Of a DNA stretch of 64,000 bases, positions 1 to 64,000 are shown one piece after another; the first letter of the stretch is position 1; each line of letters opens with the position of its first letter. The notes below the pieces were generated by a model. It saw nothing but the letters and a program-made list of their open reading frames with translations, made no database searches and was not told the DNA's origin. The translations under genes were made by a program, and so were the position numbers. Origin of the DNA: Polynucleobacter sp. AP-Melu-500A-A1 (GTDB lineage: Bacteria; Pseudomonadota; Gammaproteobacteria; Burkholderiales; Burkholderiaceae); assembly GCF_018882125.1 (NCBI RefSeq), contig NZ_JACVOZ010000002.1, forward strand, positions 372,001-436,000, written 5' to 3'.

Positions 1-390
1 ACCATGCCATTAGAAGAAGAAGGTATCCTGGCAGCTCGTGGACAAGACGTGATTGAGCGGGATATTCAGCGCTTTTCAGTCATTGAACATGATCGCGTAC
101 TTTTCGGGTGCGCTGCTCTCTTCCCCTTCCCAGATGGCGTTGGTGAATTAGCCTGTCTTGCAGTGGATCAAGATGTACAAGGTTCAGGTGATGGCGAGCG
201 CCTTCTTAAGCGGATTGAAATGCGCGCTAAGCAAGAAGGTATCAAAAAATTATTTGTTCTAACAACCCGCACTGAGCATTGGTTTTTGAAGCGTGGTTTT
301 AAACGCGCATCAGTGGATGATTTGCCTGAAGAGCGTAAACAAATTTATAACTGGGATCGTAAGTCCATGGTTTTAACTAAAGATTTATAA
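1..390 (+). CDS. argA: N-acetylglutamate synthase, C-terminal part (cut by window edge)
   Basis: This is the 3' end of an ArgA-type protein that acetylates glutamate with acetyl-CoA as the first step of arginine synthesis. The reading frame is open through base 1, so the ATG at position 4 is internal and the upstream amino-acid-kinase-like domain lies outside the window. What remains is a GNAT acetyltransferase fold: the acetyl-CoA loop QGSGDG sits near residue 60, and the family ending FLKRGF (about residues 95-100), followed by a conserved tail with YNWDRKSMV, is typical of ArgA. The yggX gene follows 15 bases later on the same strand and may be co-transcribed. A stand-alone GNAT enzyme is less likely given the ArgA-like tail. 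Confidence 0.85.
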   Translation, partial: TMPLEEEGILAARGQDVIERDIQRFSVIEHDRVLFGCAALFPFPDGVGELACLAVDQDVQGSGDGERLLKRIEMRAKQEGIKKLFVLTTRTEHWFLKRGFKRASVDDLPEERKQIYNWDRKSMVLTKDL

Positions 391-405
391 AGAAAGGTAT
401 TACAG

Positions 406-678
406 ATGGCACGCATGGTTCAATGCATCAAACTCAACAAAGAGGCCGAGGGAATGGATTTCGCACCCCTTCCAGGAGAGCTTGGCAAAAAGATTTGGAA
501 TCAAGTATCCAAGGAAGCTTGGACTGCATGGTTGAAACATCAAACTATGCTGATTAATGAAAACCGTCTCAATATGGCTGACCCACGCGCCCGTCAATAC
601 CTTTTAAAGCAAGTTGAAAAATACTTCTTTGAAGGTGGCGCAGACATGGCACAAGGCTATGTTCCCCCGGCAGAATGA
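406..678 (+). CDS. yggX: Probable Fe(2+)-trafficking protein YggX
   Basis: This 90-residue cytosolic protein matches the YggX family in length and sequence. In enteric bacteria YggX is linked to iron-sulfur cluster maintenance and protection from superoxide. The family's conserved cysteine is residue 7, in the opening [10 protein letters not shown], and the DPRARQYL and FFEGG motifs are present. A ribosome binding site AAAGG lies 8-9 bases before the ATG. It follows the argA fragment at 15 bases. The family assignment is firm; the role in iron handling comes from studies of homologues. Confidence 0.93.
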
Positions 679-739
679 TTGCTGCATCACAATAATGTAT
701 TAGCTTAAATTTTTATTAAAAATATATTTTGATTTGTTG

Positions 740-768
740 TTGACACTCTATAGCTAGAGGCATAGGAT
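740..768 (+). promoter_or_regulatory. Sigma-70 type promoter for a small RNA
   Basis: A perfect -35 box TTGACA (740-745) is followed, after exactly 17 bases, by a fair -10 box TAGGAT (763-768). This predicts a start near 774-776, right at the first predicted stem of the downstream structured RNA and not near any reading frame. Confidence 0.7.
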
Positions 769-774
769 GAAGTT

Positions 775-932
775 GTGGGGCGACAGACTTTGTGTCAACC
801 ACATTGGCGAAAGCCACTTGAGATAAACGCATCTATGCGTTTAAGGACAACGGAACCAATACTCTTCCGTTTGTCTACGCCATGTCAAGCATGGCAATCA
901 AACCCGATGGGCATACCCCGTCGGGTTTTTTT
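775..932 (+). ncRNA. Candidate structured small RNA, about 158 nt, family not identified
   Basis: The gap between yggX and rpiA contains an RNA-like unit with its own promoter and terminator. Successive stems can be drawn: TGTGG/CCACA (774-778 with 799-803) enclosing GACA/TGTC; TGGC/GCCA closed by a GAAA tetraloop (805-816); AAACGCAT/ATGCGTTT (825-842); GACAACGGAA paired with TTCCGTT plus GTC, one bulge (846-855 with 865-875); GCCATG/CATGGC (879-895); then the terminator hairpin. Almost the whole transcript is paired. No reading frame with a plausible ribosome binding site is present. I do not recognise the family. It lacks the signatures of tmRNA, RNase P and SRP RNA. A conserved RNA motif named after Polynucleobacter has been reported from comparative genomics, and this could be a member, but I cannot confirm that. 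Confidence 0.6.
901..932 (+). terminator. Rho-independent terminator of the small RNA
   Basis: AACCCGA (901-907) pairs with TCGGGTT (921-927), with an inner GGG/CCC stem, and runs into seven T (926-932). On the other strand the T run is poor, so it mainly stops plus-strand transcription. Confidence 0.85.
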
Positions 933-937
933 ACACC

Positions 938-1648
938 CTAAAATACAATCCGCTCTACACCAGCAGCATTACTCACCAAGAGTATGTTGGCCTTTTCTTT
1001 AGCAAATAAACCTACGGTGATCACCCCAGCAATCTGATTAATCATTGACTCCATTTTGATGGGATCAGCTATTTGTAAACCTGCCACATCTAAAATCCAC
1101 CCGCCGTTATCTGTAACGAATGGCTCACTTTGGGTTTGACCCAGATCGGCCCGAGTACTTTTTGCCAATCGCAAAGTAACCTTACCACCAAGCTTATCGA
1201 GCTCTCTAGTAATCGCCCCCCTCGCCAAGGGAATGATTTCCACAGGCAAGGCAAAGTTTCCAAGAACTGAAACTTGTTTTGAAGAATCGCAAATGCAGAT
1301 AAATTGTTTAGCCATCGAGGCAATAATTTTCTCGCGAGTTAAGGCCCCACCACCACCCTTAATCATGTGTCCCGCAGGATTGATTTCATCTGCGCCATCT
1401 ACGTAGGCAGGAAGACTCACCACGTCATTAGGATCTAAAACCTGAAAGCCATGTTTGAGGAGACGCTCAGTAGTCGCATTCGAACTTGAGACTGTCCCCG
1501 CAAAATGATCTTTATGGGGCGCTAGAGCATCAATAAAGCAATTCGCAGTCGATCCAGTACCAACCCCCAGGATCTGACCCGCTACTAGCTTTAAGACCTC
1601 GTCTCTTGCTGCCTCACCCACCATCTGCTTTAGTTGATCCTGATTCAT
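938..1648 (-). CDS. rpiA: Ribose-5-phosphate isomerase A
   Basis: RpiA interconverts ribose 5-phosphate and ribulose 5-phosphate in the non-oxidative pentose phosphate pathway. Visible family motifs are VGTGSTANCF near the N-terminus, VDGADEI in the middle and KGGGGALTREK, which together form the substrate site. The ATG at 1648 (MNQDQLKQ) aligns with the normal start of RpiA; a TTG four codons upstream (1660) is also open. The length of 236 residues is slightly above the E. coli enzyme. It is divergent from tal, 91 bases away, so two enzymes of the same pathway share one intergenic region. Confidence 0.95.
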   Translation of the reverse strand: MNQDQLKQMVGEAARDEVLKLVAGQILGVGTGSTANCFIDALAPHKDHFAGTVSSSNATTERLLKHGFQVLDPNDVVSLPAYVDGADEINPAGHMIKGGGGALTREKIIASMAKQFICICDSSKQVSVLGNFALPVEIIPLARGAITRELDKLGGKVTLRLAKSTRADLGQTQSEPFVTDNGGWILDVAGLQIADPIKMESMINQIAGVITVGLFAKEKANILLVSNAAGVERIVF

Positions 1649-1739
1649 CGCTTTGCTCAATGCCTTTACTGGAATGGAGTATTTAATCCATCTATCATAT
1701 GATAATCACAAGCAATCCTTTTAGATCCTTGATATCACG

Positions 1740-2690
1740 ATGAATAGCGCCACTTCCGCCTTAAATCAGCTTAAAAATCTCACTACTGTGGTTGCCGATA
1801 CCGGCGATTTTGAGCGCATGAAAGAGTTTGCCCCTCAGGACGCTACCACTAACCCCTCTCTAATTCTAAAGGCCGCTCAGCAAAGCAATTATCAATCTTT
1901 GGTGAACTCTGTGAAAGCAGCTCATCCTGGTATGAAACCAGGCGATCTAGTGGATTACATTTTGGTCGCTTTTGGATTAGAAATTCTCAAGATTGTTCCC
2001 GGTCGAGTTTCCACCGAGGTAGATGCTCGCCTATCCTTTGATACCAATGCAATGGTAGCTAAGGCAAAACACCTGATTGCACTATATGAATCTCATGGAA
2101 TTGAGCGTAGACGCATCTTGATTAAGTTGGCGGGTACCTGGGAAGGTATAGCGGCGGCGAAAGAATTAGAGGCCGAAGGCATACATTGCAATATGACCCT
2201 CCTCTTTTCATTAGTACAAGCTGCTGCCTGTGGCGCAGCAAACGCTCAACTAATCTCCCCCTTTGTTGGACGCATTACGGATTGGCATAAAGCAAAGTTG
2301 GCTAGCAACTGGAATGATGCTAGTCATGGTGGGGCCAATGATCCAGGGGTCACTTCTGTCAAAAGAATTTTTCATTACTACAAGCACTTTGGTATTGCCA
2401 CAGAAATCATGGGCGCCAGCTTTCGCAATACCAGTCAAATATTGGAGTTAGCGGGGTGTGACTTACTGACGATTAGCCCAGAGCTATTGGCGGAATTGCA
2501 AAATAGTAAAGTGGTAGTTGAAAAAAAATTAGATGCTGCTAATGCAGAAAACATTAACGCACTGAAATTAGATGAATCTCACTTTCGCTTGCAATTGAAT
2601 AATGATGCGATGGCCACAGAAAAACTGGCTGAGGGAATTCGTAATTTCTGTGTTGATACTGAAAAACTAGAAGCCTTACTTGCGCAGTAA
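1740..2690 (+). CDS. tal: Transaldolase
   Basis: Transaldolase moves a dihydroxyacetone unit between sugar phosphates in the non-oxidative pentose phosphate pathway. At 316 residues it matches the TalA/TalB class in length. The N-terminal DATTNPSLI motif and the Schiff-base lysine in [11 protein letters not shown] (Lys129) are present. The C-terminal section with [10 protein letters not shown] is also typical. It is divergent from rpiA. No strong Shine-Dalgarno is visible, and the ATG was chosen by alignment to family N-termini. Confidence 0.95.
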
Positions 2691-2716
2691 AGTGTTTTAG
2701 GGCTTCTAGTAATACA

Positions 2717-2902
2717 CTACTTCTTAGCGGTATTCATGCCTATGAGGTCATAAGCTGGGCAATTGCCAAGCATGCCGGTTGCCAGGGGAATAATGCCAAT
2801 CCAACCCCATGCCCCAACAATACCAAAACCAGCTAAACCCATTAGGGTAAGGCCAACAGTCATGCGGAGTACGCGATCTGTGTGACCAATATTACATTTC
2901 AT
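2717..2902 (-). CDS. DUF2892 family small inner-membrane protein
   Basis: This is a small protein of 61 residues with two hydrophobic segments (about residues 14-28 and 32-48) and the family ending GNCPAYDLIGMNT. It matches the DUF2892 family, which also occurs as the membrane tail of YgaP-type rhodaneses; no function is established. A strong AGAGGGG site lies 6 bases before the ATG at 2902, which favours this start (MKCNIG) over the ATG two codons earlier at 2908 that abuts the site. It sits between the end of tal and the end of rlmB. Confidence 0.8.
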   Translation of the reverse strand: MKCNIGHTDRVLRMTVGLTLMGLAGFGIVGAWGWIGIIPLATGMLGNCPAYDLIGMNTAKK

Positions 2903-2942
2903 AATCATCCCCTCTTAAAGAATTGATTAGCCGATTGGCTTT

Positions 2943-3698
2943 TTACTTTTCAGTCTTTAATAAGCGCTGTCTTAATGCTTCATACAAGCATACGCCACTT
3001 GCAACGGAAACGTTCAAACTTTCAACAACGCCTTGCATTGGGATTCGTACTAACTCATCACAGGTTTCACGGGTTAAACGGCGCATTCCCTCACCTTCAG
3101 CACCCATCACAATAGCAATGGATCCAGTCAGATTAAGATCGTAGATCGATTTTTCAGCTTCATCATCGGTTCCAATCAACCAAACACCCGCTTCTTGCAT
3201 TTCCTTCATGCTTCGGACCAAGTTGGTAACAGTAATGACTGGTATCACTTCAGATGCACCACTAGATACCTTACTAACCGTGGCATTAATCGAGGCAGAA
3301 CGATCTTTGGGGATCACTACTGCATCCACGCCTGCGCCATCAGCCACCCGTAAACAGGCGCCAAAGTTATGGGGGTCAGTAATGCCATCTAAAACCAAGA
3401 ACAAGGGCTTTTCTTTTGCACCTTCAACATCCTCTACTACCTCAGTAATCGTTCGAGCGATTGTCAATTTTTCTGCTAAGGCAACGACGCCTTGATGGCG
3501 ATCATGTCCAGCCAATTTATGCAAACGTTCTGCATCTGCGGCATGCAATCTTTCGCCTAAAACTTCTTCAGCCTGTTTGAGAAAATCCCCCATCCGCCTA
3601 TCGCGACGACCAGGATCAAAATAGACTGACTTTAGACTTTCAGGATCTACTCGCAAGCGCGCTTGTACTGCATGAAAACCCACTAATATTTGTTTCAT
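2943..3698 (-). CDS. rlmB: 23S rRNA (guanosine-2251-2'-O)-methyltransferase RlmB
   Basis: RlmB is a SpoU/TrmH-class methyltransferase that modifies G2251 in the ribosomal P-loop using S-adenosylmethionine. The N-terminal RNA-binding region (GFHAVQARL) is followed by the three SpoU knot motifs: [16 protein letters not shown] (motif 1), [13 protein letters not shown] (motif 2) and [15 protein letters not shown] (motif 3). Length 251 is normal. It follows rnr on the same strand after 22 bases, an rnr-rlmB pairing also found in enteric bacteria. Confidence 0.95.
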
Positions 3699-3720
3699 CT
3701 TCTTCTATCTTATGTGCGTG

Positions 3721-6105
3721 CTATTTACGTCTTGCATTGGTACTACGCACTGGAGGCTTCGAGCCGGCAGGCTTGCCAACCGATCTGCCTTGCTTATTGG
3801 CTTTACCGTTTTTGCGACTAGCCTTGCTTTTGGATTGAGTAGCACTCAAGGTTCCAGAGGATTTGGCCGCATTAACATTAATGCCACTGGGTTTTTGTGG
3901 CACTTTACTAGATGGCCTAGTCTTCTTGGAAGCGGCTTTCTTATTTGGCCTACCAGTATCGCTCGCTAAGAGTAGTTGACGACGGTTACTTGAGCCACCA
4001 GCTTCAGCGCCCATAGATTTAACCAGACTGAATTCAATCTTGCGAGCATCTAGATCTACCCTGCTTACCAAGACGTGCAAGCGATCACCTAAGCGATAGC
4101 GAATGCCTGTTCGCTCGCCACGCAATTCTTGGCGCGCTTCGTCGTATTGGAAATAATCGCCTCCCAACTCGGTAACGTGCACCATACCCTCAACGAATAA
4201 ATTCTCTAACTGAATAAACAATCCGAAGTTAGCGACGCCTGTAACCGTGCCGGCATACTCTTGGCCTAAATGGTCACGCATGTAATAACACTTGAGCCAT
4301 GCCTCGACATCACGTGATGCCTCATCGGCACGACGCTCATTAGAAGAGCAGTGGACACCTAACTGCCCCCAGATTGGTAATGCAGCATTGGCGCCTTTTG
4401 GCAATCTTGCGCCTTTAGCTAGACCTGCCTTAGCATCGCTTTGCGATTTCTTGGCATTCACCGCATTCTCACGACCCTTACCTTTGCGAGGCAAAGTCAG
4501 GTTGAGTGGTACTTTTGGCGGCAAGACTGGAACATAAGGCTTTTTCTGAAGAATCGACTTGATCACTCGATGTGTCAATAAGTCTGGATAGCGGCGAATC
4601 GGGCTAGTGAAATGGGAATATGCTGGATAAGCCAAACCGAAGTGACCTTCATTATCTGGCTGATACATCGCTTGCTGCATTGAGCGCAATACCACTGACT
4701 GGAGCATATTGGCATCAGGCCGATCTTTGATTGCGCGCATCAGTTTGGCAAAATCTCGTGGCTTTGGTTTCTCACCACCATCCAAAGAAAGACCTGAGGT
4801 CCTTAAGACTTGACGTAAAGTAACCAATTTCTCTTCTGATGGCTCACCGTGAACTCGATAAAGGCTTAGGTGCTTATTTTTATCAATATAGTCAGCAGCG
4901 CAAACGTTGGCCGTCAACATGCACTCCTCAATTAAGCGGTGCGCATCATTTCGGATGCGAGGCTCAATACGCATGATCTTGCCGAGCTCATTACTGATAA
5001 TTTGGGTTTCAGTCGTATCAAATTCAATTGCACCACGTCGCTCTCGTGCAGCTAAGAGTATTTTATAGAGCGAATATAAATTTGTTAGTAATGGACGGAA
5101 TTGCCCAAAACGCACAGCTTCTGGGCCTTTGCTATTGGATAAGATTTCCCAAACGGTGTCGTAGGTGAATCGTTGCGCTGAATGCATTACCGCTGGATAG
5201 AACTGATAGGCCAAGACAATGCCATTGTTATCCACCACAGAATCACAAACCATACAGAGACGATCTACACCAGGGTTTAGAGAACAAAGGCCATTGGAGA
5301 TCTTCTCGGGCAACATCGGTATTACCCTTCTTGGGAAATACACCGAGGTAGCGCGCAACAAACCCTCTTCATCTAAAGGATGATTTGGTTTAACGTAATG
5401 CGAGACATCAGCAATGGCCACGATGAGGCGCCAAGCCTTGGTTTTTCCATACATGATCGGCTCGCAATACACCGCATCATCAAAATCTCGTGCATCAGCA
5501 CCGTCGATGGTGACCAAAGGCACGTCGCGCAAATCTACTCGACCTTCTAAATCTTCCTGTTGAACGCTATCTGGTAACGCTGCAGCCTCTTTCATTGCTG
5601 CTGCAGAAAACTCATGAGGAACACCATACTTGCGAACAGCTATTTCAATTTCCATGCCCGGGTCATCAATTTCGCCCAAGACCTCAACCACCCTCCCCAC
5701 TGCCTGACGATAACTATCGGGATAGTCAATAATTTCGACACTCACCACTTGGCCTAACTTAGCATTACCTTGTCCTTTGGGTGGGATCAAGATGTCATGA
5801 CCGATACGCTTATCTTCGGGAGCGACAATCAATACGCCATTTTCATTTAAGAGTCGGCCGATCACTACCTTATTGGCATGGAGGACAACTTCAACAATCT
5901 GTCCCTCTGGGCGTCCACGCCGATCTGTTCCCAATACTCTGACATTTACTCTGTCACCGTGCATTACGCGAGACATTTCTCTTTCAGAGAGAAAAATATC
6001 TTCACCACCATCATCGGGAATGACAAAACCAAATCCATCTCGGTGTCCTTGGACTGTTCCTAAACGATCAGCCTCACGTGGCACCAAGTCTTTTGCTTTA
6101 CGCAT
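3721..6105 (-). CDS. rnr: Ribonuclease R
   Basis: RNase R is a processive 3'-5' exoribonuclease of the RNB family that degrades structured RNA and helps with mRNA and rRNA quality control. The order is typical: two cold-shock-like domains at the N-terminus (GFGFVIPDDGGEDIF), the RNB catalytic core with metal-binding DARDFDDAVY, an S1 domain (GTVTGVANFGLFIQLEN), and a lysine- and serine-rich tail of about 90 residues. Within the core there is a basic insertion after PLNLTLPRKG, about 30-40 residues long. A clear GAAGGA site lies 6 bases before the ATG. It heads the rnr-rlmB pair. Confidence 0.95.
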   Translation of the reverse strand: MRKAKDLVPREADRLGTVQGHRDGFGFVIPDDGGEDIFLSEREMSRVMHGDRVNVRVLGTDRRGRPEGQIVEVVLHANKVVIGRLLNENGVLIVAPEDKRIGHDILIPPKGQGNAKLGQVVSVEIIDYPDSYRQAVGRVVEVLGEIDDPGMEIEIAVRKYGVPHEFSAAAMKEAAALPDSVQQEDLEGRVDLRDVPLVTIDGADARDFDDAVYCEPIMYGKTKAWRLIVAIADVSHYVKPNHPLDEEGLLRATSVYFPRRVIPMLPEKISNGLCSLNPGVDRLCMVCDSVVDNNGIVLAYQFYPAVMHSAQRFTYDTVWEILSNSKGPEAVRFGQFRPLLTNLYSLYKILLAARERRGAIEFDTTETQIISNELGKIMRIEPRIRNDAHRLIEECMLTANVCAADYIDKNKHLSLYRVHGEPSEEKLVTLRQVLRTSGLSLDGGEKPKPRDFAKLMRAIKDRPDANMLQSVVLRSMQQAMYQPDNEGHFGLAYPAYSHFTSPIRRYPDLLTHRVIKSILQKKPYVPVLPPKVPLNLTLPRKGKGRENAVNAKKSQSDAKAGLAKGARLPKGANAALPIWGQLGVHCSSNERRADEASRDVEAWLKCYYMRDHLGQEYAGTVTGVANFGLFIQLENLFVEGMVHVTELGGDYFQYDEARQELRGERTGIRYRLGDRLHVLVSRVDLDARKIEFSLVKSMGAEAGGSSNRRQLLLASDTGRPNKKAASKKTRPSSKVPQKPSGINVNAAKSSGTLSATQSKSKASRKNGKANKQGRSVGKPAGSKPPVRSTNARRK

Positions 6106-6245
6106 TTAATTCCTTCGGCAATACATGCCCTATATATATCTATTGATATCTATTTTTGTTATGAATAAGGCTACTGTATCAAACCATCAAGTCTGAAGAG
6201 AAAAAGCCAAATTGGGCGGGAAAAGTCCAAATACACCCATCCCTC

Positions 6246-6251
6246 TATAAT
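6246..6251 (+). promoter_or_regulatory. -10 box of the tRNA-Leu promoter
   Basis: A consensus TATAAT lies 8 bases before the first base of the mature tRNA, so the precursor would have almost no leader. The matching -35 region is weak (no TTGACA at 16-18 bases). Confidence 0.5.
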
Positions 6252-6259
6252 AGTGGCAT

Positions 6260-6346
6260 GCCCAGGTGGCGAAATTGGTAGACGCACCAGCTTCAGGTGC
6301 TGGCGATCGTAAGGTTGTGGGGGTTCGAGTCCCTTCCTGGGCACCA
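6260..6346 (+). tRNA. tRNA-Leu (anticodon CAG)
   Basis: The full cloverleaf is visible. The acceptor stem is GCCCAGG/CCTGGGC, the discriminator is A and CCA is encoded. The anticodon stem is CCAGC/GCTGG around the loop TTCAGGT, which gives anticodon CAG for leucine codon CUG. There is a long variable arm typical of leucine tRNAs, and a T loop in GGTTCGAGTCC. It stands alone between rnr and glxR. No duplicated 3' end that would mark an integrated element was found nearby. Confidence 0.97.
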
Positions 6347-6386
6347 AACAAGACTTACCGACGCTTAGCGCCGGTTGCAAGAAAAA

Positions 6387-7286
6387 TTAGGCCTTCTGCC
6401 CAATTTCGAAGTTAGCCAACTTCTCTAATGCCCTCACCATTGCTGAATGATCCCAAGCTTTGCCGCCGTGAGCTGTACAAGCATTAAATAACTCTTGTGC
6501 TGTAGCCGTATTAGGCAAAGAAACTCCCAGTGCTTTCGCGCTATTTAGAGCCAAATTGAGATCTTTTTGATGTAATTCAATCCGAAATCCTGGATCAAAC
6601 GTACGCTTTACCATACGCTCACCATGCACTTCCAAGATCTTAGAGCTTGCAAAGCCGCCCATTAATGCTTGGCGTACTTTCTCAGGATCAGCTCCCGCTT
6701 TAGCGGCAAATAATAGTGCTTCGCCAACCGCCTCAATATTGAGAGCAACAATGATCTGATTAGCCACTTTAGCAGTTTGACCATCGCCATTACCGCCGAC
6801 TAAATTAATGTTTTTACCAATCAAGGCAAACAAAGGTTTGATTTTTTCAAAAGTGGATTCAGCGCCGCCAACCATAATGGATAAAGTTGCATTTTTTGCA
6901 CCCACTTGTCCGCCAGATACCGGTGCATCCAAATACTCACAACCCAATGCGTTTATCTTTTGAGCAAATTCCTTGGTTGCAATTGGAGAAATCGAGCTCA
7001 TATCAATGACGATCTTGCCTTTAGATAAGCCAGATGCAACGCCATTCTCACCAAATAAAACTTTTTCCACATCTGGTGTATCAGGAACCATGATGAAAAT
7101 AACATCTGAGTTCCGAGCTACCTCAGCAGGTGTAGCAACTTTCACCGCTGATGAATTAGCAATCTCTTCTGGAATCTTGCCTCTAGTATTCACAAATAAC
7201 TCATGGCCTGCATTAATAAAGTGCCCTGCCATTGGCGCGCCCATAATACCAAGGCCAATAAAGCCAATTTTTTGTGAGTTACTCAT
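6387..7286 (-). CDS. glxR: 2-hydroxy-3-oxopropionate (tartronate semialdehyde) reductase
   Basis: This is an NAD(P)H-dependent enzyme of the beta-hydroxyacid dehydrogenase family that reduces tartronate semialdehyde to D-glycerate. Seen in the sequence: the N-terminal dinucleotide loop GFIGLGIMGAPMA, the substrate motif DAPVSGGQVGA near residue 120, and a lysine in the KVANQIIVALN helix that matches the family's catalytic lysine. Length 299 is normal. It is the last gene of gcl-hyi-glxR, 33 bases after hyi, and this context selects the tartronate semialdehyde substrate over hydroxyisobutyrate. The names garR and glxR are both used for this activity. Confidence 0.9.
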   Translation of the reverse strand: MSNSQKIGFIGLGIMGAPMAGHFINAGHELFVNTRGKIPEEIANSSAVKVATPAEVARNSDVIFIMVPDTPDVEKVLFGENGVASGLSKGKIVIDMSSISPIATKEFAQKINALGCEYLDAPVSGGQVGAKNATLSIMVGGAESTFEKIKPLFALIGKNINLVGGNGDGQTAKVANQIIVALNIEAVGEALLFAAKAGADPEKVRQALMGGFASSKILEVHGERMVKRTFDPGFRIELHQKDLNLALNSAKALGVSLPNTATAQELFNACTAHGGKAWDHSAMVRALEKLANFEIGQKA

Positions 7287-7319
7287 ACTTAATCCTCAAT
7301 GTTTTGATTTTTTACTAAG

Positions 7320-8123
7320 TTAGATGTAGATGCTCTCTTGATATGGATGCTCATAGTGTTGCATCCAACCAAGACCAGCAACTGTATTTTTTAGTGGCTT
7401 ATATTCGCAGCCAATCCAGCCATTGTAGCCAATCTGATCTAACAAACCAAACAAATAGTCATAGTTAATCTCGCCAGTACCCGGCTCATTACGGCCTGGG
7501 TTGTCCGCTATTTGAATATGCGCAATGCGGGGTAAGTATTTTTTAATCGTACTGGCAATCTCGCCCTCCATACGCTGTGCATGATAGATGTCATATTGCA
7601 GATACAAATTATCCGAACCTACCTCATCCATGATGTCAATTGCCTGTTGGGTTTTCGACAGATAAAACCCAGGTATATCAAAGGTATTAATTGGCTCAAT
7701 CAGTAATTTAATATTTGCTTTCTTTAATTGCTCAGCAGCATATTGCAGATTACTAACAAAGGTACCGCGCAGTACCTGAGGATCTACTCCAGCAGGCGCT
7801 TTACCAGCCAAGCAATTGAGCTGACGGACATTCAAGTAAGTTGCGTATTCAATTGCCTTAGCAACACCAGCACGGAACTCCTCTACGCGATCTGGAAGAC
7901 ATGCAATGCCACGCTCGCCCGCATCCCAATCCCCTGCTGGCAGGTTATGCAGAACTAATTTAAGAGCATAGGCATCAAGCTGCGATTTAATTTCTTCCTT
8001 CGAATACGGGTAAGGAAATAGAAACTCAACTGCTTTGAAACCTCCAATCTTGGCTAGCGCAAAACGCTCCAAAAATGGTTTTTCATTAAACAACATTGTG
8101 AGGTTAGCTACAAACTTAGGCAT
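7320..8123 (-). CDS. hyi: Hydroxypyruvate isomerase
   Basis: This TIM-barrel isomerase of the AP-endonuclease-2/xylose isomerase superfamily interconverts hydroxypyruvate and tartronate semialdehyde. The sequence follows E. coli Hyi closely: HNLPAGDWDAGERGIAC, LLIEPINTFDIPGF, YDIYHAQRMEGE and ADNPGRNEPGTGEINYDYLF, containing the acidic and histidine residues of the metal site. At 267 residues it is close to the family norm of 258. The start has AAGGAATAGG just upstream. It sits between gcl (62 bases) and glxR (33 bases), as in classical glyoxylate operons. Confidence 0.93.
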   Translation of the reverse strand: MPKFVANLTMLFNEKPFLERFALAKIGGFKAVEFLFPYPYSKEEIKSQLDAYALKLVLHNLPAGDWDAGERGIACLPDRVEEFRAGVAKAIEYATYLNVRQLNCLAGKAPAGVDPQVLRGTFVSNLQYAAEQLKKANIKLLIEPINTFDIPGFYLSKTQQAIDIMDEVGSDNLYLQYDIYHAQRMEGEIASTIKKYLPRIAHIQIADNPGRNEPGTGEINYDYLFGLLDQIGYNGWIGCEYKPLKNTVAGLGWMQHYEHPYQESIYI

Positions 8124-8185
8124 TCCTATTCCTTAATAACAATCAAACTGGACGATACATGGGTAAATTCAAGGCAATGAAGTGA

Positions 8186-9976
8186 TTACTCTAGGAGGCC
8201 AGCGGCTACCAATCCCTCAGTTCCAGCGGGATGGCGGCAATCAATATCTTCAAATTCATTCACATTATTAATTTCAGTACCCATCGCAATATTGGTGATC
8301 TTTTCTAGAATGATCTCCACTACTACCGGAACACGATGCTCTTTGGCCATCTTTTGCGCCTCAATCAATGCAGCATTGATTTTATTTGGATCCGAGACTC
8401 TGATAGCTTTGCAACCAAGCCCTTCAACGACTTGAACGTGATCTACGCCATAGCCCTTCAGGGTTTGATCGTCCACGTTGATATTGTCAAAAGCCAGTTG
8501 AACACAATAATCCATCTCAAAACCACGCTGCGCTTGACGAATTAAACCTAGGTAACTGTTATTCACCAAGACCATCACTAATGGCAAGTTAAATTGTGCG
8601 CCAACTGCTAATTCCTCAATCAAGAATTGGAAGTCGTAGTCACCAGCAAGTCCAACGACAGTCTTGGTTGTATCGGAGGCCAATGCACCTAATGCAGCTG
8701 GAATTGTCCAGCCAAGGGGGCCAGCTTGACCGCAGTTAATCCATTGACGAGCACCGTAGACATGTAAGAATTGACCGCCAGCAATTTGCGATAGGCCAAT
8801 AGTCGATACATATACAGTGTCACGACCAAATACGGAATTCATCTCTTGATAGACGCGTTGTGGCTTGATGGGCACATTATCAAAGTTGGTTTTACGGAGC
8901 ATCAAGCTCTTACGCTCCTGGCAACGCTCAACCCATTCAGTGTAGTTAGTAAGCTTGCCTTTTGCTTTCCATTCCTTAGCAACTTCAACAAATAATTCTA
9001 AGGCTGCTTTTGCATCTGAAACAATGCCGTAGTCGGGATTAAATACGCGACCAATTTGGGTTGGCTCAATGTCAACGTGAATAAACTTGCGATCTTTGCA
9101 ATACACATCGATTGATCCAGTGTGGCGGTTAGCCCAGCGGTTACCAATACCCAAAACAAGATCACTAGCTAGGAGAGTGGCATTACCATAGCGGTGTGAG
9201 GTTTGAAGGCCAACCATACCGGCCATCAATGGATGATCATCCGGAATGGCTCCCCAACCCATGAGGGTTGGGATCACTGGAATACCAGTCAATTCTGCAA
9301 ACTCCACTAACAGAGCATCTGCATCAGCGTTAATAATGCCGCCGCCAGCAACAATTAATGGCTTTTTGGCAGACATCAACATTTCGAGCGCTTTTTCGAT
9401 CTGCTTACGGCTAGCTGCTGGTTTGTATACCGGCAATGGCTCATACGTATCGATATCAAATTCAATTTCAGCTAATTGAACATCAATCGGCAAGTCGATT
9501 AATACTGGTCCGGGGCGGCCTGAACGCATCACATGAAATGCCTGTTGGAAAACCCGTGGCACTAAGCCAGGCTCACGAACCGTTACAGACATCTTTGTTA
9601 CTGGCTTAGAAATCGTCTCAATATCAACAGCCTGAAAATCTTCTTTGTAAAGACGAGCACGTGGAGCTTGTCCAGTAATGCAGAGAATGGGAATAGAGTC
9701 AGCGCTTGCGGAATACAGTCCTGTAATCATGTCAGTACCGGCTGGGCCGGAAGTACCGATACAAACACCAATGTTACCTGCTTTAGCTCTTGTATAACCT
9801 TCAGCCATGTGTGAAGCGCCTTCAACATGTCGGGCTAGGATATGCGTAATTGACTGACGTTCGCGTAATTGTGCGTAAAGTGGATTAATAGCAGCTCCAG
9901 GAACACCAAATGCAGTGGTGATACCTTCTTTTTCCATCACCAATACTGCTGCCATTGCGGCTTTCATTTTTGCCAT
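8186..9976 (-). CDS. gcl: Glyoxylate carboligase (tartronate-semialdehyde synthase)
   Basis: Gcl is a thiamine-diphosphate enzyme that joins two glyoxylate molecules to tartronate semialdehyde with loss of CO2. The protein has the three-domain layout of the acetolactate synthase family. Its N-terminal motif reads [13 protein letters not shown]: the usual catalytic glutamate of the family is replaced by valine, the hallmark of Gcl. The ThDP/Mg motif [15 protein letters not shown] with [12 protein letters not shown] is intact. A near-perfect AGGAGGAG site precedes the ATG. Length 596 is normal. A LysR gene is divergent 136 bases away and probably controls it. Confidence 0.95.
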
Positions 9977-10058
9977 GATTCATCTCCTCCTATATTTGGT
10001 ATAGACGAATGATCTTCAAATTCGGCCGACTTGAGAACCTCACCAAATCTATATCTAG

Positions 10059-10075
10059 TATTCCGTGGTGGAATA
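10059..10075. promoter_or_regulatory. Candidate LysR-type operator between gcl and its regulator
   Basis: TATTCC-GTGGT-GGAATA is a perfect 6-bp inverted repeat with a 5-base centre and contains the T-N11-A pattern typical of LysR-type sites. It lies 38 bases before the regulator ATG and 83 bases before gcl, the usual position for a shared regulatory site. Confidence 0.6.
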
Positions 10076-10112
10076 GTGTAAAAAGTCCCTATTGGCACTA
10101 AAAAGATAGGCT

Positions 10113-11036
10113 ATGGACCGCGTACAAGGTATTTCGCTCTATATACGGGTTGTTGAGACAGGCTCGTTTAGCAAGGCTGCAGAGGATTTGGGCATCACCC
10201 AACCTACCGCAACCAAATTTGTTGCCAGCCTTGAAAAGCGCTTAGCCACCTTGTTATTGCACCGCAGCACAAGAGGGGTAACTCCCACTGAAATCGGAAA
10301 AATCTATTACGAAAAGTGCAAAGGGATTGCACGAGAAATTGAAGAAGCAGATGACTTGGCATCCCTCATGCAATCGAAGGTACGCGGCAAGATCACCATC
10401 AGTGCTTCGGTCGACTTTGGACGTCGTGTCCTCACGCCTTCTGTTCTGCAGTTCATGTTGCTTCACCCCGAACTAGAGGTTAATCTCAACATGGATGACC
10501 GCTACATCAACCTGATTGAGCAGGGAGTAGATCTAGCCATTCGCATGCGCCGTTTGCCAGACTCCTCTCTAGGCTCTCGCTTTTTAGGCTCAAATCCTTG
10601 GGTCATGGTGGCCAGCCCGGAATACCTCAAAGATCATCCTGCGCCTAACAAACCTAAAGATATTGCGCACCATCAGGCCCTGATTTACACCACCGCACAG
10701 GGCGATCACCGGTGGAATTTAAGCAATCAGAACAATCAAAGCGAAATCGTTGAGGTCAAGGGTCCATTCACCTCTAATAACTTATCAGCGATTTTGGCTG
10801 CAGCCAGAGCTGGCATGGGCCTAGCAGTGCTTCCTTGGTATGTCGCTCACCAATCCGTCAAAGATAAGGTGCTCACTCCCGTGATGGAAGATTGGACACT
10901 TCCTTCCCAAGAAATTCATGCGGTATTTTCATCACCAAAACATGTCTCCACTAAAGTGAGTCTATGTATTGATTGGCTGCAAGGTCAATTTAAAGGTAAA
11001 TGGTGGAAAGGTATTGAAACAGAAAAACTGGATTAA
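10113..11036 (+). CDS. LysR-family transcriptional regulator, probable regulator of the glyoxylate operon
   Basis: A winged helix-turn-helix lies at residues 5-60 (VVETGSFSKAAEDLGITQPTATK read in two parts: GSFSKAAEDL then ITQPTATKFV), followed by a coiled linker and a periplasmic-binding-like effector domain to residue 300. Length 307 is standard for the family. It is divergent from gcl, with a T-N11-A palindrome in between, so control of gcl-hyi-glxR is the simple reading. The effector is unknown; glyoxylate or a related two-carbon acid is an inference. It ends at a small hairpin shared with the convergent gene at 11067-11564. Confidence 0.85.
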   Translation: MDRVQGISLYIRVVETGSFSKAAEDLGITQPTATKFVASLEKRLATLLLHRSTRGVTPTEIGKIYYEKCKGIAREIEEADDLASLMQSKVRGKITISASVDFGRRVLTPSVLQFMLLHPELEVNLNMDDRYINLIEQGVDLAIRMRRLPDSSLGSRFLGSNPWVMVASPEYLKDHPAPNKPKDIAHHQALIYTTAQGDHRWNLSNQNNQSEIVEVKGPFTSNNLSAILAAARAGMGLAVLPWYVAHQSVKDKVLTPVMEDWTLPSQEIHAVFSSPKHVSTKVSLCIDWLQGQFKGKWWKGIETEKLD

Positions 11037-11037
11037 A

Positions 11038-11060
11038 AAATCCCAGCAGACCGGGGATTT
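11038..11060. terminator. Weak bidirectional terminator
   Basis: AAATCCC (11038-11044) pairs with GGGATTT (11054-11060) around a 9-base loop, between two convergent genes. The T runs on either side are short, so termination efficiency is uncertain. Confidence 0.45.
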
Positions 11061-11066
11061 ATAGAA

Positions 11067-11564
11067 TTAGAGCCCCACCATCCGATGCAAAATTTTGGGT
11101 TTCATTTCTTCCCAAAGACTTTCAAAGTCTTCAGTCTTAGCGTCTGACAATTGAATGTGCTTGAAAAGACCGCCAAATACGATGGTCTCTTTTTTAGCTA
11201 GAGTCTTTTCAAACTCCGTCAAGCCAATGGGTTTGTCATCGATATCTCTAGTCAACTCTGCTGAACAGACGATCGCATCTGCATCATCATGATCGACTAC
11301 TGCAAATTCAATATATTGCTGATTCTTTTCCACAATCACTAAAGTGCCCCTGGCATAGCAGACGGCTTCATGGGCTTGCACGATATAAGCTAAAAATAAA
11401 TTCTCTTGATCCTTCTCCATCTGCAAATCATCGACAAAGAAAAGATATTGACTGCCCTCACCATTGACCAGAGTAAAGACTTTGGGAGTAACCCCATGCC
11501 CAAGTACTAAATTTCGATAATAGGAGGAGATTTCTACAGCCAGATTTTCAGCAAAAAGATGCAT
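11067..11564 (-). CDS. Conserved-looking hypothetical protein, 165 residues
   Basis: I do not recognise this protein. It is acidic and soluble, without signal peptide or membrane segment. It has alternating beta-rich stretches (PKVFTLVNGEGSQYLFFVDD, then YIEFAVVDHDDADAIVC) and a C-terminal helix, and resembles a small alpha/beta regulatory or binding domain. It lies 17 bases after the DLH-family hydrolase on the same strand and is probably the third gene of an MFS-hydrolase-hypothetical operon. There are no catalytic motifs I can name. Confidence 0.6.
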   Translation of the reverse strand: MHLFAENLAVEISSYYRNLVLGHGVTPKVFTLVNGEGSQYLFFVDDLQMEKDQENLFLAYIVQAHEAVCYARGTLVIVEKNQQYIEFAVVDHDDADAIVCSAELTRDIDDKPIGLTEFEKTLAKKETIVFGGLFKHIQLSDAKTEDFESLWEEMKPKILHRMVGL

Positions 11565-11581
11565 CAGTCACTCGTAGGTAA

Positions 11582-12265
11582 TTAAGTTAAATGTTTCTTG
11601 AAAAATTCGAGTGAGCGAGTCCAAGCCAACTCAGCAGACTCATGGTGATATTGCAAAGGCGCTAAGCCTCGTGAGTCAGATTGAGGATTGGCAAACGCAT
11701 GCTTCGCATCGTAGCGATGAAATTCATGATGAGCGCCCGCTTCCTTTAATTTTTTCTCTAATGTATCAACATCGGCTGGCGAGAAAAACTCATCCTGCAA
11801 GGACCAGTGACCCATCATCGGTTTAGTAATATTATTGGCATCTACAAATTCAGCGGGTGGATTGCCATACCAAACGACTGTAGCATCCAACTCCGGTACA
11901 AAGCAGGCAGAAAGTACTGTCAGTGCACCGCCCATACAGAATCCAGTGACCCCTACTTTGCTACTACCAGTCGCTTTCAGATACTGTACCGCGCCACGAA
12001 TGTCTTGAGAAGCAGCATCACCGAAATCCAAGCCGTTCATTAAGTGCTCAGCCTCTTTTGCCTCAAGGGCCAACTCACCCCGATATAAATCCGGCACCAA
12101 GGCCCGATAACCAGCTTTAGCAAAACGATCGGCCACTGCTTTAATTTGGTCATCCATACCCCACCACTCTTGAATAACTACCACACCAGGTGCATTGGGT
12201 TTATTCGTTGGCTCAGCTAAATAGCCATTAACCGTTTTGCCATCAGGTCTTGTAAATTGAATCAC
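11582..12265 (-). CDS. Dienelactone hydrolase family protein
   Basis: This is an alpha/beta hydrolase of the dienelactone hydrolase family. The nucleophile elbow GFCMGG carries cysteine in place of the usual serine, the DLH signature. VVVIQEWWGMDDQIK at residues 29-43 and the catalytic histidine in KHAFAN near residue 190 are also as expected. Length 227 is normal. It begins with GTG that overlaps the stop of the upstream MFS gene by four bases (GTGA), implying translational coupling. The physiological substrate is unknown; the family acts on cyclic enol lactones but many members are housekeeping esterases. Confidence 0.88.
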   Translation of the reverse strand: MIQFTRPDGKTVNGYLAEPTNKPNAPGVVVIQEWWGMDDQIKAVADRFAKAGYRALVPDLYRGELALEAKEAEHLMNGLDFGDAASQDIRGAVQYLKATGSSKVGVTGFCMGGALTVLSACFVPELDATVVWYGNPPAEFVDANNITKPMMGHWSLQDEFFSPADVDTLEKKLKEAGAHHEFHRYDAKHAFANPQSDSRGLAPLQYHHESAELAWTRSLEFFKKHLT

Positions 12266-13503
12266 AGCTGCTCCTTTAATTTTTTCTTAGGATCTGAATG
12301 GACATATCCTACCAGCCAAATGGTGAGTAGCCCACAAGATGCGGCGCCATAGCCAACCCAGTTGTAGTGCTCCATTCTGCCATCCGAACCAATCGTCACC
12401 ACCATTCCCGCTAGTACCGTAGCAATACCCGATGCCAACATTTGAACCGAGCCTATCAGACTCATAAAGGTTCCTCGAATTTTATTTTCTACCACCTGGC
12501 TGACCATCGCCATCGCCGGAATCATTCTTCCCGAGACCAGAATAAAAAATGCTGTTGAGTTAATTAATACAATCCATAAAGGAGTAACTAGTAGATTCGT
12601 AGTAACCAATAAAGGAATCAAGCTTACTACCGCTAATACTCGAAAGACTTTTACCTTGCCATACTTGTCAGACATATGGCCGATAAACCGCGAACTCATT
12701 AAGGTAGCTACTCCACCACATAGGTAAATCAAGGAGATGTAGGCATTATTAATACCTACATTCGAGGTTAAGTACAAGGCGATATATGGAATGACCGAGA
12801 ATCCTGTCATCATAATGAAGGCCATAAAAATAAAGGCTTTGATATGTTGATGTGCAATCAAGATCTTCACGATTTGACTCATACGGCTGCCTTCATGAAT
12901 ATGGTCTAAATGCCCAGAGATTTTTGGAATATTGCGATAGCCTAAGTACAAAATGACAGTGGAAATCAAGGCGATAAATATAAAGGGCGCTCTCCATCCC
13001 AGGCTAGGAATATGGTGCGCTAAAAACAAACTGAGAGGAACACCTGCAACGGTAGATACCGAAAATGCAGCCATCACTGTTCCCAAGGCTTTTCCTCTGC
13101 GCTCAAAGGGGATCGAATCAGCCACGATAGTTTGCACTAAGGAACCTAAGATTCCGCCAAACGCACCTGCAAATGCCCTCGCAATAAAAAGTGTTTCGTA
13201 GCTCGGCGCAAGACCGCAAGCCAAAGTGGCAACAATAAAACACACATACAAACTTAGGAGAAGTTGTCGACGCTCAAAACGATCCACATAATACGTGGCG
13301 AAGATGCCAGCAATAGCCGCTGCAAAAGTATAAGAAGAGAGTAATAAGCCAAATTGATGAGTACTGATATCAAGCGCTTTAATAAATTCAGGACCCAAGG
13401 GCATCATGATCATGAAGTCCAAAATGTGGGTGAACTGAATACCCGCTAATGCGAGTAGTAAGAAGCGTTCGTGCTTCTGATTGTTTGAAATAGGATTGCT
13501 CAA
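12262..13503 (-). CDS. MFS transporter
   Basis: A major facilitator superfamily protein of about 413 residues with roughly 12 hydrophobic segments. The A-motif-like loop ATYYVDRFERRQLLL follows TM2, and the second-half counterpart GHMSDKYGKVKVFR is clear. Drug/proton antiporter subfamilies have this form, but substrate cannot be read from sequence. Only a TTG is available at the predicted start; no ATG or GTG occurs between it and the upstream in-frame stop, so the exact start is unsure. It is translationally coupled to the DLH-family hydrolase downstream. Confidence 0.85.
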   Translation of the reverse strand: MSNPISNNQKHERFLLLALAGIQFTHILDFMIMMPLGPEFIKALDISTHQFGLLLSSYTFAAAIAGIFATYYVDRFERRQLLLSLYVCFIVATLACGLAPSYETLFIARAFAGAFGGILGSLVQTIVADSIPFERRGKALGTVMAAFSVSTVAGVPLSLFLAHHIPSLGWRAPFIFIALISTVILYLGYRNIPKISGHLDHIHEGSRMSQIVKILIAHQHIKAFIFMAFIMMTGFSVIPYIALYLTSNVGINNAYISLIYLCGGVATLMSSRFIGHMSDKYGKVKVFRVLAVVSLIPLLVTTNLLVTPLWIVLINSTAFFILVSGRMIPAMAMVSQVVENKIRGTFMSLIGSVQMLASGIATVLAGMVVTIGSDGRMEHYNWVGYGAASCGLLTIWLVGYVHSDPKKKLKEQL

Positions 13504-13617
13504 TGCTGGCTTTACTTGAATTTAGGGGTATGTCATTATCGTCCCTATGATCAATCCATGCGCCAGAGGATTTCGTCAGGTCCATATACTGACTCCTGTC
13601 CTCAAACTATTATCCCT

Positions 13618-14103
13618 ATGAATACATTTCTATCTAACCACCCCCTTCTTTATCCACTATTAAAAGAAATCCTAGTAGGCACCCTTCTCTTGCTAGTAGT
13701 TCTCATTTATCACGGAAGTGCCATTAATAAAGTGGCTATGAGATTTGATCGTTTAACCGATAACAATATCGCGAATAAGCAATACAGGTGGGTGTTTTTT
13801 CACTTTTATTTTGCCTTTAGTTCCATAGCGCTGATTCACATATTTGAAGTGCTGTTATGGGCATTCTTTTTAAGGATGCTAGGCCTAGTGGATGACACCT
13901 TATTGGCAATTATTTTTTCTGGAAGCTGTTACACAACCGTTGGATTTGCTCCAGACAACCTTCCCCATGGTTGGAAGAGTCTGGCATTCTTCATCGCCTT
14001 TACTGGCCTGTTTTCACTAGCCTGGACTACCTCGATCATGATCGGTATGACCAACGTCTATCAACAGGCTTGGAGGGCAAAATACAAGATGAAGCATCAT
14101 TAA
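13618..14103 (+). CDS. Small membrane protein resembling a two-helix ion channel
   Basis: About 161 residues from the chosen ATG, with an N-terminal hydrophobic helix (about residues 13-32), a second around residues 55-85 and a third near residues 118-140. Between the last two lies a loop reading SCYTTVGFAP, which resembles the T-V-G-F/Y-G selectivity filter of potassium channels (Ion_trans_2 type), but the final glycine of the filter is alanine. The frame is open back to 13516 but the extra residues look non-hydrophobic and unconserved, so I start at 13618. No good ribosome binding site is visible for any start. It is divergent from the MFS gene. Confidence 0.6.
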   Translation: MNTFLSNHPLLYPLLKEILVGTLLLLVVLIYHGSAINKVAMRFDRLTDNNIANKQYRWVFFHFYFAFSSIALIHIFEVLLWAFFLRMLGLVDDTLLAIIFSGSCYTTVGFAPDNLPHGWKSLAFFIAFTGLFSLAWTTSIMIGMTNVYQQAWRAKYKMKHH

Positions 14104-14171
14104 TGTGCTGCTTTGCAACAATTCTCTAGAAATTGGTGTATCATCAGGGTATACCCTTAAGGAGAGTTCAA

Positions 14172-14327
14172 ATGGCACAGTCCAATACAGTTCAGTTTCA
14201 ACAATCATCAAGCTTTGGTTTAAAGCCTTTATTTGCAATTCGTGATTTTTTTGCCTTACTTTCAGCAGCCTGGGCAGAAGCTAAGGTAATGGAACAGAAA
14301 AGTCACAAAAATAGCGCAAATTGGTAA
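14172..14327 (+). CDS. Small hypothetical protein, 51 residues
   Basis: A strong AAGGAGAG site 6 bases before the ATG and a perfect terminator 50 bases after the stop make this a credible single-gene unit. The protein has a short mixed amphipathic/hydrophobic centre (LFAIRDFFALLSAAWAEAKV) and a polar tail. I do not recognise a family. The same frame is open to 14133 but the ribosome binding site selects 14172. Confidence 0.6.
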   Translation: MAQSNTVQFQQSSSFGLKPLFAIRDFFALLSAAWAEAKVMEQKSHKNSANW

Positions 14328-14376
14328 TAAAACCTCAATTTATTGCTGATTGTTTGGCAATTAATGCCTGTTTTAT

Positions 14377-14410
14377 AAAAAAGCCTCTAAAAATACTTAG
14401 AGGCTTTTTT
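14377..14410. terminator. Strong bidirectional terminator
   Basis: GCCTCTAA (14383-14390) pairs perfectly with TTAGAGGC (14397-14404), preceded by A6 and followed by T6, so it can stop both the 51-residue gene and the convergent gene at 14440-14928. Confidence 0.9.
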
Positions 14411-14439
14411 CATGGCCCTACCTTGGCACCATTTCTGGG

Positions 14440-14928
14440 CTACTTCTTACGGTAATAACCGTATACACAGCGCTTTCCCCCTCGAGAGGGGTCGTGAGTA
14501 TCTTGAAGTACTCCATCAATAACGGCTGTTAAGTGTTTAGAAACCTTAACAATTAATACTCCTGCTGGTAGCTCATTAGGCCGCAGATGTACTTGGCATC
14601 CTGCCCCAACCTGCATTGTGGGAACCCACTCAAACCCGAGCCCAAGAATGTAATTGTGAAAGACATTGCGATGATTGCCGTTGCGGGGAGATGATCCCGT
14701 TTGGTTGAGGCGTCTGGCAAGCTTGTCATTGCGTAGATCAGCATAACTGGCATTTGCGCTTCTGAGGTCTTCATAGACCTGCAAATAGGGCAAACCAGAT
14801 GCAATTGCAATAGACCGAACCACGCAATCCCCAGCACCCCCTTTAAATCCTGCTGACTCCCTCCCTCCATCATTTCTCTGAAATGGAAATACAGGATGAG
14901 ATCGAAAGGGATTTAAGAAGCTAAACAT
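14440..14928 (-). CDS. Hypothetical protein with papain-like Cys-His-Asp layout
   Basis: This 162-residue protein has a segment GGAGDCVVRSIAIASG near residue 30 in which the cysteine sits at the start of a helix, followed about 100 residues later by KHLTAVIDGVLQDTHD. That Cys ... His ... Asp order is what papain-like or C39-like cysteine peptidases show. I infer such a fold but cannot name the family or a substrate. There is no signal peptide. It lies between two terminators and is therefore probably transcribed alone. Confidence 0.6.
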   Translation of the reverse strand: MFSFLNPFRSHPVFPFQRNDGGRESAGFKGGAGDCVVRSIAIASGLPYLQVYEDLRSANASYADLRNDKLARRLNQTGSSPRNGNHRNVFHNYILGLGFEWVPTMQVGAGCQVHLRPNELPAGVLIVKVSKHLTAVIDGVLQDTHDPSRGGKRCVYGYYRKK

Positions 14929-14955
14929 ATCTGATGAAGTATTTCTGAAGGGTAC

Positions 14956-14993
14956 TTAAAAAGAAAATGGATTTGCCTTCCGACAAATCCATT
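14956..14993 (-). terminator. Terminator of glcB
   Basis: Read on the minus strand, AATGGATTTG and CAAATCCATT form a 10-bp stem with an 8-base loop, followed by TTTCTTTTT, 24 bases after the malate synthase stop. Confidence 0.75.
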
Positions 14994-15016
14994 CATATCT
15001 TAATCTTGCCGATAGA

Positions 15017-17233
15017 TTACTTTGCTTGTGCCTGCTTTACCTTTAAGCGCCAAGCATGTAGCAATGGTTCGGTATACCCATTTGGCTGTTCAAGACCCTT
15101 AAAGATCAGATCACTTGCAGCTTGGTAGGCATAGGAATCTTTATAGTTAGGCATCATCGGCTTGTAAAGGGGATCTCCTGCATTTTGCATATCTACAATG
15201 CCAGCCATGCGTTGCAAGGCTTCCTCCACTTCAGCTTTAGTCACGTATTTGTGCAGCAACCAGTTGGCAATATGCTGACTAGAAATACGCAATGTTGCAC
15301 GATCTTCCATTAAGCCTACGTTATAAATATCAGGGACCTTAGAGCAACCAACACCCTGGTCAATCCAACGAACCACATATCCCAAAATTCCTTGGCAATT
15401 ATTATTGAGAGCCTCACGAATCTCTTCTTTAGTCCAATCAGGATACAGCGCAATTGGCACAGTCAAAAGATCATCCGTTAAGGCCTCATACTCAGCTGCA
15501 GTGTCTTGTATTTCCATTTCCTCTTGGATCTTGGCAACATTGACTTGGTGATAATGCATTGCATGCAATGTCGCAGCTGTAGGTGATGGTACCCAAGCGG
15601 TATTAGCACCAGCTTGAGGATGCGCAATTTTTTGCTCTACCATTTCTTTCATGAGATCTGGGGCGGGCCACATGCCTTTACCAATCTGCGCGCGACCGCG
15701 TAAACCGCAATCTAATCCTGCTAAAACGTTACGGCGCTCATATGCGCCAAACCATTTAGCGATCTTCATCCTACCTTTGCGAACCATCGCACCACCATAC
15801 ATCCCGGTATGCATTTCATCACCAGTGCGATCCAAGAATCCAGTATTAATAAAAGCAACGCGAGCACCGGCTGCAGCAATAGCCGCTTTAATATTGACAC
15901 TCATGCGGCGCTCTTCATCCATGATTCCCAATTTCACAGTGTTCTCTGGTAGGCCAAGCAATTTTTCAACGCGACTAAAGAGCTCACTAGCAAATGCCAC
16001 TTCTTCTGCGCTATGCATTTTTGGTTTAACAATATATACAGAGCCCTTACGCGTATTGCCAATTGCTTGACTTGCTGGACGATTAATATCATACAAAGCA
16101 ATTAATACTGTAATTACAGCATCTAAAATGCCCTCGTAGATTTCCTTGCCTTCACCAGTGATGATGGCTGGGTTAGTCATCAGGTGACCAACGTTACGGA
16201 GAAACAAGAGTGAACGGCCATGCAAAGTCACTAGGCCATCTTTTGCGTTTACCGCACCGATACCAGCCTTGTATTGACGGTCTGGATTAAGACTACGGGT
16301 AAAGGTCTTATCACCCTTTTTAACCTCTTCAACCAAAGTACCCTTCAAAATTCCTAGCCAGTTCTCATAAGCAAGCACTTTGTCATCGCCATCAACTACT
16401 GCAACTGAATCTTCTAAGTCGAGAATAGTTGAGAGTGCAGCTTCAAGTACCACATCATTTACACCAGCTGCATCAGTAGCGCCTATGGTTTTGGACTTAT
16501 CAATTTCAATATCAATGTGAATACCGTTATTGCGCAGCAAAACAGATGATGGTGCAGCAGCATCGCCTTGGTATCCAACAAACTGTTTCTCATCAATCAA
16601 ACCAGTAGTGCTGCCATCCTTTAACTTCACTGACAGTTTATTGTCCACCACCGTATATGCCACAACATCGCTGTACAAAGCTTTAGCTAAAGGGGCTGAT
16701 TCATCTAAAAACTGACGGGCATAGGCCACTACCTTTGCGCCTCGAATTGGGTTGTAAGCAGCCTCTTTATCAGCACCACCTTCTGCAGAGATAACATCAG
16801 TGCCATATAAAGCATCATACAAAGAACCCCAACGAGCATTAGCAGCGTTTAAAGCATAGCGAGCGTTGAGCACAGGAACAACCAACTGGGGACCAGCTTG
16901 AAGAGCTAGTTCATCATCAACATTTTGGGTGGTAGCTGAAATATTCTTAGGTACCTCATCTATATATCCAATTTCTTTTAGATACTTGCGATACGCAGGC
17001 ATATCTTTGATTGGGCCTGGATTGGCTTTATGCCATTTATCTAAATCAAGCTGAAGACGATCACGTTTTGCTAGCAATGCTTCATTTATTGGAGTTAAAT
17101 CTTTGACGATCTCATCAAATCCCTTCCAAAAATCAGCGCTCTTAATACCAGTTCCGGGAAGTACTTTGTCTTCAATGAAGCGGTAAAGAGGAGTAGCTAC
17201 TTGAAGCGAATTGCAAGTGGTACGGGCAGTCAT
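15017..17233 (-). CDS. glcB: Malate synthase G
   Basis: Malate synthase condenses glyoxylate with acetyl-CoA to malate. The 738-residue length marks the G isoform. Visible motifs: [20 protein letters not shown] near residue 275, [29 protein letters not shown] and [15 protein letters not shown], which carry the Mg2+-binding acidic residues and the active-site arginine. It stands apart from the gcl operon by about 5 kb but uses the same substrate, so the cell has two assimilatory routes from glyoxylate. No isocitrate lyase or glycolate oxidase is in the window. Confidence 0.95.
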
Positions 17234-17291
17234 GTTGTAAACCTTTGTTTCGAGTGCAGTAGTTAATAAAAAAGAGAGTTAAATACGCGCA

Positions 17292-18689
<1,398 letters not shown>

Positions 18690-19856
18690 TTACTTTTTTG
18701 GAGCCACTTCCCATGAGTTGCCCTGCTTTACTAATTCACGATCACATTGATATTCGGCAGTCTCTATAGCAGTACCAGCCAGTACTTGTATGACTATTTC
18801 ACCTTTACTACGCAACTGAGCAATCACTGTATTAAGAGCATCATCATCAAGCCAAGGCGCTGCAATTGCTAACTTGCGCACATACGGCGGTGACAAACTC
18901 GCTAAGGTTAATAGGTCCAATGAGAATCCAGTTGCTGGGCGTGGTCGACCAAAGGCTTGGCCAACGTGATCATAACGACCACCACGTGCAATCGGTTGTG
19001 GCAACTTCTCTACATAAGCAGCAAACATCACACCGCTGTGATACTGATAGCCGCGTAGATCAGATAAATCAATGCTGAGCTCTAAGCCATTGGATAAGTT
19101 ACTAGCGGCGGCAAGTAATCTCTCAAGATCACTAAGCGCTTGATCAATGGCAGAATGCTTTGGTAGTATTTTTTTTGCTTTGGCTAATACATCAGTGCAA
19201 GGACCATTCAATTCCGTCAATGCTAGAAGAGCTTGTGCTGTTTTGACAGGCAAGCATGTAGCCCACTGACTTAAGCGTGGGCGATCTTTACTTTGCAACA
19301 AGTCATAGAGCGCTTCAACTGACTCTTTATCCAGATTCTGACCATCTAAAATTCCGGTCAAGATGCCTGCATGGGATAGGTCCAGATAAACCTTATTCAG
19401 ACCAGCCAATTCAAGCGTCTTTAATAATAATGAGATGGCTTCAAAATCCGCTTCCCATGTAGCACAGCCATAGATTTCTGCACCGAGCTGTAACTCTTCA
19501 CGCGCAGAACTACCCACCGGTGTACGTACATGCGCTACGGATCCTGCATAACAAAGACGGGTGACTCCAGCACGATTGAGTAAGTGAGCATCAATACGAG
19601 CAACTTGTGGAGTAATATCCGCACGCAAGCCTAAGGTACGACCTGATAATTGATCGACTAATTTAAAGGTCTGTAAATTAAGATCCGATCCAGTCCCGGT
19701 TAACAGTGAATCTAAAAACTCCAGAATCGGTGGGGCAACTAATTCATATCCGTAGGATTGATACAGATCCAAGATGGCACGACGCAAAGTCTCGACCTTA
19801 CGAGCCTCAGCCGGCAAAACATCGGCAATATCTTCAGGAAGCAACCAACGATTCAT
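18690..19856 (-). CDS. hisZ: ATP phosphoribosyltransferase regulatory subunit
   Basis: HisZ is a histidyl-tRNA-synthetase-like protein that partners the short form of HisG in the first step of histidine synthesis. It shares the class II aminoacyl-tRNA synthetase fold (RWLLPEDIADVLP at the N-terminus, FKLVDQLSGRTLGLRADITP) but lacks the anticodon-binding region of true HisS. A true hisS is present at 27101-28429, which supports the regulatory assignment. Length 388 fits. It lies 20 bases after hflC and directly before purA, an arrangement common in Burkholderiales. Confidence 0.92.
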   Translation of the reverse strand: MNRWLLPEDIADVLPAEARKVETLRRAILDLYQSYGYELVAPPILEFLDSLLTGTGSDLNLQTFKLVDQLSGRTLGLRADITPQVARIDAHLLNRAGVTRLCYAGSVAHVRTPVGSSAREELQLGAEIYGCATWEADFEAISLLLKTLELAGLNKVYLDLSHAGILTGILDGQNLDKESVEALYDLLQSKDRPRLSQWATCLPVKTAQALLALTELNGPCTDVLAKAKKILPKHSAIDQALSDLERLLAAASNLSNGLELSIDLSDLRGYQYHSGVMFAAYVEKLPQPIARGGRYDHVGQAFGRPRPATGFSLDLLTLASLSPPYVRKLAIAAPWLDDDALNTVIAQLRSKGEIVIQVLAGTAIETAEYQCDRELVKQGNSWEVAPKK

Positions 19857-19876
19857 GATGTAAAAAATTTACTTTC

Positions 19877-20746
19877 TTATTTTTTGTGCAGAAACTTGAA
19901 GAACTCACCATTGGGCTCAACCACCATGACATCTTTCTTATCCTTGAAAGAGCTGCGATAGGCTTCTAAGCTTTGATAGAACTGGGCAAATTGTGCGTCA
20001 CGCCCAAAGGCTTCTGCATAAAGCGCCGTTGCTTTAGCATCACCAGCACCCTTTATCTTTTGAGCATCGCGATAAGCCTCAGCCAAAATCGTATCGCGTT
20101 GACGCTCCGCATTAGCGCGAATCTTATCTGACTCCGCAGCGCCCATCGAACGTAATTCATTCGCAACTCGCTTACGCTCTGCTTCCATGCGGCGATATAC
20201 AGAATCACTAATTTCGGCCAAAAGGTCTACGCGCTTCAAACGTACATCAACGATTTCTACACCAATATCGGAAGCATCATCAGCCACTTTTTTACGAATC
20301 CCTTGCATCACTTGCTCACGCTGATCAGAGATCAACTCACGCACAGTGCGCTTAGTGAACTCTTCGTTTAGCGCAGATCGTACCAATTGCGTTAATCGAT
20401 CCTGAGCCAAGCGCTCGTCTCCCTTAAAGCTAATAAAGAATTTACGGGGATCAACGATGCGCCACTTCACATAAGAATCCACCAACAAATTTTTCTTCTC
20501 AGCAGTAATAAAACGCTCTGCTTCTGGATTATCAATCGTCAGAATTCTGCGATCAAAGAAGCGAACACTTTCAAATGGTGCTGGGTACTTAATTTGTAGA
20601 CCTGGCTTCTCAATGACACGCACAATCTGACCAAAAGAAAAGACCACCGCAAATTTACGTTGATCTACTACAAAAATACTGGACGAGAGTATATATATCA
20701 GTGCTATGAAAGCGATTGCAGCCGCAATGAGGCGATTAAGATTCAT
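19877..20746 (-). CDS. hflC: HflC, membrane protease modulator
   Basis: HflC forms a periplasmic ring with HflK around the FtsH protease in the inner membrane. The protein has a single N-terminal membrane helix (LIAAAIAFIALIYILSSSIF), then an SPFH/band-7 domain, and a C-terminal helical region. Length 289 is normal. Its ATG overlaps the hflK stop by one base (TAATG), so the two are translationally coupled and likely made in equal amount. Confidence 0.95.
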   Translation of the reverse strand: MNLNRLIAAAIAFIALIYILSSSIFVVDQRKFAVVFSFGQIVRVIEKPGLQIKYPAPFESVRFFDRRILTIDNPEAERFITAEKKNLLVDSYVKWRIVDPRKFFISFKGDERLAQDRLTQLVRSALNEEFTKRTVRELISDQREQVMQGIRKKVADDASDIGVEIVDVRLKRVDLLAEISDSVYRRMEAERKRVANELRSMGAAESDKIRANAERQRDTILAEAYRDAQKIKGAGDAKATALYAEAFGRDAQFAQFYQSLEAYRSSFKDKKDVMVVEPNGEFFKFLHKK

Positions 20747-22245
20747 TATCTAGCCTCCCGATCACGACTACGTAAACCATCACGCTTATCCGCATTATTG
20801 ACTGATGGTGCAGGACTTGGAGAAGCGCTAGGGCTTGGAGCGGGATTATTCACTCCGGTCGCCCCACCTACTGTCACAGAACCTGTTGGTGTAGGTGAAC
20901 TACTTGGAGCAGTTTGACTAGCGGCAGTCTGCGCACTTTCAGCACTCACTTGCGCCACAATCTTATCTAAGGGCAAATACAATAAACTATTGCTCTTCGT
21001 AGTATCCACCAAGACTTTCGTTACATTGCTATACATCTCGCGCATGCTATCAATGTACATACGGTCACGGGTCACCTGGGGCGCCTTCGCATACTCAACT
21101 AGAATCTGCTTGAATCGAGTGGCATCTCCTTCAGCAGTAGCAACTACTCGCGCCTTGTATCCTTCAGCCTCTTGTATCAAACGCGCACCAGTTCCTTTAG
21201 CACGGGGAATGATGTCATTGGCATACGCCTGACCTTCACTTTTTAAACGTTCTTGATCTTGCCCTGCTTTGACAGCGTCATCAAAAGCAGCTTGTACTTG
21301 TTCTGGTGGTTGTACATTTTGAACAGTGACGCTGGTGACAAAAATACCAGTCTTATAGCTATCTAAAATTTTCTGGATGGAGCTTGCTAAATCAATGCCA
21401 ATCTTTTCACGCCCTTCATAGAGGACAGTATCCATCTTGCTGCGCGCCACAATTTCACGAACAGCGGTTTCTGCAGCCTGAATGACTGCGGTATCAGGAT
21501 CACGATTATTAAATAAATAATCCGTTGGATCTTTGAGGCGATATTGCACAGCAAAGCGGACATCGATGATATTTTCATCTTCAGTCAACATCGAAGAATC
21601 TTTTTGATTGGTTGCCTTAATCAATACTGGGCGGCCTACTTCAACAGAACGCACAGCGGAGAGATTGACCGTTTCATCAGACTGAATAGGCCAGGGCATT
21701 CTCCAGTTAATACCAGGCTTTGCGGTGTAGTCATATTTACCAAAGGTCATGATGACGCCAGCTTGACCCTCTTGAATGATAAAAAATCCACTACAAATCC
21801 AAATAAAGAACACACCCGCTGCTGCGAGCAAAATACTGGCTTTAGAACTAAAGGGGTTTTTAAATTCAAACATAGGGGTGCCACCGTTACCACCACCTTG
21901 GCCACCGCGCTCCGAAGGCGGAGGAATATCCGTGCTACTAGGTTTAGATTTAGGTGCGCTACTAGAGCCAGGCTTTTTCTTGCCGCCAAAAATGCCGGCA
22001 ATCCTATCATTGAAGTCACGCCATAACTCATCCAAATCTGGAGGACCGTCTGGTTTAGCTGCAGGTGGGCTTACTGGAGAATTTTTGGGTTGCGCATCAG
22101 CCGGCTGATTGCCATTTCCAGGATCTGCTTTTGGAGTTTGATCATTACCCTGGCCATCTTTGGCATCTTTTGATCCATTGGCATTGTGGCTATTGCCCCA
22201 ACCTGGATCATTTACCGAAAAAAGGTCTAAAAATTTACGCGTCAT
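20746..22245 (-). CDS. hflK: HflK, membrane protease modulator
   Basis: This is the partner of HflC in the FtsH-regulating complex. It has a long proline/glycine-rich cytosolic N-terminus (about 125 residues), one membrane helix (ASILLAAAGVFFIWICSGFF), an SPFH domain, and a disordered Pro/Ser/Ala tail. At 499 residues it is longer than the E. coli protein because of both low-complexity ends. Its start overlaps the hflX stop by 11 bases. Confidence 0.95.
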   Translation of the reverse strand: MTRKFLDLFSVNDPGWGNSHNANGSKDAKDGQGNDQTPKADPGNGNQPADAQPKNSPVSPPAAKPDGPPDLDELWRDFNDRIAGIFGGKKKPGSSSAPKSKPSSTDIPPPSERGGQGGGNGGTPMFEFKNPFSSKASILLAAAGVFFIWICSGFFIIQEGQAGVIMTFGKYDYTAKPGINWRMPWPIQSDETVNLSAVRSVEVGRPVLIKATNQKDSSMLTEDENIIDVRFAVQYRLKDPTDYLFNNRDPDTAVIQAAETAVREIVARSKMDTVLYEGREKIGIDLASSIQKILDSYKTGIFVTSVTVQNVQPPEQVQAAFDDAVKAGQDQERLKSEGQAYANDIIPRAKGTGARLIQEAEGYKARVVATAEGDATRFKQILVEYAKAPQVTRDRMYIDSMREMYSNVTKVLVDTTKSNSLLYLPLDKIVAQVSAESAQTAASQTAPSSSPTPTGSVTVGGATGVNNPAPSPSASPSPAPSVNNADKRDGLRSRDREAR

Positions 22246-23440
22246 TTGGAAGATAGCTTCGGTTGGGAATCGGATTAAATTCAGAAGATTCTGGTCGTTC
22301 GGGTAAAGGGACTAAAAATTCATCCGGGGCCATCTGCTTCTTGGCACGGTTGTGTTCGACCCTTATTCTATCAGTCATTTGAGAGCATTCAGCCAAGGCA
22401 GATCTCAACAAATCAAGGCCCAAGCCGGTCTGGGCTGAGAGGAAAATCTGGCTGGGGACCCCCTCCCCATCACGCTCCAATTGGGCGCCACGAGTAAAGG
22501 TTTGCGGCATCAGGTCGATTTTATTCATCACCTCAATGCGGGGGATCTCATCTGCCCCGATTTCCTCCAAAACAGCCTCGACTTCCGCTTTTTGCTCTCT
22601 AGAAACTGGACTACAGGCATCAATGACATGCAAAATCAGGTCGGCATGGATGGTTTCATCCAAAGTAGCTCTAAATGCCTCAACGAGTTGATGCGGCAGA
22701 TCCCGGATAAATCCCACGGTATCGGAGACCACAATCGACCCCACCCCCTCTAAATGGACCTTTCTGGAGGTGGTATCTAGCGTGGCAAAAAGCTGGTCTG
22801 CGGCATAGGTACCCGCCTTGGTAAGGGCATTAAATAGGGTGGATTTACCCGCATTGGTATAGCCAACCAAGGACACTGAAAACACATCCTTACGATTGCG
22901 CGCCCTTCTCTGAGTTCTTTGCTGACGCTGTAATTTCTCGAGCTCATTTTCTAGGCGCTTCGCTTTGGTAGCCAGCATGCGGCGATCGAGCTCCATTTGT
23001 GTTTCGCCTGGACCACCACGTACACCAATACCTCCACGTTGACGCTCTAAGTGGCTCCATGCCCTCACCAAGCGTGACATTCGATAGCGAACTTGCGCTA
23101 ATTCAACTTGAGTTTTACCAATATGACTTTGTGCTCTTTGACTAAAGATATCCAAAATCAAACCTGTTCGGTCCATTACATGACGGCCAAGATGGCGCTC
23201 TAAATTGCGTTGCTGTGTGGGCGAAAGGGGATGGTTAAAGATGGCAAGTTCTGCATCATTTTCTTCCATCAAACGCTTAAGCTCGTTGACCTTTCCTGAG
23301 CCAATAAATAAAGCAGGATCCGTTTTTCCCTTACGGGCAATGACGCTAGCGGTAGGTATGGAACCAGCACTGTCAGCCAAGAGACTAAGCTCAGCCATGC
23401 TGTCAGCAAAATCTTCCCGACCTGTATCAACCCCAACCAA
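22235..23440 (-). CDS. hflX: GTPase HflX
   Basis: HflX is a ribosome-associated GTPase that can split stalled ribosomes. It has an N-terminal nucleotide-binding subdomain, the glycine-rich GGIGVRGGPGETQ linker, and the G domain with GYTNAGKSTLFN (G1), DTVGFIRDLP (G3) and NKID (G4). The start is uncertain. The frame is homologous to HflX from at least DAPRAVLVGVDTG, upstream of the TTG at 23440, but no ATG or GTG exists between there and the hfq stop. A GGAG lies at about 23460, just after hfq. Confidence 0.93.
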   Translation of the reverse strand: MVGVDTGREDFADSMAELSLLADSAGSIPTASVIARKGKTDPALFIGSGKVNELKRLMEENDAELAIFNHPLSPTQQRNLERHLGRHVMDRTGLILDIFSQRAQSHIGKTQVELAQVRYRMSRLVRAWSHLERQRGGIGVRGGPGETQMELDRRMLATKAKRLENELEKLQRQQRTQRRARNRKDVFSVSLVGYTNAGKSTLFNALTKAGTYAADQLFATLDTTSRKVHLEGVGSIVVSDTVGFIRDLPHQLVEAFRATLDETIHADLILHVIDACSPVSREQKAEVEAVLEEIGADEIPRIEVMNKIDLMPQTFTRGAQLERDGEGVPSQIFLSAQTGLGLDLLRSALAECSQMTDRIRVEHNRAKKQMAPDEFLVPLPERPESSEFNPIPNRSYLPNDA

Positions 23441-23468
23441 GACAGCGCGCGGCGCATCTACTCCAGTG

Positions 23469-23711
23469 TTATACAGGGGCGCCTTCTTCTATACGGAAAT
23501 CAATCGCACGAGCGGGAACGATTGTAGAGATCGCATGTTTGTAAACCATCTGCGTAACAGTATTACGCAATAGCACAACATACTGATCAAATGATTCGAT
23601 ATTGCCTTGCAATTTAATACCATTTACCAAATAAATGGAAACTGGTACGTGCTCTTTACGCAAAGCGTTTAAAAAAGGATCTTGTAGCAATTGGATTTGT
23701 TTATTATTCAT
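23469..23711 (-). CDS. hfq: RNA chaperone Hfq
   Basis: Hfq is a hexameric Sm-like protein that pairs small RNAs with target mRNAs. At 80 residues it shows the Sm1 motif ([19 protein letters not shown]) and the Sm2 motif YKHAISTI, and the N-terminal [12 protein letters not shown] helix that lines the proximal face. It is followed by hflX and preceded by der at a gap of about 165 bases that holds its likely promoter. The short acidic tail (EEGAPV) differs from long enteric tails. Confidence 0.97.
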
Positions 23712-23876
23712 ACTGCTCCTTATTGATTTTGTATTTTGGGAGTCTTGCTTTTTTTATTTAATGTGCTGACTGTATTAATGATGATTGGCAATTCCTGTAA
23801 AGAGTAATTCCTACAAACTTCTAAGTTGGGTTCAATTGATAAAATTCAAGCCCTGAACTGAAAGCTTATCTGAAAA

Positions 23877-25241
23877 TTACCGCTTTTTGCCCTTTTTCCC
23901 TTTATCCTCGTCAACATAAGGGTTCTTAGCGGTATTCATCTGAATCCGTAAAGGTGTGCCGCGCAACTTGAAAACGTCCCTAAATCGACCTTCCAAGTAT
24001 CTTTTATAGCTATCCGTTACACCGCTGAGGGAGGTACCGTGAATCACCACAATAGGAGGATTCATGCCCCCTTGGTGTGCATAACGCAATTTTGGCCGTC
24101 CCATGCCAACCCGTTTAGGTTGTTGATGCTCAATGGCCTCTTGCAAGATACGCGTTAAACGTGGGGTTGGTAGCTTCGCCATTGCTGCAGCATAGGCTGA
24201 ATCCACATCTTTAAATAATTCTTTGAGGCCAGTACCCTTCTTGGCGGAAATGGGATGCACATTAGCAAAGTCTAAAAAGCGTAATTTTTGCGCGATCTCC
24301 AACCGGGCACGCTCTTTTACATAAGAATCTAAACCATCCCATTTATTAACAGCCACTACCAAGGCACGTCCCGCCTCCACAATAAATCCAGCAATATGGG
24401 CATCTTGCTCAGAAATATCTTGTTGTGCATCTAGCATCAGAATAACGACGTTGCAATCGGCAATCGCTTGCAAAGTTTTGACTACTGAAAATTTTTCAAT
24501 CGCTTCAAATACTTTGCCGCGACGACGCAAGCCAGCAGTATCAACCAAGATATACGGTTTGCCATTGCGCTCAAACGGCACTTCAATGGCATCACGAGTT
24601 GTACCTGGCATATCAAATGCAATGACACGCTCTTCACCAATCAACTTATTAATTAAAGTAGATTTACCAACGTTCGGGCGCCCTACCACTGCAATCTTCA
24701 TCGGGCGATTTGGATCGTTGGCTAATACTTCCTCTTCTGGTTCAGCAATGCCTAAAGAATCTAAGGCATCGTCTAGCAGACCACGTACACCATCACCGTG
24801 TGCCGATGAAATCGGAAAAGGTTCGCCCAGTCCCAATTCATGGAAGTCTGCAGTGACTACGCCAGCCTGCATACCTTCAGTTTTATTAACCGCCAAAATA
24901 ATGGGGCGGCCGGTTTTGCGTAAGAAGTCTGCAATCACTCGGTCTTGAGGCGCTAAACCCAAGCGACCATCTACCAAGAAGATCACGATATCTGACTCAG
25001 CAACCGCCTGCTTAGTTTGCTTAGCCATTTCAGCAACAATGCCGACCTTAGCAACTGGCTCAAATCCACCAGTATCCACACAAATAAATGCGCGCTCACC
25101 AATGCGGCCTTTACCGTAGTGACGATCCCTGGTTAAGCCTGAAAAGTCTGCCACCAATGCATCGCGTGAACGCGTCAGGCGATTAAAGAGTGTCGACTTT
25201 CCAACATTAGGTCGACCGACAATGGTGATGACTGGATTCAT
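23877..25241 (-). CDS. der: Ribosome biogenesis GTPase Der (EngA)
   Basis: Der has two tandem G domains, both visible: [12 protein letters not shown] at residue 8 and [12 protein letters not shown] near residue 185, each with DTAG/DTGG, NKT and NKWD signatures, followed by a KH-like domain that binds rRNA and a basic tail. It acts in 50S subunit assembly. Length 454 is normal. The ATG overlaps the bamB stop in ATGA, giving coupling with the upstream gene. Confidence 0.96.
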
Positions 25242-26395
25242 TTTGGACTGTACGCCGCTAGTTTTCCACCCTGAGACTGAATCAAGATGAGACCACCCAC
25301 TGATATAGGGGCGGCTGTGATTGGACTACTGTCATGACGAAAGCGCGCAATATTCTCGCCGCTCGCCTGTGAAAATGCATGGACATACCCTTCCGCATCA
25401 CCCATTAGCAGAACCTTACCAACAGCGAGGGGTTCACCTACATCGCGGTAGGTTAGCTTGGTGTTCTCCCAAATCTGAGTACCATCTTTGCTAGCAAATG
25501 CAGTGATATTGGATTTCTCATTTGCAGAAAACACCATGTCAGTACTTTGTGCGGTGCCAGTGTAGCTAGAAAAATCTTTAAACCACAGAAGATTTCCTGT
25601 GCGAATCTGACCGCACCCAATACGGCCCTGATAAGAGACGGCACAAACAACCTCACCTTCTATACTCGGTTTAGCAGTGACGTCATTTAAACGCTCGATC
25701 TCTGAAAAGCCCTTAGGAAAAGAAACGGGGGTCTCCCAAATCAATCCACCATTGGCGATTGCGATCATGCCAAAACGTCCGCCTGAAAAGCCAGTGACCA
25801 CGACCTCGTTATTAATCGGCAACATGCCATATCCAACACGCAAGGACAATGCCGATTGGGGACGCTGATAGCTCCATTTACGAACACCCGTTTGTGCGTC
25901 CAAACCAATAAAACGATTATCTAAGGCCCTTACAATCACGATGCCACCAGCCACTACAGGTTCACTTAATACTTCACTGCCAATATTGACATTCCACAGT
26001 GCTTTACCAGTATCGTCAAAAGCATAAACATTCCCTTTAATACCCACTACCGCAGTCACTCGACCATCGGAGCCCGGGCCAATAGCAAGGCGCTCAGGAA
26101 CGGATGCTTCCCACATTTTTTTACCGGTTGCTAAATCAATCTTGGTGATATCACCGCCATGTGATGCGGTATAGGCACCATCGCCTGCAATAGCCGGATG
26201 AAAATTAAATGTTTCTGAAGAGCCAATATCAACAGTCCACATAGGAACCATCTCAAACTGATTGTTGACAGGTGTTAACTCAGAAGGCTTGCGTACACGC
26301 GCGTTTCCAGAGCAGGCAACAAGCACTATAGCGACAAAGCCCAAGATCAAAATACTTGCTAACTTTCTAGTAAGACACTTCATCGTAATCATCAC
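25238..26395 (-). CDS. bamB: Outer-membrane assembly lipoprotein BamB
   Basis: BamB is a beta-propeller lipoprotein of the BAM machine that inserts outer-membrane proteins. A lipoprotein signal ends in the lipobox LVAC, and the mature part shows repeated PQQ/WD-type blades ([33 protein letters not shown]). Three starts are possible: GTG at 26395 overlapping the upstream stop, ATG at 26392, and ATG at 26383, which gives the most typical signal peptide ([13 protein letters not shown]). It is coupled by overlap to yfgM and der on both sides. Confidence 0.93.
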
Positions 26396-27051
26396 TGCGT
26401 AGTGCCTCCAACAGCATCTAATTTCACTTTCAAGAGGCGGCGCGCCTCCTCAGGAAACTCTTTTGCTTGGTCTAATTTTTTCCATGCCTCTTGATAGCTA
26501 GCTTTAGCTTCAGTATTTTTCTTTTGCGCTAAATACCAATCGCCACGACGCTCAAGCCATAAAGCATCAAATCCCTGAACGGGTTTATCTTTCAGAATCT
26601 GATCAGCTTCAGCCAAATCTTTTTCGCTACCCAGCTCAATTAACTGGGATACCAATCGCAATTTAGCCAATGCTAAGTACGCATCATTAGAGGAATTCTT
26701 AGCAGCCCAACGCAGATATTCGATTGCTTTAGCGCTATCACCAGCATCCGACGCAATGCGAGCGGCTACCAAACTAGACATCGCAGCGTAAGGAGTGCGA
26801 GCAAAATCTTTTTGCAAATCATTGGCAGCGCGCAAAGTGAGATCTTTATCGCCTTTGCCAATAGCAACTACCATGGTCTCGTAAAGCTTTGATGCTTCAA
26901 TGGCTTGGCTATTGCGCCACCATTGATAGCCGCTATAGGCAGCATAAGCAAACAAAGCTACCGTTAACACCCCAATGATCAGGTTGCGGTACTTTTGCCA
27001 AAATGCTTTGAACTGGTCTAATTGTTCTTGTTCTTCTAAATCTAAAGGCAT
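26392..27051 (-). CDS. yfgM: YfgM-like tetratricopeptide membrane protein
   Basis: It has a short cytosolic N-terminus (LEEQEQLDQFKAFWQKY), one membrane helix (LIIGVLTVALFAYAAYSGYQ) and a periplasmic TPR domain. This is the YfgM architecture; in E. coli YfgM works with the chaperone PpiD near the Sec translocon. Length 219 and placement between hisS and bamB agree with the family. It overlaps bamB by four bases. Confidence 0.9.
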   Translation of the reverse strand: MPLDLEEQEQLDQFKAFWQKYRNLIIGVLTVALFAYAAYSGYQWWRNSQAIEASKLYETMVVAIGKGDKDLTLRAANDLQKDFARTPYAAMSSLVAARIASDAGDSAKAIEYLRWAAKNSSNDAYLALAKLRLVSQLIELGSEKDLAEADQILKDKPVQGFDALWLERRGDWYLAQKKNTEAKASYQEAWKKLDQAKEFPEEARRLLKVKLDAVGGTTQ

Positions 27052-27100
27052 GTCAATCCAAGCTTATTTATAGTTAATTGCGTTCATCATTAGGCTTATT

Positions 27101-28429
27101 CTATTCGGAGGCGCCTACCAAGGCATCAATTGCTGCTTCTAAAACCCCATCTAAAGACACAGCTTTTTGCTCACCACTGCCCCGTAAGTCCTTCAACTGA
27201 GCCTCATTCTTCGCCAATTCATCAGGCCCAATGATGACAGCAAAAGCAGCGCCGCTACTGTCAGCCTTCTTCATTTGTGACTTAAAGCTAGCAGATTGTC
27301 CATCAGGCGGACAAAACAGAATCGCATCAATTCCTGCGCTACGAAGTCGCTCAGCAATAATCATTGCTGCAGTTAAAGTCTCGCCACCTTGATGCAATAC
27401 AAAGATATCGCATTGGGCTTGGGGCTCAGGAATCGTGCCAGAAACCTTCATGAGATCGAGTACGCGCTCCATGCCCATTGCCCAACCGCAGGCAGGAGCT
27501 GCTTTGCCACCCATGCGCTCAATCAAAGGGTCATAACGACCACCGCCAGCAATAGTTCCCTGCGCACCCAACTCTTCAGTAATCCACTCAAAAACGGTGA
27601 GGTTGTAATAATCCAATCCACGCACCAAGCGCGGATTGATCTTGCAAGGAATATTGTTTGCTTTCAGTAAAGCTTGTACTGCATTGAAATGCGCAAGAGA
27701 CTCTTCACCCAAGAAATCCAATAACTTAGGGGCGCCCTCAATCAAGGTCTGCATCTCTGGATTTTTAGAATCCAAAATGCGTAAAGGATTGGAAAGTAAG
27801 CGACGTTGTGAATCTTCGTCCAATTGACTCTGATGCTTTTCAAAATAAGTCACTAAGGCAGCACGGTGTTCGGCACGCTCATTGGCTTGACCTAATGAGT
27901 TGATTTCTAAACGAACGCCTTTCAAACCCAACTCATCCCAAAGACGTTGACCCATCAGAATAATTTCTGCATCGATATCCGGCCCAGCAAATCCTAAAGC
28001 TTCAATCCCAAACTGATGAAACTGGCGGTAGCGACCTCGCTGTGGACGCTCATGACGAAACATCGGACCGGTGTACCAGAGACGCCTAGGCCCTTCGTAC
28101 AACAAATTATTTTCAATGACGGACCGGACCAGTGCCGCAGTTCCCTCGGGGCGTAAGGTGAGTTGCTCACCATTTAAACGATCCTCAAAGGAATACATTT
28201 CTTTTTCAACGATATCGGTCACTTCACCAATACCACGCTGAAATACGGCCGTTGCTTCTACAATCGGCGTTCTCAAAAACTCGTAGCCATACGCCCTCGT
28301 GAGATCTCGCAATACATGTTCAAGATGCGCCCACTGTGCAGCATCGGCTGGCAGCAAATCATTCATGCCACGCACGCCATTGATTTTTTGCGTCTTCTGC
28401 ACTTTGACGGGGTTCTTTTGGTCTGTCAT
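27101..28429 (-). CDS. hisS: Histidyl-tRNA synthetase
   Basis: This is a class II synthetase that charges tRNA-His. Motif 2 ([17 protein letters not shown]) and the two histidine-A signatures ([29 protein letters not shown]) are present, followed by an anticodon-binding domain from about residue 340. Length 442 is slightly above average because of a 12-residue N-terminal extension before [12 protein letters not shown]. It lies in the ispG-hisS-yfgM-bamB-der series. Confidence 0.96.
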
Positions 28430-28458
28430 TTTTTTATTATTGTTCTAGTTCAGCTTGA

Positions 28459-29718
28459 TTAAGCCTTGGCAGCGTAATTCTGTTTGACGTAGTCATCCAC
28501 AATCACCTGAAACTCTTGGGCAATATTATCGCCGCGCAATGTTTTTACTTTAACGCCATCCACAAATACTGGAGCAGCAGGAGTCTCGCCAGTTCCCGGC
28601 AAAGAAATACCAATATTGGCATGCTTACTCTCCCCGGGCCCATTGACGATGCAACCCATCACAGCCACATTCATCTCTTCAACACCAGGATGGGTTTTCT
28701 TCCAAATTGGCATTTGCTGGCGCAGATACGATTGGATATTGGCAGCCAACTCTTGGAAGGTAGTACTAGTGGTTCTGCCACAACCAGGACAAGCAATTAC
28801 CATGGGCGTGAAATTGCGCAAGCCCATTGTTTGCAAAATCTCTTGGGCTACGATGACTTCATTCTCGCGAGGTGCGCCAGGATCTGGTGTTAAAGAAACG
28901 CGAATCGTATCGCCAATACCTTCTTGCAACAAAATACCCATCGCTGCAGTAGAGGACACAATCCCTTTGCTACCCATACCAGCTTCAGTTAAACCCAAAT
29001 GCAAAGGATAGTCAGAACGGCGCGCGAGATCACGATAGACCGCTACAAGATCTTGCACATTGCTAACCTTGCATGAGAGCAAAATTTGGTTGGGATTCAT
29101 ACCGAACTCCACTGCTTTTTCTGCAGATTGCAAGGCAGACTGAATTAAAGCCTCGATCATGACCTCTTGCGCAGTTTTAGGATCAGGGAGTGCTGCATTG
29201 CTATCCATGATGGACGCTAAGAGCTCTTGATCTAAGCTTCCCCAGTTCACCCCAATGCGAATAGGCTTATCGTATTTGCATGCAGCTTCAATCATTTGTG
29301 CAAACTGTGGATCCCGCTTCGCACCCTTGCCGACATTGCCAGGGTTGATACGGTACTTTGAGAGCGCTTTAGCGCATTCAGGAAAATCGTTTAATAAAGT
29401 ATGGCCGTTGTAATGAAAATCCCCAATCAATGGCACCAAGATATCCATCTTGTCTAACTGCTCACGAATGTAAGGTACTGCAGCCGCTGCTTCTGGGGTA
29501 TTAACGGTAATACGTACCAACTCTGAGCCAGCACGCGCCAACTCTTTTACTTGAATAGCAGTGCCTACTGCATCGGCAGTATCGGTATTGGTCATTGACT
29601 GAACGCGGACAGGCGCATCGCCACCAACAGTAATGATGTTAGTTTTCCAAGCAACGGTTGCTTGACGGGTTGCGCGCTTAGGGGATGGCCCTAAAGGAAG
29701 TGGTGACAAGTTACTCAT
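28459..29718 (-). CDS. ispG: 4-hydroxy-3-methylbut-2-enyl diphosphate synthase
   Basis: IspG (GcpE) is a [4Fe-4S] enzyme of the MEP isoprenoid pathway. An N-terminal TIM barrel starts with [19 protein letters not shown]. The C-terminal cluster domain supplies cysteines in ACPGCGRTT and GCIVNGPGE. Length 419 matches the long betaproteobacterial form. It overlaps neither neighbour: rlmN ends 4 bases upstream and hisS begins 29 bases downstream. Confidence 0.96.
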
Positions 29719-29722
29719 ATGA

Positions 29723-30913
29723 TTAATCTAACCTCTTGAGCCATTCTATCGGCTGCTCTTGAACTTCTGCTTGAATAATTTCTAAATCATGTATAGCTCG
29801 TTCACGGACTCGGGTACGGTCAACCACATCGCCAGCCAACTGGCCACAAGCAGCGGCAATATCATCACCGCGCGTCTTACGTACTGTAGCGACCATACCT
29901 GCTTCTAGCAAGATGTTAGCAAAGGCATGAACCCGCTGAGCAGGTGAACGCTTGAGGCCTGATTCGGGGAATGGATTAAATGGGATGAGGTTGATTTTGC
30001 ACTTAATATTTTTGAGCAATCGAACCAATTCTTTTGCTTGGATGTCCGAATCATTCACACCATCGAGCATGCAATATTCAAAGGTCAAGAAATCTCTCGG
30101 TGCAAATGGTAAATAGCGTTCACAAGCAGCGAGTAATTCTCGTAAAGGATATTTCTGATTGAGCGGTACTAGCTGATCACGCAAAGCATCATTGGGTGCA
30201 TGTAATGACACTGCCAAAGCAACCGGGCAATCTTGCGCTAAACGATCAATCATCGGCACTACACCGGAGGTAGACACAGTGACACGTCGACGCGATAAGC
30301 CATAGGCTCTGTCATCTAACATTAAACGCAATGCAGTTACCACGTTATCGTAGTTGAGTAAGGGCTCGCCCATACCCATCATTACCACATTTGAGATCAC
30401 ACGGCCAGTGTGCTCCCAACCCGGGGTTGGATATTTTTCGATTCTGCGCACGGCTTCTGGATCATTACGTAAAAGATGCTCTGCAAACCACAACTGCCCA
30501 ATGATTTCACCGGAGGTGAGGTTACGCGAGAAACCTTGACGCCCTGTCGAGCAAAAACGGCAATTGACAGCGCAACCAGCCTGGGAAGAGATGCATAAAG
30601 TACCGCGCCCATCTTCCGGAATAAAAACGGATTCCACGGCATTGCCAGCGCCCACATCGAGTAACCACTTACGAGTTCCGTCTGTGGCATGCTCATCCTT
30701 CATTACGGGAAGAGAAAGTACTTCTGCTTTATCTAGCAAGTTTGCTCTGAAGCTTTTTGCTAGATCACTCATATCATTGATATCAGATACACCGCGTTGA
30801 TGTATCCATTGCATGAGCTGCTTCGCCCTAAAGGGCCTTTCATTTAACCCCGCGACATACGCCGCCATTTGGTCAGCGTCAAAATCTAAGAGATTTACGC
30901 GCGGGGAGGTCAA
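29723..30913 (-). CDS. rlmN: Dual-specificity rRNA/tRNA adenine-C2 methyltransferase RlmN
   Basis: RlmN is a radical SAM enzyme that methylates A2503 of 23S rRNA and A37 of some tRNAs. The cluster motif [11 protein letters not shown] (CxxxCxxC) is at about residue 114, the [13 protein letters not shown] loop follows, and a C-terminal catalytic cysteine occurs in the conserved [11 protein letters not shown] segment. The start is a TTG at 30913, because an in-frame stop lies four codons upstream and no ATG or GTG intervenes; TAGG is 4 bases before it. Confidence 0.95.
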
Positions 30914-30940
30914 TGCGCCTACTTATAAATAGGTTATGGA

Positions 30941-31366
30941 TTAACGATTAAAAACATTCATACCTGGGAAGAAGAATGCAACTTCCACGGCAGCTGTTTC
31001 AGGAGCATCAGAACCATGAACCGCGTTTGCATCAATGCTGTCAGCAAAATCAGCACGAATAGTGCCTTTGTCTGCCTTCTTCGGATCAGTAGCACCCATC
31101 AAATCGCGATTCTTAGCAATAGCGCCTTCACCTTGCAATACTTGAATCATGACGGGACCAGAAATCATAAAGCTCACTAAATCCTTGAAAAAAGGACGGG
31201 CAGCGTGAACAGCATAGAATTGCTCTGCTTCAGATTGTGAGAGCTGCGCCATTTTGGACGCGATAATCTTCAAACCAGCGGATTCAAAACGGTCATAAAT
31301 TTTGCCGATGACGTTTTTAGCGACAGCATCAGGTTTGATAATAGATAGGGTGCGTTCAATTGCCAT
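30941..31366 (-). CDS. ndk: Nucleoside diphosphate kinase
   Basis: Ndk balances nucleoside triphosphates through a phospho-histidine. The [13 protein letters not shown] start, the [16 protein letters not shown] stretch and the active-site histidine in [10 protein letters not shown] are all as expected. Length 141 is standard. It is the first gene of the long ndk-to-purA run on the minus strand. Confidence 0.97.
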
Positions 31367-31634
31367 TCAAGACTCCAATAGTGATTTCATAGATATTTGT
31401 GGGATAGGGCTAAATTCAGCCTTAGCGCATGCCCTACTCCAACGACCCCCGAATTATACAATGCCTGACCGTATTTACCCCTATATGAGTAGGGCTAAGC
31501 CTTTGAATTTACAGGGCATAACCCCATGATTTGTAGTCTTTTGGGGTGGGGACTTGAAATTTACCTATTTTGTCTATACTTATCAACAACAGCCCTTCAT
31601 GGGCTCTTGAATTTACGATAAAGAAGGAGTCAAT

Positions 31635-32336
31635 ATGAGTGATCTGAACTCTTACGGCTTTGGGCAAACAGGCTCGATAAGCACTACCCAAGTACGCAAC
31701 CGCGTACTGCGCAATACCTACGCCTTATTGGCGCTGTCCATGGTTCCAACTGTTATTGGAGCTTGGCTTGGCATTGCAATGGGCTTTAACTTCATGGCAG
31801 AAAGTCCTTTCTTAGGTTTTGTTGTCTTTATGGCAGTGGCATTCGGCTTCTTCTGGGCAATTGAGAAAAATAAAGATACCGGTTTAGGGGTGCTCCTTCT
31901 TCTAGGCTTTACCTTCTTTATGGGTCTCATGCTGTCCCGCTTAGTCGGCTTCACTTTAAATAGCTATAGCAATGGCGCCACTCTGGTGATGCTAGCTTTC
32001 GGCGGTACTGCTGCGATCTTTGCAACCATGGCAACGATTGCAACAGTGAGCAAGAGCGACTTTTCCGGAATGGGTAAATGGCTGATGGTTGGTGTATTAA
32101 TCTTGATCGTGGCTTCTTTAGCCAATATCTGGTTGCAACTGCCTGCCTTGATGCTGACCGTAATGGTGTTGGCTATTGCGATCTTTTCTGCCTTCATCCT
32201 GGTTGACGTACAACGTGTGGTGCATGGCGGTGAAACAAACTACATCATGGCCACACTAGCTATCTACTTAGATGTGTATAACGTCTTCACCAACTTGCTC
32301 GCACTCTTGGGCATCTTTGGCGGCAATAAAGACTAA
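31635..32336 (+). CDS. Bax inhibitor-1 / YccA family membrane protein
   Basis: A seven-helix membrane protein of 233 residues in the BI-1/YccA family, members of which modulate FtsH (YccA) or leak calcium (BsYetJ). The family's acidic residues near the last helix are present in ILVDVQRVVHGGETNYI and IYLDVYNVFTNLLALLG. An AAGGAG site sits 6 bases before the ATG, and a small hairpin AGCCC/GGGCT lies in the leader at about 31591. Presence of hflKC nearby is coincidental in distance but relevant, since YccA-type proteins interact with the same FtsH system. Confidence 0.92.
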   Translation: MSDLNSYGFGQTGSISTTQVRNRVLRNTYALLALSMVPTVIGAWLGIAMGFNFMAESPFLGFVVFMAVAFGFFWAIEKNKDTGLGVLLLLGFTFFMGLMLSRLVGFTLNSYSNGATLVMLAFGGTAAIFATMATIATVSKSDFSGMGKWLMVGVLILIVASLANIWLQLPALMLTVMVLAIAIFSAFILVDVQRVVHGGETNYIMATLAIYLDVYNVFTNLLALLGIFGGNKD

Positions 32337-32355
32337 GCATTCAGACTCAATGAAT

Positions 32356-32379
32356 AAAAGGCGCCTAGGCGCCTTTTTT
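32356..32379 (+). terminator. Terminator of the BI-1 family gene
   Basis: GGCGCC-TA-GGCGCC (32360-32373), with AAAA before and TTTTTT after. The convergent gene at 32415 could also use it, read in reverse. Confidence 0.9.
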
Positions 32380-32414
32380 CTTTTCTACCTAAATTGCATC
32401 AGTCACGCATGTTT

Positions 32415-32831
32415 TTACTTCGCAGTTAAATCATCACACCAAGCGTAATAAGTATTAATCCATTGTGCAAATGGTCCTTCATTCACGCGACCAGATCCGC
32501 AACCGACTAATTTATTTTCGCTAATGTCATAAAATCCTAAGCCACCCTTATAAGCAATCTGCAGTCTTTTACCGTCTGGAGAAATCGTACCGATCTCAAA
32601 GGCTTTGTATGATGGGTTCTCATAAGTAAACTCAACGTGCGGGCCATCTTGCTTGAGGACGGTTAAAGTTGCCGTTACTTTTTGCATTTGAGTCTTGGGA
32701 TTCTTTTTAGAGGCATTAACAGAGGTTTCGGTAGTACTACCGCTGTAGACCTTTGCTAAAGTGGGGATGCTCTGAGCATTTACAAGGAAGCTGATCCCGA
32801 GGCCAAGCGTGAGGCTAATAATTGATTTCAT
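32415..32831 (-). CDS. Exported hypothetical protein
   Basis: This is a 138-residue protein with a clear Sec signal peptide cleaved after SFLVNA. The mature part is small, beta-rich and basic to neutral, with two cysteines (LVGCGSGR and YYAWCDDL) that may form a periplasmic disulfide. I recognise no named family. It is monocistronic and convergent with the BI-1 family gene. Confidence 0.7.
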   Translation of the reverse strand: MKSIISLTLGLGISFLVNAQSIPTLAKVYSGSTTETSVNASKKNPKTQMQKVTATLTVLKQDGPHVEFTYENPSYKAFEIGTISPDGKRLQIAYKGGLGFYDISENKLVGCGSGRVNEGPFAQWINTYYAWCDDLTAK

Positions 32832-32910
32832 AAGATACCTTTATGTGAGATTGGTAAAGATTACAACGATGTTTTATCACACAACGATATCGCGCTACTG
32901 CCTTATCTAG

Positions 32911-32991
32911 CTAGTTCGCAACAAACATGTTTATCGCATAAGACAGTGCAATCAAAATCAAAATGATCGCAAAACTATCTGAGGCTTTCAT
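32911..32991 (-). CDS. Tiny membrane protein, 26 residues
   Basis: This very short gene encodes a 26-residue peptide beginning MKASDSFAIILILI, with one hydrophobic helix (residues 7-23) and a polar end VAN. A full AGGAG sits 6 bases before the ATG, much better than chance. The hydrophobic single-helix form resembles known small regulatory subunits such as CydX or KdpF, but no such partner gene is adjacent. The upstream 200 bases are rich in palindromes, which suggests regulated transcription. Its function is unknown. Confidence 0.5.
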   Translation of the reverse strand: MKASDSFAIILILIALSYAINMFVAN

Positions 32992-33019
32992 CACACACTC
33001 CTGTTGGTGGGCTGAAACG

Positions 33020-33030
33020 CTAACGGTTAG
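33020..33030. repeat. 11-bp palindrome upstream of the tiny membrane protein gene
   Basis: CTAAC-G-GTTAG lies 29 bases before the 26-residue ORF, in the expected promoter or leader region. Confidence 0.5.
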
Positions 33031-33048
33031 GCATCACCGCACAAGTTC

Positions 33049-33074
33049 AATCTACTCTTATATAAGAGTAGATT
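33049..33074. promoter_or_regulatory. Perfect 26-bp palindrome, candidate operator
   Basis: The 13-base half AATCTACTCTTAT is followed directly by its exact reverse complement. No T run follows on either strand, so a terminator is unlikely. It sits 58 bases upstream of the 26-residue ORF and 93 bases downstream of rlmD, and looks like a binding site for a dimeric regulator. Confidence 0.55.
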
Positions 33075-33081
33075 TAGACGC

Positions 33082-33135
33082 TTATGCACCGCTTATAGCC
33101 AAAAAAGGAGTTTTTGGCACATATTAAGTGCATAA
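33082..33135. repeat. Nested inverted repeat between rlmD and the tiny ORF
   Basis: The outer arms are TTATGCAC (33082-33089) and GTGCATAA (33128-33135); the inner arms are CCAAAAA (33099-33105) and TTTTTGG (33111-33117) around AGGAG. It could fold as an RNA on either strand. As an rlmD terminator it would be atypical. Confidence 0.5.
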
Positions 33136-33166
33136 AAACAAGGCCTTAGTGCTTTATTAAAGTTTT

Positions 33167-34600
33167 TTAGGAAATGAGCCTATCAAAAACGGCTATCGAC
33201 TCCACGTGGGAAGTGTGGGGGAACATATTGACGATACCAGCACTACTGAGCGTATAGCCAGCGTGATGACACAAAATATCGACATCTCTTGCGAGGGTTT
33301 TTGGGTTACAGGAGATATAGACAATCCGTTGTGGGAGAAGATTGCTTGACTGTGCATGAAGCTGTGTAAGCGCTCTACAAATCTCCATCGCACCCTCTCG
33401 TGGTGGGTCCATTAACCAACGCTCTGCTTTTCCCCAGGAAACAATCGTTTCAGGAGTACTTAAAAACAAATCACTTTGTATAAAACTGACTTTGCTTTCT
33501 AAGCCATTATGTTTTGCATTCGCTTTTGCGCGAGTAGTTAAAGTTTCTAATCCTTCTATACCCAAAACATGCGAGACTTTTCTAGCAAGGGGTAATGTGA
33601 AGTTACCGATTCCACAAAATAGATCAAGCACATGATCAGTTTCTTTTACTTCCAATAATCGAATTGCTCTACTGACTAGCGCACGATTCATCATATGATT
33701 GACTTGGGTAAAGTCAGTCGGCTTAAACGGCATTTCGATGTCAAACTCTGGTAAGCGATAACACAGCTTGCCAGTCTTTGGATAAAACGGTACGACGCTT
33801 TCAATGCCTTTAGGTTGTAGCCAAATCCAAACCCTGTGCTGATCAGCAAAATCCCTTAAGAGCTGCTCGTCAGCTCCAGTTAAGGGCTGTAGGTTTCGAA
33901 AGACCAATGCCGTAACCGGCTTTTGTTTTTGAGGGTCATTAGAGCTAGGATCTTCTGGCTCCCCTACTGCTACTTCAATTTGTGGCATGCGATCGACGAT
34001 CGATAAACCCATAACCAACTTGCGCATCTCTGGAAGTAAATCAGAAACATGCTTTGGCAAAATCTCACAAGCAGTCATGTCGGCCACGTAGCCACTCTTG
34101 CCCTCATGAAATCCAATGAGGACTGTGCCTTTTTTAATTGATCTATTCACAGCACTTAAGCGAGCGCGATGGCGATATTCCCATTCAGGGCCACCCATTG
34201 GTCGCAAAATTTCAAGTGGCTTGATTTTGGCGATATGTTGCAAGTCATCCTCAAGCACACGTTGCTTCATCGCTACTTGCGCGCGAATATCAAGATGCTG
34301 CATAGTGCAGCCACCACAAATACCAAAGGCTTTGCATTTGGGTATCGCTCTAAACACTGCGGGCTTGAGAATTTGGCGTATTTTGGCTTTACTAAAACGC
34401 GCTTTGTCACTGGTGATGGTGTACGTAACGAGCTCTGTTGGTAGTGCACCCTTGATGAAAATGACTTTACCGCTCTGTCCTTGCTCAGCCTCTTCAGTAT
34501 TGGGCGCTAAGCGGGCAATACCTTGGGCATCTAAATCGAGTGCTTCAACTCTTACTGGCTCAGTCACTTCAATATTGACTGGCTTATCCCCTCTACGCAT
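33167..34600 (-). CDS. rlmD: 23S rRNA (uracil-1939-C5)-methyltransferase RlmD
   Basis: RlmD has an N-terminal TRAM domain (VRVEALDLDAQGIARL), a [4Fe-4S] cluster bound by CKAFGICGGC, a SAM-binding Rossmann domain (VLDLFCGIGNFTLPLA) and the catalytic-cysteine motif ISCNPKTLARD. I use the ATG at 34600 (MRRGDKPVN), which overlaps the upstream stop by 8 bases. An ATG at 34642 gives 14 more residues but a 50-base overlap. It is the last gene of surE-pcm-nlpD-exonuclease-rlmD. Confidence 0.92.
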   Translation of the reverse strand: MRRGDKPVNIEVTEPVRVEALDLDAQGIARLAPNTEEAEQGQSGKVIFIKGALPTELVTYTITSDKARFSKAKIRQILKPAVFRAIPKCKAFGICGGCTMQHLDIRAQVAMKQRVLEDDLQHIAKIKPLEILRPMGGPEWEYRHRARLSAVNRSIKKGTVLIGFHEGKSGYVADMTACEILPKHVSDLLPEMRKLVMGLSIVDRMPQIEVAVGEPEDPSSNDPQKQKPVTALVFRNLQPLTGADEQLLRDFADQHRVWIWLQPKGIESVVPFYPKTGKLCYRLPEFDIEMPFKPTDFTQVNHMMNRALVSRAIRLLEVKETDHVLDLFCGIGNFTLPLARKVSHVLGIEGLETLTTRAKANAKHNGLESKVSFIQSDLFLSTPETIVSWGKAERWLMDPPREGAMEICRALTQLHAQSSNLLPQRIVYISCNPKTLARDVDILCHHAGYTLSSAGIVNMFPHTSHVESIAVFDRLIS

Positions 34601-35414
34601 CCGCAGAAAAACCTTGGAGATATGCTTGCCATTGAGCACCATTAGGCTCTTTAGCTTCTTTTTCTAAATAGGTTTTTACAAAAGCAATTTCTTCTTGGTA
34701 CTCTTCCAATGAGAAGCCACCACGTAGCAATTGAAAGCGGCAATACATCAGATAAGTATTGACCACATCAGTTTCGCAATAACGACGGATGTCATCAATT
34801 TTGCCGTCTTGATAAGCAGGCCAGACTTGGCTGCCATCCATTCCCATCTTTCCAGGAAAGCCGCAGAGTTTTGCTAAGCCATCTAAGGGCGCATTAGCTC
34901 TGCCATTAAATTTAGCCAAGAGATCCATCATGTCGAGATGACGCATGTGATAGCGACTGATGTAGTTATTCCATTTAAAGTCACGGCTATCCGCTTCCTG
35001 GCTATCACCCATTTCCCAGTAGCGTGGCGCTTGAATATGGTTTGCCAAGGCGCGATAGTGAAGTACTGGCAAGTCAAAGCCACTGCCATTCCAGGACACT
35101 AGCTGCGGAGTGTACTTTTCAATCAGATCAAAGAATGATTGCACCAACACTTTTTCATCATCTTGTGGAGTACCTAAGGTACCCACTTTAATTTGGGGGG
35201 TGCCCTCTTTAGTGGTTCTACGAATCACGCAGGAGATTGCCACAATCTTTTGTAAAAAGAGTGGCAGAAATTCACTACCGGTTTTGGCGGCACGCTCAGC
35301 CATCGCCTTTGAAGCAACCTCGGTATCGCTCATCGTATCGGGATAATCTTCTAGACGGCGTAGTCCCACCACATCTGGAATGGTTTCAATGTCAAAAACA
35401 AGAACTGTGGCCAT
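34593..35414 (-). CDS. Predicted 3'-5' exonuclease, DEDDy type (PolB-like)
   Basis: This is a stand-alone exonuclease domain of the DnaQ superfamily: exo I FDIET at residue 7, exo II SWNGSGFDLPVLHYRAL near residue 107, and exo III YCETDVVNTYLMY, in which tyrosine precedes the last aspartate by four residues (DEDDy). It has 273 residues and no polymerase part. It probably degrades single-stranded DNA or RNA ends, but the cellular role of this family is not established. It sits between nlpD (6 bases upstream) and rlmD. Confidence 0.88.
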   Translation of the reverse strand: MATVLVFDIETIPDVVGLRRLEDYPDTMSDTEVASKAMAERAAKTGSEFLPLFLQKIVAISCVIRRTTKEGTPQIKVGTLGTPQDDEKVLVQSFFDLIEKYTPQLVSWNGSGFDLPVLHYRALANHIQAPRYWEMGDSQEADSRDFKWNNYISRYHMRHLDMMDLLAKFNGRANAPLDGLAKLCGFPGKMGMDGSQVWPAYQDGKIDDIRRYCETDVVNTYLMYCRFQLLRGGFSLEEYQEEIAFVKTYLEKEAKEPNGAQWQAYLQGFSADA

Positions 35415-35420
35415 GGCCGC

Positions 35421-36224
35421 TTACTGTAAGTAAGGAGTAGGATTCACTGGCTTACCGTTAACGCGCAATTCAAAATGCAGTTTTGGAGAATTGGTATCGG
35501 TGTCACCCATCTCAGCAATCTTCTGCCCTTTGCGTACATTGTCACCCTCTTTTACCAAGAGTTTGCTGTTATGCGCGTAAGCCGTAAGGTAAGTGTTGTC
35601 GTGCTTGATGATGATGAGATTGCCGTAACCACGCAAACTGTTACCCGCATAAACGACATTGCCATCGGATGCTGCCTGAATAGATTCACCAACCTTACCG
35701 GCGATATCAATTCCTTTATTTTTATCACTAAACTCATCCGTTACTTTGCCTTTTGCAGGCCAAGACAAACGAATTCCAGGCTCAGCAACCATTTCAGGTT
35801 TGCTCGCAGGTGTCTTACTTGTATCTGCTTTGGGAGAATCTGTCTTATCAGGATCAATCGTCTTTGCTTCAATAGGTTTGCTCGATTTTGCACTTGCTGG
35901 CGGCTTGACCAAAATTAAGTCACCTACTTCAATCACGTTTGGATTGAAACTTGGGTTAGCTGCAATATTCCACTGGGCCACATCACGTGGTGCTTGACCA
36001 TTATCTAGAGCGATTCTCGCTACAGTATCGCCTTTCTTTACCCGATAATAGCCAGGAGGCGCTGGCTCATAAGACGGAGATGAACCTGCACTACGATCTG
36101 TCACAGTTGCTGGTTTAGTGCGAGTTGAAGAACATCCTACCATCAGCACCATAGAGGCACTGATCACCATTAGGATGGTAGATTTAGTAAAAGATTTAGG
36201 CATTGATGGAAATAAGGGTTTCAT
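35421..36224 (-). CDS. nlpD: NlpD-like lipoprotein, LysM and degenerate LytM
   Basis: The protein has a lipoprotein signal with lipobox LMVGC, a LysM peptidoglycan-binding module ([15 protein letters not shown]), and a LytM/M23 domain. The M23 metal ligands are degenerate ([10 protein letters not shown] where a zinc histidine is expected), as in E. coli NlpD, which activates amidase AmiC at the division site without being an enzyme itself. It is coupled to pcm by an ATGA overlap, the gene order found in enteric bacteria. No rpoS follows here. Confidence 0.92.
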
Positions 36225-36877
36225 ACTACCCCTGATTGTAAGGGGACAAAAAAGACCTCGTCTAGAACGGTTCTTTGATAGCGCTGGGAACTCATTCTTT
36301 CGACTAGAACCAACTGCTGCTCTTTTTCATTTCTAGCTACTGGGGCAACCAAGCGCCCACCAATAGCCAACTGATCTAACAGAGCATCTGGAATACCCAG
36401 TCCAGCAGCGGCCAAAATAATCCCATCAAATGGCGCGGCTTGAGGTAAGCCCAAGATGCCATCACCATAAATTAAACGTAGATTGTTAATCCGAAATGGT
36501 CGCAACTTAGCTCTAGCCATGTCATGCAAGGGGCGAATGCGTTCAATGGAATAGACCTCCTCCGCTAGCAAACTCAAAACTGCGGCTTGATAGCCGCAAC
36601 CAGTACCAATCTCCAGTACTTTGCCTAATTTATGTCTAGGCTTATGGAGTAACTCAATCATGCGCGCCACAACAGAGGGTTTAGAAATCGTTTGCTGATG
36701 TCCAATCGGCAGAGCTGAATCTTCATAGGCCTGTGCATGCAAACCCGCATCCATAAAAGCATGGCGTGGCACGGTTGCAATTGCTTCTAGCGTTTTGCCA
36801 TGCTTGATACCACCAGCATGGACCTTTGCTGCTAATGCTTGTCGATAAGCAGCAAAACGTTCTGTAGGAGCCTTCAA
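36221..36877 (-). CDS. pcm: Protein-L-isoaspartate O-methyltransferase
   Basis: Pcm methylates isoaspartyl residues to start repair of aged proteins. The SAM loop [16 protein letters not shown] and the family motifs [10 protein letters not shown] and [17 protein letters not shown] are present. It starts with TTG that overlaps the surE stop (TTGA), indicating coupling. Length 218 is normal. Confidence 0.94.
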
Positions 36878-37677
36878 CCGCGATCCCAGCCGTTATCACG
36901 CATCGCTGCTAAACGGGCATGATGCGTTAGATCCAACTGCATTGGTGTAATCGAAATGCAGCCTTCATCGATCGCATGAAAGTCGGTACCTTCAGAGTTA
37001 TCTTTGACATTCCCTGCAGCACCAATCCAGTAAATCTTTTCACCCCTTGGACTATCTTGCACGACTACCGGTTGAGAATGGTGACGATTGCCCAAGCGAG
37101 TGACTCGCCAACGGTAAAGGTCAGCATAAGGACGATTGGGAATGTTCACATTGAGTAGTGTTGCAGCGCCATCTTCGCGAGCCAATTGGGGGCTAGCGAG
37201 CTTAGATACCAGCATTTGCGCAACGATATCATGTGCCGCTTTGGCAGCATCTTCAATACGATTCCAGCCGCGATCAATTTGTGAAAAAGCAATGCCGGGT
37301 ACTCCAAACATCACACCCTCTACAGCTGCTGCCACCGTCCCTGAGTACAAAACATCCTCACCCATGTTCTCGCCTTGATTAATTCCAGAGATCACCAAGT
37401 CAGGTTTCTGATCTAAAAAACCAGTCATCGCAACGTGGACACAATCGGTAGGAGTGCCGTTAATAAAAAAGAATCCATCACGCTCTCCTCCTGCAACACG
37501 GTGAATCGACAGCGGGCGAGAGAGAGTTAGTGAGTTTGAAGCACCGCTATGATTTTGCTCTGGTGCAATCACAGTAATGCGGCCCAAAGGACGAACAGCC
37601 TCAACCAAAGCCAAAAGACCTGGGGCTAGATAGCCATCATCATTAGAAACCAAAATATGGGGCTGATGATTGCTCAT
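36874..37677 (-). CDS. surE: 5'/3'-nucleotidase SurE
   Basis: SurE dephosphorylates nucleoside monophosphates and is linked to stress survival. The metal motif [11 protein letters not shown] at residue 11, the SGASNSLTL segment and the conserved [20 protein letters not shown] core (read in part) are diagnostic. Length 267 fits the betaproteobacterial form. It is the first gene of the surE-pcm-nlpD group. Confidence 0.95.
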
Positions 37678-37701
37678 AGAATCATTGCACTTTCGATCTT
37701 C

Positions 37702-40700
37702 TTAAATATTGTTTGCTTGGGTTAAAGCGCGGCCTCTAAACCAACCATAGATAACCGGTAATACCAAGAGCGTGAGGATCGTCGTAGTCACCATACCGCC
37801 AACAATCACGAGGGCCAGAGGACGCTGCGCTTCTGAACCGATGGAATGCGATAAGGCTGCTGGCAAAAGACCTAAACCAGACAACATAGCTGTCATTAAT
37901 ACCGGTCTTACGCGTAATGCAGCACCTTCTACCATGACGTCTTTCATCGAGCTATGTTCCGTGGCTGCTGTCTTATTAATAAATGAAATCAAAATGACTC
38001 CATCTTGAATGGCAATACCAAAGAGCGACAAGAAACCAAAGAATGCCGAAATACTTAAGGTCTCTCCTGCTAGATGCAAAGCAATGACTCCACCAATAGC
38101 AGCGAATGGCACATTAATCATCACAATAAAGGCATCTCGGAAGTTACCAAAGGCGCTCACTAATAAGAGGAAGATTCCCAGTAAAGCCAAGGGAACAATC
38201 AACATCAACTTTTTCTGTGCTTGTTTCATTTGATTAAACTGACCATCCCAGCTAATCGAATAATTTGGCGGCAAAGTAATATTTTTCTCTACTAAGAATT
38301 GTGCATCTTCTACAGCACTACCCAAGTCACGATTGCGTACGCTAAATTTAATTGCAATATAGCGCTTGCCTGCTTCGCGATAGATAAAGAATGGGCCATC
38401 AGTTAACTGAACACTGGCAACCATGGCTAAGGGGATAGATTTTCCATCAGCCGAATCTACCAATAAGCGCCTTATATCAGCCACATCATTGCGGCTACCT
38501 TCATTTAAACGAATCGCAATACCAAAGGTCTTTTCATCTTCTAGTAAGTTTGTCACTGCAGCGCCACCAATCGCATTGGCTACTACAGTTTGGATATCAG
38601 TCACATTAATGCCATAGCGAGCAGCACGGTCACGGTCAATCTGGATATTCAAGGTAGGTTGACCCAACTCTTTTAAGATACCCTCGTCTGCAATGCCAGG
38701 CACCTTCTTGAGCTGATCAATCACCTCATGTGCTTTTTGATCTAAAACTTCAAGATCGGTACCATAAATCTTGACGGAGTTTTCGCCCTTAACACCAGAT
38801 AAGGCTTCATTCACGTTATCTTGAATGTATTGCGAGAAGCTATAAGTAATGCCAGGGATCTTGTTTAGCTCTGTTTCTAAATTGGTGATTAAGTCCTTCT
38901 TAGTTGAGCCTGGCGGCATAGTCTCGGGGCTCTTTAAGTACAAGCCATATTCCTGGTTAAATACACCGGTCGAATCTGTGCCATCATCTGGTCGCCCAAT
39001 CTGAGCTGCCACCTTATCGATTTCTGGCTGCTTTAAGAAAGTTCCGCGGAGTTGATCGGCCACTTTTACGGAGTAATCCAAATCCACGGTATTAGGCAAG
39101 GTCACGCGCAACCAAATATTGTTTTCTTCCAGAGTTGGCAAAAATGCCGTGCCAAGCCGTGTCATGCTCAAGAGAGTCAGACCCAATACAAATACTGCTA
39201 CAGCAAAGACTGTTAATGGACGATCCATCCATTTTCTTAGGAGCGGCTTATAGCTACCCAAGATCTTGGTAATAAATGCTGGTGGTTTATGGGCAAGGTT
39301 TTCACCAAATACCAAAGAGACCATGGCCGGTAAAAAGGTCAGACTTAAGACCATTGCTGCAATTAAGGCAAAGCCCATCGTAAAGGCCATCGGCTTAAAA
39401 ATAATACCTTCGACACCACCCATAAAGAATAATGGTGAGTAAGCAACAATGATGATGCCGGTTGAATAAATCATTGCGCGCTGAACTTCACTGGTAGCCA
39501 ATACGATGCTTTGATTTAAGCGCTTACCGCCTTCCTCTAGGTGTCGCATCACATTCTCAGTCAAAATCACCGCCGAATCGACGATCACACCAAAGTCAAT
39601 CGCACCTAGGGAAATGAGATTGGCTGGAACACTCCAGATATGCATCTGAATAAATGACACACACAGCGCCAAGGGGATAACTGCTGCTACCACTGCTGCT
39701 GCACGTAAATTACCCAAAAAGAAAAACAGCACCGCTAAGACCAAAGAGATGCCAAAGAAAAGGGTGTGCTTAACCGTACCGATAGTGATATCGAGTAAGA
39801 CCTGACGGTCATAGAATGGTTTTACTTCAATGCCGGGCGGCAGCACATGTCTATTAATATTGTTCACAGTATTGTGAACGCGGGCCAAAACTTCGGTGGC
39901 ATTCTCGCCACGTCGCAAATACACAATACCTTCTACTGAATCAGGATTTTCATTAAATTGGAACATGCCAAGACGAGGTGCATTACCAATCTCTACTCTT
40001 GCGACATCCCCTACCCGAATCGGCACACCATTATTGATGGTAATCACAACTTGCTTGATGTCTTCAATATTTTTTAGTAGGCCAACTCCGCGAACTACAA
40101 ACTGCTGCTCTCCTGCAGGCAATAGGCCACCACCAGTATTGCTATTGGCATTGGTCAAGGCTGCAATCATCTGTGTTACAGAAATGCCTTTGGACTGCAA
40201 ACTCTCAGGACTCACAATCACTTGGTATTGACGAACTTTACCGCCAAATGATGAGACATCAGCTACGCCCGGCGTCTGCTTGAGCTCCTTATAGATCTCA
40301 TAGTTTTGCAATGTCTTAAGCTGCGTAGATGAGGCGTAATCCGAGCGCACTTCATAGCGCATGATCTCGCCAGTAGCATCTGAATCAGGACTAATGCTAG
40401 AGGTCACTCCTGGCGGAAAATCGACATTTGCCAAGTTGCTAATAAAAATCTGGCGAGCCTTAAACGGATCAGTTGTATCGTTAAATTTGAGAGTAACAAC
40501 AGAAAGTCCAAATAATGAAACGGAGCGGAATGCCTGTAGCCCCGGAATACCCGCTAAGGCATTTTCAACAGGAATAGTGACCTGCTGCTCTACCTCGGTA
40601 GTACTTCTACCAGGCCATTGCGAAATCGCCTGAATCGTGAGTGGCGCTACTCCGGGATAAGGCTGAATTGGCAGCTTGCTTAAGCTGAACATTCCCAGCC

Positions 40701-40779
40701 CAAGCAATGCGATCGAAGCAAAGATGACAAGCACGCGCTTCTCAACAACCCCTCGAATAAAGGAGGTGAAAATGCTCAC
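37702..40779 (-). CDS. Heavy-metal efflux RND transporter permease, CzcA/CusA family
   Basis: This 1025-residue inner-membrane pump has the RND layout: a helix near the N-terminus, two large periplasmic loops and two groups of six helices. The proton-relay motif in TM4 reads DFGVIVDSAVILTEN, keeping the D-x5-D-x6-E spacing of CzcA/CnrA/NccA pumps for Co, Zn, Cd or Ni. Copper/silver CusA proteins differ at this motif, so divalent metal export is favoured. It starts with GTG directly after the adaptor stop, with AGGA inside the adaptor 3' end. Confidence 0.92.
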   Translation of the reverse strand: MSIFTSFIRGVVEKRVLVIFASIALLGLGMFSLSKLPIQPYPGVAPLTIQAISQWPGRSTTEVEQQVTIPVENALAGIPGLQAFRSVSLFGLSVVTLKFNDTTDPFKARQIFISNLANVDFPPGVTSSISPDSDATGEIMRYEVRSDYASSTQLKTLQNYEIYKELKQTPGVADVSSFGGKVRQYQVIVSPESLQSKGISVTQMIAALTNANSNTGGGLLPAGEQQFVVRGVGLLKNIEDIKQVVITINNGVPIRVGDVARVEIGNAPRLGMFQFNENPDSVEGIVYLRRGENATEVLARVHNTVNNINRHVLPPGIEVKPFYDRQVLLDITIGTVKHTLFFGISLVLAVLFFFLGNLRAAAVVAAVIPLALCVSFIQMHIWSVPANLISLGAIDFGVIVDSAVILTENVMRHLEEGGKRLNQSIVLATSEVQRAMIYSTGIIIVAYSPLFFMGGVEGIIFKPMAFTMGFALIAAMVLSLTFLPAMVSLVFGENLAHKPPAFITKILGSYKPLLRKWMDRPLTVFAVAVFVLGLTLLSMTRLGTAFLPTLEENNIWLRVTLPNTVDLDYSVKVADQLRGTFLKQPEIDKVAAQIGRPDDGTDSTGVFNQEYGLYLKSPETMPPGSTKKDLITNLETELNKIPGITYSFSQYIQDNVNEALSGVKGENSVKIYGTDLEVLDQKAHEVIDQLKKVPGIADEGILKELGQPTLNIQIDRDRAARYGINVTDIQTVVANAIGGAAVTNLLEDEKTFGIAIRLNEGSRNDVADIRRLLVDSADGKSIPLAMVASVQLTDGPFFIYREAGKRYIAIKFSVRNRDLGSAVEDAQFLVEKNITLPPNYSISWDGQFNQMKQAQKKLMLIVPLALLGIFLLLVSAFGNFRDAFIVMINVPFAAIGGVIALHLAGETLSISAFFGFLSLFGIAIQDGVILISFINKTAATEHSSMKDVMVEGAALRVRPVLMTAMLSGLGLLPAALSHSIGSEAQRPLALVIVGGMVTTTILTLLVLPVIYGWFRGRALTQANNI

Positions 40780-42051
40780 TTAGTCCTCCTGTTTAGCAAA
40801 GCGGTCATTCAATAACACGGCGCCTTCAGCGAGTACTTTCCAACCTTGCTCAACACCCTCAGTAATAGCAAAGCTCTTACTATTTAAGTCATAACCTTTT
40901 ACAGGTACACGGCGGAATGTCTCATCACCGACTTTGATGATGGCATAGCGTGCTTCACGAATACGCACAATTGCCGTTTGCGGCACCACAATCGCATCAG
41001 CCGTACCAGTAGTCAGTCGAGCAGAAGCAAACATATCGGGACGTAATAAATCATCAGTATTTTCAACATCAGCACGAATTAATAAGGCGCGGGTTTGCGG
41101 ATCAATTGTTGGCGCAATGTAATTTGCGTAAGCCACAAATTCTTTATCGGGATAAGCCTCGAGTTGCAAGATTAACTTTTGGCCTTGTTTAATCATCCGA
41201 AAATCTTGTTCAAAGACATTCCCTAGGAACCACAGATGTTTAGGGTCCGCCAAAGTAGCCAATACATCACCTGAGCTTACCGCAGCACCAGGCTCTACAT
41301 TACGTTTTACGACAACGCCTTTGAGTGGTGAACGCATCACTAGATTGGCCTGAGTCTTGCCGGAATTTTCAATCGCCTTCACATCACCATCGCTGGCACC
41401 AAGATTTCGCATTCGGTTAGCGGCAGCATCTTGTGTGAAACGTGCATCCTCTAATAAATCAGTCATCGACTTATTTGCCACCAAGACCTTAGCGATTTTG
41501 GATGAGAGCAAATACTCTTGTTGAGCTGAAATAAAATCAGGGCTGTAGAGCTCTACTATGGGAGATCCCACATTCACTTGCGCACCATCAAAAGCATAAA
41601 TGCGCTCTACCCTACCTGGTGCACGCGCGGATAACACTTTGGAACGTTCTGCATTAAATGCCAAGCGCCCTGGAACTTTAATATCAACCGGTACCTGAAC
41701 TTTTTCAGCAGATTGAAAAACATAGATCTCTGGGTTGAGCTTAACTCCAGGAAGTTTTAATTCGAGCACGCCGCTTTTTTCAACCTTGAGCGCTTTATCT
41801 GAGGTTTCAATTTTGACAGTGCGATTTACGTTGGTCACACGCCCCAGCACAATTCCAAGCGAAAGAATGGCAAAGGCAAAGGCAGCCAAGCGAACACGAT
41901 AACGATTAGTCGGACCCAGATTCCAATAGAGCCCAGCTAAACTGGCAAATGCGAGTTGCGAACGATGAGATAAGTGCGACCCAGCTTTATGAAAGTGAGG
42001 CTTGACCTTCTCATAAAGACTTTTCAATTGCGAAAGAAACTTAGTGATCAA
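40780..42051 (-). CDS. RND efflux periplasmic adaptor subunit (CzcB/CusB-like)
   Basis: A membrane-fusion protein: an N-terminal anchor helix after a basic stretch (residues 55-72, LAAFAFAILSLGIVLG), a barrel-sandwich domain (GRVERIYAFDGAQVNVG), helical hairpin, beta-barrel and membrane-proximal domain. It bridges the inner-membrane pump and the outer-membrane channel. It starts with TTG, with GGAG 6 bases upstream. It lies between the outer-membrane factor (9 bases upstream) and the pump (adjacent), so the three form one operon. Confidence 0.88.
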   Translation of the reverse strand: MITKFLSQLKSLYEKVKPHFHKAGSHLSHRSQLAFASLAGLYWNLGPTNRYRVRLAAFAFAILSLGIVLGRVTNVNRTVKIETSDKALKVEKSGVLELKLPGVKLNPEIYVFQSAEKVQVPVDIKVPGRLAFNAERSKVLSARAPGRVERIYAFDGAQVNVGSPIVELYSPDFISAQQEYLLSSKIAKVLVANKSMTDLLEDARFTQDAAANRMRNLGASDGDVKAIENSGKTQANLVMRSPLKGVVVKRNVEPGAAVSSGDVLATLADPKHLWFLGNVFEQDFRMIKQGQKLILQLEAYPDKEFVAYANYIAPTIDPQTRALLIRADVENTDDLLRPDMFASARLTTGTADAIVVPQTAIVRIREARYAIIKVGDETFRRVPVKGYDLNSKSFAITEGVEQGWKVLAEGAVLLNDRFAKQED

Positions 42052-42060
42052 AACTGCTCC

Positions 42061-43605
42061 TTAAAAAGGTTCTTTACCAGCGGAAACATACAAAATAGCT
42101 TGCGCTTGCATGAGATTACTCTCAGCTTGCGCCAATCCAATCTCTAAATTACGCAGTTGAGTCTGCGCAGTCAACAAATCATTAAATCCTTGGCCATTAT
42201 TAGAGTATTGAGTCAGACCCACCTTATAGGCTGCATCTGCCTGGGGGACTTGGCGATCTCTCAAAAACTGAGTTTGGTTTCTGGCTTGCTCATAAACAGC
42301 GTAGGCGGTATTGACGCCCAAGACAATTTGTTGACGATTCGAAATATTGCCTGCCTCAGCTGCTGCTTGGCTACGTTGAGCCTGCTCTACCCCGTACTTC
42401 TCCTTAGTAAAGAAATAGAGCGGAATAATTAAATCAAATTCCAATTGATAAAACATCGCACCGTTATTGGGAGCAAATGGCCCACGAGGAGTATAAGAGG
42501 AACCGATGACTTGAAAGTCAGGCAAGTACGCTTTCTTCGCCAAGTCAACACCTTTACGAGCTGCCTCCAGTTGTAGCGAAGAGCTCTTCAGTGATGGGTG
42601 ACTTGTCTCTGCATAATCTTCCAACTCAACTAAAGTGGGGACATTGTTCAGAGCACGACGTACGTCGGCACGTAAAACCAATTTTTCTCTCGCGTGACGA
42701 CCTACTAGAGTATTAATAGTTTTAATTGCCACGTCTAACTGACGCTCAGCATTAAATTGATCAGCCTGCGCTGCACTTTGCGCTACTTGTGCATTCAGGT
42801 ATTCAACATAAGCGGCAGCATTATTAGAATATCGCGCTTTAGCTACGTTCTTAATCATTTCCAAGCGCACAACTGAGTCTCGTAAGACTTGTAACTGCTT
42901 TTGAGAAGCTAGCGCACTATAAAATAAGGAGGATAGTTGTGCGCCCAGTTGCAAATAGCTTGCTTCACTCTGAGCCAATAGGGCTTCAGCGTTAGTGTTG
43001 GCAATATCAGAAGCCAAACTCTTCTTGCCAGGAAACTGGAATGGTTGTGCAAAAGAAATAGAGTTGTTGTTGCTAATGCCAGACGGGTTTTGAGCCGTTG
43101 GTGCATTGGCACCTCCTAAGGCAAAAGGAGAATTCGATGGCATACCAGACCACACCAAACCAATCTGAGGATTTGCCGGAGCAGCAATTTGCGGAACCGT
43201 TGCTTTAGCGGATAAATAGGACTCACGCAAAGAAGCTAACTGTGGATTATTAAGCTTGAGCTCGGTCCAGAGCTGACGCAAATCCATCTCTGATGGACCT
43301 GTTGCTGCTGGCATGGTATAAATTTTGGTAGTGCTAGCAGGAGTGGGTGGCAGCAATGATTCTGTTGGCTTACCATTCTTATCTAGTGCTGGAGCTTGTG
43401 CACCAATCAAAGGGGGTGCACCTAATGTATTACTCTGATCTATTTGCACTAAGACGCTACCGGTCACAGGCGCGGCAGCAATTTCACCTATTTGCGCAAA
43501 TACTGGAAAAGAGGGGATGCCAATTGCAAAAGTAGTGAGTGTCAGTTTGACAATCCTTTTGTATGGGTTTACTGCACGAGTTTTGTATGTGCCGAGAATC
43601 AACAA
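42061..43605 (-). CDS. TolC-family outer-membrane efflux protein (CzcC/CusC-like)
   Basis: This is an outer-membrane factor with the repeated helical-hairpin pattern of TolC proteins (LRQLWTELKLNNPQLASLRE; LVELEDYAETSHPSLKSS). A signal peptide ends at FPVFAQ, followed by a Pro/Ala/Thr-rich linker of about 80 residues. Only TTG codons are available near the predicted start, so the N-terminus is uncertain; a start nearer NPYKRIVKL would give a more normal signal peptide. It is the first gene of the efflux operon. Confidence 0.88.
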   Translation of the reverse strand: MLILGTYKTRAVNPYKRIVKLTLTTFAIGIPSFPVFAQIGEIAAAPVTGSVLVQIDQSNTLGAPPLIGAQAPALDKNGKPTESLLPPTPASTTKIYTMPAATGPSEMDLRQLWTELKLNNPQLASLRESYLSAKATVPQIAAPANPQIGLVWSGMPSNSPFALGGANAPTAQNPSGISNNNSISFAQPFQFPGKKSLASDIANTNAEALLAQSEASYLQLGAQLSSLFYSALASQKQLQVLRDSVVRLEMIKNVAKARYSNNAAAYVEYLNAQVAQSAAQADQFNAERQLDVAIKTINTLVGRHAREKLVLRADVRRALNNVPTLVELEDYAETSHPSLKSSSLQLEAARKGVDLAKKAYLPDFQVIGSSYTPRGPFAPNNGAMFYQLEFDLIIPLYFFTKEKYGVEQAQRSQAAAEAGNISNRQQIVLGVNTAYAVYEQARNQTQFLRDRQVPQADAAYKVGLTQYSNNGQGFNDLLTAQTQLRNLEIGLAQAESNLMQAQAILYVSAGKEPF

Positions 43606-43791
43606 ATGCGGCCGCCTCTAAATCAATAAAAATGCAGTTTTTACAGCCTCTGAGGCAGATTTGAATCTCTTGAACGCCTGCATCAGAGGGTTTTAAGGAT
43701 TATAGGGTACAAAAGGCAAAAGTCGAATTATTGACAATCGCTATCTTATTGATTCCAAAGATAATAATGAAAAACTGAAGCAATCTGAGAC

Positions 43792-45207
43792 TTAAAACTC
43801 AGCATGAATCCTAAAAGATAGGATATTTACTGGTCCACGAGCGGAGTTATATGCTGGATTACTAATGTGTTGGAAGTTCAATCCACCTAAAACATTCTTC
43901 ACGATCAAGGTGTTGTAATAAATTTCGGCAATGCGCTCGGGGCGATAGCTAATCGTCTTGCCTGGACCAGCATAGTCACCAATGAAATAGGAAACGCCGC
44001 CAGCTTGTAAGTAATTTTTACGATTGCTAGAGAGGCCATTTTGCATCATCGAAATACCGATACTGTCACTAGGACGATCCCAACTTGTACCATTCATACC
44101 CATACCAACAGAAATAGAGTTGTCCGCTTCTGTGAAAGACATGGTTTCAGTATGGCCATCGGATGTGAATGCGCGACCATAGACACCCATGTCTTTGGTT
44201 AATGCTTGTTCACCATGAAGACCCACACCCGTTTTGTATTGGTAATTCGTACGAACATTATTAATGGCTTGTGTACCTTGTGCATTATTGGCATTAATGT
44301 AATTGGTAGCATCCTGAAAACGCGACATGATCATTTTGTTGCGATAGGCAAGCACACTAACCTTACCTGGCAGATCGGCAATATTGTGCTGACGCTCAAT
44401 TTCAACTTGATCACCATAAGAATTAAAAATTTGCCAATTGAGATCTCGACCATTAGGACTCTTAGGCGCCAACATGCGAGAAGCACGCAATACCCAATGA
44501 TCCAAATACCACTCGCCTGCTAAGCCCCAGCTGTAGCCGCGGGCATCGGCAGCGTAGTCATATGCAAGATATGTCATATTGCCCCAGTTCATAAACTGAA
44601 CACGGGGATCTTTTGCATAACGACTGTCATCAAAAATATCTAAAGTAGAAAACTGACCTGCAGTGATGACTACCCGGTTACTACTTACGGTCTGCGCGAT
44701 TTGATTAGCATCATCCTCTAAGAGTACTTTGCTTCCCTCTTGATTAATCGTTTGGCGCACAAAGGCGCGTGCAGAATAAAATTTTGCCTGTGCGCCACTA
44801 GCTTTAGTGGCTTCACCGTTTGTAAATCCACCAAGACCCAATAAACCAGAAAATGGCACGCCCGAGACTACTTCAGGATTAAAGTACACATCCGTATTGG
44901 GTGCTAAGCGTGCGCCGAAAAATAAAGTCCCCGACCAGGTGTAGCTCATGGATTTCAAAGGATCCATACTATTTTCACCAGAATAGGAGGCATTGAAATT
45001 GTTGTAGCGCTGATTAATATAAGTGGTTTGACCGTGAAAATTTACTGGCAACCCAAAAAGCTCACCCTCTGTTGGCAACCAATGAATATCATCAGCAAAG
45101 CTAGCAATTTGATCAGCCCCTGATCCTGCTTTTTGCGCAAATGCAACTGCACTTAAAAGAGTGCAGAAAATGCTCAACAGGAGAGTTAGATATAACTTGC
45201 GGGTCAT
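43792..45207 (-). CDS. Carbohydrate porin, OprB family
   Basis: This 471-residue outer-membrane protein has a Sec signal (cleaved near AVAFAQ) and a beta-strand-rich mature part ending in phenylalanine (IHAEF), typical of outer-membrane barrels. Segments such as TTYINQRYNNFNASY near the N-terminus, LAPNTDVYFNPEV and SYFIGDYAGPGKTISYRPE fit OprB-type carbohydrate-selective porins. The substrate is not readable. It lies 187 bases upstream of the efflux operon on the same strand and is probably independent. Confidence 0.8.
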   Translation of the reverse strand: MTRKLYLTLLLSIFCTLLSAVAFAQKAGSGADQIASFADDIHWLPTEGELFGLPVNFHGQTTYINQRYNNFNASYSGENSMDPLKSMSYTWSGTLFFGARLAPNTDVYFNPEVVSGVPFSGLLGLGGFTNGEATKASGAQAKFYSARAFVRQTINQEGSKVLLEDDANQIAQTVSSNRVVITAGQFSTLDIFDDSRYAKDPRVQFMNWGNMTYLAYDYAADARGYSWGLAGEWYLDHWVLRASRMLAPKSPNGRDLNWQIFNSYGDQVEIERQHNIADLPGKVSVLAYRNKMIMSRFQDATNYINANNAQGTQAINNVRTNYQYKTGVGLHGEQALTKDMGVYGRAFTSDGHTETMSFTEADNSISVGMGMNGTSWDRPSDSIGISMMQNGLSSNRKNYLQAGGVSYFIGDYAGPGKTISYRPERIAEIYYNTLIVKNVLGGLNFQHISNPAYNSARGPVNILSFRIHAEF

Positions 45208-45328
45208 TCACGATTTCTGGTTGAGTTGACGATGCATAACGCAATGACAACATGCCGATAGTAAAAACGGGCAGCTCACAGCTTGAGATTGAAGCCCAAG
45301 GGTGGTGCAGACCAAATTATCACCAAAA

Positions 45329-45370
45329 AGAAGCAATTTACCTAGTCTTTATGTCGAATTGGTGACGAAT
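45329..45370. repeat. 42-bp direct repeat, copy A
   Basis: Matches copy B (45984-46025) at 39 of 42 positions, with the last 27 identical. It lies 52 bases past the end of the ParE-like toxin gene on that gene's strand. It contains CGAATT-GGTGA-CGAAT, a short internal direct repeat. Confidence 0.85.
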
Positions 45371-45422
45371 GGGGGATGGCATGTGCGGATATACCACTTT
45401 GTAGAGGAGTGCTTGAGGGCTG

Positions 45423-45695
45423 TTAGCGCTTCAAATCACGATAAAAATTTTCATGAACTCCATATCCCATCAGCACGAGCTGATTACCATCAAGGCTTAC
45501 GGAATAAGCCAACAACATCTGCTGCTGAAGATGTCTAAATTTAATAACCTGAATGCCCGACAAGTCACCTTTTTTCATTTCCCCTTTAAATGGTTCGGCA
45601 ATGATGGACTTAACTGCTCTATCCAGAGTCTTTTTCTCGGCGGGGGATATTTTCCTAATTGCCCTATCGAATCTAGGGGTTGTTGAAACGATCAT
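45423..45695 (-). CDS. RelE/ParE-family toxin
   Basis: This 90-residue basic protein fits the ParE/RelE toxin fold: an N-terminal helix pair (PRFDRAIRKISPAEKKTLDR), then beta strands with IQVIKFRHLQQQMLLAYSV and a C-terminal strand with GYGVHENFYRDL. Whether it poisons gyrase or cuts mRNA cannot be told from sequence. Its start overlaps the antitoxin stop by four bases (ATGA), the classical coupling of antitoxin then toxin. Confidence 0.82.
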   Translation of the reverse strand: MIVSTTPRFDRAIRKISPAEKKTLDRAVKSIIAEPFKGEMKKGDLSGIQVIKFRHLQQQMLLAYSVSLDGNQLVLMGYGVHENFYRDLKR

Positions 45696-45910
45696 CCGAA
45701 TTTATAAGGATTAAGGTTTCCGGCTTTTACCTCTTCAATGCTTACCAACATATCCTGAAGCATTTGAACTGGCAAATCAGGGTTCTCCTCCGCTACCTTG
45801 CCCAAACGAGCCCAGTACTCAATTTGCTTAGGAATGGATCGATGCATTGCCATCGCATAAGGCTTTGCATCCTCGACCAAAAGGTCGGATAACTTAATCG
45901 CTGTAGACAT
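45692..45910 (-). CDS. ParD-like antitoxin
   Basis: A 72-residue protein of the ParD-like antitoxin family: IKLSDLLVEDAKPYAMAMHRS looks like the ribbon-helix-helix DNA-binding part, and EYWARLGKVAEENPDLP is a recurrent family segment. The C-terminal half should wrap the toxin. A purine-rich AAGGGGG lies 6 bases before the ATG. A 15-bp palindrome 39 bases upstream is the likely autoregulatory operator. Confidence 0.82.
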   Translation of the reverse strand: MSTAIKLSDLLVEDAKPYAMAMHRSIPKQIEYWARLGKVAEENPDLPVQMLQDMLVSIEEVKAGNLNPYKFG

Positions 45911-45948
45911 GATGCCCCCTTCATTATGGGATCAATTTAACACAAAAG

Positions 45949-45963
45949 GTTGCAATTTGCAAC
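45949..45963. promoter_or_regulatory. Candidate operator of the ParDE-like module
   Basis: GTTGCAA-T-TTGCAAC is a perfect 15-bp palindrome placed just upstream of the antitoxin gene. It is flanked by A4 and T4, so it might also act as a weak terminator for transcripts coming from the DinJ-YafQ module. Confidence 0.55.
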
Positions 45964-45983
45964 TTTTTAAACTATCTCCACAC

Positions 45984-46025
45984 AGAAGCAACTTATCCAG
46001 TCTTTATGTCGAATTGGTGACGAAT
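45984..46025. repeat. 42-bp direct repeat, copy B
   Basis: Second copy of the repeat at 45329-45370, in the same orientation and 655 bases away. It lies 26 bases past the end of the YafQ-like toxin gene, so each toxin gene is followed by one copy. Confidence 0.85.
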
Positions 46026-46051
46026 TGAGCGGAAGATTGCCTCAAAACAAC

Positions 46052-46336
46052 TTAACCAAATAAATCACTATGACTACCAAGTCTAGCAAGACGCACAATT
46101 TCTGGATTAGGTTTCTTGTAGATCAGGAGGACATCGGGCTTGATATGACATTCGCGATGCCCAGACCAATTTCCAATCAAATCATGATCTCTCAGCTTGT
46201 TGGGCAACACCATATCCATTATTAAGAGATCTATTACATTTAGCAGAAGCCTCTCTATATCCTTTTTATGTCTTGAGTTTGCATGAATACGTTTAAAGTC
46301 CCTTTTAAATATGGATGATCTTTCAATCATCCGCAT
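46052..46336 (-). CDS. yafQ: YafQ-family mRNA-interferase toxin
   Basis: A 94-residue RelE-superfamily toxin of the YafQ type. The C-terminal half contains the YafQ signature region with GNWSGHRECHIKPDVLLIYK and RLARLGSHSDLF, including the catalytic histidines and aspartate of ribosome-dependent RNA cleavage. A GGTGGA lies 5 bases before the ATG at 46336. It overlaps the DinJ gene by 14 bases, the usual order of antitoxin then toxin. Confidence 0.9.
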   Translation of the reverse strand: MRMIERSSIFKRDFKRIHANSRHKKDIERLLLNVIDLLIMDMVLPNKLRDHDLIGNWSGHRECHIKPDVLLIYKKPNPEIVRLARLGSHSDLFG

Positions 46337-46589
46337 TCAAATCCACCATTAATGCTTTACTTGTTTTAAAACGCTTACCCCTTCCAGATTCGAGCTCAGC
46401 AATTGCTTTTTTAGTAGTGGAATTAGGCACCTTTACTGTAAAGGGCAGTTGCTTCTCATCTGCAATTCGCAACATCAGCATTCGTATCGCATCCGAAATA
46501 GATAAACCCATCGCCTCAAGGGCATCCGATGCTCTATTTTTGGTCGCCATATCAATCCTGGCGCGCACATAGGTATCTGAAATAGTCAT
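46323..46589 (-). CDS. dinJ: RelB/DinJ-family antitoxin
   Basis: The protein has a ribbon-helix-helix N-terminus (VRARIDMATKNRASDALEAM) followed by the family segment MGLSISDAIRMLMLRIADE and a toxin-binding tail. Length is 88 residues from the ATG at 46589, which has GGAG 7 bases upstream; a GTG one codon earlier is also possible. A 23-bp inverted repeat 32 bases upstream is the probable operator for autorepression. Confidence 0.9.
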   Translation of the reverse strand: MTISDTYVRARIDMATKNRASDALEAMGLSISDAIRMLMLRIADEKQLPFTVKVPNSTTKKAIAELESGRGKRFKTSKALMVDLNADD

Positions 46590-46620
46590 CACTATTCTCC
46601 ACTGAATCCTAAAAATGAAT

Positions 46621-46643
46621 CTGTAGTCACATTGAGACTACAG
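46621..46643. promoter_or_regulatory. Candidate operator of dinJ-yafQ
   Basis: CTGTAGTC (46621-46628) and GACTACAG (46636-46643) form a perfect 8-bp inverted repeat with a 7-base centre upstream of dinJ. It resembles a LexA box (CTG...CAG) only at the ends; the spacing of 17 between CTG and CAG is not the SOS spacing. Confidence 0.5.
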
Positions 46644-46663
46644 TTTAACACAATTTGACCAAT

Positions 46664-46692
46664 AAAAAAGGGGCTTAATAGCCCCTTTTTTT
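46664..46692. terminator. Bidirectional terminator between recR and dinJ
   Basis: GGGGCT-TAAT-AGCCCC (46670-46685), flanked by an A6 run (46664-46669) and T7. It ends recR on the minus strand and insulates the toxin-antitoxin region. Confidence 0.9.
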
Positions 46693-46719
46693 CTCAACCA
46701 GCAGTAGTCCAAGCTTAGG

Positions 46720-47334
46720 TTAGCGCCGATCCATTAGCGCCCTGGCCAAAGTGCCGGCATCAACATACTCGAGTTCACCACCGACGGGAATGCCTCTAGC
46801 TATTCTGGTCACTTTGATACCTTTTACTTTGAGCACTTCGCCGATGTAATGGGCAGTAGCTTCACCTTCACTCGTGAAGTTCGTGGCAAGCACTACTTCC
46901 CGAATAGCAATTCCCGTATCGGGACTTTCTATACGAGTAAGCAGACGATCAAAATGAATTTCGTTGGGGCCCATACCGTCTAAGGGTGAGATGCGACCCA
47001 TCAGAACAAAGTAGTTGCCTTTAAAGCTGAGCGTCTGCTCAACCATCACTTGATCAGCGGGTGTTTCCACAATACACAGCAATGCAGGATCACGACGCTC
47101 ATCTGAACAGGTAATGCAGATCTGCGTTTCTGAAAAAGTATTGCATCGTGCGCAGTGGCCTACATTCTCCACTGCTTCACCCAAGGATTGGGCAAGCACT
47201 GCGGCGCCATTGCGGTCATGCTGGAGTAAATAAAAAGCCATGCGTTGTGCAGACTTAGGACCTACTCCTGGCAATACACGCAATGCCTCGATCAAACGAC
47301 CAAGGGCATCTTGAGGTGCTTCATGACGCGCCAT
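46720..47334 (-). CDS. recR: Recombination protein RecR
   Basis: RecR works with RecF and RecO to load RecA at single-stranded gaps. It shows the helix-hairpin-helix ([17 protein letters not shown]), a four-cysteine zinc motif ([16 protein letters not shown]) and a Toprim domain ([15 protein letters not shown]). Length 204 is standard. It is third in the dnaX-ybaB-recR group. Confidence 0.96.
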
Positions 47335-47349
47335 TAATTGTTCAGATCC

Positions 47350-47673
47350 TTAAAAGGGAAGCTTAAAGCCAGGAGGCATTGGCATGCCTGCAGTAGCGCC
47401 CGACATCATTTGCGCGCTAGCCGCTTCTACTTGCTTAAATGCATCTGTATGGGCAGTCACGATGAGGTCTTCCAACATCTCACGATCATCCATGGCGCCC
47501 GGATCAATTTGCACACGCTTGAGTTCGTATTTGCCAGAGATCGTAACCTTCACTAAGCCGCCAGCAGCTTGCCCAGTGACTTCGAGCGCAGCCAATTGCT
47601 CTTGCGCTACTTTCATTTTCTCTTGCATCTGCTGCGCCTGTTTCATGAGGCCAGCAAGTCCACCTTTCATCAT
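47350..47673 (-). CDS. ybaB: YbaB/EbfC nucleoid-associated protein
   Basis: This is a small DNA-binding protein of 107 residues. The methionine- and glutamine-rich N-terminal helix ([20 protein letters not shown]) forms the tweezer-like dimer seen in EbfC, followed by a short beta sheet ([19 protein letters not shown]). It lies between dnaX and recR, its classical position, 15 bases before recR. Confidence 0.94.
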
Positions 47674-47733
47674 CGTATTTTTTCCTTAATGACTATGAGT
47701 CTATTAAAATGTTGTAATCAATTTAAATGCAAC

Positions 47734-49395
47734 TTAGAGTGGTTTGACGGAACCACCCACTACCGTGGCACCAAACTCTTTTTGTAGCTGTTGAATAAAA
47801 GGATCTGCAGCAATCATTTGCTCGGCATTCATTCTTTTTTCTTGATGAATCTGGGCATCGACTTTGGCAACGGTCGTGCCTTCGACTTCACCCTTTTCAA
47901 TCACGATCTTTACTGGCTTACCAAAGTGAGCAGTAAGAGCATCGGCTAGGCGACCAATGGATGCATCCGAAGCTAATTGCGGCATCGGCGTAACAATGGT
48001 GGCTTTTACGCCTGCAGCTGAATCTACCCAATCTTGTAACTCTGTTTGAAATGCCAACTGCTGCACCATACCTTTAACCGGCAACTGGCGCATCAGCGAA
48101 TGCCAATCTGGATGATCTACTGAACTTGCAGCAGCAGGAGCAGTGGCAACTTTCATTGCTGGCGCTGCTGGTGCAACTGCAGCCTTAGCTGCTGGCGCGG
48201 ATACTTTTGCAGCCGGTGCTGATGTTGAAGGCACTGCTGAAGCTGGGCGAACACTGGCTACTGGTGGCGCTGATGGTGTTGCTGCACCTCCTCCACCACC
48301 TGGACGAAAGGCCAACATTCTCAAGAGCGTCATGGAGAAACCGGTTTGCTCATCTGGAGCAAGGGATAAATCAGGACGGCTCGTAATGGTAATTTGGTAG
48401 AAGAGTTGTGCTTCTTCTTTGGTAAATTGGGTTGCTAAGCGACGTATCTCACCCGCTTCTGGCCAATCGTCTAATACTGACTCAGGCACTACTTGAGCTG
48501 ATGCAATCTTTTGCAAAAGACTTGATAGATCTTGCAAGGCTAATGAGAAAGACATACTACGCTCTCCCATCTCATTAGCAATCGCCAAAAGACTGGCGCC
48601 ATCTTTAGCGATTAAGCAATCTAGAATACGGATGAGGTAAGCATCATCTAATGTGCCGAGCATGCCACGCACTGATTCTTCAGTAACTTTGCCAGCGGCA
48701 TAAGCGATTGCTTGATCGGTGAGAGATAAGGCATCACGCATTGATCCTTGCGCTGCTTTGGCCAATACTCGTAGGGCGTTCACTTCGTATTCCACTTTTT
48801 CTGCAGCAAGCACCTTTTCGAGATGCTCCACAATCAGCGGTACTGGCATTTGCTTAAGGTTGAACTGCAAACAACGCGACAGAATCGTGACTGGAATCTT
48901 TTGTGGATCTGTTGTTGCCAGAATAAATTTAACGTGCTCTGGCGGCTCTTCTAAAGTTTTGAGCATTGCGTTAAAGGCGTGATTAGTGAGCATATGCACC
49001 TCATCAATCATGTAAACCTTATAACGAGCATTACTAGGGGCGTAAGCTGCTTTTTCTAGCAAAGCTGCAATGTCATCAACACCACGGTTACTAGCAGCAT
49101 CCATCTCGATATAGTCAACAAATCGGCCTGCATCAATCTCCAAACAGGCTGGGCATTTTCCACAGGGCTCTGAAGTCATCTTGCCTTGGCCATCTTCGCC
49201 AGTGCAATTGAGGGCTTTGGCCATAATGCGGGCAATCGTGGTCTTACCCACTCCACGCGTGCCAGTAAAGAGCCACGCATGGTGCAAACGTCCTTGATCC
49301 AAAGCATGCGTTAAGGCTTTCACCACATGGTCTTGACCAACTAATTGGGAGAAAGTTTTAGGGCGCCAAGAGCGGGCCAATGCCAGTGCTGTCAT
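47734..49395 (-). CDS. dnaX: DNA polymerase III subunits gamma and tau
   Basis: DnaX is the clamp-loader ATPase. The N-terminus has Walker A GTRGVGKTTIAR, a zinc module with Cys in CTGEDGQ and CGKCPACLE, Walker B MIDEVHMLT and sensor ILATTDPQKIPVTILSRC. A long Ala/Pro-rich linker (about residues 365-425) precedes the tau-specific polymerase-binding domain. Total length 553. I saw no A-AAA-AAG type slippery site near the linker, so production of a short gamma form by frameshifting is not supported here. Confidence 0.95.
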   Translation of the reverse strand: MTALALARSWRPKTFSQLVGQDHVVKALTHALDQGRLHHAWLFTGTRGVGKTTIARIMAKALNCTGEDGQGKMTSEPCGKCPACLEIDAGRFVDYIEMDAASNRGVDDIAALLEKAAYAPSNARYKVYMIDEVHMLTNHAFNAMLKTLEEPPEHVKFILATTDPQKIPVTILSRCLQFNLKQMPVPLIVEHLEKVLAAEKVEYEVNALRVLAKAAQGSMRDALSLTDQAIAYAAGKVTEESVRGMLGTLDDAYLIRILDCLIAKDGASLLAIANEMGERSMSFSLALQDLSSLLQKIASAQVVPESVLDDWPEAGEIRRLATQFTKEEAQLFYQITITSRPDLSLAPDEQTGFSMTLLRMLAFRPGGGGGAATPSAPPVASVRPASAVPSTSAPAAKVSAPAAKAAVAPAAPAMKVATAPAAASSVDHPDWHSLMRQLPVKGMVQQLAFQTELQDWVDSAAGVKATIVTPMPQLASDASIGRLADALTAHFGKPVKIVIEKGEVEGTTVAKVDAQIHQEKRMNAEQMIAADPFIQQLQKEFGATVVGGSVKPL

Positions 49396-49426
49396 GTCTT
49401 ACATTCTAACAAGCTAAAATGGAATT

Positions 49427-49524
49427 GGACGGGCCTCCCCGCATGGTGGGTTGGACAACCTGGTCAGGTCGGGAACGGAGCAGCCAAACCCAATTTCTGC
49501 CAGTGCCGGGGGTCAGGCTCGTCC
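49427..49524 (+). ncRNA. ffs: Signal recognition particle RNA (4.5S)
   Basis: The universally conserved SRP loop region is present at 49462-49485 (GGTCAGGTC, GGGAACGGAGCAGCC), with paired ends GGACGGGCC and GGCTCGTCC that close the long hairpin. The length of 98 nt is in the range for small bacterial SRP RNAs. A -10-like TAAAAT at 49415-49420 precedes it. It is divergent from dnaX. It binds Ffh to target nascent membrane proteins. Confidence 0.96.
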
Positions 49525-49572
49525 ACCCCTGCTTCATTCCATAACCCTTAAAGATCTATCCTTTAAAAAGTG

Positions 49573-49728
49573 ATGCAAGCAAAAATGACCTTAATTGATG
49601 AGAGCGGTGAAGTTCGTGAGTTGACCTCTGAGGACATCAAGCGATTTAAGTCAGCGAAAGAAGTTTTACCGCCCTCCTTATTAGAAAAACTCGCTATACC
49701 TCAGTCTCCCAATGATCTAGAAGATTAG
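49573..49728 (+). pseudogene. Truncated antitoxin-like remnant, 51 residues
   Basis: The reading frame encodes MTLIDESGEVRELTSEDIKR and ends KLAIPQSPNDLED. The segment RELTSEDIKRFKSAKEVLPP resembles the N-terminal half of BrnA-related antitoxins (COG3514 type), which continue into a ribbon-helix-helix ending in a GWQT motif; that half is missing here. It is either a remnant or a very short stand-alone protein. It overlaps the brnA stop by four bases in convergent orientation. No toxin partner is beside it. The ribosome binding site is weak. Confidence 0.55.
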
Positions 49729-50036
49729 GGTCTGTGAGTTAAAAGCCAATCTTTCAGAGCTAAGTCGATTTTTGTCTGCCAGCCAGCGCCTGCAGACTTG
49801 AACTGCTCAATGACCTCAGCAGATAAGCGAATGGTCGTTAACTTTTTAGGCGATTTGCTCACGCTACCAACAGGCCTACCCCGTAATTTCTTTGCAAATG
49901 CATTGCGGCCTTCATTCTCAGAAACTACCTCTCCATCGATAGCCCATATGCCACGCTTTAAATCTTCTGCCGTTATTTCAGGGGCATCATCAGGATCAAG
50001 CCATTCCTTGTGCGTATTCTTTAATTTCACGTTCAT
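49725..50036 (-). CDS. brnA: BrnA-family antitoxin
   Basis: A 103-residue antitoxin with the BrnA opening WLDPDDAPEITAEDLKRG and a C-terminal ribbon-helix-helix (LTTIRLSAEVIEQFKSAG then GWQTKIDLALKDWL). In Brucella and relatives BrnA neutralises BrnT and represses the operon. It overlaps the brnT gene by about 41 bases, in the toxin-then-antitoxin order typical of brnTA. It ends against the antitoxin-like remnant on the other strand. Confidence 0.92.
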   Translation of the reverse strand: MNVKLKNTHKEWLDPDDAPEITAEDLKRGIWAIDGEVVSENEGRNAFAKKLRGRPVGSVSKSPKKLTTIRLSAEVIEQFKSAGAGWQTKIDLALKDWLLTHRP

Positions 50037-50295
50037 TCGCTTTCCTCATCGAGATCACTCTTCTCTTCACGCCACGGACAGTCCAAACCACCACAATCAA
50101 GCGACCATCTAAAAATCCAAGAGTAATAAATCGTTTCTCGCCGTAACTCTTTCGCTGATCCTCTAAGATATGAATGGTGCTACTAAAGACCTCTCCAGCC
50201 CGAGCAAAATCTAAGTCACGGTTTAATAGAGTTTGAATACGCTTTTGCTCATCAAACTCTATAACTAAGTTTAATTGTAGTAACAAATTAATCAA
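49996..50295 (-). CDS. brnT: BrnT-family ribonuclease toxin
   Basis: BrnT is a RelE-fold ribonuclease that halts translation under stress. The family pattern is present: IEFDEQKRIQTLLNRDLDF, RAGEVFSST, GEKRFITLGFLDGRLIVVVW and RVISMRKANEREIKEY with conserved arginine and histidine-like positions. No ATG exists upstream of the conserved region; the frame opens with TTG at 50295, so start and expression level are uncertain. Its promoter region holds a 26-bp inverted repeat. Confidence 0.88.
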   Translation of the reverse strand: MINLLLQLNLVIEFDEQKRIQTLLNRDLDFARAGEVFSSTIHILEDQRKSYGEKRFITLGFLDGRLIVVVWTVRGVKRRVISMRKANEREIKEYAQGMA

Positions 50296-50303
50296 TAATC
50301 AAG

Positions 50304-50329
50304 TAATTATTTGTAATAACAAATAATTA
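50304..50329. promoter_or_regulatory. Candidate BrnA operator
   Basis: TAATTATTTGT-AATA-ACAAATAATTA is a perfect 11-bp inverted repeat just upstream of brnT. A related half, TTGTAGTAACAAATTA, lies adjacent at about 50275-50290, giving two similar boxes as expected for cooperative autorepression. Confidence 0.6.
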
Positions 50330-50333
50330 AAGA

Positions 50334-50702
50334 ATGCGCAGGAAACGTAATCGTAGTAACCAATACCTCATGAGTCGTGAGGAGCAAAAAACTGTTTCCT
50401 TTACTGGTATTCAAGGAATTGCTGAGCAAGATCAGATGGCTCAAGAGAGTCAGGGTTATATTGTTGATCGCACCAAAGAAAATTTATCCCCTACTGATGT
50501 TGGCATCATTCGCTTTAGAAAAATATTATTAGATGATGCTAAGGCTTATGCCAATGGCAAGAGGCCAGAATCCCCTCATCAATCACAAGAATATTGTCTG
50601 CGCGGTGGTGGGGCGCATACGAAAGCTAGTCTGTCCTTAGAAGAAGTGATGCAAGAGCGCTTTAACTCAACAACGGGAAAGGTTCAGGATGTCCAACATT
50701 AA
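50334..50702 (+). pseudogene. C-terminal stub of a Rieske aromatic-ring oxygenase
   Basis: The 122 residues resemble the last quarter of phthalate-4,5-dioxygenase-like oxygenase subunits: NQYLMSREEQKTVSFTGIQG, the characteristic QDQMAQESQGYIVDRTKE (compare QESMG.I.DR in the family) and GIIRFRKILLDDAKAYANG. The Rieske CxH...CxxH cluster and the iron-binding facial triad, which lie upstream in the intact ~430-residue protein, are absent. Sequence similarity begins right at the edge of the brnT operator, so the gene was cut by the event that placed brnTA here. It overlaps the following transporter gene by 14 bases, as in intact operons. Confidence 0.65.
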
Positions 50703-51666
50703 TGCAATCGCAGCTATATTCTTTAGCTTCATTATCGGCCTCTTTAGCATCAATAGCCATGCCCAGAGCTATCCAAACAAGCCCATTACAGTCATCGTGC
50801 CATTTTCAGCAGGTAGTGCAAGTGATGTTGTGACTCGCGTTCTACTAGATAAGGTGAGTAACAATACGGGTGCTCGTTTTTTATTTGATAATCGTCCCGC
50901 AGCAGGAGGCAATGTCGGAACAGCGGCGCTAGTCCGAGCAGAGCCCGATGGCTATACGATTGGAATTAGCACTTCAGGGCCGCTAGCAATTAATAAAATC
51001 TTAAATCCTGATCTTGGTTATGACCCTGAAAAAGATATCCAAGGGATCGCAGTGTTTGCAGCCTTGCCTAATGTGATTGTGGTGAGCTCAACTCTTAATA
51101 TCAATAGTCTTGCCCAGTTGAATGACTATGTACGAAAAAATCCTGATGTTGGCTATGGTTCTGTTGGCAACGGCAGCTCTCAGCACTTAGCTGGGGCCTA
51201 CTATGAACAACTCGTTGGAGCCAAGATGTTACATGTGCCCTATCGCGTTACTGCCAATATGGTGACTGATCTTGTAGCTGGCCGCGTGCCAACTAGTTTT
51301 CAGTTGTTTCCCAATGTTGTTGGACAAATAAATGGTGGAGGCGTCAAAGCACTGGCTGTAGCCTCTAATAAACGCTTAGCTGCTATACCTGATGTACCTA
51401 CTGCTGCTGAAGTGGGACTCAAAGGCTATGAATCTGCCGCTTGGTTTGCCCTTATCGCACCCAAAAATACTCCAAAATATATTGTGGACAAACTTAATAA
51501 GGATGTGAATCAAGCCTTAGCTGACCCTACAGTTCGTGCCAAGTTTTCAGAGCTTGGGGCAGAACCGATGATTGGACCACCTGAAGATCTCAATAATTTG
51601 ATGGCATCTGATATTAAGAAGTGGACTGCCATTATTAAAAAAGGTGGAATTACTCTAGAAAAATAA
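50689..51666 (+). CDS. Bug-family tripartite tricarboxylate transporter substrate-binding protein
   Basis: This is an exported binding protein of the Bug (Bordetella uptake gene) family. A signal peptide (AIAAIFFSFIIGLFSINSHA) is followed by the family opening YPNKPITVIVPFSAGSASDV, the FDNRPAAGGNVGT loop and VPTAAEVGLKGYE. Length 325 is standard. No TctA/TctB membrane partners are in the window, which is usual for orphan Bug genes. It follows the Rieske stub, so it likely served an aromatic-acid operon that is now broken. Confidence 0.92.
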   Translation: MSNINAIAAIFFSFIIGLFSINSHAQSYPNKPITVIVPFSAGSASDVVTRVLLDKVSNNTGARFLFDNRPAAGGNVGTAALVRAEPDGYTIGISTSGPLAINKILNPDLGYDPEKDIQGIAVFAALPNVIVVSSTLNINSLAQLNDYVRKNPDVGYGSVGNGSSQHLAGAYYEQLVGAKMLHVPYRVTANMVTDLVAGRVPTSFQLFPNVVGQINGGGVKALAVASNKRLAAIPDVPTAAEVGLKGYESAAWFALIAPKNTPKYIVDKLNKDVNQALADPTVRAKFSELGAEPMIGPPEDLNNLMASDIKKWTAIIKKGGITLEK

Positions 51667-51679
51667 TCTGCAGTCGAAA

Positions 51680-52675
51680 TTACTCTTTTTTAAGTCCGGC
51701 CGATTGCACTACTGGTCGCAAACTGACAAGTTCTTTGGCAATAAATCCTGTTGCCGCTACACCTGTAAGGTTAGTGATTGGCTGAATCGATATTGAGTTT
51801 AATTTTTCTATCAACTCAGGATTTTTGAGAGCCTTGGTGCTTGCGAGTATCAATATATTGGTAATTTGCGGTGACAGCCCTTCTGGAGCCGAGACAATAT
51901 TCCACAACGCAGCTTGAAAATCTTTTAAACCAGTCGCCTCATTGACGGTTGGTACATCAGGAATTAAAGGAGATCTTTTAGAGGCTGCGATTGCCACAAT
52001 CTTTAAATTACCAGATCGATGTTGATTGATTAAAGAGCCCAATGTATCGACCGTCATATTGACTTGGTTACCAATTAATGCCGGGATTGCTTGAGCACTT
52101 CCTCTAAAGGGTATGTGCTGAATATCTAGCCCACCTAATTCATATTTCAATCGCTCGCCCACAATATGTAAATAAGTTCCTTCTCCTGCTGACCCATACT
52201 GCAATTTCCCTGGGTTAATACGAGCATATTCAATGAAATCCTTAAAGCCACCCTTGGTTGCTGGGCTTACTGCAAATACGATGGGCGCATCGCCAACCAC
52301 TGCAATTTCGGTAAAGTCCTTGATGGAATCATACTGAGGTTTAGCGCTAATAAGGCTATATAAAACATGGGTAGAAGCGGTACCAAACAGCAAGGTATAT
52401 CCATCTGGCGCACTATTTTTTACCTCAAGACTTCCAATTGCGCCACTAGCGCCGCTTTTATTGTCAACAACAACAGGCTTTCCCAATTGAGTTGATAAAG
52501 CTTGAGCATACTGGCGTGCAAATTGGTCAGTTGGACCGCCAGCAGGAAAAGGGACTACTAGTCGAATCGGTTTAACGGGGTATGTAGGAGATGAGGCCAC
52601 AGTCTGAGAAATACTTGTCGTGGCAAACAAAAACGATGCTAACACCCAGGGCAATAATTGAATGGCCTTCATCAT
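51680..52675 (-). CDS. Bug-family substrate-binding protein
   Basis: A second Bug protein, convergent with the first. Signal peptide, then YPVKPIRLVVPFPAGGPTDQ, VVDNKSGASGAIGSLEV and the family segment PDVPTVNEATGLKDFQ. Length 331. It follows the GlcG-like gene by 6 bases and is probably co-transcribed with it. The ligand is unknown; sequence divergence from its neighbour at 50689 suggests a separate origin rather than a local duplication. Confidence 0.92.
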   Translation of the reverse strand: MMKAIQLLPWVLASFLFATTSISQTVASSPTYPVKPIRLVVPFPAGGPTDQFARQYAQALSTQLGKPVVVDNKSGASGAIGSLEVKNSAPDGYTLLFGTASTHVLYSLISAKPQYDSIKDFTEIAVVGDAPIVFAVSPATKGGFKDFIEYARINPGKLQYGSAGEGTYLHIVGERLKYELGGLDIQHIPFRGSAQAIPALIGNQVNMTVDTLGSLINQHRSGNLKIVAIAASKRSPLIPDVPTVNEATGLKDFQAALWNIVSAPEGLSPQITNILILASTKALKNPELIEKLNSISIQPITNLTGVAATGFIAKELVSLRPVVQSAGLKKE

Positions 52676-52681
52676 GGTCTT

Positions 52682-53170
52682 TTATAGCTTGCCCTCATTC
52701 CAGTTGCTTGCAGGCATCGGTGGCTCCGCAATAAAGCCAGCAGATTTTATGGCTTCAATTGCGCAGTATTCATCTTTATCTGATGCATCACCACTAATTC
52801 CAACAGCGCCTATTGCTATTCCCTCTTCATTCACAATCAACACTCCCCCAGGGGTAGGAATAAATCTTCCATCAGACGCAACTGATAAAGCAGCCTGAAA
52901 GCTTGGTCGATCGGACAACCTATCTCTGATATGTCTGGTTGGCATCCCCATTCCTAGTGAAGCCCAAGCTTTACCTATAGCAATATCGTGACGCAAGATA
53001 CCGCAGCCGTCTTGTCTCTTAAAGGAGACCACATGTCCACCAGAATCTAATACCACCACTGCAAGCGGCAAAATATGATGTTTTGAACGTAAGCTAAGAG
53101 CCTCGTCTATGATTTTGTCAGCATCAGCCAAGGTAAGGCTTGAATGGTTTGCAACAAGCTTTTCAGTCAT
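52682..53170 (-). CDS. GlcG/HbpS family protein
   Basis: A 162-residue protein of the GlcG/HbpS family, with LTLADADKIIDEALSLRSK at the N-terminus, AVVVLDSGGHVVSFKRQDG, and the family's glycine-rich TPGGVLIV and GAVGISGDASDKDE segments. HbpS binds heme; GlcG members often sit in two-carbon or aromatic-acid operons with unknown function. I start at 53170 (MTEKLV), which has AAGG about 10 bases upstream; the frame is open 14 residues further. Confidence 0.85.
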   Translation of the reverse strand: MTEKLVANHSSLTLADADKIIDEALSLRSKHHILPLAVVVLDSGGHVVSFKRQDGCGILRHDIAIGKAWASLGMGMPTRHIRDRLSDRPSFQAALSVASDGRFIPTPGGVLIVNEEGIAIGAVGISGDASDKDEYCAIEAIKSAGFIAEPPMPASNWNEGKL

Positions 53171-53285
53171 ATTTTTTAGCCTTATGGTTTTGCATTCTAT
53201 TAATAGCAGCAAGCCTTATCTTAACTGCAATTGCATCCAATCAAATGACGCTCATACACTTAAAAAGCTTGATGCTCGCTTGGCA

Positions 53286-54275
53286 TTAATTATTTTTGGC
53301 CTTCAGAGCATCTTCTAGCTGATTGATTTTATTTTGCATAGCAGCCATCTTGGCGTTGAGTGCGCCGACATTTAAGAATGTTTCGTCTGCCACTGGTGCT
53401 TTGAGGTTATTGCCCCAACCTAGCCATGCTGAGTCATAGACTTTGACCTTCTTAAACCCTAAAGTCTTTAAAACGACTGCTGTTTCAGCTGCACGAACAC
53501 CGCTTTGGCAATAGACTACGGTTTCTTTATCAGGATCCAAATTGGCATATAACCTTTTGAGATCCGTTTGATTTTTAAGTGCCATGCCAGAGTTATCGGC
53601 AACTTGCTTTTTGCTTAACTTAATAGCGGTAGCTGGATCTTGCCAGTTATCTTCAAAGGGAATATTAACGGAGTTTGGGATATGACCACCCCGAATGGCA
53701 CGTACATCCTTACCTGAAAATTCATCAGGAGTTCTGGCATCAATAATTTGCACGGATTTGGATTGGGCCATTTTCAGCATCTGTTCATTGCTAACCACTA
53801 ATTGAGGCTGAGCCACAAGCACTACTGATACTGGTGCTAGAGTTTGGCGCTCTTTTTGAACTAGTAGGCCTGCTTGTTTCCAGCCATCAATGCCGTCATG
53901 GTAAACCTGAGCATTTTTTCCACCAAAATAATTAATGGTGTACAGACCAAAGTATGTGTATGGATTCCCGCGCGCGCCATAAACTACAACATCCCGATTA
54001 ACATCTAAACCAGCGTTATCAAACAGCTTCTGAATTTGCTCTGTAGAAATATAGTCTTCTTTATTAGGGTCACGCAGCACGCTACCGACTTCACCTATAT
54101 TAATTGCTCCAGGGATATGGCCTTCTAGGTAACTCTTTTCATCACGTACATCCCAAATAATCGCACCGCGAGTAATTGCCTGTTGCATTTGATCTGTTTG
54201 GATGATCGTTGTTTTTTGTTGGGCAAATGCTATCGAAAAAATAGATGCCAAGATAATTGCTAAAAATGATTTCAC
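53286..54275 (-). CDS. Exported two-domain rhodanese-type sulfurtransferase
   Basis: A signal peptide (FLAIILASIFSIAFA) leads into two rhodanese domains. The first (residues 25-150) has the active-site loop VVVYGARGNP in which cysteine is replaced, so it is structural, as in thiosulfate sulfurtransferases. The second carries the active cysteine in VVYCQSGVRAAET. A coiled tail (MQNKINQLEDALKAK) ends the protein. It probably transfers sulfur from thiosulfate or a related compound in the periplasm. It starts with GTG with AGGAG upstream. Confidence 0.88.
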   Translation of the reverse strand: MKSFLAIILASIFSIAFAQQKTTIIQTDQMQQAITRGAIIWDVRDEKSYLEGHIPGAINIGEVGSVLRDPNKEDYISTEQIQKLFDNAGLDVNRDVVVYGARGNPYTYFGLYTINYFGGKNAQVYHDGIDGWKQAGLLVQKERQTLAPVSVVLVAQPQLVVSNEQMLKMAQSKSVQIIDARTPDEFSGKDVRAIRGGHIPNSVNIPFEDNWQDPATAIKLSKKQVADNSGMALKNQTDLKRLYANLDPDKETVVYCQSGVRAAETAVVLKTLGFKKVKVYDSAWLGWGNNLKAPVADETFLNVGALNAKMAAMQNKINQLEDALKAKNN

Positions 54276-54309
54276 AAAAAACTCCTTAGATGTGATGGAG
54301 TAAAAAAAT

Positions 54310-54327
54310 AAATCAATATATTGATTT
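54310..54327. promoter_or_regulatory. 18-bp palindrome upstream of the sulfurtransferase
   Basis: AAATCAATATATTGATTT is a perfect palindrome 35 bases before the GTG start, between convergent-side neighbours, and is a reasonable operator candidate for an unknown regulator. Confidence 0.4.
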
Positions 54328-54357
54328 CTTATATATTACTATCCATTGAAAGAACTA

Positions 54358-54819
54358 TTATGCGGTAACAAGATCTGAACGCCATCCTTTATTGCGCACT
54401 TCTCTTACAACGATCTTTTGATTGATAAGGCGCTCTACGGTACTAATTCTGTTGACCACTGAACTCACTGTCTGATCGCCGTCCGCATGGGCTAGAAATA
54501 AGACCCGAATCATCTTATCCGCCCATTTTGGTAAACGGCCATGTTTTTCCCAGCGGGCAACCGACTGAACATCAACCCCTAACATCGCTCCTAGCCCAGC
54601 CTGGGATAAGAGCATTCCACCACTTCGGATATACCTGAATTCAATACCGCTCAAGGGGCTAGATTTCTCAGCAAGTGCTAAACATATTGCCTTAGTCAGG
54701 CCCTCGACATCATGAATAGCTACCCCTTTTCCATAAGGCGTTGAGCGCAGCTCAAAACCATTCTGTAGCCATACATTTTTTAGACCCCCATCGGTGTAGT
54801 GATGCATTTTCTTATTCAT
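54358..54819 (-). CDS. HTH-domain antitoxin, partner of the DUF4258 protein
   Basis: A 153-residue protein with a helix-turn-helix near residues 70-95 (LLSQAGLGAMLGVDVQSVARWEKHG) read in part as LSQAGLGAML and SVARWEKHGRLP. The N-terminal half (GGLKNVWLQNGFELRSTPYG) belongs to a family that usually follows DUF4258 genes and is annotated as an antitoxin of HigA/MqsA type. It overlaps the toxin stop by four bases. The assignment as antitoxin comes from context and family habit. Confidence 0.72.
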   Translation of the reverse strand: MNKKMHHYTDGGLKNVWLQNGFELRSTPYGKGVAIHDVEGLTKAICLALAEKSSPLSGIEFRYIRSGGMLLSQAGLGAMLGVDVQSVARWEKHGRLPKWADKMIRVLFLAHADGDQTVSSVVNRISTVERLINQKIVVREVRNKGWRSDLVTA

Positions 54820-55127
54820 GTAATCTCATAAACGGTAATCACAATTAATCCATCCGATGGAATATCAACATTGACTATTACTGCAATATTGATTCCAGCG
54901 CTATAGCGCTCCATCTGACATTTAATACCACTATGTCTCATATCTGGCTCTGGTTCTTTTTTGATCACTCCACCCTTTAGTACATCAAACAGCATTGCAT
55001 TCGTAATATGTCGCTCACGCATTCTTAAGCTTGCATGAAATGTAATGGTCACATTAATCGTTTGCGCCGCTGCTTTTCGTATGTGTCTTTGAAGCTGCGC
55101 CCTAGAAATCTTAGTCAAGAGCGCCAC
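54816..55127 (-). CDS. DUF4258 protein, probable toxin
   Basis: A 103-residue protein with the DUF4258 core: FHASLRMRERHITNAMLFDVL followed by a beta sheet ending in IVITVYEI. DUF4258 proteins are RelE-like and are predicted toxins when paired with an HTH gene, as here. The frame opens with GTG at 55127, inside the palindromic operator; a TTG at 55118 has a better placed AGGTGG 5 bases upstream and may be the true start. Toxicity is inferred. Confidence 0.7.
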   Translation of the reverse strand: MALLTKISRAQLQRHIRKAAAQTINVTITFHASLRMRERHITNAMLFDVLKGGVIKKEPEPDMRHSGIKCQMERYSAGINIAVIVNVDIPSDGLIVITVYEIT

Positions 55128-55144
55128 CTATCAATTTGATAGGT
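55126..55144. promoter_or_regulatory. 19-bp palindrome, candidate operator of the DUF4258/HTH pair
   Basis: ACCTATCAA-T-TTGATAGGT is perfect, and a further half-site TTGATAGGT lies at 55162-55170, in the spacing seen for autoregulated toxin-antitoxin promoters. It overlaps the GTG start of the toxin frame. Confidence 0.65.
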
Positions 55145-55245
55145 TTTAATGATATATCATTTTGATAGGTATGGGTCATAAAGGCATATCAGTAATAGGT
55201 CAAACCCTATTTTAATGAGCCCTAAATGCCTATTTAGTTTGAGGT

Positions 55246-55704
55246 TTATTTAGACCCTACTGCTAGCATCTGCTTTTCTTTGCAATTATTGCAGAAATAC
55301 TTGCCATCTTTCTCCCAGGCTTTCATGCCTAACTTCTTGGTGCACCAGTAGCAATACAAATTGGTTGAAGGTATAAATGTTCTATTAGCTAAAGCTGATG
55401 TCTTTGCATCTATTACCTCTTGATATAGATGCGCGTCAGCTGTCTTGGGCTTTAGTTGGATGATCAACCACCTCCAAACCTTAGTTAGCAACCGGTAATG
55501 AAAGATTGCGTATACGCAGAGAACCCCCAATAGAATCAGAACAACTGTTAGTGGATTTTGGCTAATCCACTCTAACGCAGCTAGGACTGCTAGATATGCA
55601 ATATAGATACCGAGCAATGCTAATAGGTATGGCCAGATAGCTATCAGAATAAAGATTGAGATCAGGCTGCCAATAATTCCACCAGAGTCATTGTCATCAG
55701 ACAT
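55246..55704 (-). CDS. Hypothetical membrane protein with zinc-ribbon-like tail
   Basis: Unrecognised, 152 residues. Two strongly hydrophobic segments (about residues 12-43 and 51-70) are followed by a basic soluble part and a C-terminal CYWCTKKLG ... YFCNNCKEK pattern, CxxC-x16-CxxC, which suggests a small metal-binding ribbon. It lies 3 bases after the preceding gene on the same strand, so the two are likely co-expressed. No known system is apparent. Confidence 0.6.
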   Translation of the reverse strand: MSDDNDSGGIIGSLISIFILIAIWPYLLALLGIYIAYLAVLAALEWISQNPLTVVLILLGVLCVYAIFHYRLLTKVWRWLIIQLKPKTADAHLYQEVIDAKTSALANRTFIPSTNLYCYWCTKKLGMKAWEKDGKYFCNNCKEKQMLAVGSK

Positions 55705-55706
55705 CT

Positions 55707-56069
55707 TTAATGAATGACCGCCTCATCAACTTCTGGCTTTCCGTCGGGATCTTTTTTTTGGGCCGATACTAAATATTCTTTAGTGTCTAAAGCTACTGTG
55801 AGATAGGCATCTATAGCATTCCGAAAGGCCTCTTGGCCATCTTCCTTGCCAAAGATATAGGTCAGGCTGTAAATCAGCTTATCGGCTTCTTCGCCATCTA
55901 CCGTCGCACTGTTCCCAGTATCGTTGTCCATGATTCTGAGCCCACGGCTAAATTCTGGTTTCTCTCCATCTACCCAACTCATATCGAGCCGATCTACATC
56001 AAAACGCAGACTGCGAAATAAGTTATTGATGGAAAACCGAGCTCCGCCTATGTATGTGTAATCCCGCAT
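55707..56069 (-). CDS. Hypothetical protein, 120 residues
   Basis: Unrecognised soluble acidic protein opening MRDYTYIGGARFSINNL. I start at 56069 because a strong GGGAGG site lies 5 bases before that ATG; the frame is open four codons further. There is no signal peptide, membrane segment or catalytic motif. It is followed directly by the membrane protein at 55246-55704, probably as one operon. Confidence 0.58.
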   Translation of the reverse strand: MRDYTYIGGARFSINNLFRSLRFDVDRLDMSWVDGEKPEFSRGLRIMDNDTGNSATVDGEEADKLIYSLTYIFGKEDGQEAFRNAIDAYLTVALDTKEYLVSAQKKDPDGKPEVDEAVIH

Positions 56070-56194
56070 AAGACCTCCCAAAGATGATTTATTTGCTTCT
56101 TTTTTTCAATTATCAAGATTGGGTGGTTCAAATAATGAGCTTGTGATGATTTGGTTTGCTTCTGTTGCTTTTTTCTGTTGCTTTTTCCGCCCAA

Positions 56195-56219
56195 GAAAAA
56201 ACCCACTTAAGAGTGGGTT
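56195..56219 (-). terminator. Terminator of the gene at 56258-56629
   Basis: On the minus strand AACCCACT-CTTA-AGTGGGTT is followed by TTTTT, 39 bases after the stop codon. Confidence 0.85.
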
Positions 56220-56257
56220 AGAGTCGTTTCTGATGTTTAACTATTGATCTTTCAGTC

Positions 56258-56629
56258 TTACTCAAAATGCCCTATTTTCTCAATGAGCTTTGCTAGCTGC
56301 ACCATCGAGTCAAAGGCATTGGATGATTGCGCATCGATATCTTCCCAGTTGTACTCTAGGGAAAAATGGGCTGATTCAATAATGAGTTCATAACTAGATA
56401 CTGGCTTATAGTTTGGGTTTTCTGGCAGCTCTTGCGTTACCGGGACTGTCACACTCTGAATAGCCTTCAATAATGATTCGATTTCTGCGGCAGTGAGCTC
56501 CCTTGAGTGCAATACATCATCCGTTCTTTTGACGGCAACTTTAGAGACCTCATCAATGGTCACCTCATACTGATTTAGCCCAAGCTCAACCCAGGCAGTG
56601 AGTTCAATAGCGATTGGATAGGTATTCAT
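56258..56629 (-). CDS. Hypothetical protein, 123 residues
   Basis: Unrecognised, acidic and soluble, with no signal peptide. The N-terminal part (YPIAIELTAWVELGLNQYEV) looks like two beta strands, the centre is helical (ELTAAEIESLLKAIQSV) and the C-terminal helix ends IEKIGHFE. It has its own terminator and so is probably a single-gene unit. There is no recognisable ribosome binding site better than GAA-rich sequence. Confidence 0.55.
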   Translation of the reverse strand: MNTYPIAIELTAWVELGLNQYEVTIDEVSKVAVKRTDDVLHSRELTAAEIESLLKAIQSVTVPVTQELPENPNYKPVSSYELIIESAHFSLEYNWEDIDAQSSNAFDSMVQLAKLIEKIGHFE

Positions 56630-56802
56630 TCTGAGGCTTTCATGTTTGGTCTTATAAATTAGTTTAATGCTGCTTTATGACGTACTTGTCATGAATCTTA
56701 CCCCCCTTTACTGCTTCTAGATTCGTAGTTTCGCCCTCAGATCTTATGCGGCACTGCACTATTAAAAAGACTCCCTAACATCGGCTCCCAGGCGTATATT
56801 GA

Positions 56803-56832
56803 TATCAGAAAAAATAATGAATATTTCTGATA
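56803..56832 (+). promoter_or_regulatory. Inverted repeat abutting a start codon
   Basis: TATCAGAAA (56803-56811) pairs with TTTCTGATA (56824-56832) around 12 bases, ending 3 bases before the ATG at 56836. It could be an operator or an RNA hairpin that masks the start region. No Shine-Dalgarno sequence is visible there. Confidence 0.45.
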
Positions 56833-56835
56833 CCC

Positions 56836-57195
56836 ATGGCTAATAGCGCACTTCATGCAATTGCAATCGATGAACTTCGCATCAGTAACCCAGCCTTTCA
56901 TCAGGAGTATTGCCTGCTGGTTGAAGGCATTAGTAATCTGATTTTTCGATTAGCCCAAATGCATGGAGAAAATATCTCCTACTCCAGCTTTACAGAATCT
57001 TATGACCGGGCTAGCAAAGAGCCAATCCTGCAGATTGTTTTAGGCAGTAATAAAAATGAATTCTATTCACATACTTATATTCCCAAGGATGGAGGATTCA
57101 TTGTAGGAAAGAATGGTGTGGGGCCAAGCAGTCACACTGCAGCAGAAGCACTCGCCCTCATTGAGACTGAAGTTCGTAACGCTGGCTGGCTATAG
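56836..57195 (+). CDS. Hypothetical protein, 119 residues
   Basis: Unrecognised soluble protein. It has an N-terminal helical half (FHQEYCLLVEGISNLIFRLA) and a C-terminal half with GGFIVGKNGVGPSSHTAAEA followed by a helix LALIETEVRNAGW. The ATG follows the arm of a 30-bp inverted repeat and lacks a clear ribosome binding site. A strong terminator follows 20 bases after the stop, supporting a real single-gene unit. Confidence 0.5.
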   Translation: MANSALHAIAIDELRISNPAFHQEYCLLVEGISNLIFRLAQMHGENISYSSFTESYDRASKEPILQIVLGSNKNEFYSHTYIPKDGGFIVGKNGVGPSSHTAAEALALIETEVRNAGWL

Positions 57196-57215
57196 TTGCT
57201 AATACTTTGGCCAAT

Positions 57216-57243
57216 AAAAAAGCCCCAATCAATGGGGCTTTTT
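57216..57243. terminator. Bidirectional terminator before the phasin gene end
   Basis: GCCCCA-ATCAA-TGGGGC (57222-57238), with A6 before and T5 after, between the convergent gene at 56836-57195 and the phasin gene. Confidence 0.9.
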
Positions 57244-57266
57244 CAGTAAGGCGTATTACTAATTCA

Positions 57267-57830
57267 TTAAGCAGCGATTTGCTTACGTGACTTAGTAGCT
57301 GGAGCTACTTGACCTTGGAAAGAGCTCATTGCAGCATCTACACTCTTCTCAAAGTTTACATAAGCGTCATTTGAAGTAGCGCGAACTTGTTCAAAGCTCT
57401 TCAAAGTAGCATCAAATGCAGTGTTAAATGCAGATACAAAAGCCTCTGAACCAGCAGGAGCTTGTGCAGTAGCTTCTTTAACAAATTTAATCAAATCAGC
57501 TTGTGAATCATCAATTGCTGAGTCGATCATGACGGTAACTTCTTTGCTGCTTTTACGCAAAACTTTAGTTACTTTATTTTGATAAACAATAACTTGAGCA
57601 GCAACTTCTTTAGCTGATTCAGCATCAAACATTTCTAAAGCAGCTTTTGGATCTTTTAACTGTGTCAATTTTGCAGACTTAGCTTGAGCAGCAGTAACTA
57701 CTTCTTTAGCTGCGTCATAGTTGATCTCAGCAATTTGCTCAGCGCTTTGTACAGCCAGTTGAGCGATAGCTTGTGCAGACTCAATAGTTTTAGCTTGAGT
57801 AGCGTTCATATTTAAAGTGTTTTGAAACAT
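57267..57830 (-). CDS. Phasin family protein
   Basis: Phasins coat polyhydroxyalkanoate granules and set their size. This 187-residue, almost wholly helical, alanine-rich protein has the family pattern (SAQAIAQLAVQSAEQIAEIN, FVSAFNTAFDATLKSFEQVR). I start at 57830 (MFQNTL) because AGGAG lies 7 bases upstream; the frame is open 15 codons further. No PHA synthase is in the window. A TGCA-rich imperfect palindrome upstream may be a PhaR site, and TATAAA on the minus strand near 57900 may be the -10 box. Confidence 0.88.
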   Translation of the reverse strand: MFQNTLNMNATQAKTIESAQAIAQLAVQSAEQIAEINYDAAKEVVTAAQAKSAKLTQLKDPKAALEMFDAESAKEVAAQVIVYQNKVTKVLRKSSKEVTVMIDSAIDDSQADLIKFVKEATAQAPAGSEAFVSAFNTAFDATLKSFEQVRATSNDAYVNFEKSVDAAMSSFQGQVAPATKSRKQIAA

Positions 57831-57868
57831 GGTCATTCTCCTGATAGGGTGTTTACTTAATAATTTAT

Positions 57869-57895
57869 GGTGCACTGCAATTACTGCATCGCACC
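57869..57895. promoter_or_regulatory. Imperfect palindrome in the phasin promoter region
   Basis: GGTGC...TGCA...TGCA...GCACC spans 27 bases between the likely promoter and the phasin start. PhaR-type repressors are known to bind TGC-rich sites at phasin promoters, so this is a candidate; the match to any published consensus was not tested. The wider stretch 57896-58033 shows nothing else. Confidence 0.4.
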
Positions 57896-58033
57896 ATTTT
57901 ATAGAGTATTTATAAAATTTGCATGCATTTTTTGAGTTTTTTCAAAAACCTGCAAATTTGACCCTTTTAAACAGGGGGTCTGATGTTAATGCCTCATTTT
58001 TAGACATTATTCCACCAAACTAGACCACCCTAC

Positions 58034-58165
58034 TTAGAAGCTAAAAAGTAACTTAATCGCCCCTTTAAAGCTCTGGTCGCGCTGAGTATTTTTGAGTACC
58101 GCGCAATAAGACAGCACCATGATGACTGCCAGTGAAATGCCGTTGAAGTTATTGAGTAAGTCCAT
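58034..58165 (-). CDS. Small membrane protein, 43 residues
   Basis: This short gene encodes MDLLNNFNGISLAVIMVLSY and ends IKLLFSF, with one hydrophobic helix (residues 10-24) and a basic tail. CTAGGAG lies 6-7 bases before the ATG, and a TATTCT -10-like box and a GCTCAT-GAA-ATGAGC repeat lie 45-75 bases upstream. No family is recognised. It fills the otherwise empty stretch between the phasin gene and umuC. Confidence 0.5.
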   Translation of the reverse strand: MDLLNNFNGISLAVIMVLSYCAVLKNTQRDQSFKGAIKLLFSF

Positions 58166-58292
58166 GTGTTTCTCCTAGATGTTGTCGTAAAGGTACTGCT
58201 ATGTTTTAAGAATAGGCAATTAAAAGCTCATGAAATGAGCTAGTAAAAAATCTGTTGGAATTAATGTCTTTTTCATCTCTTTATTTCGTTCT

Positions 58293-59609
58293 TTAGCGCG
58301 CTACCGGCAACTCATCCCACCGTGTGGTGTAGTTGGGGGACTTATTACCTGATCTCATTTGCCATGCTTGTTTAGTGCCAGATGCTGCCAAGCGAATGAC
58401 TGCATTACCAAACCGTGAATTAATCGCATCCATGGCTTGCATCAGATCGGCCGACTTCCCTTTACTTTCCATATCTTCAAATAAGGATTGCTGAACCGTC
58501 GGTTTATCTGCGATGAGATTGAGAATGACGCCAGCCTTCTTGTATCGAAAGCCGCTTTGATAAATTTGTTTAAGGCCCCTCAGTGCTGCATTTGTGAGCA
58601 TCACTGTGTTATCGCTCGGGTCTGCTAGCGCAATGGTGATGCTTTGATGATGCTGCGGCTCGTTTTGCTTAAAAGGATTGGTCTGAATAAATACGGTCAG
58701 TGCGCCCGTGACAGAATGTTGGCCACGCAGCTTTTCTGCGGCGCGTGCTGTATGAGTGGCAACGGACTGTGCAAGCTCTTCGTGCTTAGTGACCAACTTA
58801 CCAAAACTGCGTGAGGCAATAATTTGCTGCTTAGCTGGCGATACTTCCTCTAACTTTAAGCAAGATGTACCACGCAATTCATAGCAGAGCCTTTCCATAA
58901 CGACGCCAAATTGCTGACGCATTGCTTGCGGTGAAGCTTGTAAGAGATCAAAAACAGTATGGATCCCTAAAACCTTGAGTTTCTTGGCTAGTTGGCGCCC
59001 GATGCCCCAGACTTCGGCGGCTGCAGTCTCGCTCATCCATTGATATAGCTCAGCTTTAGGCATTGCCTCCACATCACACACACCAGCAAACTGCTGGTGC
59101 TTTTTAGCCAAGTGATTGGCGAACTTCGCCAAGGTTTTGCTAGCACCAATACCAACGCAAACTGGCAAACCCGTTGTATCTTTTACCTGCTGCTTAATCG
59201 TTTTTCCAAATGCAATCGTGTCAGGATGCTGCTTTAAGACAGTTTCAATTTGCAGAAAACTTTCGTCGATGCTGTACACCTCTAAATTTGGCGTAAATTT
59301 TCTGAGTACTTGTACTACGCGATTACTCATATCGCCATAAAGCGTGTAATTAGATGAATACGCTTGAATACCATGCTTCTTGGCAAGATCTTGCATCTGA
59401 AACCAAGGCGTTCCCATCTTCACGCCCAATGCTTTCACTTCAGCGCTACGCGCTACAGCACAACCATCGTTATTCGAGAGCACGACCATCGGCACCTCTT
59501 CTAGCTTGGGTGCAAAGACACGCTCGCAGGAAACATAGAAGTTGTTTACATCGACCAGTGCAAACAGGGGATTGGCCAAGTGGGCTGGAGTCTTCATCTC
59601 AGTACTCAT
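58293..59609 (-). CDS. umuC: DNA polymerase V catalytic subunit UmuC
   Basis: This is a Y-family translesion polymerase. The palm motifs are [16 protein letters not shown] at the N-terminus (first metal aspartate) and [10 protein letters not shown] near residue 108 (DE pair). The thumb helix-hairpin-helix and little-finger domains follow, ending in a UmuC-specific C-terminal region with RWDELP. Length 438 is slightly above the E. coli protein. It follows umuD by one base and is controlled by the LexA box upstream of umuD. Confidence 0.95.
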
Positions 59610-59610
59610 C

Positions 59611-60096
59611 TTATTTACTACCTCTGCCGCTGTAATGGCTGTACTTGCGTACTACTCCCACTACAACACCCCAAATTTGTAACTCACTGCCTTCGTTAAA
59701 GGTGATCGGTTGATAGCCTGGGTTTTCTGGTTGAAGTTCAATACGGCCGCGTAATTGATACAGGCGCTTGATGGTGTATTCGCTATCAACTACTGCGACC
59801 ACGATATCTTTATGTTTTGGCTTTAAGGCTTTATCAACCACTACCTTATCGCCATCACAAATGCCCGCACCCATCATCGAATCACCTTTGACGGTAAACA
59901 TGAAAGTGGCTGGCTTGTTCTGCACTAGGTAATGATTAAGATCTAGGCCCTCTTCAGCGTAATCTGCCGCTGGACTGGGGAATCCAGCTGAAATCCGATG
60001 GCTTAAGAGTCTTGTCTCATAGGCGGCCAAATGGGCCATCAAGGCTTGTGGGGCCTGGCTAAGGGTTACTTTTGTGGGGTTCATTTGCTGCGTCAT
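59611..60096 (-). CDS. umuD: UmuD, SOS mutagenesis protein
   Basis: A LexA-like self-cleaving protein of 161 residues. The cleavage site is the AG in [14 protein letters not shown], and the Ser-Lys dyad is in [10 protein letters not shown] and EYTIKRL. RecA-stimulated cleavage gives UmuD', which with UmuC forms polymerase V. The ATG lies 11 bases after a consensus LexA box; a second ATG five codons later is possible. The N-terminal 25 residues are longer than in E. coli. Confidence 0.95.
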
Positions 60097-60107
60097 AGTG
60101 ACTAATA

Positions 60108-60127
60108 TACTGTATGTTTATACAGTA
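60108..60127. promoter_or_regulatory. LexA (SOS) box of umuDC
   Basis: TACTGTATGTTTATACAGTA is a 20-base site with CTG-N10-CAG, matching the E. coli-type consensus TACTGTATATATATACAGTA at nearly all positions. It lies just upstream of umuD. Confidence 0.92.
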
Positions 60128-60195
60128 TACGTAAAAACCGCAAAAATGAGGTGATTTTTGTTGCTTTTGAGCTCTCTGCTCAATTTTTAGGCAAG

Positions 60196-60215
60196 AAAAA
60201 ACCACCCGAAGGTGG
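60196..60215 (-). terminator. Minus-strand terminator
   Basis: On the minus strand CCACC-TTCG-GGTGG is followed by T6, with a further outer repeat TTTTAGGC/GCCTAAAA (60185-60222). It can stop transcripts from the DUF1993 gene before umuD. It overlaps the leader of the small plus-strand ORF at 60231. Confidence 0.8.
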
Positions 60216-60230
60216 CCTAAAAGGACTGCA

Positions 60231-60344
60231 ATGAACTCTAACAAAAAGCAAAAGCCAGAATGGCCGGATCGTCTACAAAGGCATTGGACAAATACATGCT
60301 GGCTCGATAAAGCCAAGGGGTTGCTGTCTCAAATATCTCAGTAA
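60231..60344 (+). CDS. Small basic protein, 37 residues
   Basis: The frame encodes MNSNKKQKPEWPDRLQRHWT and ends SQISQ. AAGGA lies 6 bases before the ATG, and the peptide is basic with three tryptophans. It runs against all its neighbours. No family is recognised and the codon sample is too small to judge. It may be a real leaderless-region microprotein or a chance frame. Confidence 0.4.
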   Translation: MNSNKKQKPEWPDRLQRHWTNTCWLDKAKGLLSQISQ

Positions 60345-60389
60345 GGTAATTCATAGTGCTAGTGTAACCGCCTTAGTTGGCTACCTTAT

Positions 60390-60893
60390 TTAGCCACCCA
60401 AGTAATCCGTCTTGCCAATCTGCAAACCATTGTGACGCAGGATGTTGTAAGCAGTGGTGACATGGAAATAGAAGTTAGGCACGATCCAGGTAAAGAGATA
60501 CTGTTCACCGACGAACTCAAAACTCCACTCTTTAATCGAGAATTTGATTTCTTTAGCTTCAGTCCCGTCTACCTGCTCTGGCTTAATACTATCGATAAAG
60601 GCAATGGTCTGAGCAATGCGCTCTTGTAACTGGGCAAAGGTAGTTTCAGTATCAGCATGCTTAGGCGCCTCTACTCCAGATAATCTAGACATGCCCATCT
60701 TGACTTGGTCACAAGCGATTTGCACTTGCTTGGCCAAAGGGAACATATCCGGGGCTAGGCGAGATTCCACCAACACCTTTTCATCAATCTTCTTATCCGC
60801 AGCAAACTCTGCACCCTTTTTCAGAATGCTAGAGAGATTGTTCAACATCTTTTTAAATTGCGGAACAGATGCTTGATGCATTGAAATTGCCAT
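60390..60893 (-). CDS. DUF1993 family protein
   Basis: A 167-residue soluble helical protein of the DUF1993 family: VPQFKKMLNNLSSILKKGAE at the N-terminus, LAPDMFPLAKQVQIACDQVK in the middle and FYFHVTTAYNILRHNG near the end, including the paired histidines of a DinB-like four-helix fold. Function is unknown. Monocistronic with its own terminator downstream. Confidence 0.88.
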   Translation of the reverse strand: MAISMHQASVPQFKKMLNNLSSILKKGAEFAADKKIDEKVLVESRLAPDMFPLAKQVQIACDQVKMGMSRLSGVEAPKHADTETTFAQLQERIAQTIAFIDSIKPEQVDGTEAKEIKFSIKEWSFEFVGEQYLFTWIVPNFYFHVTTAYNILRHNGLQIGKTDYLGG

Positions 60894-60940
60894 AAATACT
60901 TTCTTAAAGAGCGCTACTTAAAAACAATGAGAACAATGTT

Positions 60941-61786
60941 TTACACATCATCCATAAAATCACCGCCGCCGCTATCATCCCAGCTGCTTGCGCTACCGCC
61001 ATCATCCCAAGAGCTGGCATCACGCACGCCAAAATTAGGATCATCCATTGCGGGACCGCCCACTTGATTCATATTGGGGTTGTTACCAAAGTTACCAGGA
61101 TTATTAGGATTGCCTTCATGACCACCCATGAGGTGACTAGCTAAGGCTTGACCGGCATACATACCAGCACCTAAAGCAGCGCCCGTTGCCAGGCTGCCCA
61201 TCAAACCACTGCCAGCACCACCAGGCGCGCCTGGATAACCAGGGCCGCCAGGACCACCGGGAGCACCAGGATAAGGAGCGGGTCCACCAGGAGTGCCAGG
61301 ATAACCAGCAGCTGGTGCGTTGTAGACCTGAACCGCATCGCGCTTGCGACGCTTTAAAACAATGATGGTGCCAATGACCAAAATGGCAATCAAACCCCAA
61401 AACAAGGGATTACTAAAAATAGAGGATGCGCCTGCTACAGGAGCGCCTGCAGAACTCGCTAATTGCGTTTGTAATTTCTGCACGGATTCTGCTTGTGCAA
61501 AAGGTAAGCCTGGCGCTAAGTTTTCTGCTTGCAGAAAATGGCTACGCGCTGCTTCTACCTTTCCTTCTTTCAGGTAAAGCTCAGCTGCAACATAGTGTGC
61601 TTTAGCGCTATTCGGATGGAGTTGCAGAACCTCCTTCATCATGGCATCTGCTTTAGCCAACTGCCCAGCTTGGACTGCCTGATACACCTCAGGCAAAGTC
61701 GGCTCAGCAAAAACAGCATTACTTGTCAGCAATGTCATTGCTGCAAATAGACTGAGGAAGAAATTCAATACATTACGCATTTTCAT
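60941..61786 (-). CDS. TPR-domain membrane protein with Pro/Gly-rich tail
   Basis: An exported or membrane-anchored protein of 281 residues: signal peptide (cleaved after NAVFA), two to three TPR-like repeats (residues 28-100), a membrane helix (PLFWGLIAILVIGTIIVL), then a cytosolic tail with PGGPAPYPGAPGG-type repeats, a hydrophobic glycine/alanine patch and a repeated ASSWDD motif at the acidic end. A strong AAGGAG lies 5 bases before the ATG. It is likely a scaffold; no defined function is known. Confidence 0.7.
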   Translation of the reverse strand: MKMRNVLNFFLSLFAAMTLLTSNAVFAEPTLPEVYQAVQAGQLAKADAMMKEVLQLHPNSAKAHYVAAELYLKEGKVEAARSHFLQAENLAPGLPFAQAESVQKLQTQLASSAGAPVAGASSIFSNPLFWGLIAILVIGTIIVLKRRKRDAVQVYNAPAAGYPGTPGGPAPYPGAPGGPGGPGYPGAPGGAGSGLMGSLATGAALGAGMYAGQALASHLMGGHEGNPNNPGNFGNNPNMNQVGGPAMDDPNFGVRDASSWDDGGSASSWDDSGGGDFMDDV

Positions 61787-61908
61787 AAGGACTCCTTGAT
61801 GGCTTCTTCATTTACGGATAAACGATCAAATGCATTATCCCTACTTTAGGGATTTTTGTTACCTAGACAATATATGCGGTCTAAGTAGGGGAATTCAAGG
61901 GGGCTTGC

Positions 61909-64000
61909 CTAAACTACCTCGTGGAGCTCACCTAGGGCAGAAATTAAGAAGATTTTGATCTTTTTATCCTTCCGAATGGACTCTAAGCCAGCTTGATAGC
62001 CTTGCAATTGCTTACGGTATTTTTCATACTTTTCGCTACCTACGCTTGGAATAGTGAGCTTGTAATCAATCACGGCAAAGTGGTCATCTAACTCCACCAA
62101 ACGATCCATGCGAGAGCTCTTACCTCCTTCGCTCACGAGATCTAATTCATTCCATGCGGCAAGCCACTCTCCAGAAGTCAGGTAGCGTTTCAGCTCTGGT
62201 TTTACTAATACAGCTTTGACTTGATCCAGCAACTTCTTGGCGCTCTCTTGATTGATGCCAAGCCAATTCATGAGCTCTTGCTCGCTTGGCATTGGGGGTT
62301 TATTTTGATTGCCAGAATCTGGCGTTAAGAACTCGAGCAGCTTATGAAAGTTCGTGCCCTCTTGCAAGAGTTCAGGATCGGGCTCGGTAATCGTTTCATC
62401 TTCCCCAGCAAATACCTCCACTGTGATGCCAGTCTTAATATCACTGACTAACTGCGTGTGATGATTGATCGCATGCGGCCATTGGAGTACAAAGTCATCA
62501 ATAGATTTGCTCTTGCTCTCAGCTTGAGGCGCTCTCGGAGTGTTTTGCATTTTTACCAAGGTGATGTCTGGCACCGGATAAACCGACAAACCTGCTGCGC
62601 TCGCCTTACCGTACCAAGATTCTTCATTCAAACCCGTAGGATTATTAGTAGTAGGCTTTTGAGCGTCGCCACTAATCCACAAACCTTGTCTGGCGCGAGT
62701 CATTGCAACATAAAACAGATTCCAGTTTTCATTGATACCAATCGCTTTTTCAGCCTCATTGATTTCAGTGCGTGGACTCGTCAAGGTTTTAGTATTAAAC
62801 GCGGATAAATGCAATGGTCCCATCTCCTGAGGCGGCCAATCCATCAGAACACCAATCTTATCGGGATTGGCCTTCGTATTATTAGCGTCTAATACGATCA
62901 CAAAGGGAGACTCTAAGCCTTTAGCACCATGAATGGTCATTAAACGCACCCGAAGATGTAGATCTTCATCAGACATATCACTCTCTGGGTCTAACTCGTC
63001 TAAATTGTCATCGCTCGCAGCATCAACGTCACCCTCATCTGGCGTTTCATCATCGTCACCGCGACGCTTGGCATTAATCTCTTGAATAAAACGACTCAAG
63101 CTGGGATATTGACCGCCATCCTGATCTAAGGAAAGCATTAAAAATGCATCCAAATTTGCTAGGACTTGTGCGCGATCTCTATCTTGGCAAACCGCGGCAT
63201 AACGCATGCGTATATTGCCCTCTTGATACATTCGATCAAGCAAATCATGTACCGGTAGGCGCTCACTCAATACATGCCAGTGCTTTAAATATCGAGCCGC
63301 CCTTTGTAGATTGGTATCTGCGCTATCTTGCAAAGCATCCCACCAAGACCGGTATGCATCTGGTGTTTTGGCGATAGCCAGTTTTTGCATCTGTGCTTCA
63401 GTAAAGCCAAAAATCGGGCTTCTGAGCACTTGCGCCAATAGCAAATCATGGCGTGGTGTCACCAGCACACTTAATAGCGCAATAAGGTCATCCACCTCTA
63501 AGGTATTTAAGAGTCCGCCCAAGCGGGAGCTGTCATAAACCAGACCCATATCTCGTAACGCTCTCTCATACTGCGGTAAATATTGACGGCGCTTTACTAA
63601 CAGTAAAAAATCGCTTGCTCTAGCATCGCGCCAGATGTCTTGATCGCCATCCTTATCAGCTACTTTGCGGGTAGCAATTAAATGGGTAATCAACTTACCT
63701 ACCTCTAAACCCTCGGCGTGACGCTGCGCCACATTGACCGTTTCATAGGGATCAATAATGGCACTATCAAATGCACTACCCGAACGCAACTCATTACTCT
63801 TAGCCTCATAAGGCACTAATGCCAACAGATGCGCCTCACCTTGCTGTGCATATTCTTGAGTAGGCCTATTTACATCGGAGGCTTTCCAGCAGGTATCTTG
63901 CTCTGAATAGGGATAGTCAGCAGGAATCTGGGGGCTCATAAAAATTTTATTGACGGTGTCATTAATTTGGGGTGCATTGCGGCGTGTGACACCTTGCTCC
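61909..64000 (-). CDS. AddA/RecB-type helicase-nuclease, C-terminal part (cut by window edge)
   Basis: The frame is open through the last base, so the N-terminal Walker A and first helicase motifs lie outside. Inside are the later superfamily 1A motifs (VRLMTIHGAKGLESPFVIVL and LFYVAMTRARQGLWISG) and a C-terminal PD-(D/E)xK nuclease with DRLVELDDHFAVIDYKLT, the D and DxK of the active site. This layout fits the AddA subunit of the AddAB double-strand-break resection enzyme in betaproteobacteria. The ATG at 63939 is internal to homology (RRNAPQINDTVN precedes it). An AddB partner is expected downstream of the cut. Confidence 0.85.
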   Translation of the reverse strand, partial: EQGVTRRNAPQINDTVNKIFMSPQIPADYPYSEQDTCWKASDVNRPTQEYAQQGEAHLLALVPYEAKSNELRSGSAFDSAIIDPYETVNVAQRHAEGLEVGKLITHLIATRKVADKDGDQDIWRDARASDFLLLVKRRQYLPQYERALRDMGLVYDSSRLGGLLNTLEVDDLIALLSVLVTPRHDLLLAQVLRSPIFGFTEAQMQKLAIAKTPDAYRSWWDALQDSADTNLQRAARYLKHWHVLSERLPVHDLLDRMYQEGNIRMRYAAVCQDRDRAQVLANLDAFLMLSLDQDGGQYPSLSRFIQEINAKRRGDDDETPDEGDVDAASDDNLDELDPESDMSDEDLHLRVRLMTIHGAKGLESPFVIVLDANNTKANPDKIGVLMDWPPQEMGPLHLSAFNTKTLTSPRTEINEAEKAIGINENWNLFYVAMTRARQGLWISGDAQKPTTNNPTGLNEESWYGKASAAGLSVYPVPDITLVKMQNTPRAPQAESKSKSIDDFVLQWPHAINHHTQLVSDIKTGITVEVFAGEDETITEPDPELLQEGTNFHKLLEFLTPDSGNQNKPPMPSEQELMNWLGINQESAKKLLDQVKAVLVKPELKRYLTSGEWLAAWNELDLVSEGGKSSRMDRLVELDDHFAVIDYKLTIPSVGSEKYEKYRKQLQGYQAGLESIRKDKKIKIFLISALGELHEVV

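Follow-up and report, generated by a model that had tools for sequence, protein, structure and literature searches.

Hfq-dependent trans-acting small RNAs have a promoter of their own, a structured body and a terminator hairpin with a U tail, and 6S RNA, another structured bacterial RNA, has an open-complex-like bubble. The described element closest to the locus studied here is the HRC-28-1 motif, for which Brewer et al. (2021; PMC8632094) list 33 examples, mostly from Polynucleobacter, with a PRK05408 (YggX) gene upstream and a convergent rpiA gene downstream. Their description of the motif gives it six stems, the last being an intrinsic terminator, in an orientation unlike that of a riboswitch, and suggests that it is a 3'-UTR element of the yggX mRNA (PMC8632094).

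Identity of the RNA between yggX and rpiA

The window, that is, the whole stretch of 64,000 nucleotides that was analysed, comes from Polynucleobacter sp. AP-Melu-500A-A1 and contains the following features relevant to this locus:

406-678, plus strand: yggX (Fe2+ trafficking / oxidative damage protection), upstream neighbour; PF04362, E 3.2e-43
707-735, plus strand: possible UP element, A/T-rich, 5' of the -35; A- and T-tracts at majority level, role putative
740-768, plus strand: predicted promoter TTGACA-17-TAGGAT (-35 TTGACA 740-745, -10 TAGGAT 763-768), conserved across copies
775-932, plus strand: small RNA gene, predicted transcript; probable start placed from the position of the -10
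938-1660, minus strand: rpiA, convergent downstream neighbour; PF06026, E 8.1e-54
23469-23711, minus strand: hfq; PF17209, E 3.4e-30

The family PF04362, matched by the upstream gene, is one that we take to be the same as PRK05408. When set beside HRC-28-1 as described in PMC8632094, the window RNA has in common with it the genus, YggX upstream, convergent rpiA, six stems and the terminator, a comparison of stated features rather than of the consensus sequence, in which the count of six takes P4 as one stem of two helices. Every stated feature that could be tested is found here, and the RNA belongs to HRC-28-1, a published family of uncharacterised function. It departs from the motif as published in PMC8632094 in its presence in 102 of 151 genomes, its own promoter and its copies away from yggX. 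An earlier note on this DNA, made from the sequence alone, had called it an RNA of unknown family, which is right for Rfam and wrong for the literature, where HRC-28-1 was described in 2021 (PMC8632094); our literature searches in one library returned no other paper on this RNA beyond that one.

The Rfam scan that the same note had proposed was run, and no Rfam 15 family matches the RNA: none lies above its gathering cut-off at the RNA's place in the window or in 20 loci that hold a copy. Two families scoring well below their cut-offs, RF02278 (Betaproteobacteria toxic sRNA; 23.3 bits against 50) and RF02837 (anti-hemB; 19.8 bits against 49.5), resemble it at the 3' end, where a small hairpin precedes a CCCG-rich terminator, but the alignment covers about the last 60 nt only, and the RNA is a member of neither. 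6S RNA (RF00013) is likewise a freestanding structured RNA of similar length; however, the only match in this genome is about 200 kb away (C4:572706-572924, 60.3 bits), and the window RNA is a hairpin chain whose fold is without a 6S-like bubble. A small SRP RNA (4.5S) was also identified above the Rfam cut-off, at 49428-49526.

Fold, covariation and promoter

The segment 771-932 folds with a free energy of -65.5 kcal/mol (z = -6.1), a value that none of 200 shuffles matched. The opposite strand of the same segment is also well folded (z = -4.2, again matched by none of 200 shuffles), so the fold by itself does not tell which strand carries the RNA. With the terminator hairpin removed, and with it the last base of P5, the segment 771-894 gives z = -3.0 (1 of 200 shuffles as good). 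Covariation was assessed in two alignments. A2 derives from 41 loci at 90% identity, of which 39 were used (L074 and L085 were left out); A4 comprises 51 loci, including L085 but without L074, L121, L122, L125 and L148, and was aligned to the model, hence leaning towards it. One locus cut by a contig end, L009, was left out of every alignment. The 39 dereplicated copies of A2 were used to build covariance model R1, to which R2 adds divergent copies. The stems, with the pairs that have changed on both sides, are:

774-803, plus strand: stem P1 with internal loop; 8 of 10 pairs (A2)
805-816, plus strand: stem P2 with GNRA tetraloop GAAA at 809-812; 0 of 4 pairs (A2), 3 of 4 (A4)
824-843, plus strand: stem P3, loop UCUA; 6 of 9 pairs (A2)
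845-876, plus strand: stem P4, two helices, 9-nt loop at 856-864; 4 of 4 and 1 of 4 pairs (A2)
879-895, plus strand: stem P5; 3 of 6 pairs (A2)
900-932, plus strand: intrinsic terminator, hairpin 900-928 and seven T at 926-932; 100% of cells paired, 4 of 10 pairs (A2)

Overall, 98.1% of cells are paired in the 39 sequences of A2 and 26 of 47 pairs have changed on both sides, against a shuffled mean of 10.2; sliding the partners by 1-3 columns as a control leaves 34-43% paired. The corresponding values for the 51 sequences of A4 are 97.6% paired and 34 of 47 pairs, against a shuffled mean of 19.4 and a slid-partner control of 34-46%. R1 matches its place in the window's own genome with an E-value of 4.5e-40, the window copy being part of the model. 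The P2 loop is a GNRA tetraloop in 92 of 98 copies (GAAA in 79, GCAA in nine and GUAA in four), the others being one GCAG, one AACC and four unmatched by the pattern. The P2 stem of seven of the eight divergent loci (L141-L147) is rewritten to CUGGUA/UACCAG, and six of these seven keep the GNRA loop. The longest ORFs in the 98 copies are 16-54 amino acids, with scattered lengths and starts, and overrun the end of the RNA in 74 copies.

These results bear out much of what the earlier note had read from a single sequence. The five stems, one of them capped by GAAA, and the terminator with seven T are all present in the fold, and the self-contained unit of about 158 nt that it described as lacking an ORF has no conserved ORF in 98 copies. 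That note had also named a lack of stem conservation across related genomes as the finding that would speak against it; the stems persist in our alignments through compensatory changes.

The TTGACA-17-TAGGAT promoter it had proposed is likewise present at 740-768 and kept in relatives. A promoter scan over 3 kb gave four sites where 5.1 are expected, which is not significant alone, and the weight therefore rests on conservation. We found TTGAC and TAG[GC]AT in all 89 loci compared (88 at the yggX-rpiA site, including the window's copy, plus L091), with a spacer of 17 in 72 loci and of 16 in 17 loci, and in 98 of 98 copies once L140-L148 were added under a slightly looser -10 pattern. Among 38 dereplicated copies the -35 core and the -10 are nearly invariant, whereas the spacer and the adjacent upstream sequence are far less conserved at most positions; farther upstream, A- and T-tracts reach the majority level only (about 0.5-0.7) and may represent an UP element. 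Since the first DNA query included the promoter, the promoter count in that set could be biased. Model R1 starts at 769, after the -10, and is thus promoter-free; it matches the eight divergent copies L140-L147, and the promoter is present in all eight. Seven of these were found by R1 alone, and the copy in G109 was also a DNA-search match.

At the other end of the unit, the RNA's own plus-strand terminator is missing from the output of the terminator scanner, probably because three of the T residues are paired into the stem and four are left. The same scan of the window listed no plus-strand terminator between yggX and the RNA.

Distribution and genomic context

By DNA search the sequence was detected in 94 of the 151 Polynucleobacter genomes sampled, and R1 found the RNA in 102 of the 151, or 82 of the 117 of good quality; counts with R2 were identical. 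Secondary matches with E-values of 3e-5 or worse, which accompany the main match of a genome and almost always lie on its opposite strand, were left out of the copy count. With 49 of 151 genomes having no R1 match, the RNA is not essential to the genus. Outside Polynucleobacter, matches at E <= 0.001 occurred in 11 of 398 genomes of a family sample and three of 300 of an order sample, making 13 genomes since G161 is in both. We inspected the matches in 11 of these 13 (all but G698 and G727) and rejected them as copies: they score 25-43 bits, lie in a tRNA, in GC-rich terminators and in what by our reading is a GAPDH gene's 3' end, and have no such promoter in any of the 11. In the two samples, which are parts of larger groups, we saw no convincing copy outside the genus, though rare copies may exist elsewhere. 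A pattern scan of one genome per species returned 72 stretches, 66 of them in Polynucleobacter, Burkholderiaceae or beta-proteobacteria records; R2 was scored on three of these 66 and matched all three, and the remaining six of the 72 were rejected, having no model match. One viral pattern match, in an ORF read as a phage portal protein, has no model match either. The earlier suggestion that the family is either Polynucleobacter-restricted or new therefore stands in its first half, as copies were found only in Polynucleobacter, and falls in its second, as the family was published in 2021.

Locus analyses covered the 102 matching genomes without G012, G106, G119 and G120. Of 99 loci, 89 have the order yggX, RNA, convergent rpiA, one is cut by a contig end and nine are elsewhere; at 90 loci the RNA ends 5-37 nt from the end of the rpiA match. 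Seven of the nine copies at other sites (L141-L147), which form a divergent sub-family of the RNA away from yggX, lie downstream of a PIN-domain gene of the same orientation and face a convergent SRPBCC-like gene, with the PIN gene about 0.9 kb from the RNA in L142 and the SRPBCC gene matched over a short piece only in L147. The other two lie between AzlD and LysR genes (L140) and between a Pfam-less ORF and a ChrR-cupin gene (L091), giving at least four kinds of site: yggX/rpiA, PIN/SRPBCC, AzlD/LysR and beside the ChrR-cupin gene. All nine copies at other sites have the promoter and the terminator hairpin, with a poor T run in L091. Comparison among genomes thus shows that a predicted sigma-70-type promoter, a six-stem RNA and a terminator hairpin are conserved as one unit, also at other loci. 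No mobile-element gene was recognised beside the RNA in the four away-from-yggX loci for which ORFs were listed.

For comparison, 28 genomes were picked for having the RNA absent (22 of the 49 without a match) or elsewhere (six). None of the 28 has such a promoter downstream of yggX. The two genes are convergent in 27, with -1 to 113 nt between match ends, the exception being L250, where rpiA was not seen beside yggX; among the 22 examined that have no RNA, the two genes abut in 21. One genome nested among RNA-carrying relatives (L226) keeps, directly after yggX, a hairpin that resembles the RNA's terminator and looks like a remnant after deletion of the RNA body. In another, G011, where the RNA sits elsewhere, the yggX match (L252) is split by a TGA and accompanied by a second short match, and the gene looks broken.

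In a rough YggX-RpiA tree of 116 loci (without L091, L009 and L250, and without G109, G053, G120 and G096, four genomes that have the RNA at another site), all 89 loci of the yggX site fall into a single clade (support 0.925), inside which three RNA-less genomes and G011 are nested. Five genomes of the PIN/SRPBCC type and five RNA-less genomes form a separate clade (0.956), and 13 RNA-less genomes lie across the midpoint root, with several nodes poorly supported. The tree is compatible with gain within the genus, then losses and relocation. With some doubt, we put forward the possibility that the RNA arose in or entered Polynucleobacter and that promoter, RNA and terminator move together as one cassette.

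We consider it very probable, from sequence comparison, that this is a freestanding small RNA gene, given that the promoter is conserved, nine of 99 copies are elsewhere, and yggX and rpiA abut in nearly all RNA-less genomes examined. The published suggestion of a structured 3'-UTR element in the yggX mRNA (Brewer et al. 2021, PMC8632094) agrees with the position of 89 of 99 copies, directly downstream of yggX and in its orientation, and read-through transcripts would carry the RNA, as no plus-strand terminator was listed between the two. We nevertheless find it improbable, because the element has its own promoter in 98 of 98 copies, has no yggX beside it in nine, and is absent after yggX in all 28 genomes picked for lacking the RNA there; what this study adds is the evidence that the RNA is not tied to the yggX mRNA. 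Less probable still is that the element mainly serves bidirectional termination or insulation of the convergent genes. Its end does lie close to rpiA at 90 loci, the divergent copies too sit between a same-strand gene and a convergent one, and the L226 genome retains just a similar terminator hairpin after yggX, but a promoter and five upstream covarying stems would be superfluous for a terminator, and relatives manage with a short hairpin or nothing. We give least credit to a dual-function RNA encoding a small peptide: although a 75-codon GTG frame (775-1002) spans the RNA, it crosses the terminator and overlaps the end of rpiA on the other strand, the ORFs of the 98 copies are scattered in length and start, and the covariation matches structure, not codons.

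Proposed mode of action and significance

The best explanation as a whole, to which we assign a probability of roughly 0.55, is a freestanding HRC-28-1 RNA gene whose product acts in trans with the help of Hfq. The RNA would have its own transcript, starting near position 775 and ending at the T run at 932, and would act in trans, stabilised by Hfq at its U-rich 3' end. Pairing with target mRNAs might use the P4 loop as a candidate seed, P4 having the only long loop of conserved type as judged by eye, and the pyrimidine-rich 3' side of this loop could compete for Shine-Dalgarno-like GGAAG sequences. The likeness to Hfq-dependent trans-acting small RNAs lies in the promoter, structured body, terminator hairpin with U tail and presence of hfq in the genome, which is indeed in the same window at 23469-23711 on the minus strand, as the earlier note had said. 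Unlike them, the window RNA has mostly short loops, and Hfq action is here a proposal for which no target was found. Most loops being short or capped, there is little room for a seed, and we rate the Hfq-assisted base-pairing mechanism taken by itself at slightly less than even odds. The genome's global RNA-binding regulators appear to be a small set: it has Hfq, and no match to ProQ (PF04352) or CsrA (PF02599), both of which were detected in an E. coli control.

Possible targets were sought in two ways. In 29 genomes, the P4 loop and the P2-P3 linker were compared with the 5' parts of four genes, nat, yggX, rpiA and tal, and complementarity was at shuffle level: the eight comparisons gave mean z values of -0.27 to +0.84 (mononucleotide shuffles), and the P4 loop against nat, which had z below -2 in the most genomes (three of 29), has a mean z of -0.26. 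A 12-nt P4-loop complement was also located in four closely related genomes, at 16 places including the RNA's own antisense in each genome. The place common to all four, inside an ORF read as glnA, was set aside as explained by protein conservation, and the other places in these genomes are in or opposite reading frames, none of them at a start site. With no unusual complementarity to neighbouring genes and nine of 99 copies at other loci, the earlier hint of a link to the pentose-phosphate genes nearby is not supported.

The main rival to base-pairing is that the freestanding RNA binds a protein, as a scaffold, a decoy or a 6S-like RNA, instead of pairing with mRNA. A compact series of hairpins whose loops are mostly short would suit such a role, as would a GNRA loop kept in 92 of 98 copies even where the P2 stem is rewritten in divergent copies, and so would the failure to find an mRNA target among the four neighbouring genes or with the P4-loop complement in four genomes. 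On the other hand, 6S RNA itself is encoded elsewhere in the genome and the fold here is without a 6S-like bubble, and two known RNA-binding partners, CsrA and ProQ, were not found in the genome, so that we see protein binding as rather unlikely.

Polynucleobacter is an abundant freshwater genus, and our literature searches in one library found little on RNA-based regulation in it. The evidence for a gene of its own shifts the experimental focus to the RNA alone rather than the yggX mRNA. If the movement as a cassette is true, the family would be a genus-specific regulator that relocates. Conserved together with its promoter and present in 102 of 151 sampled genomes, this RNA is a good candidate for a main regulatory RNA of Polynucleobacter.
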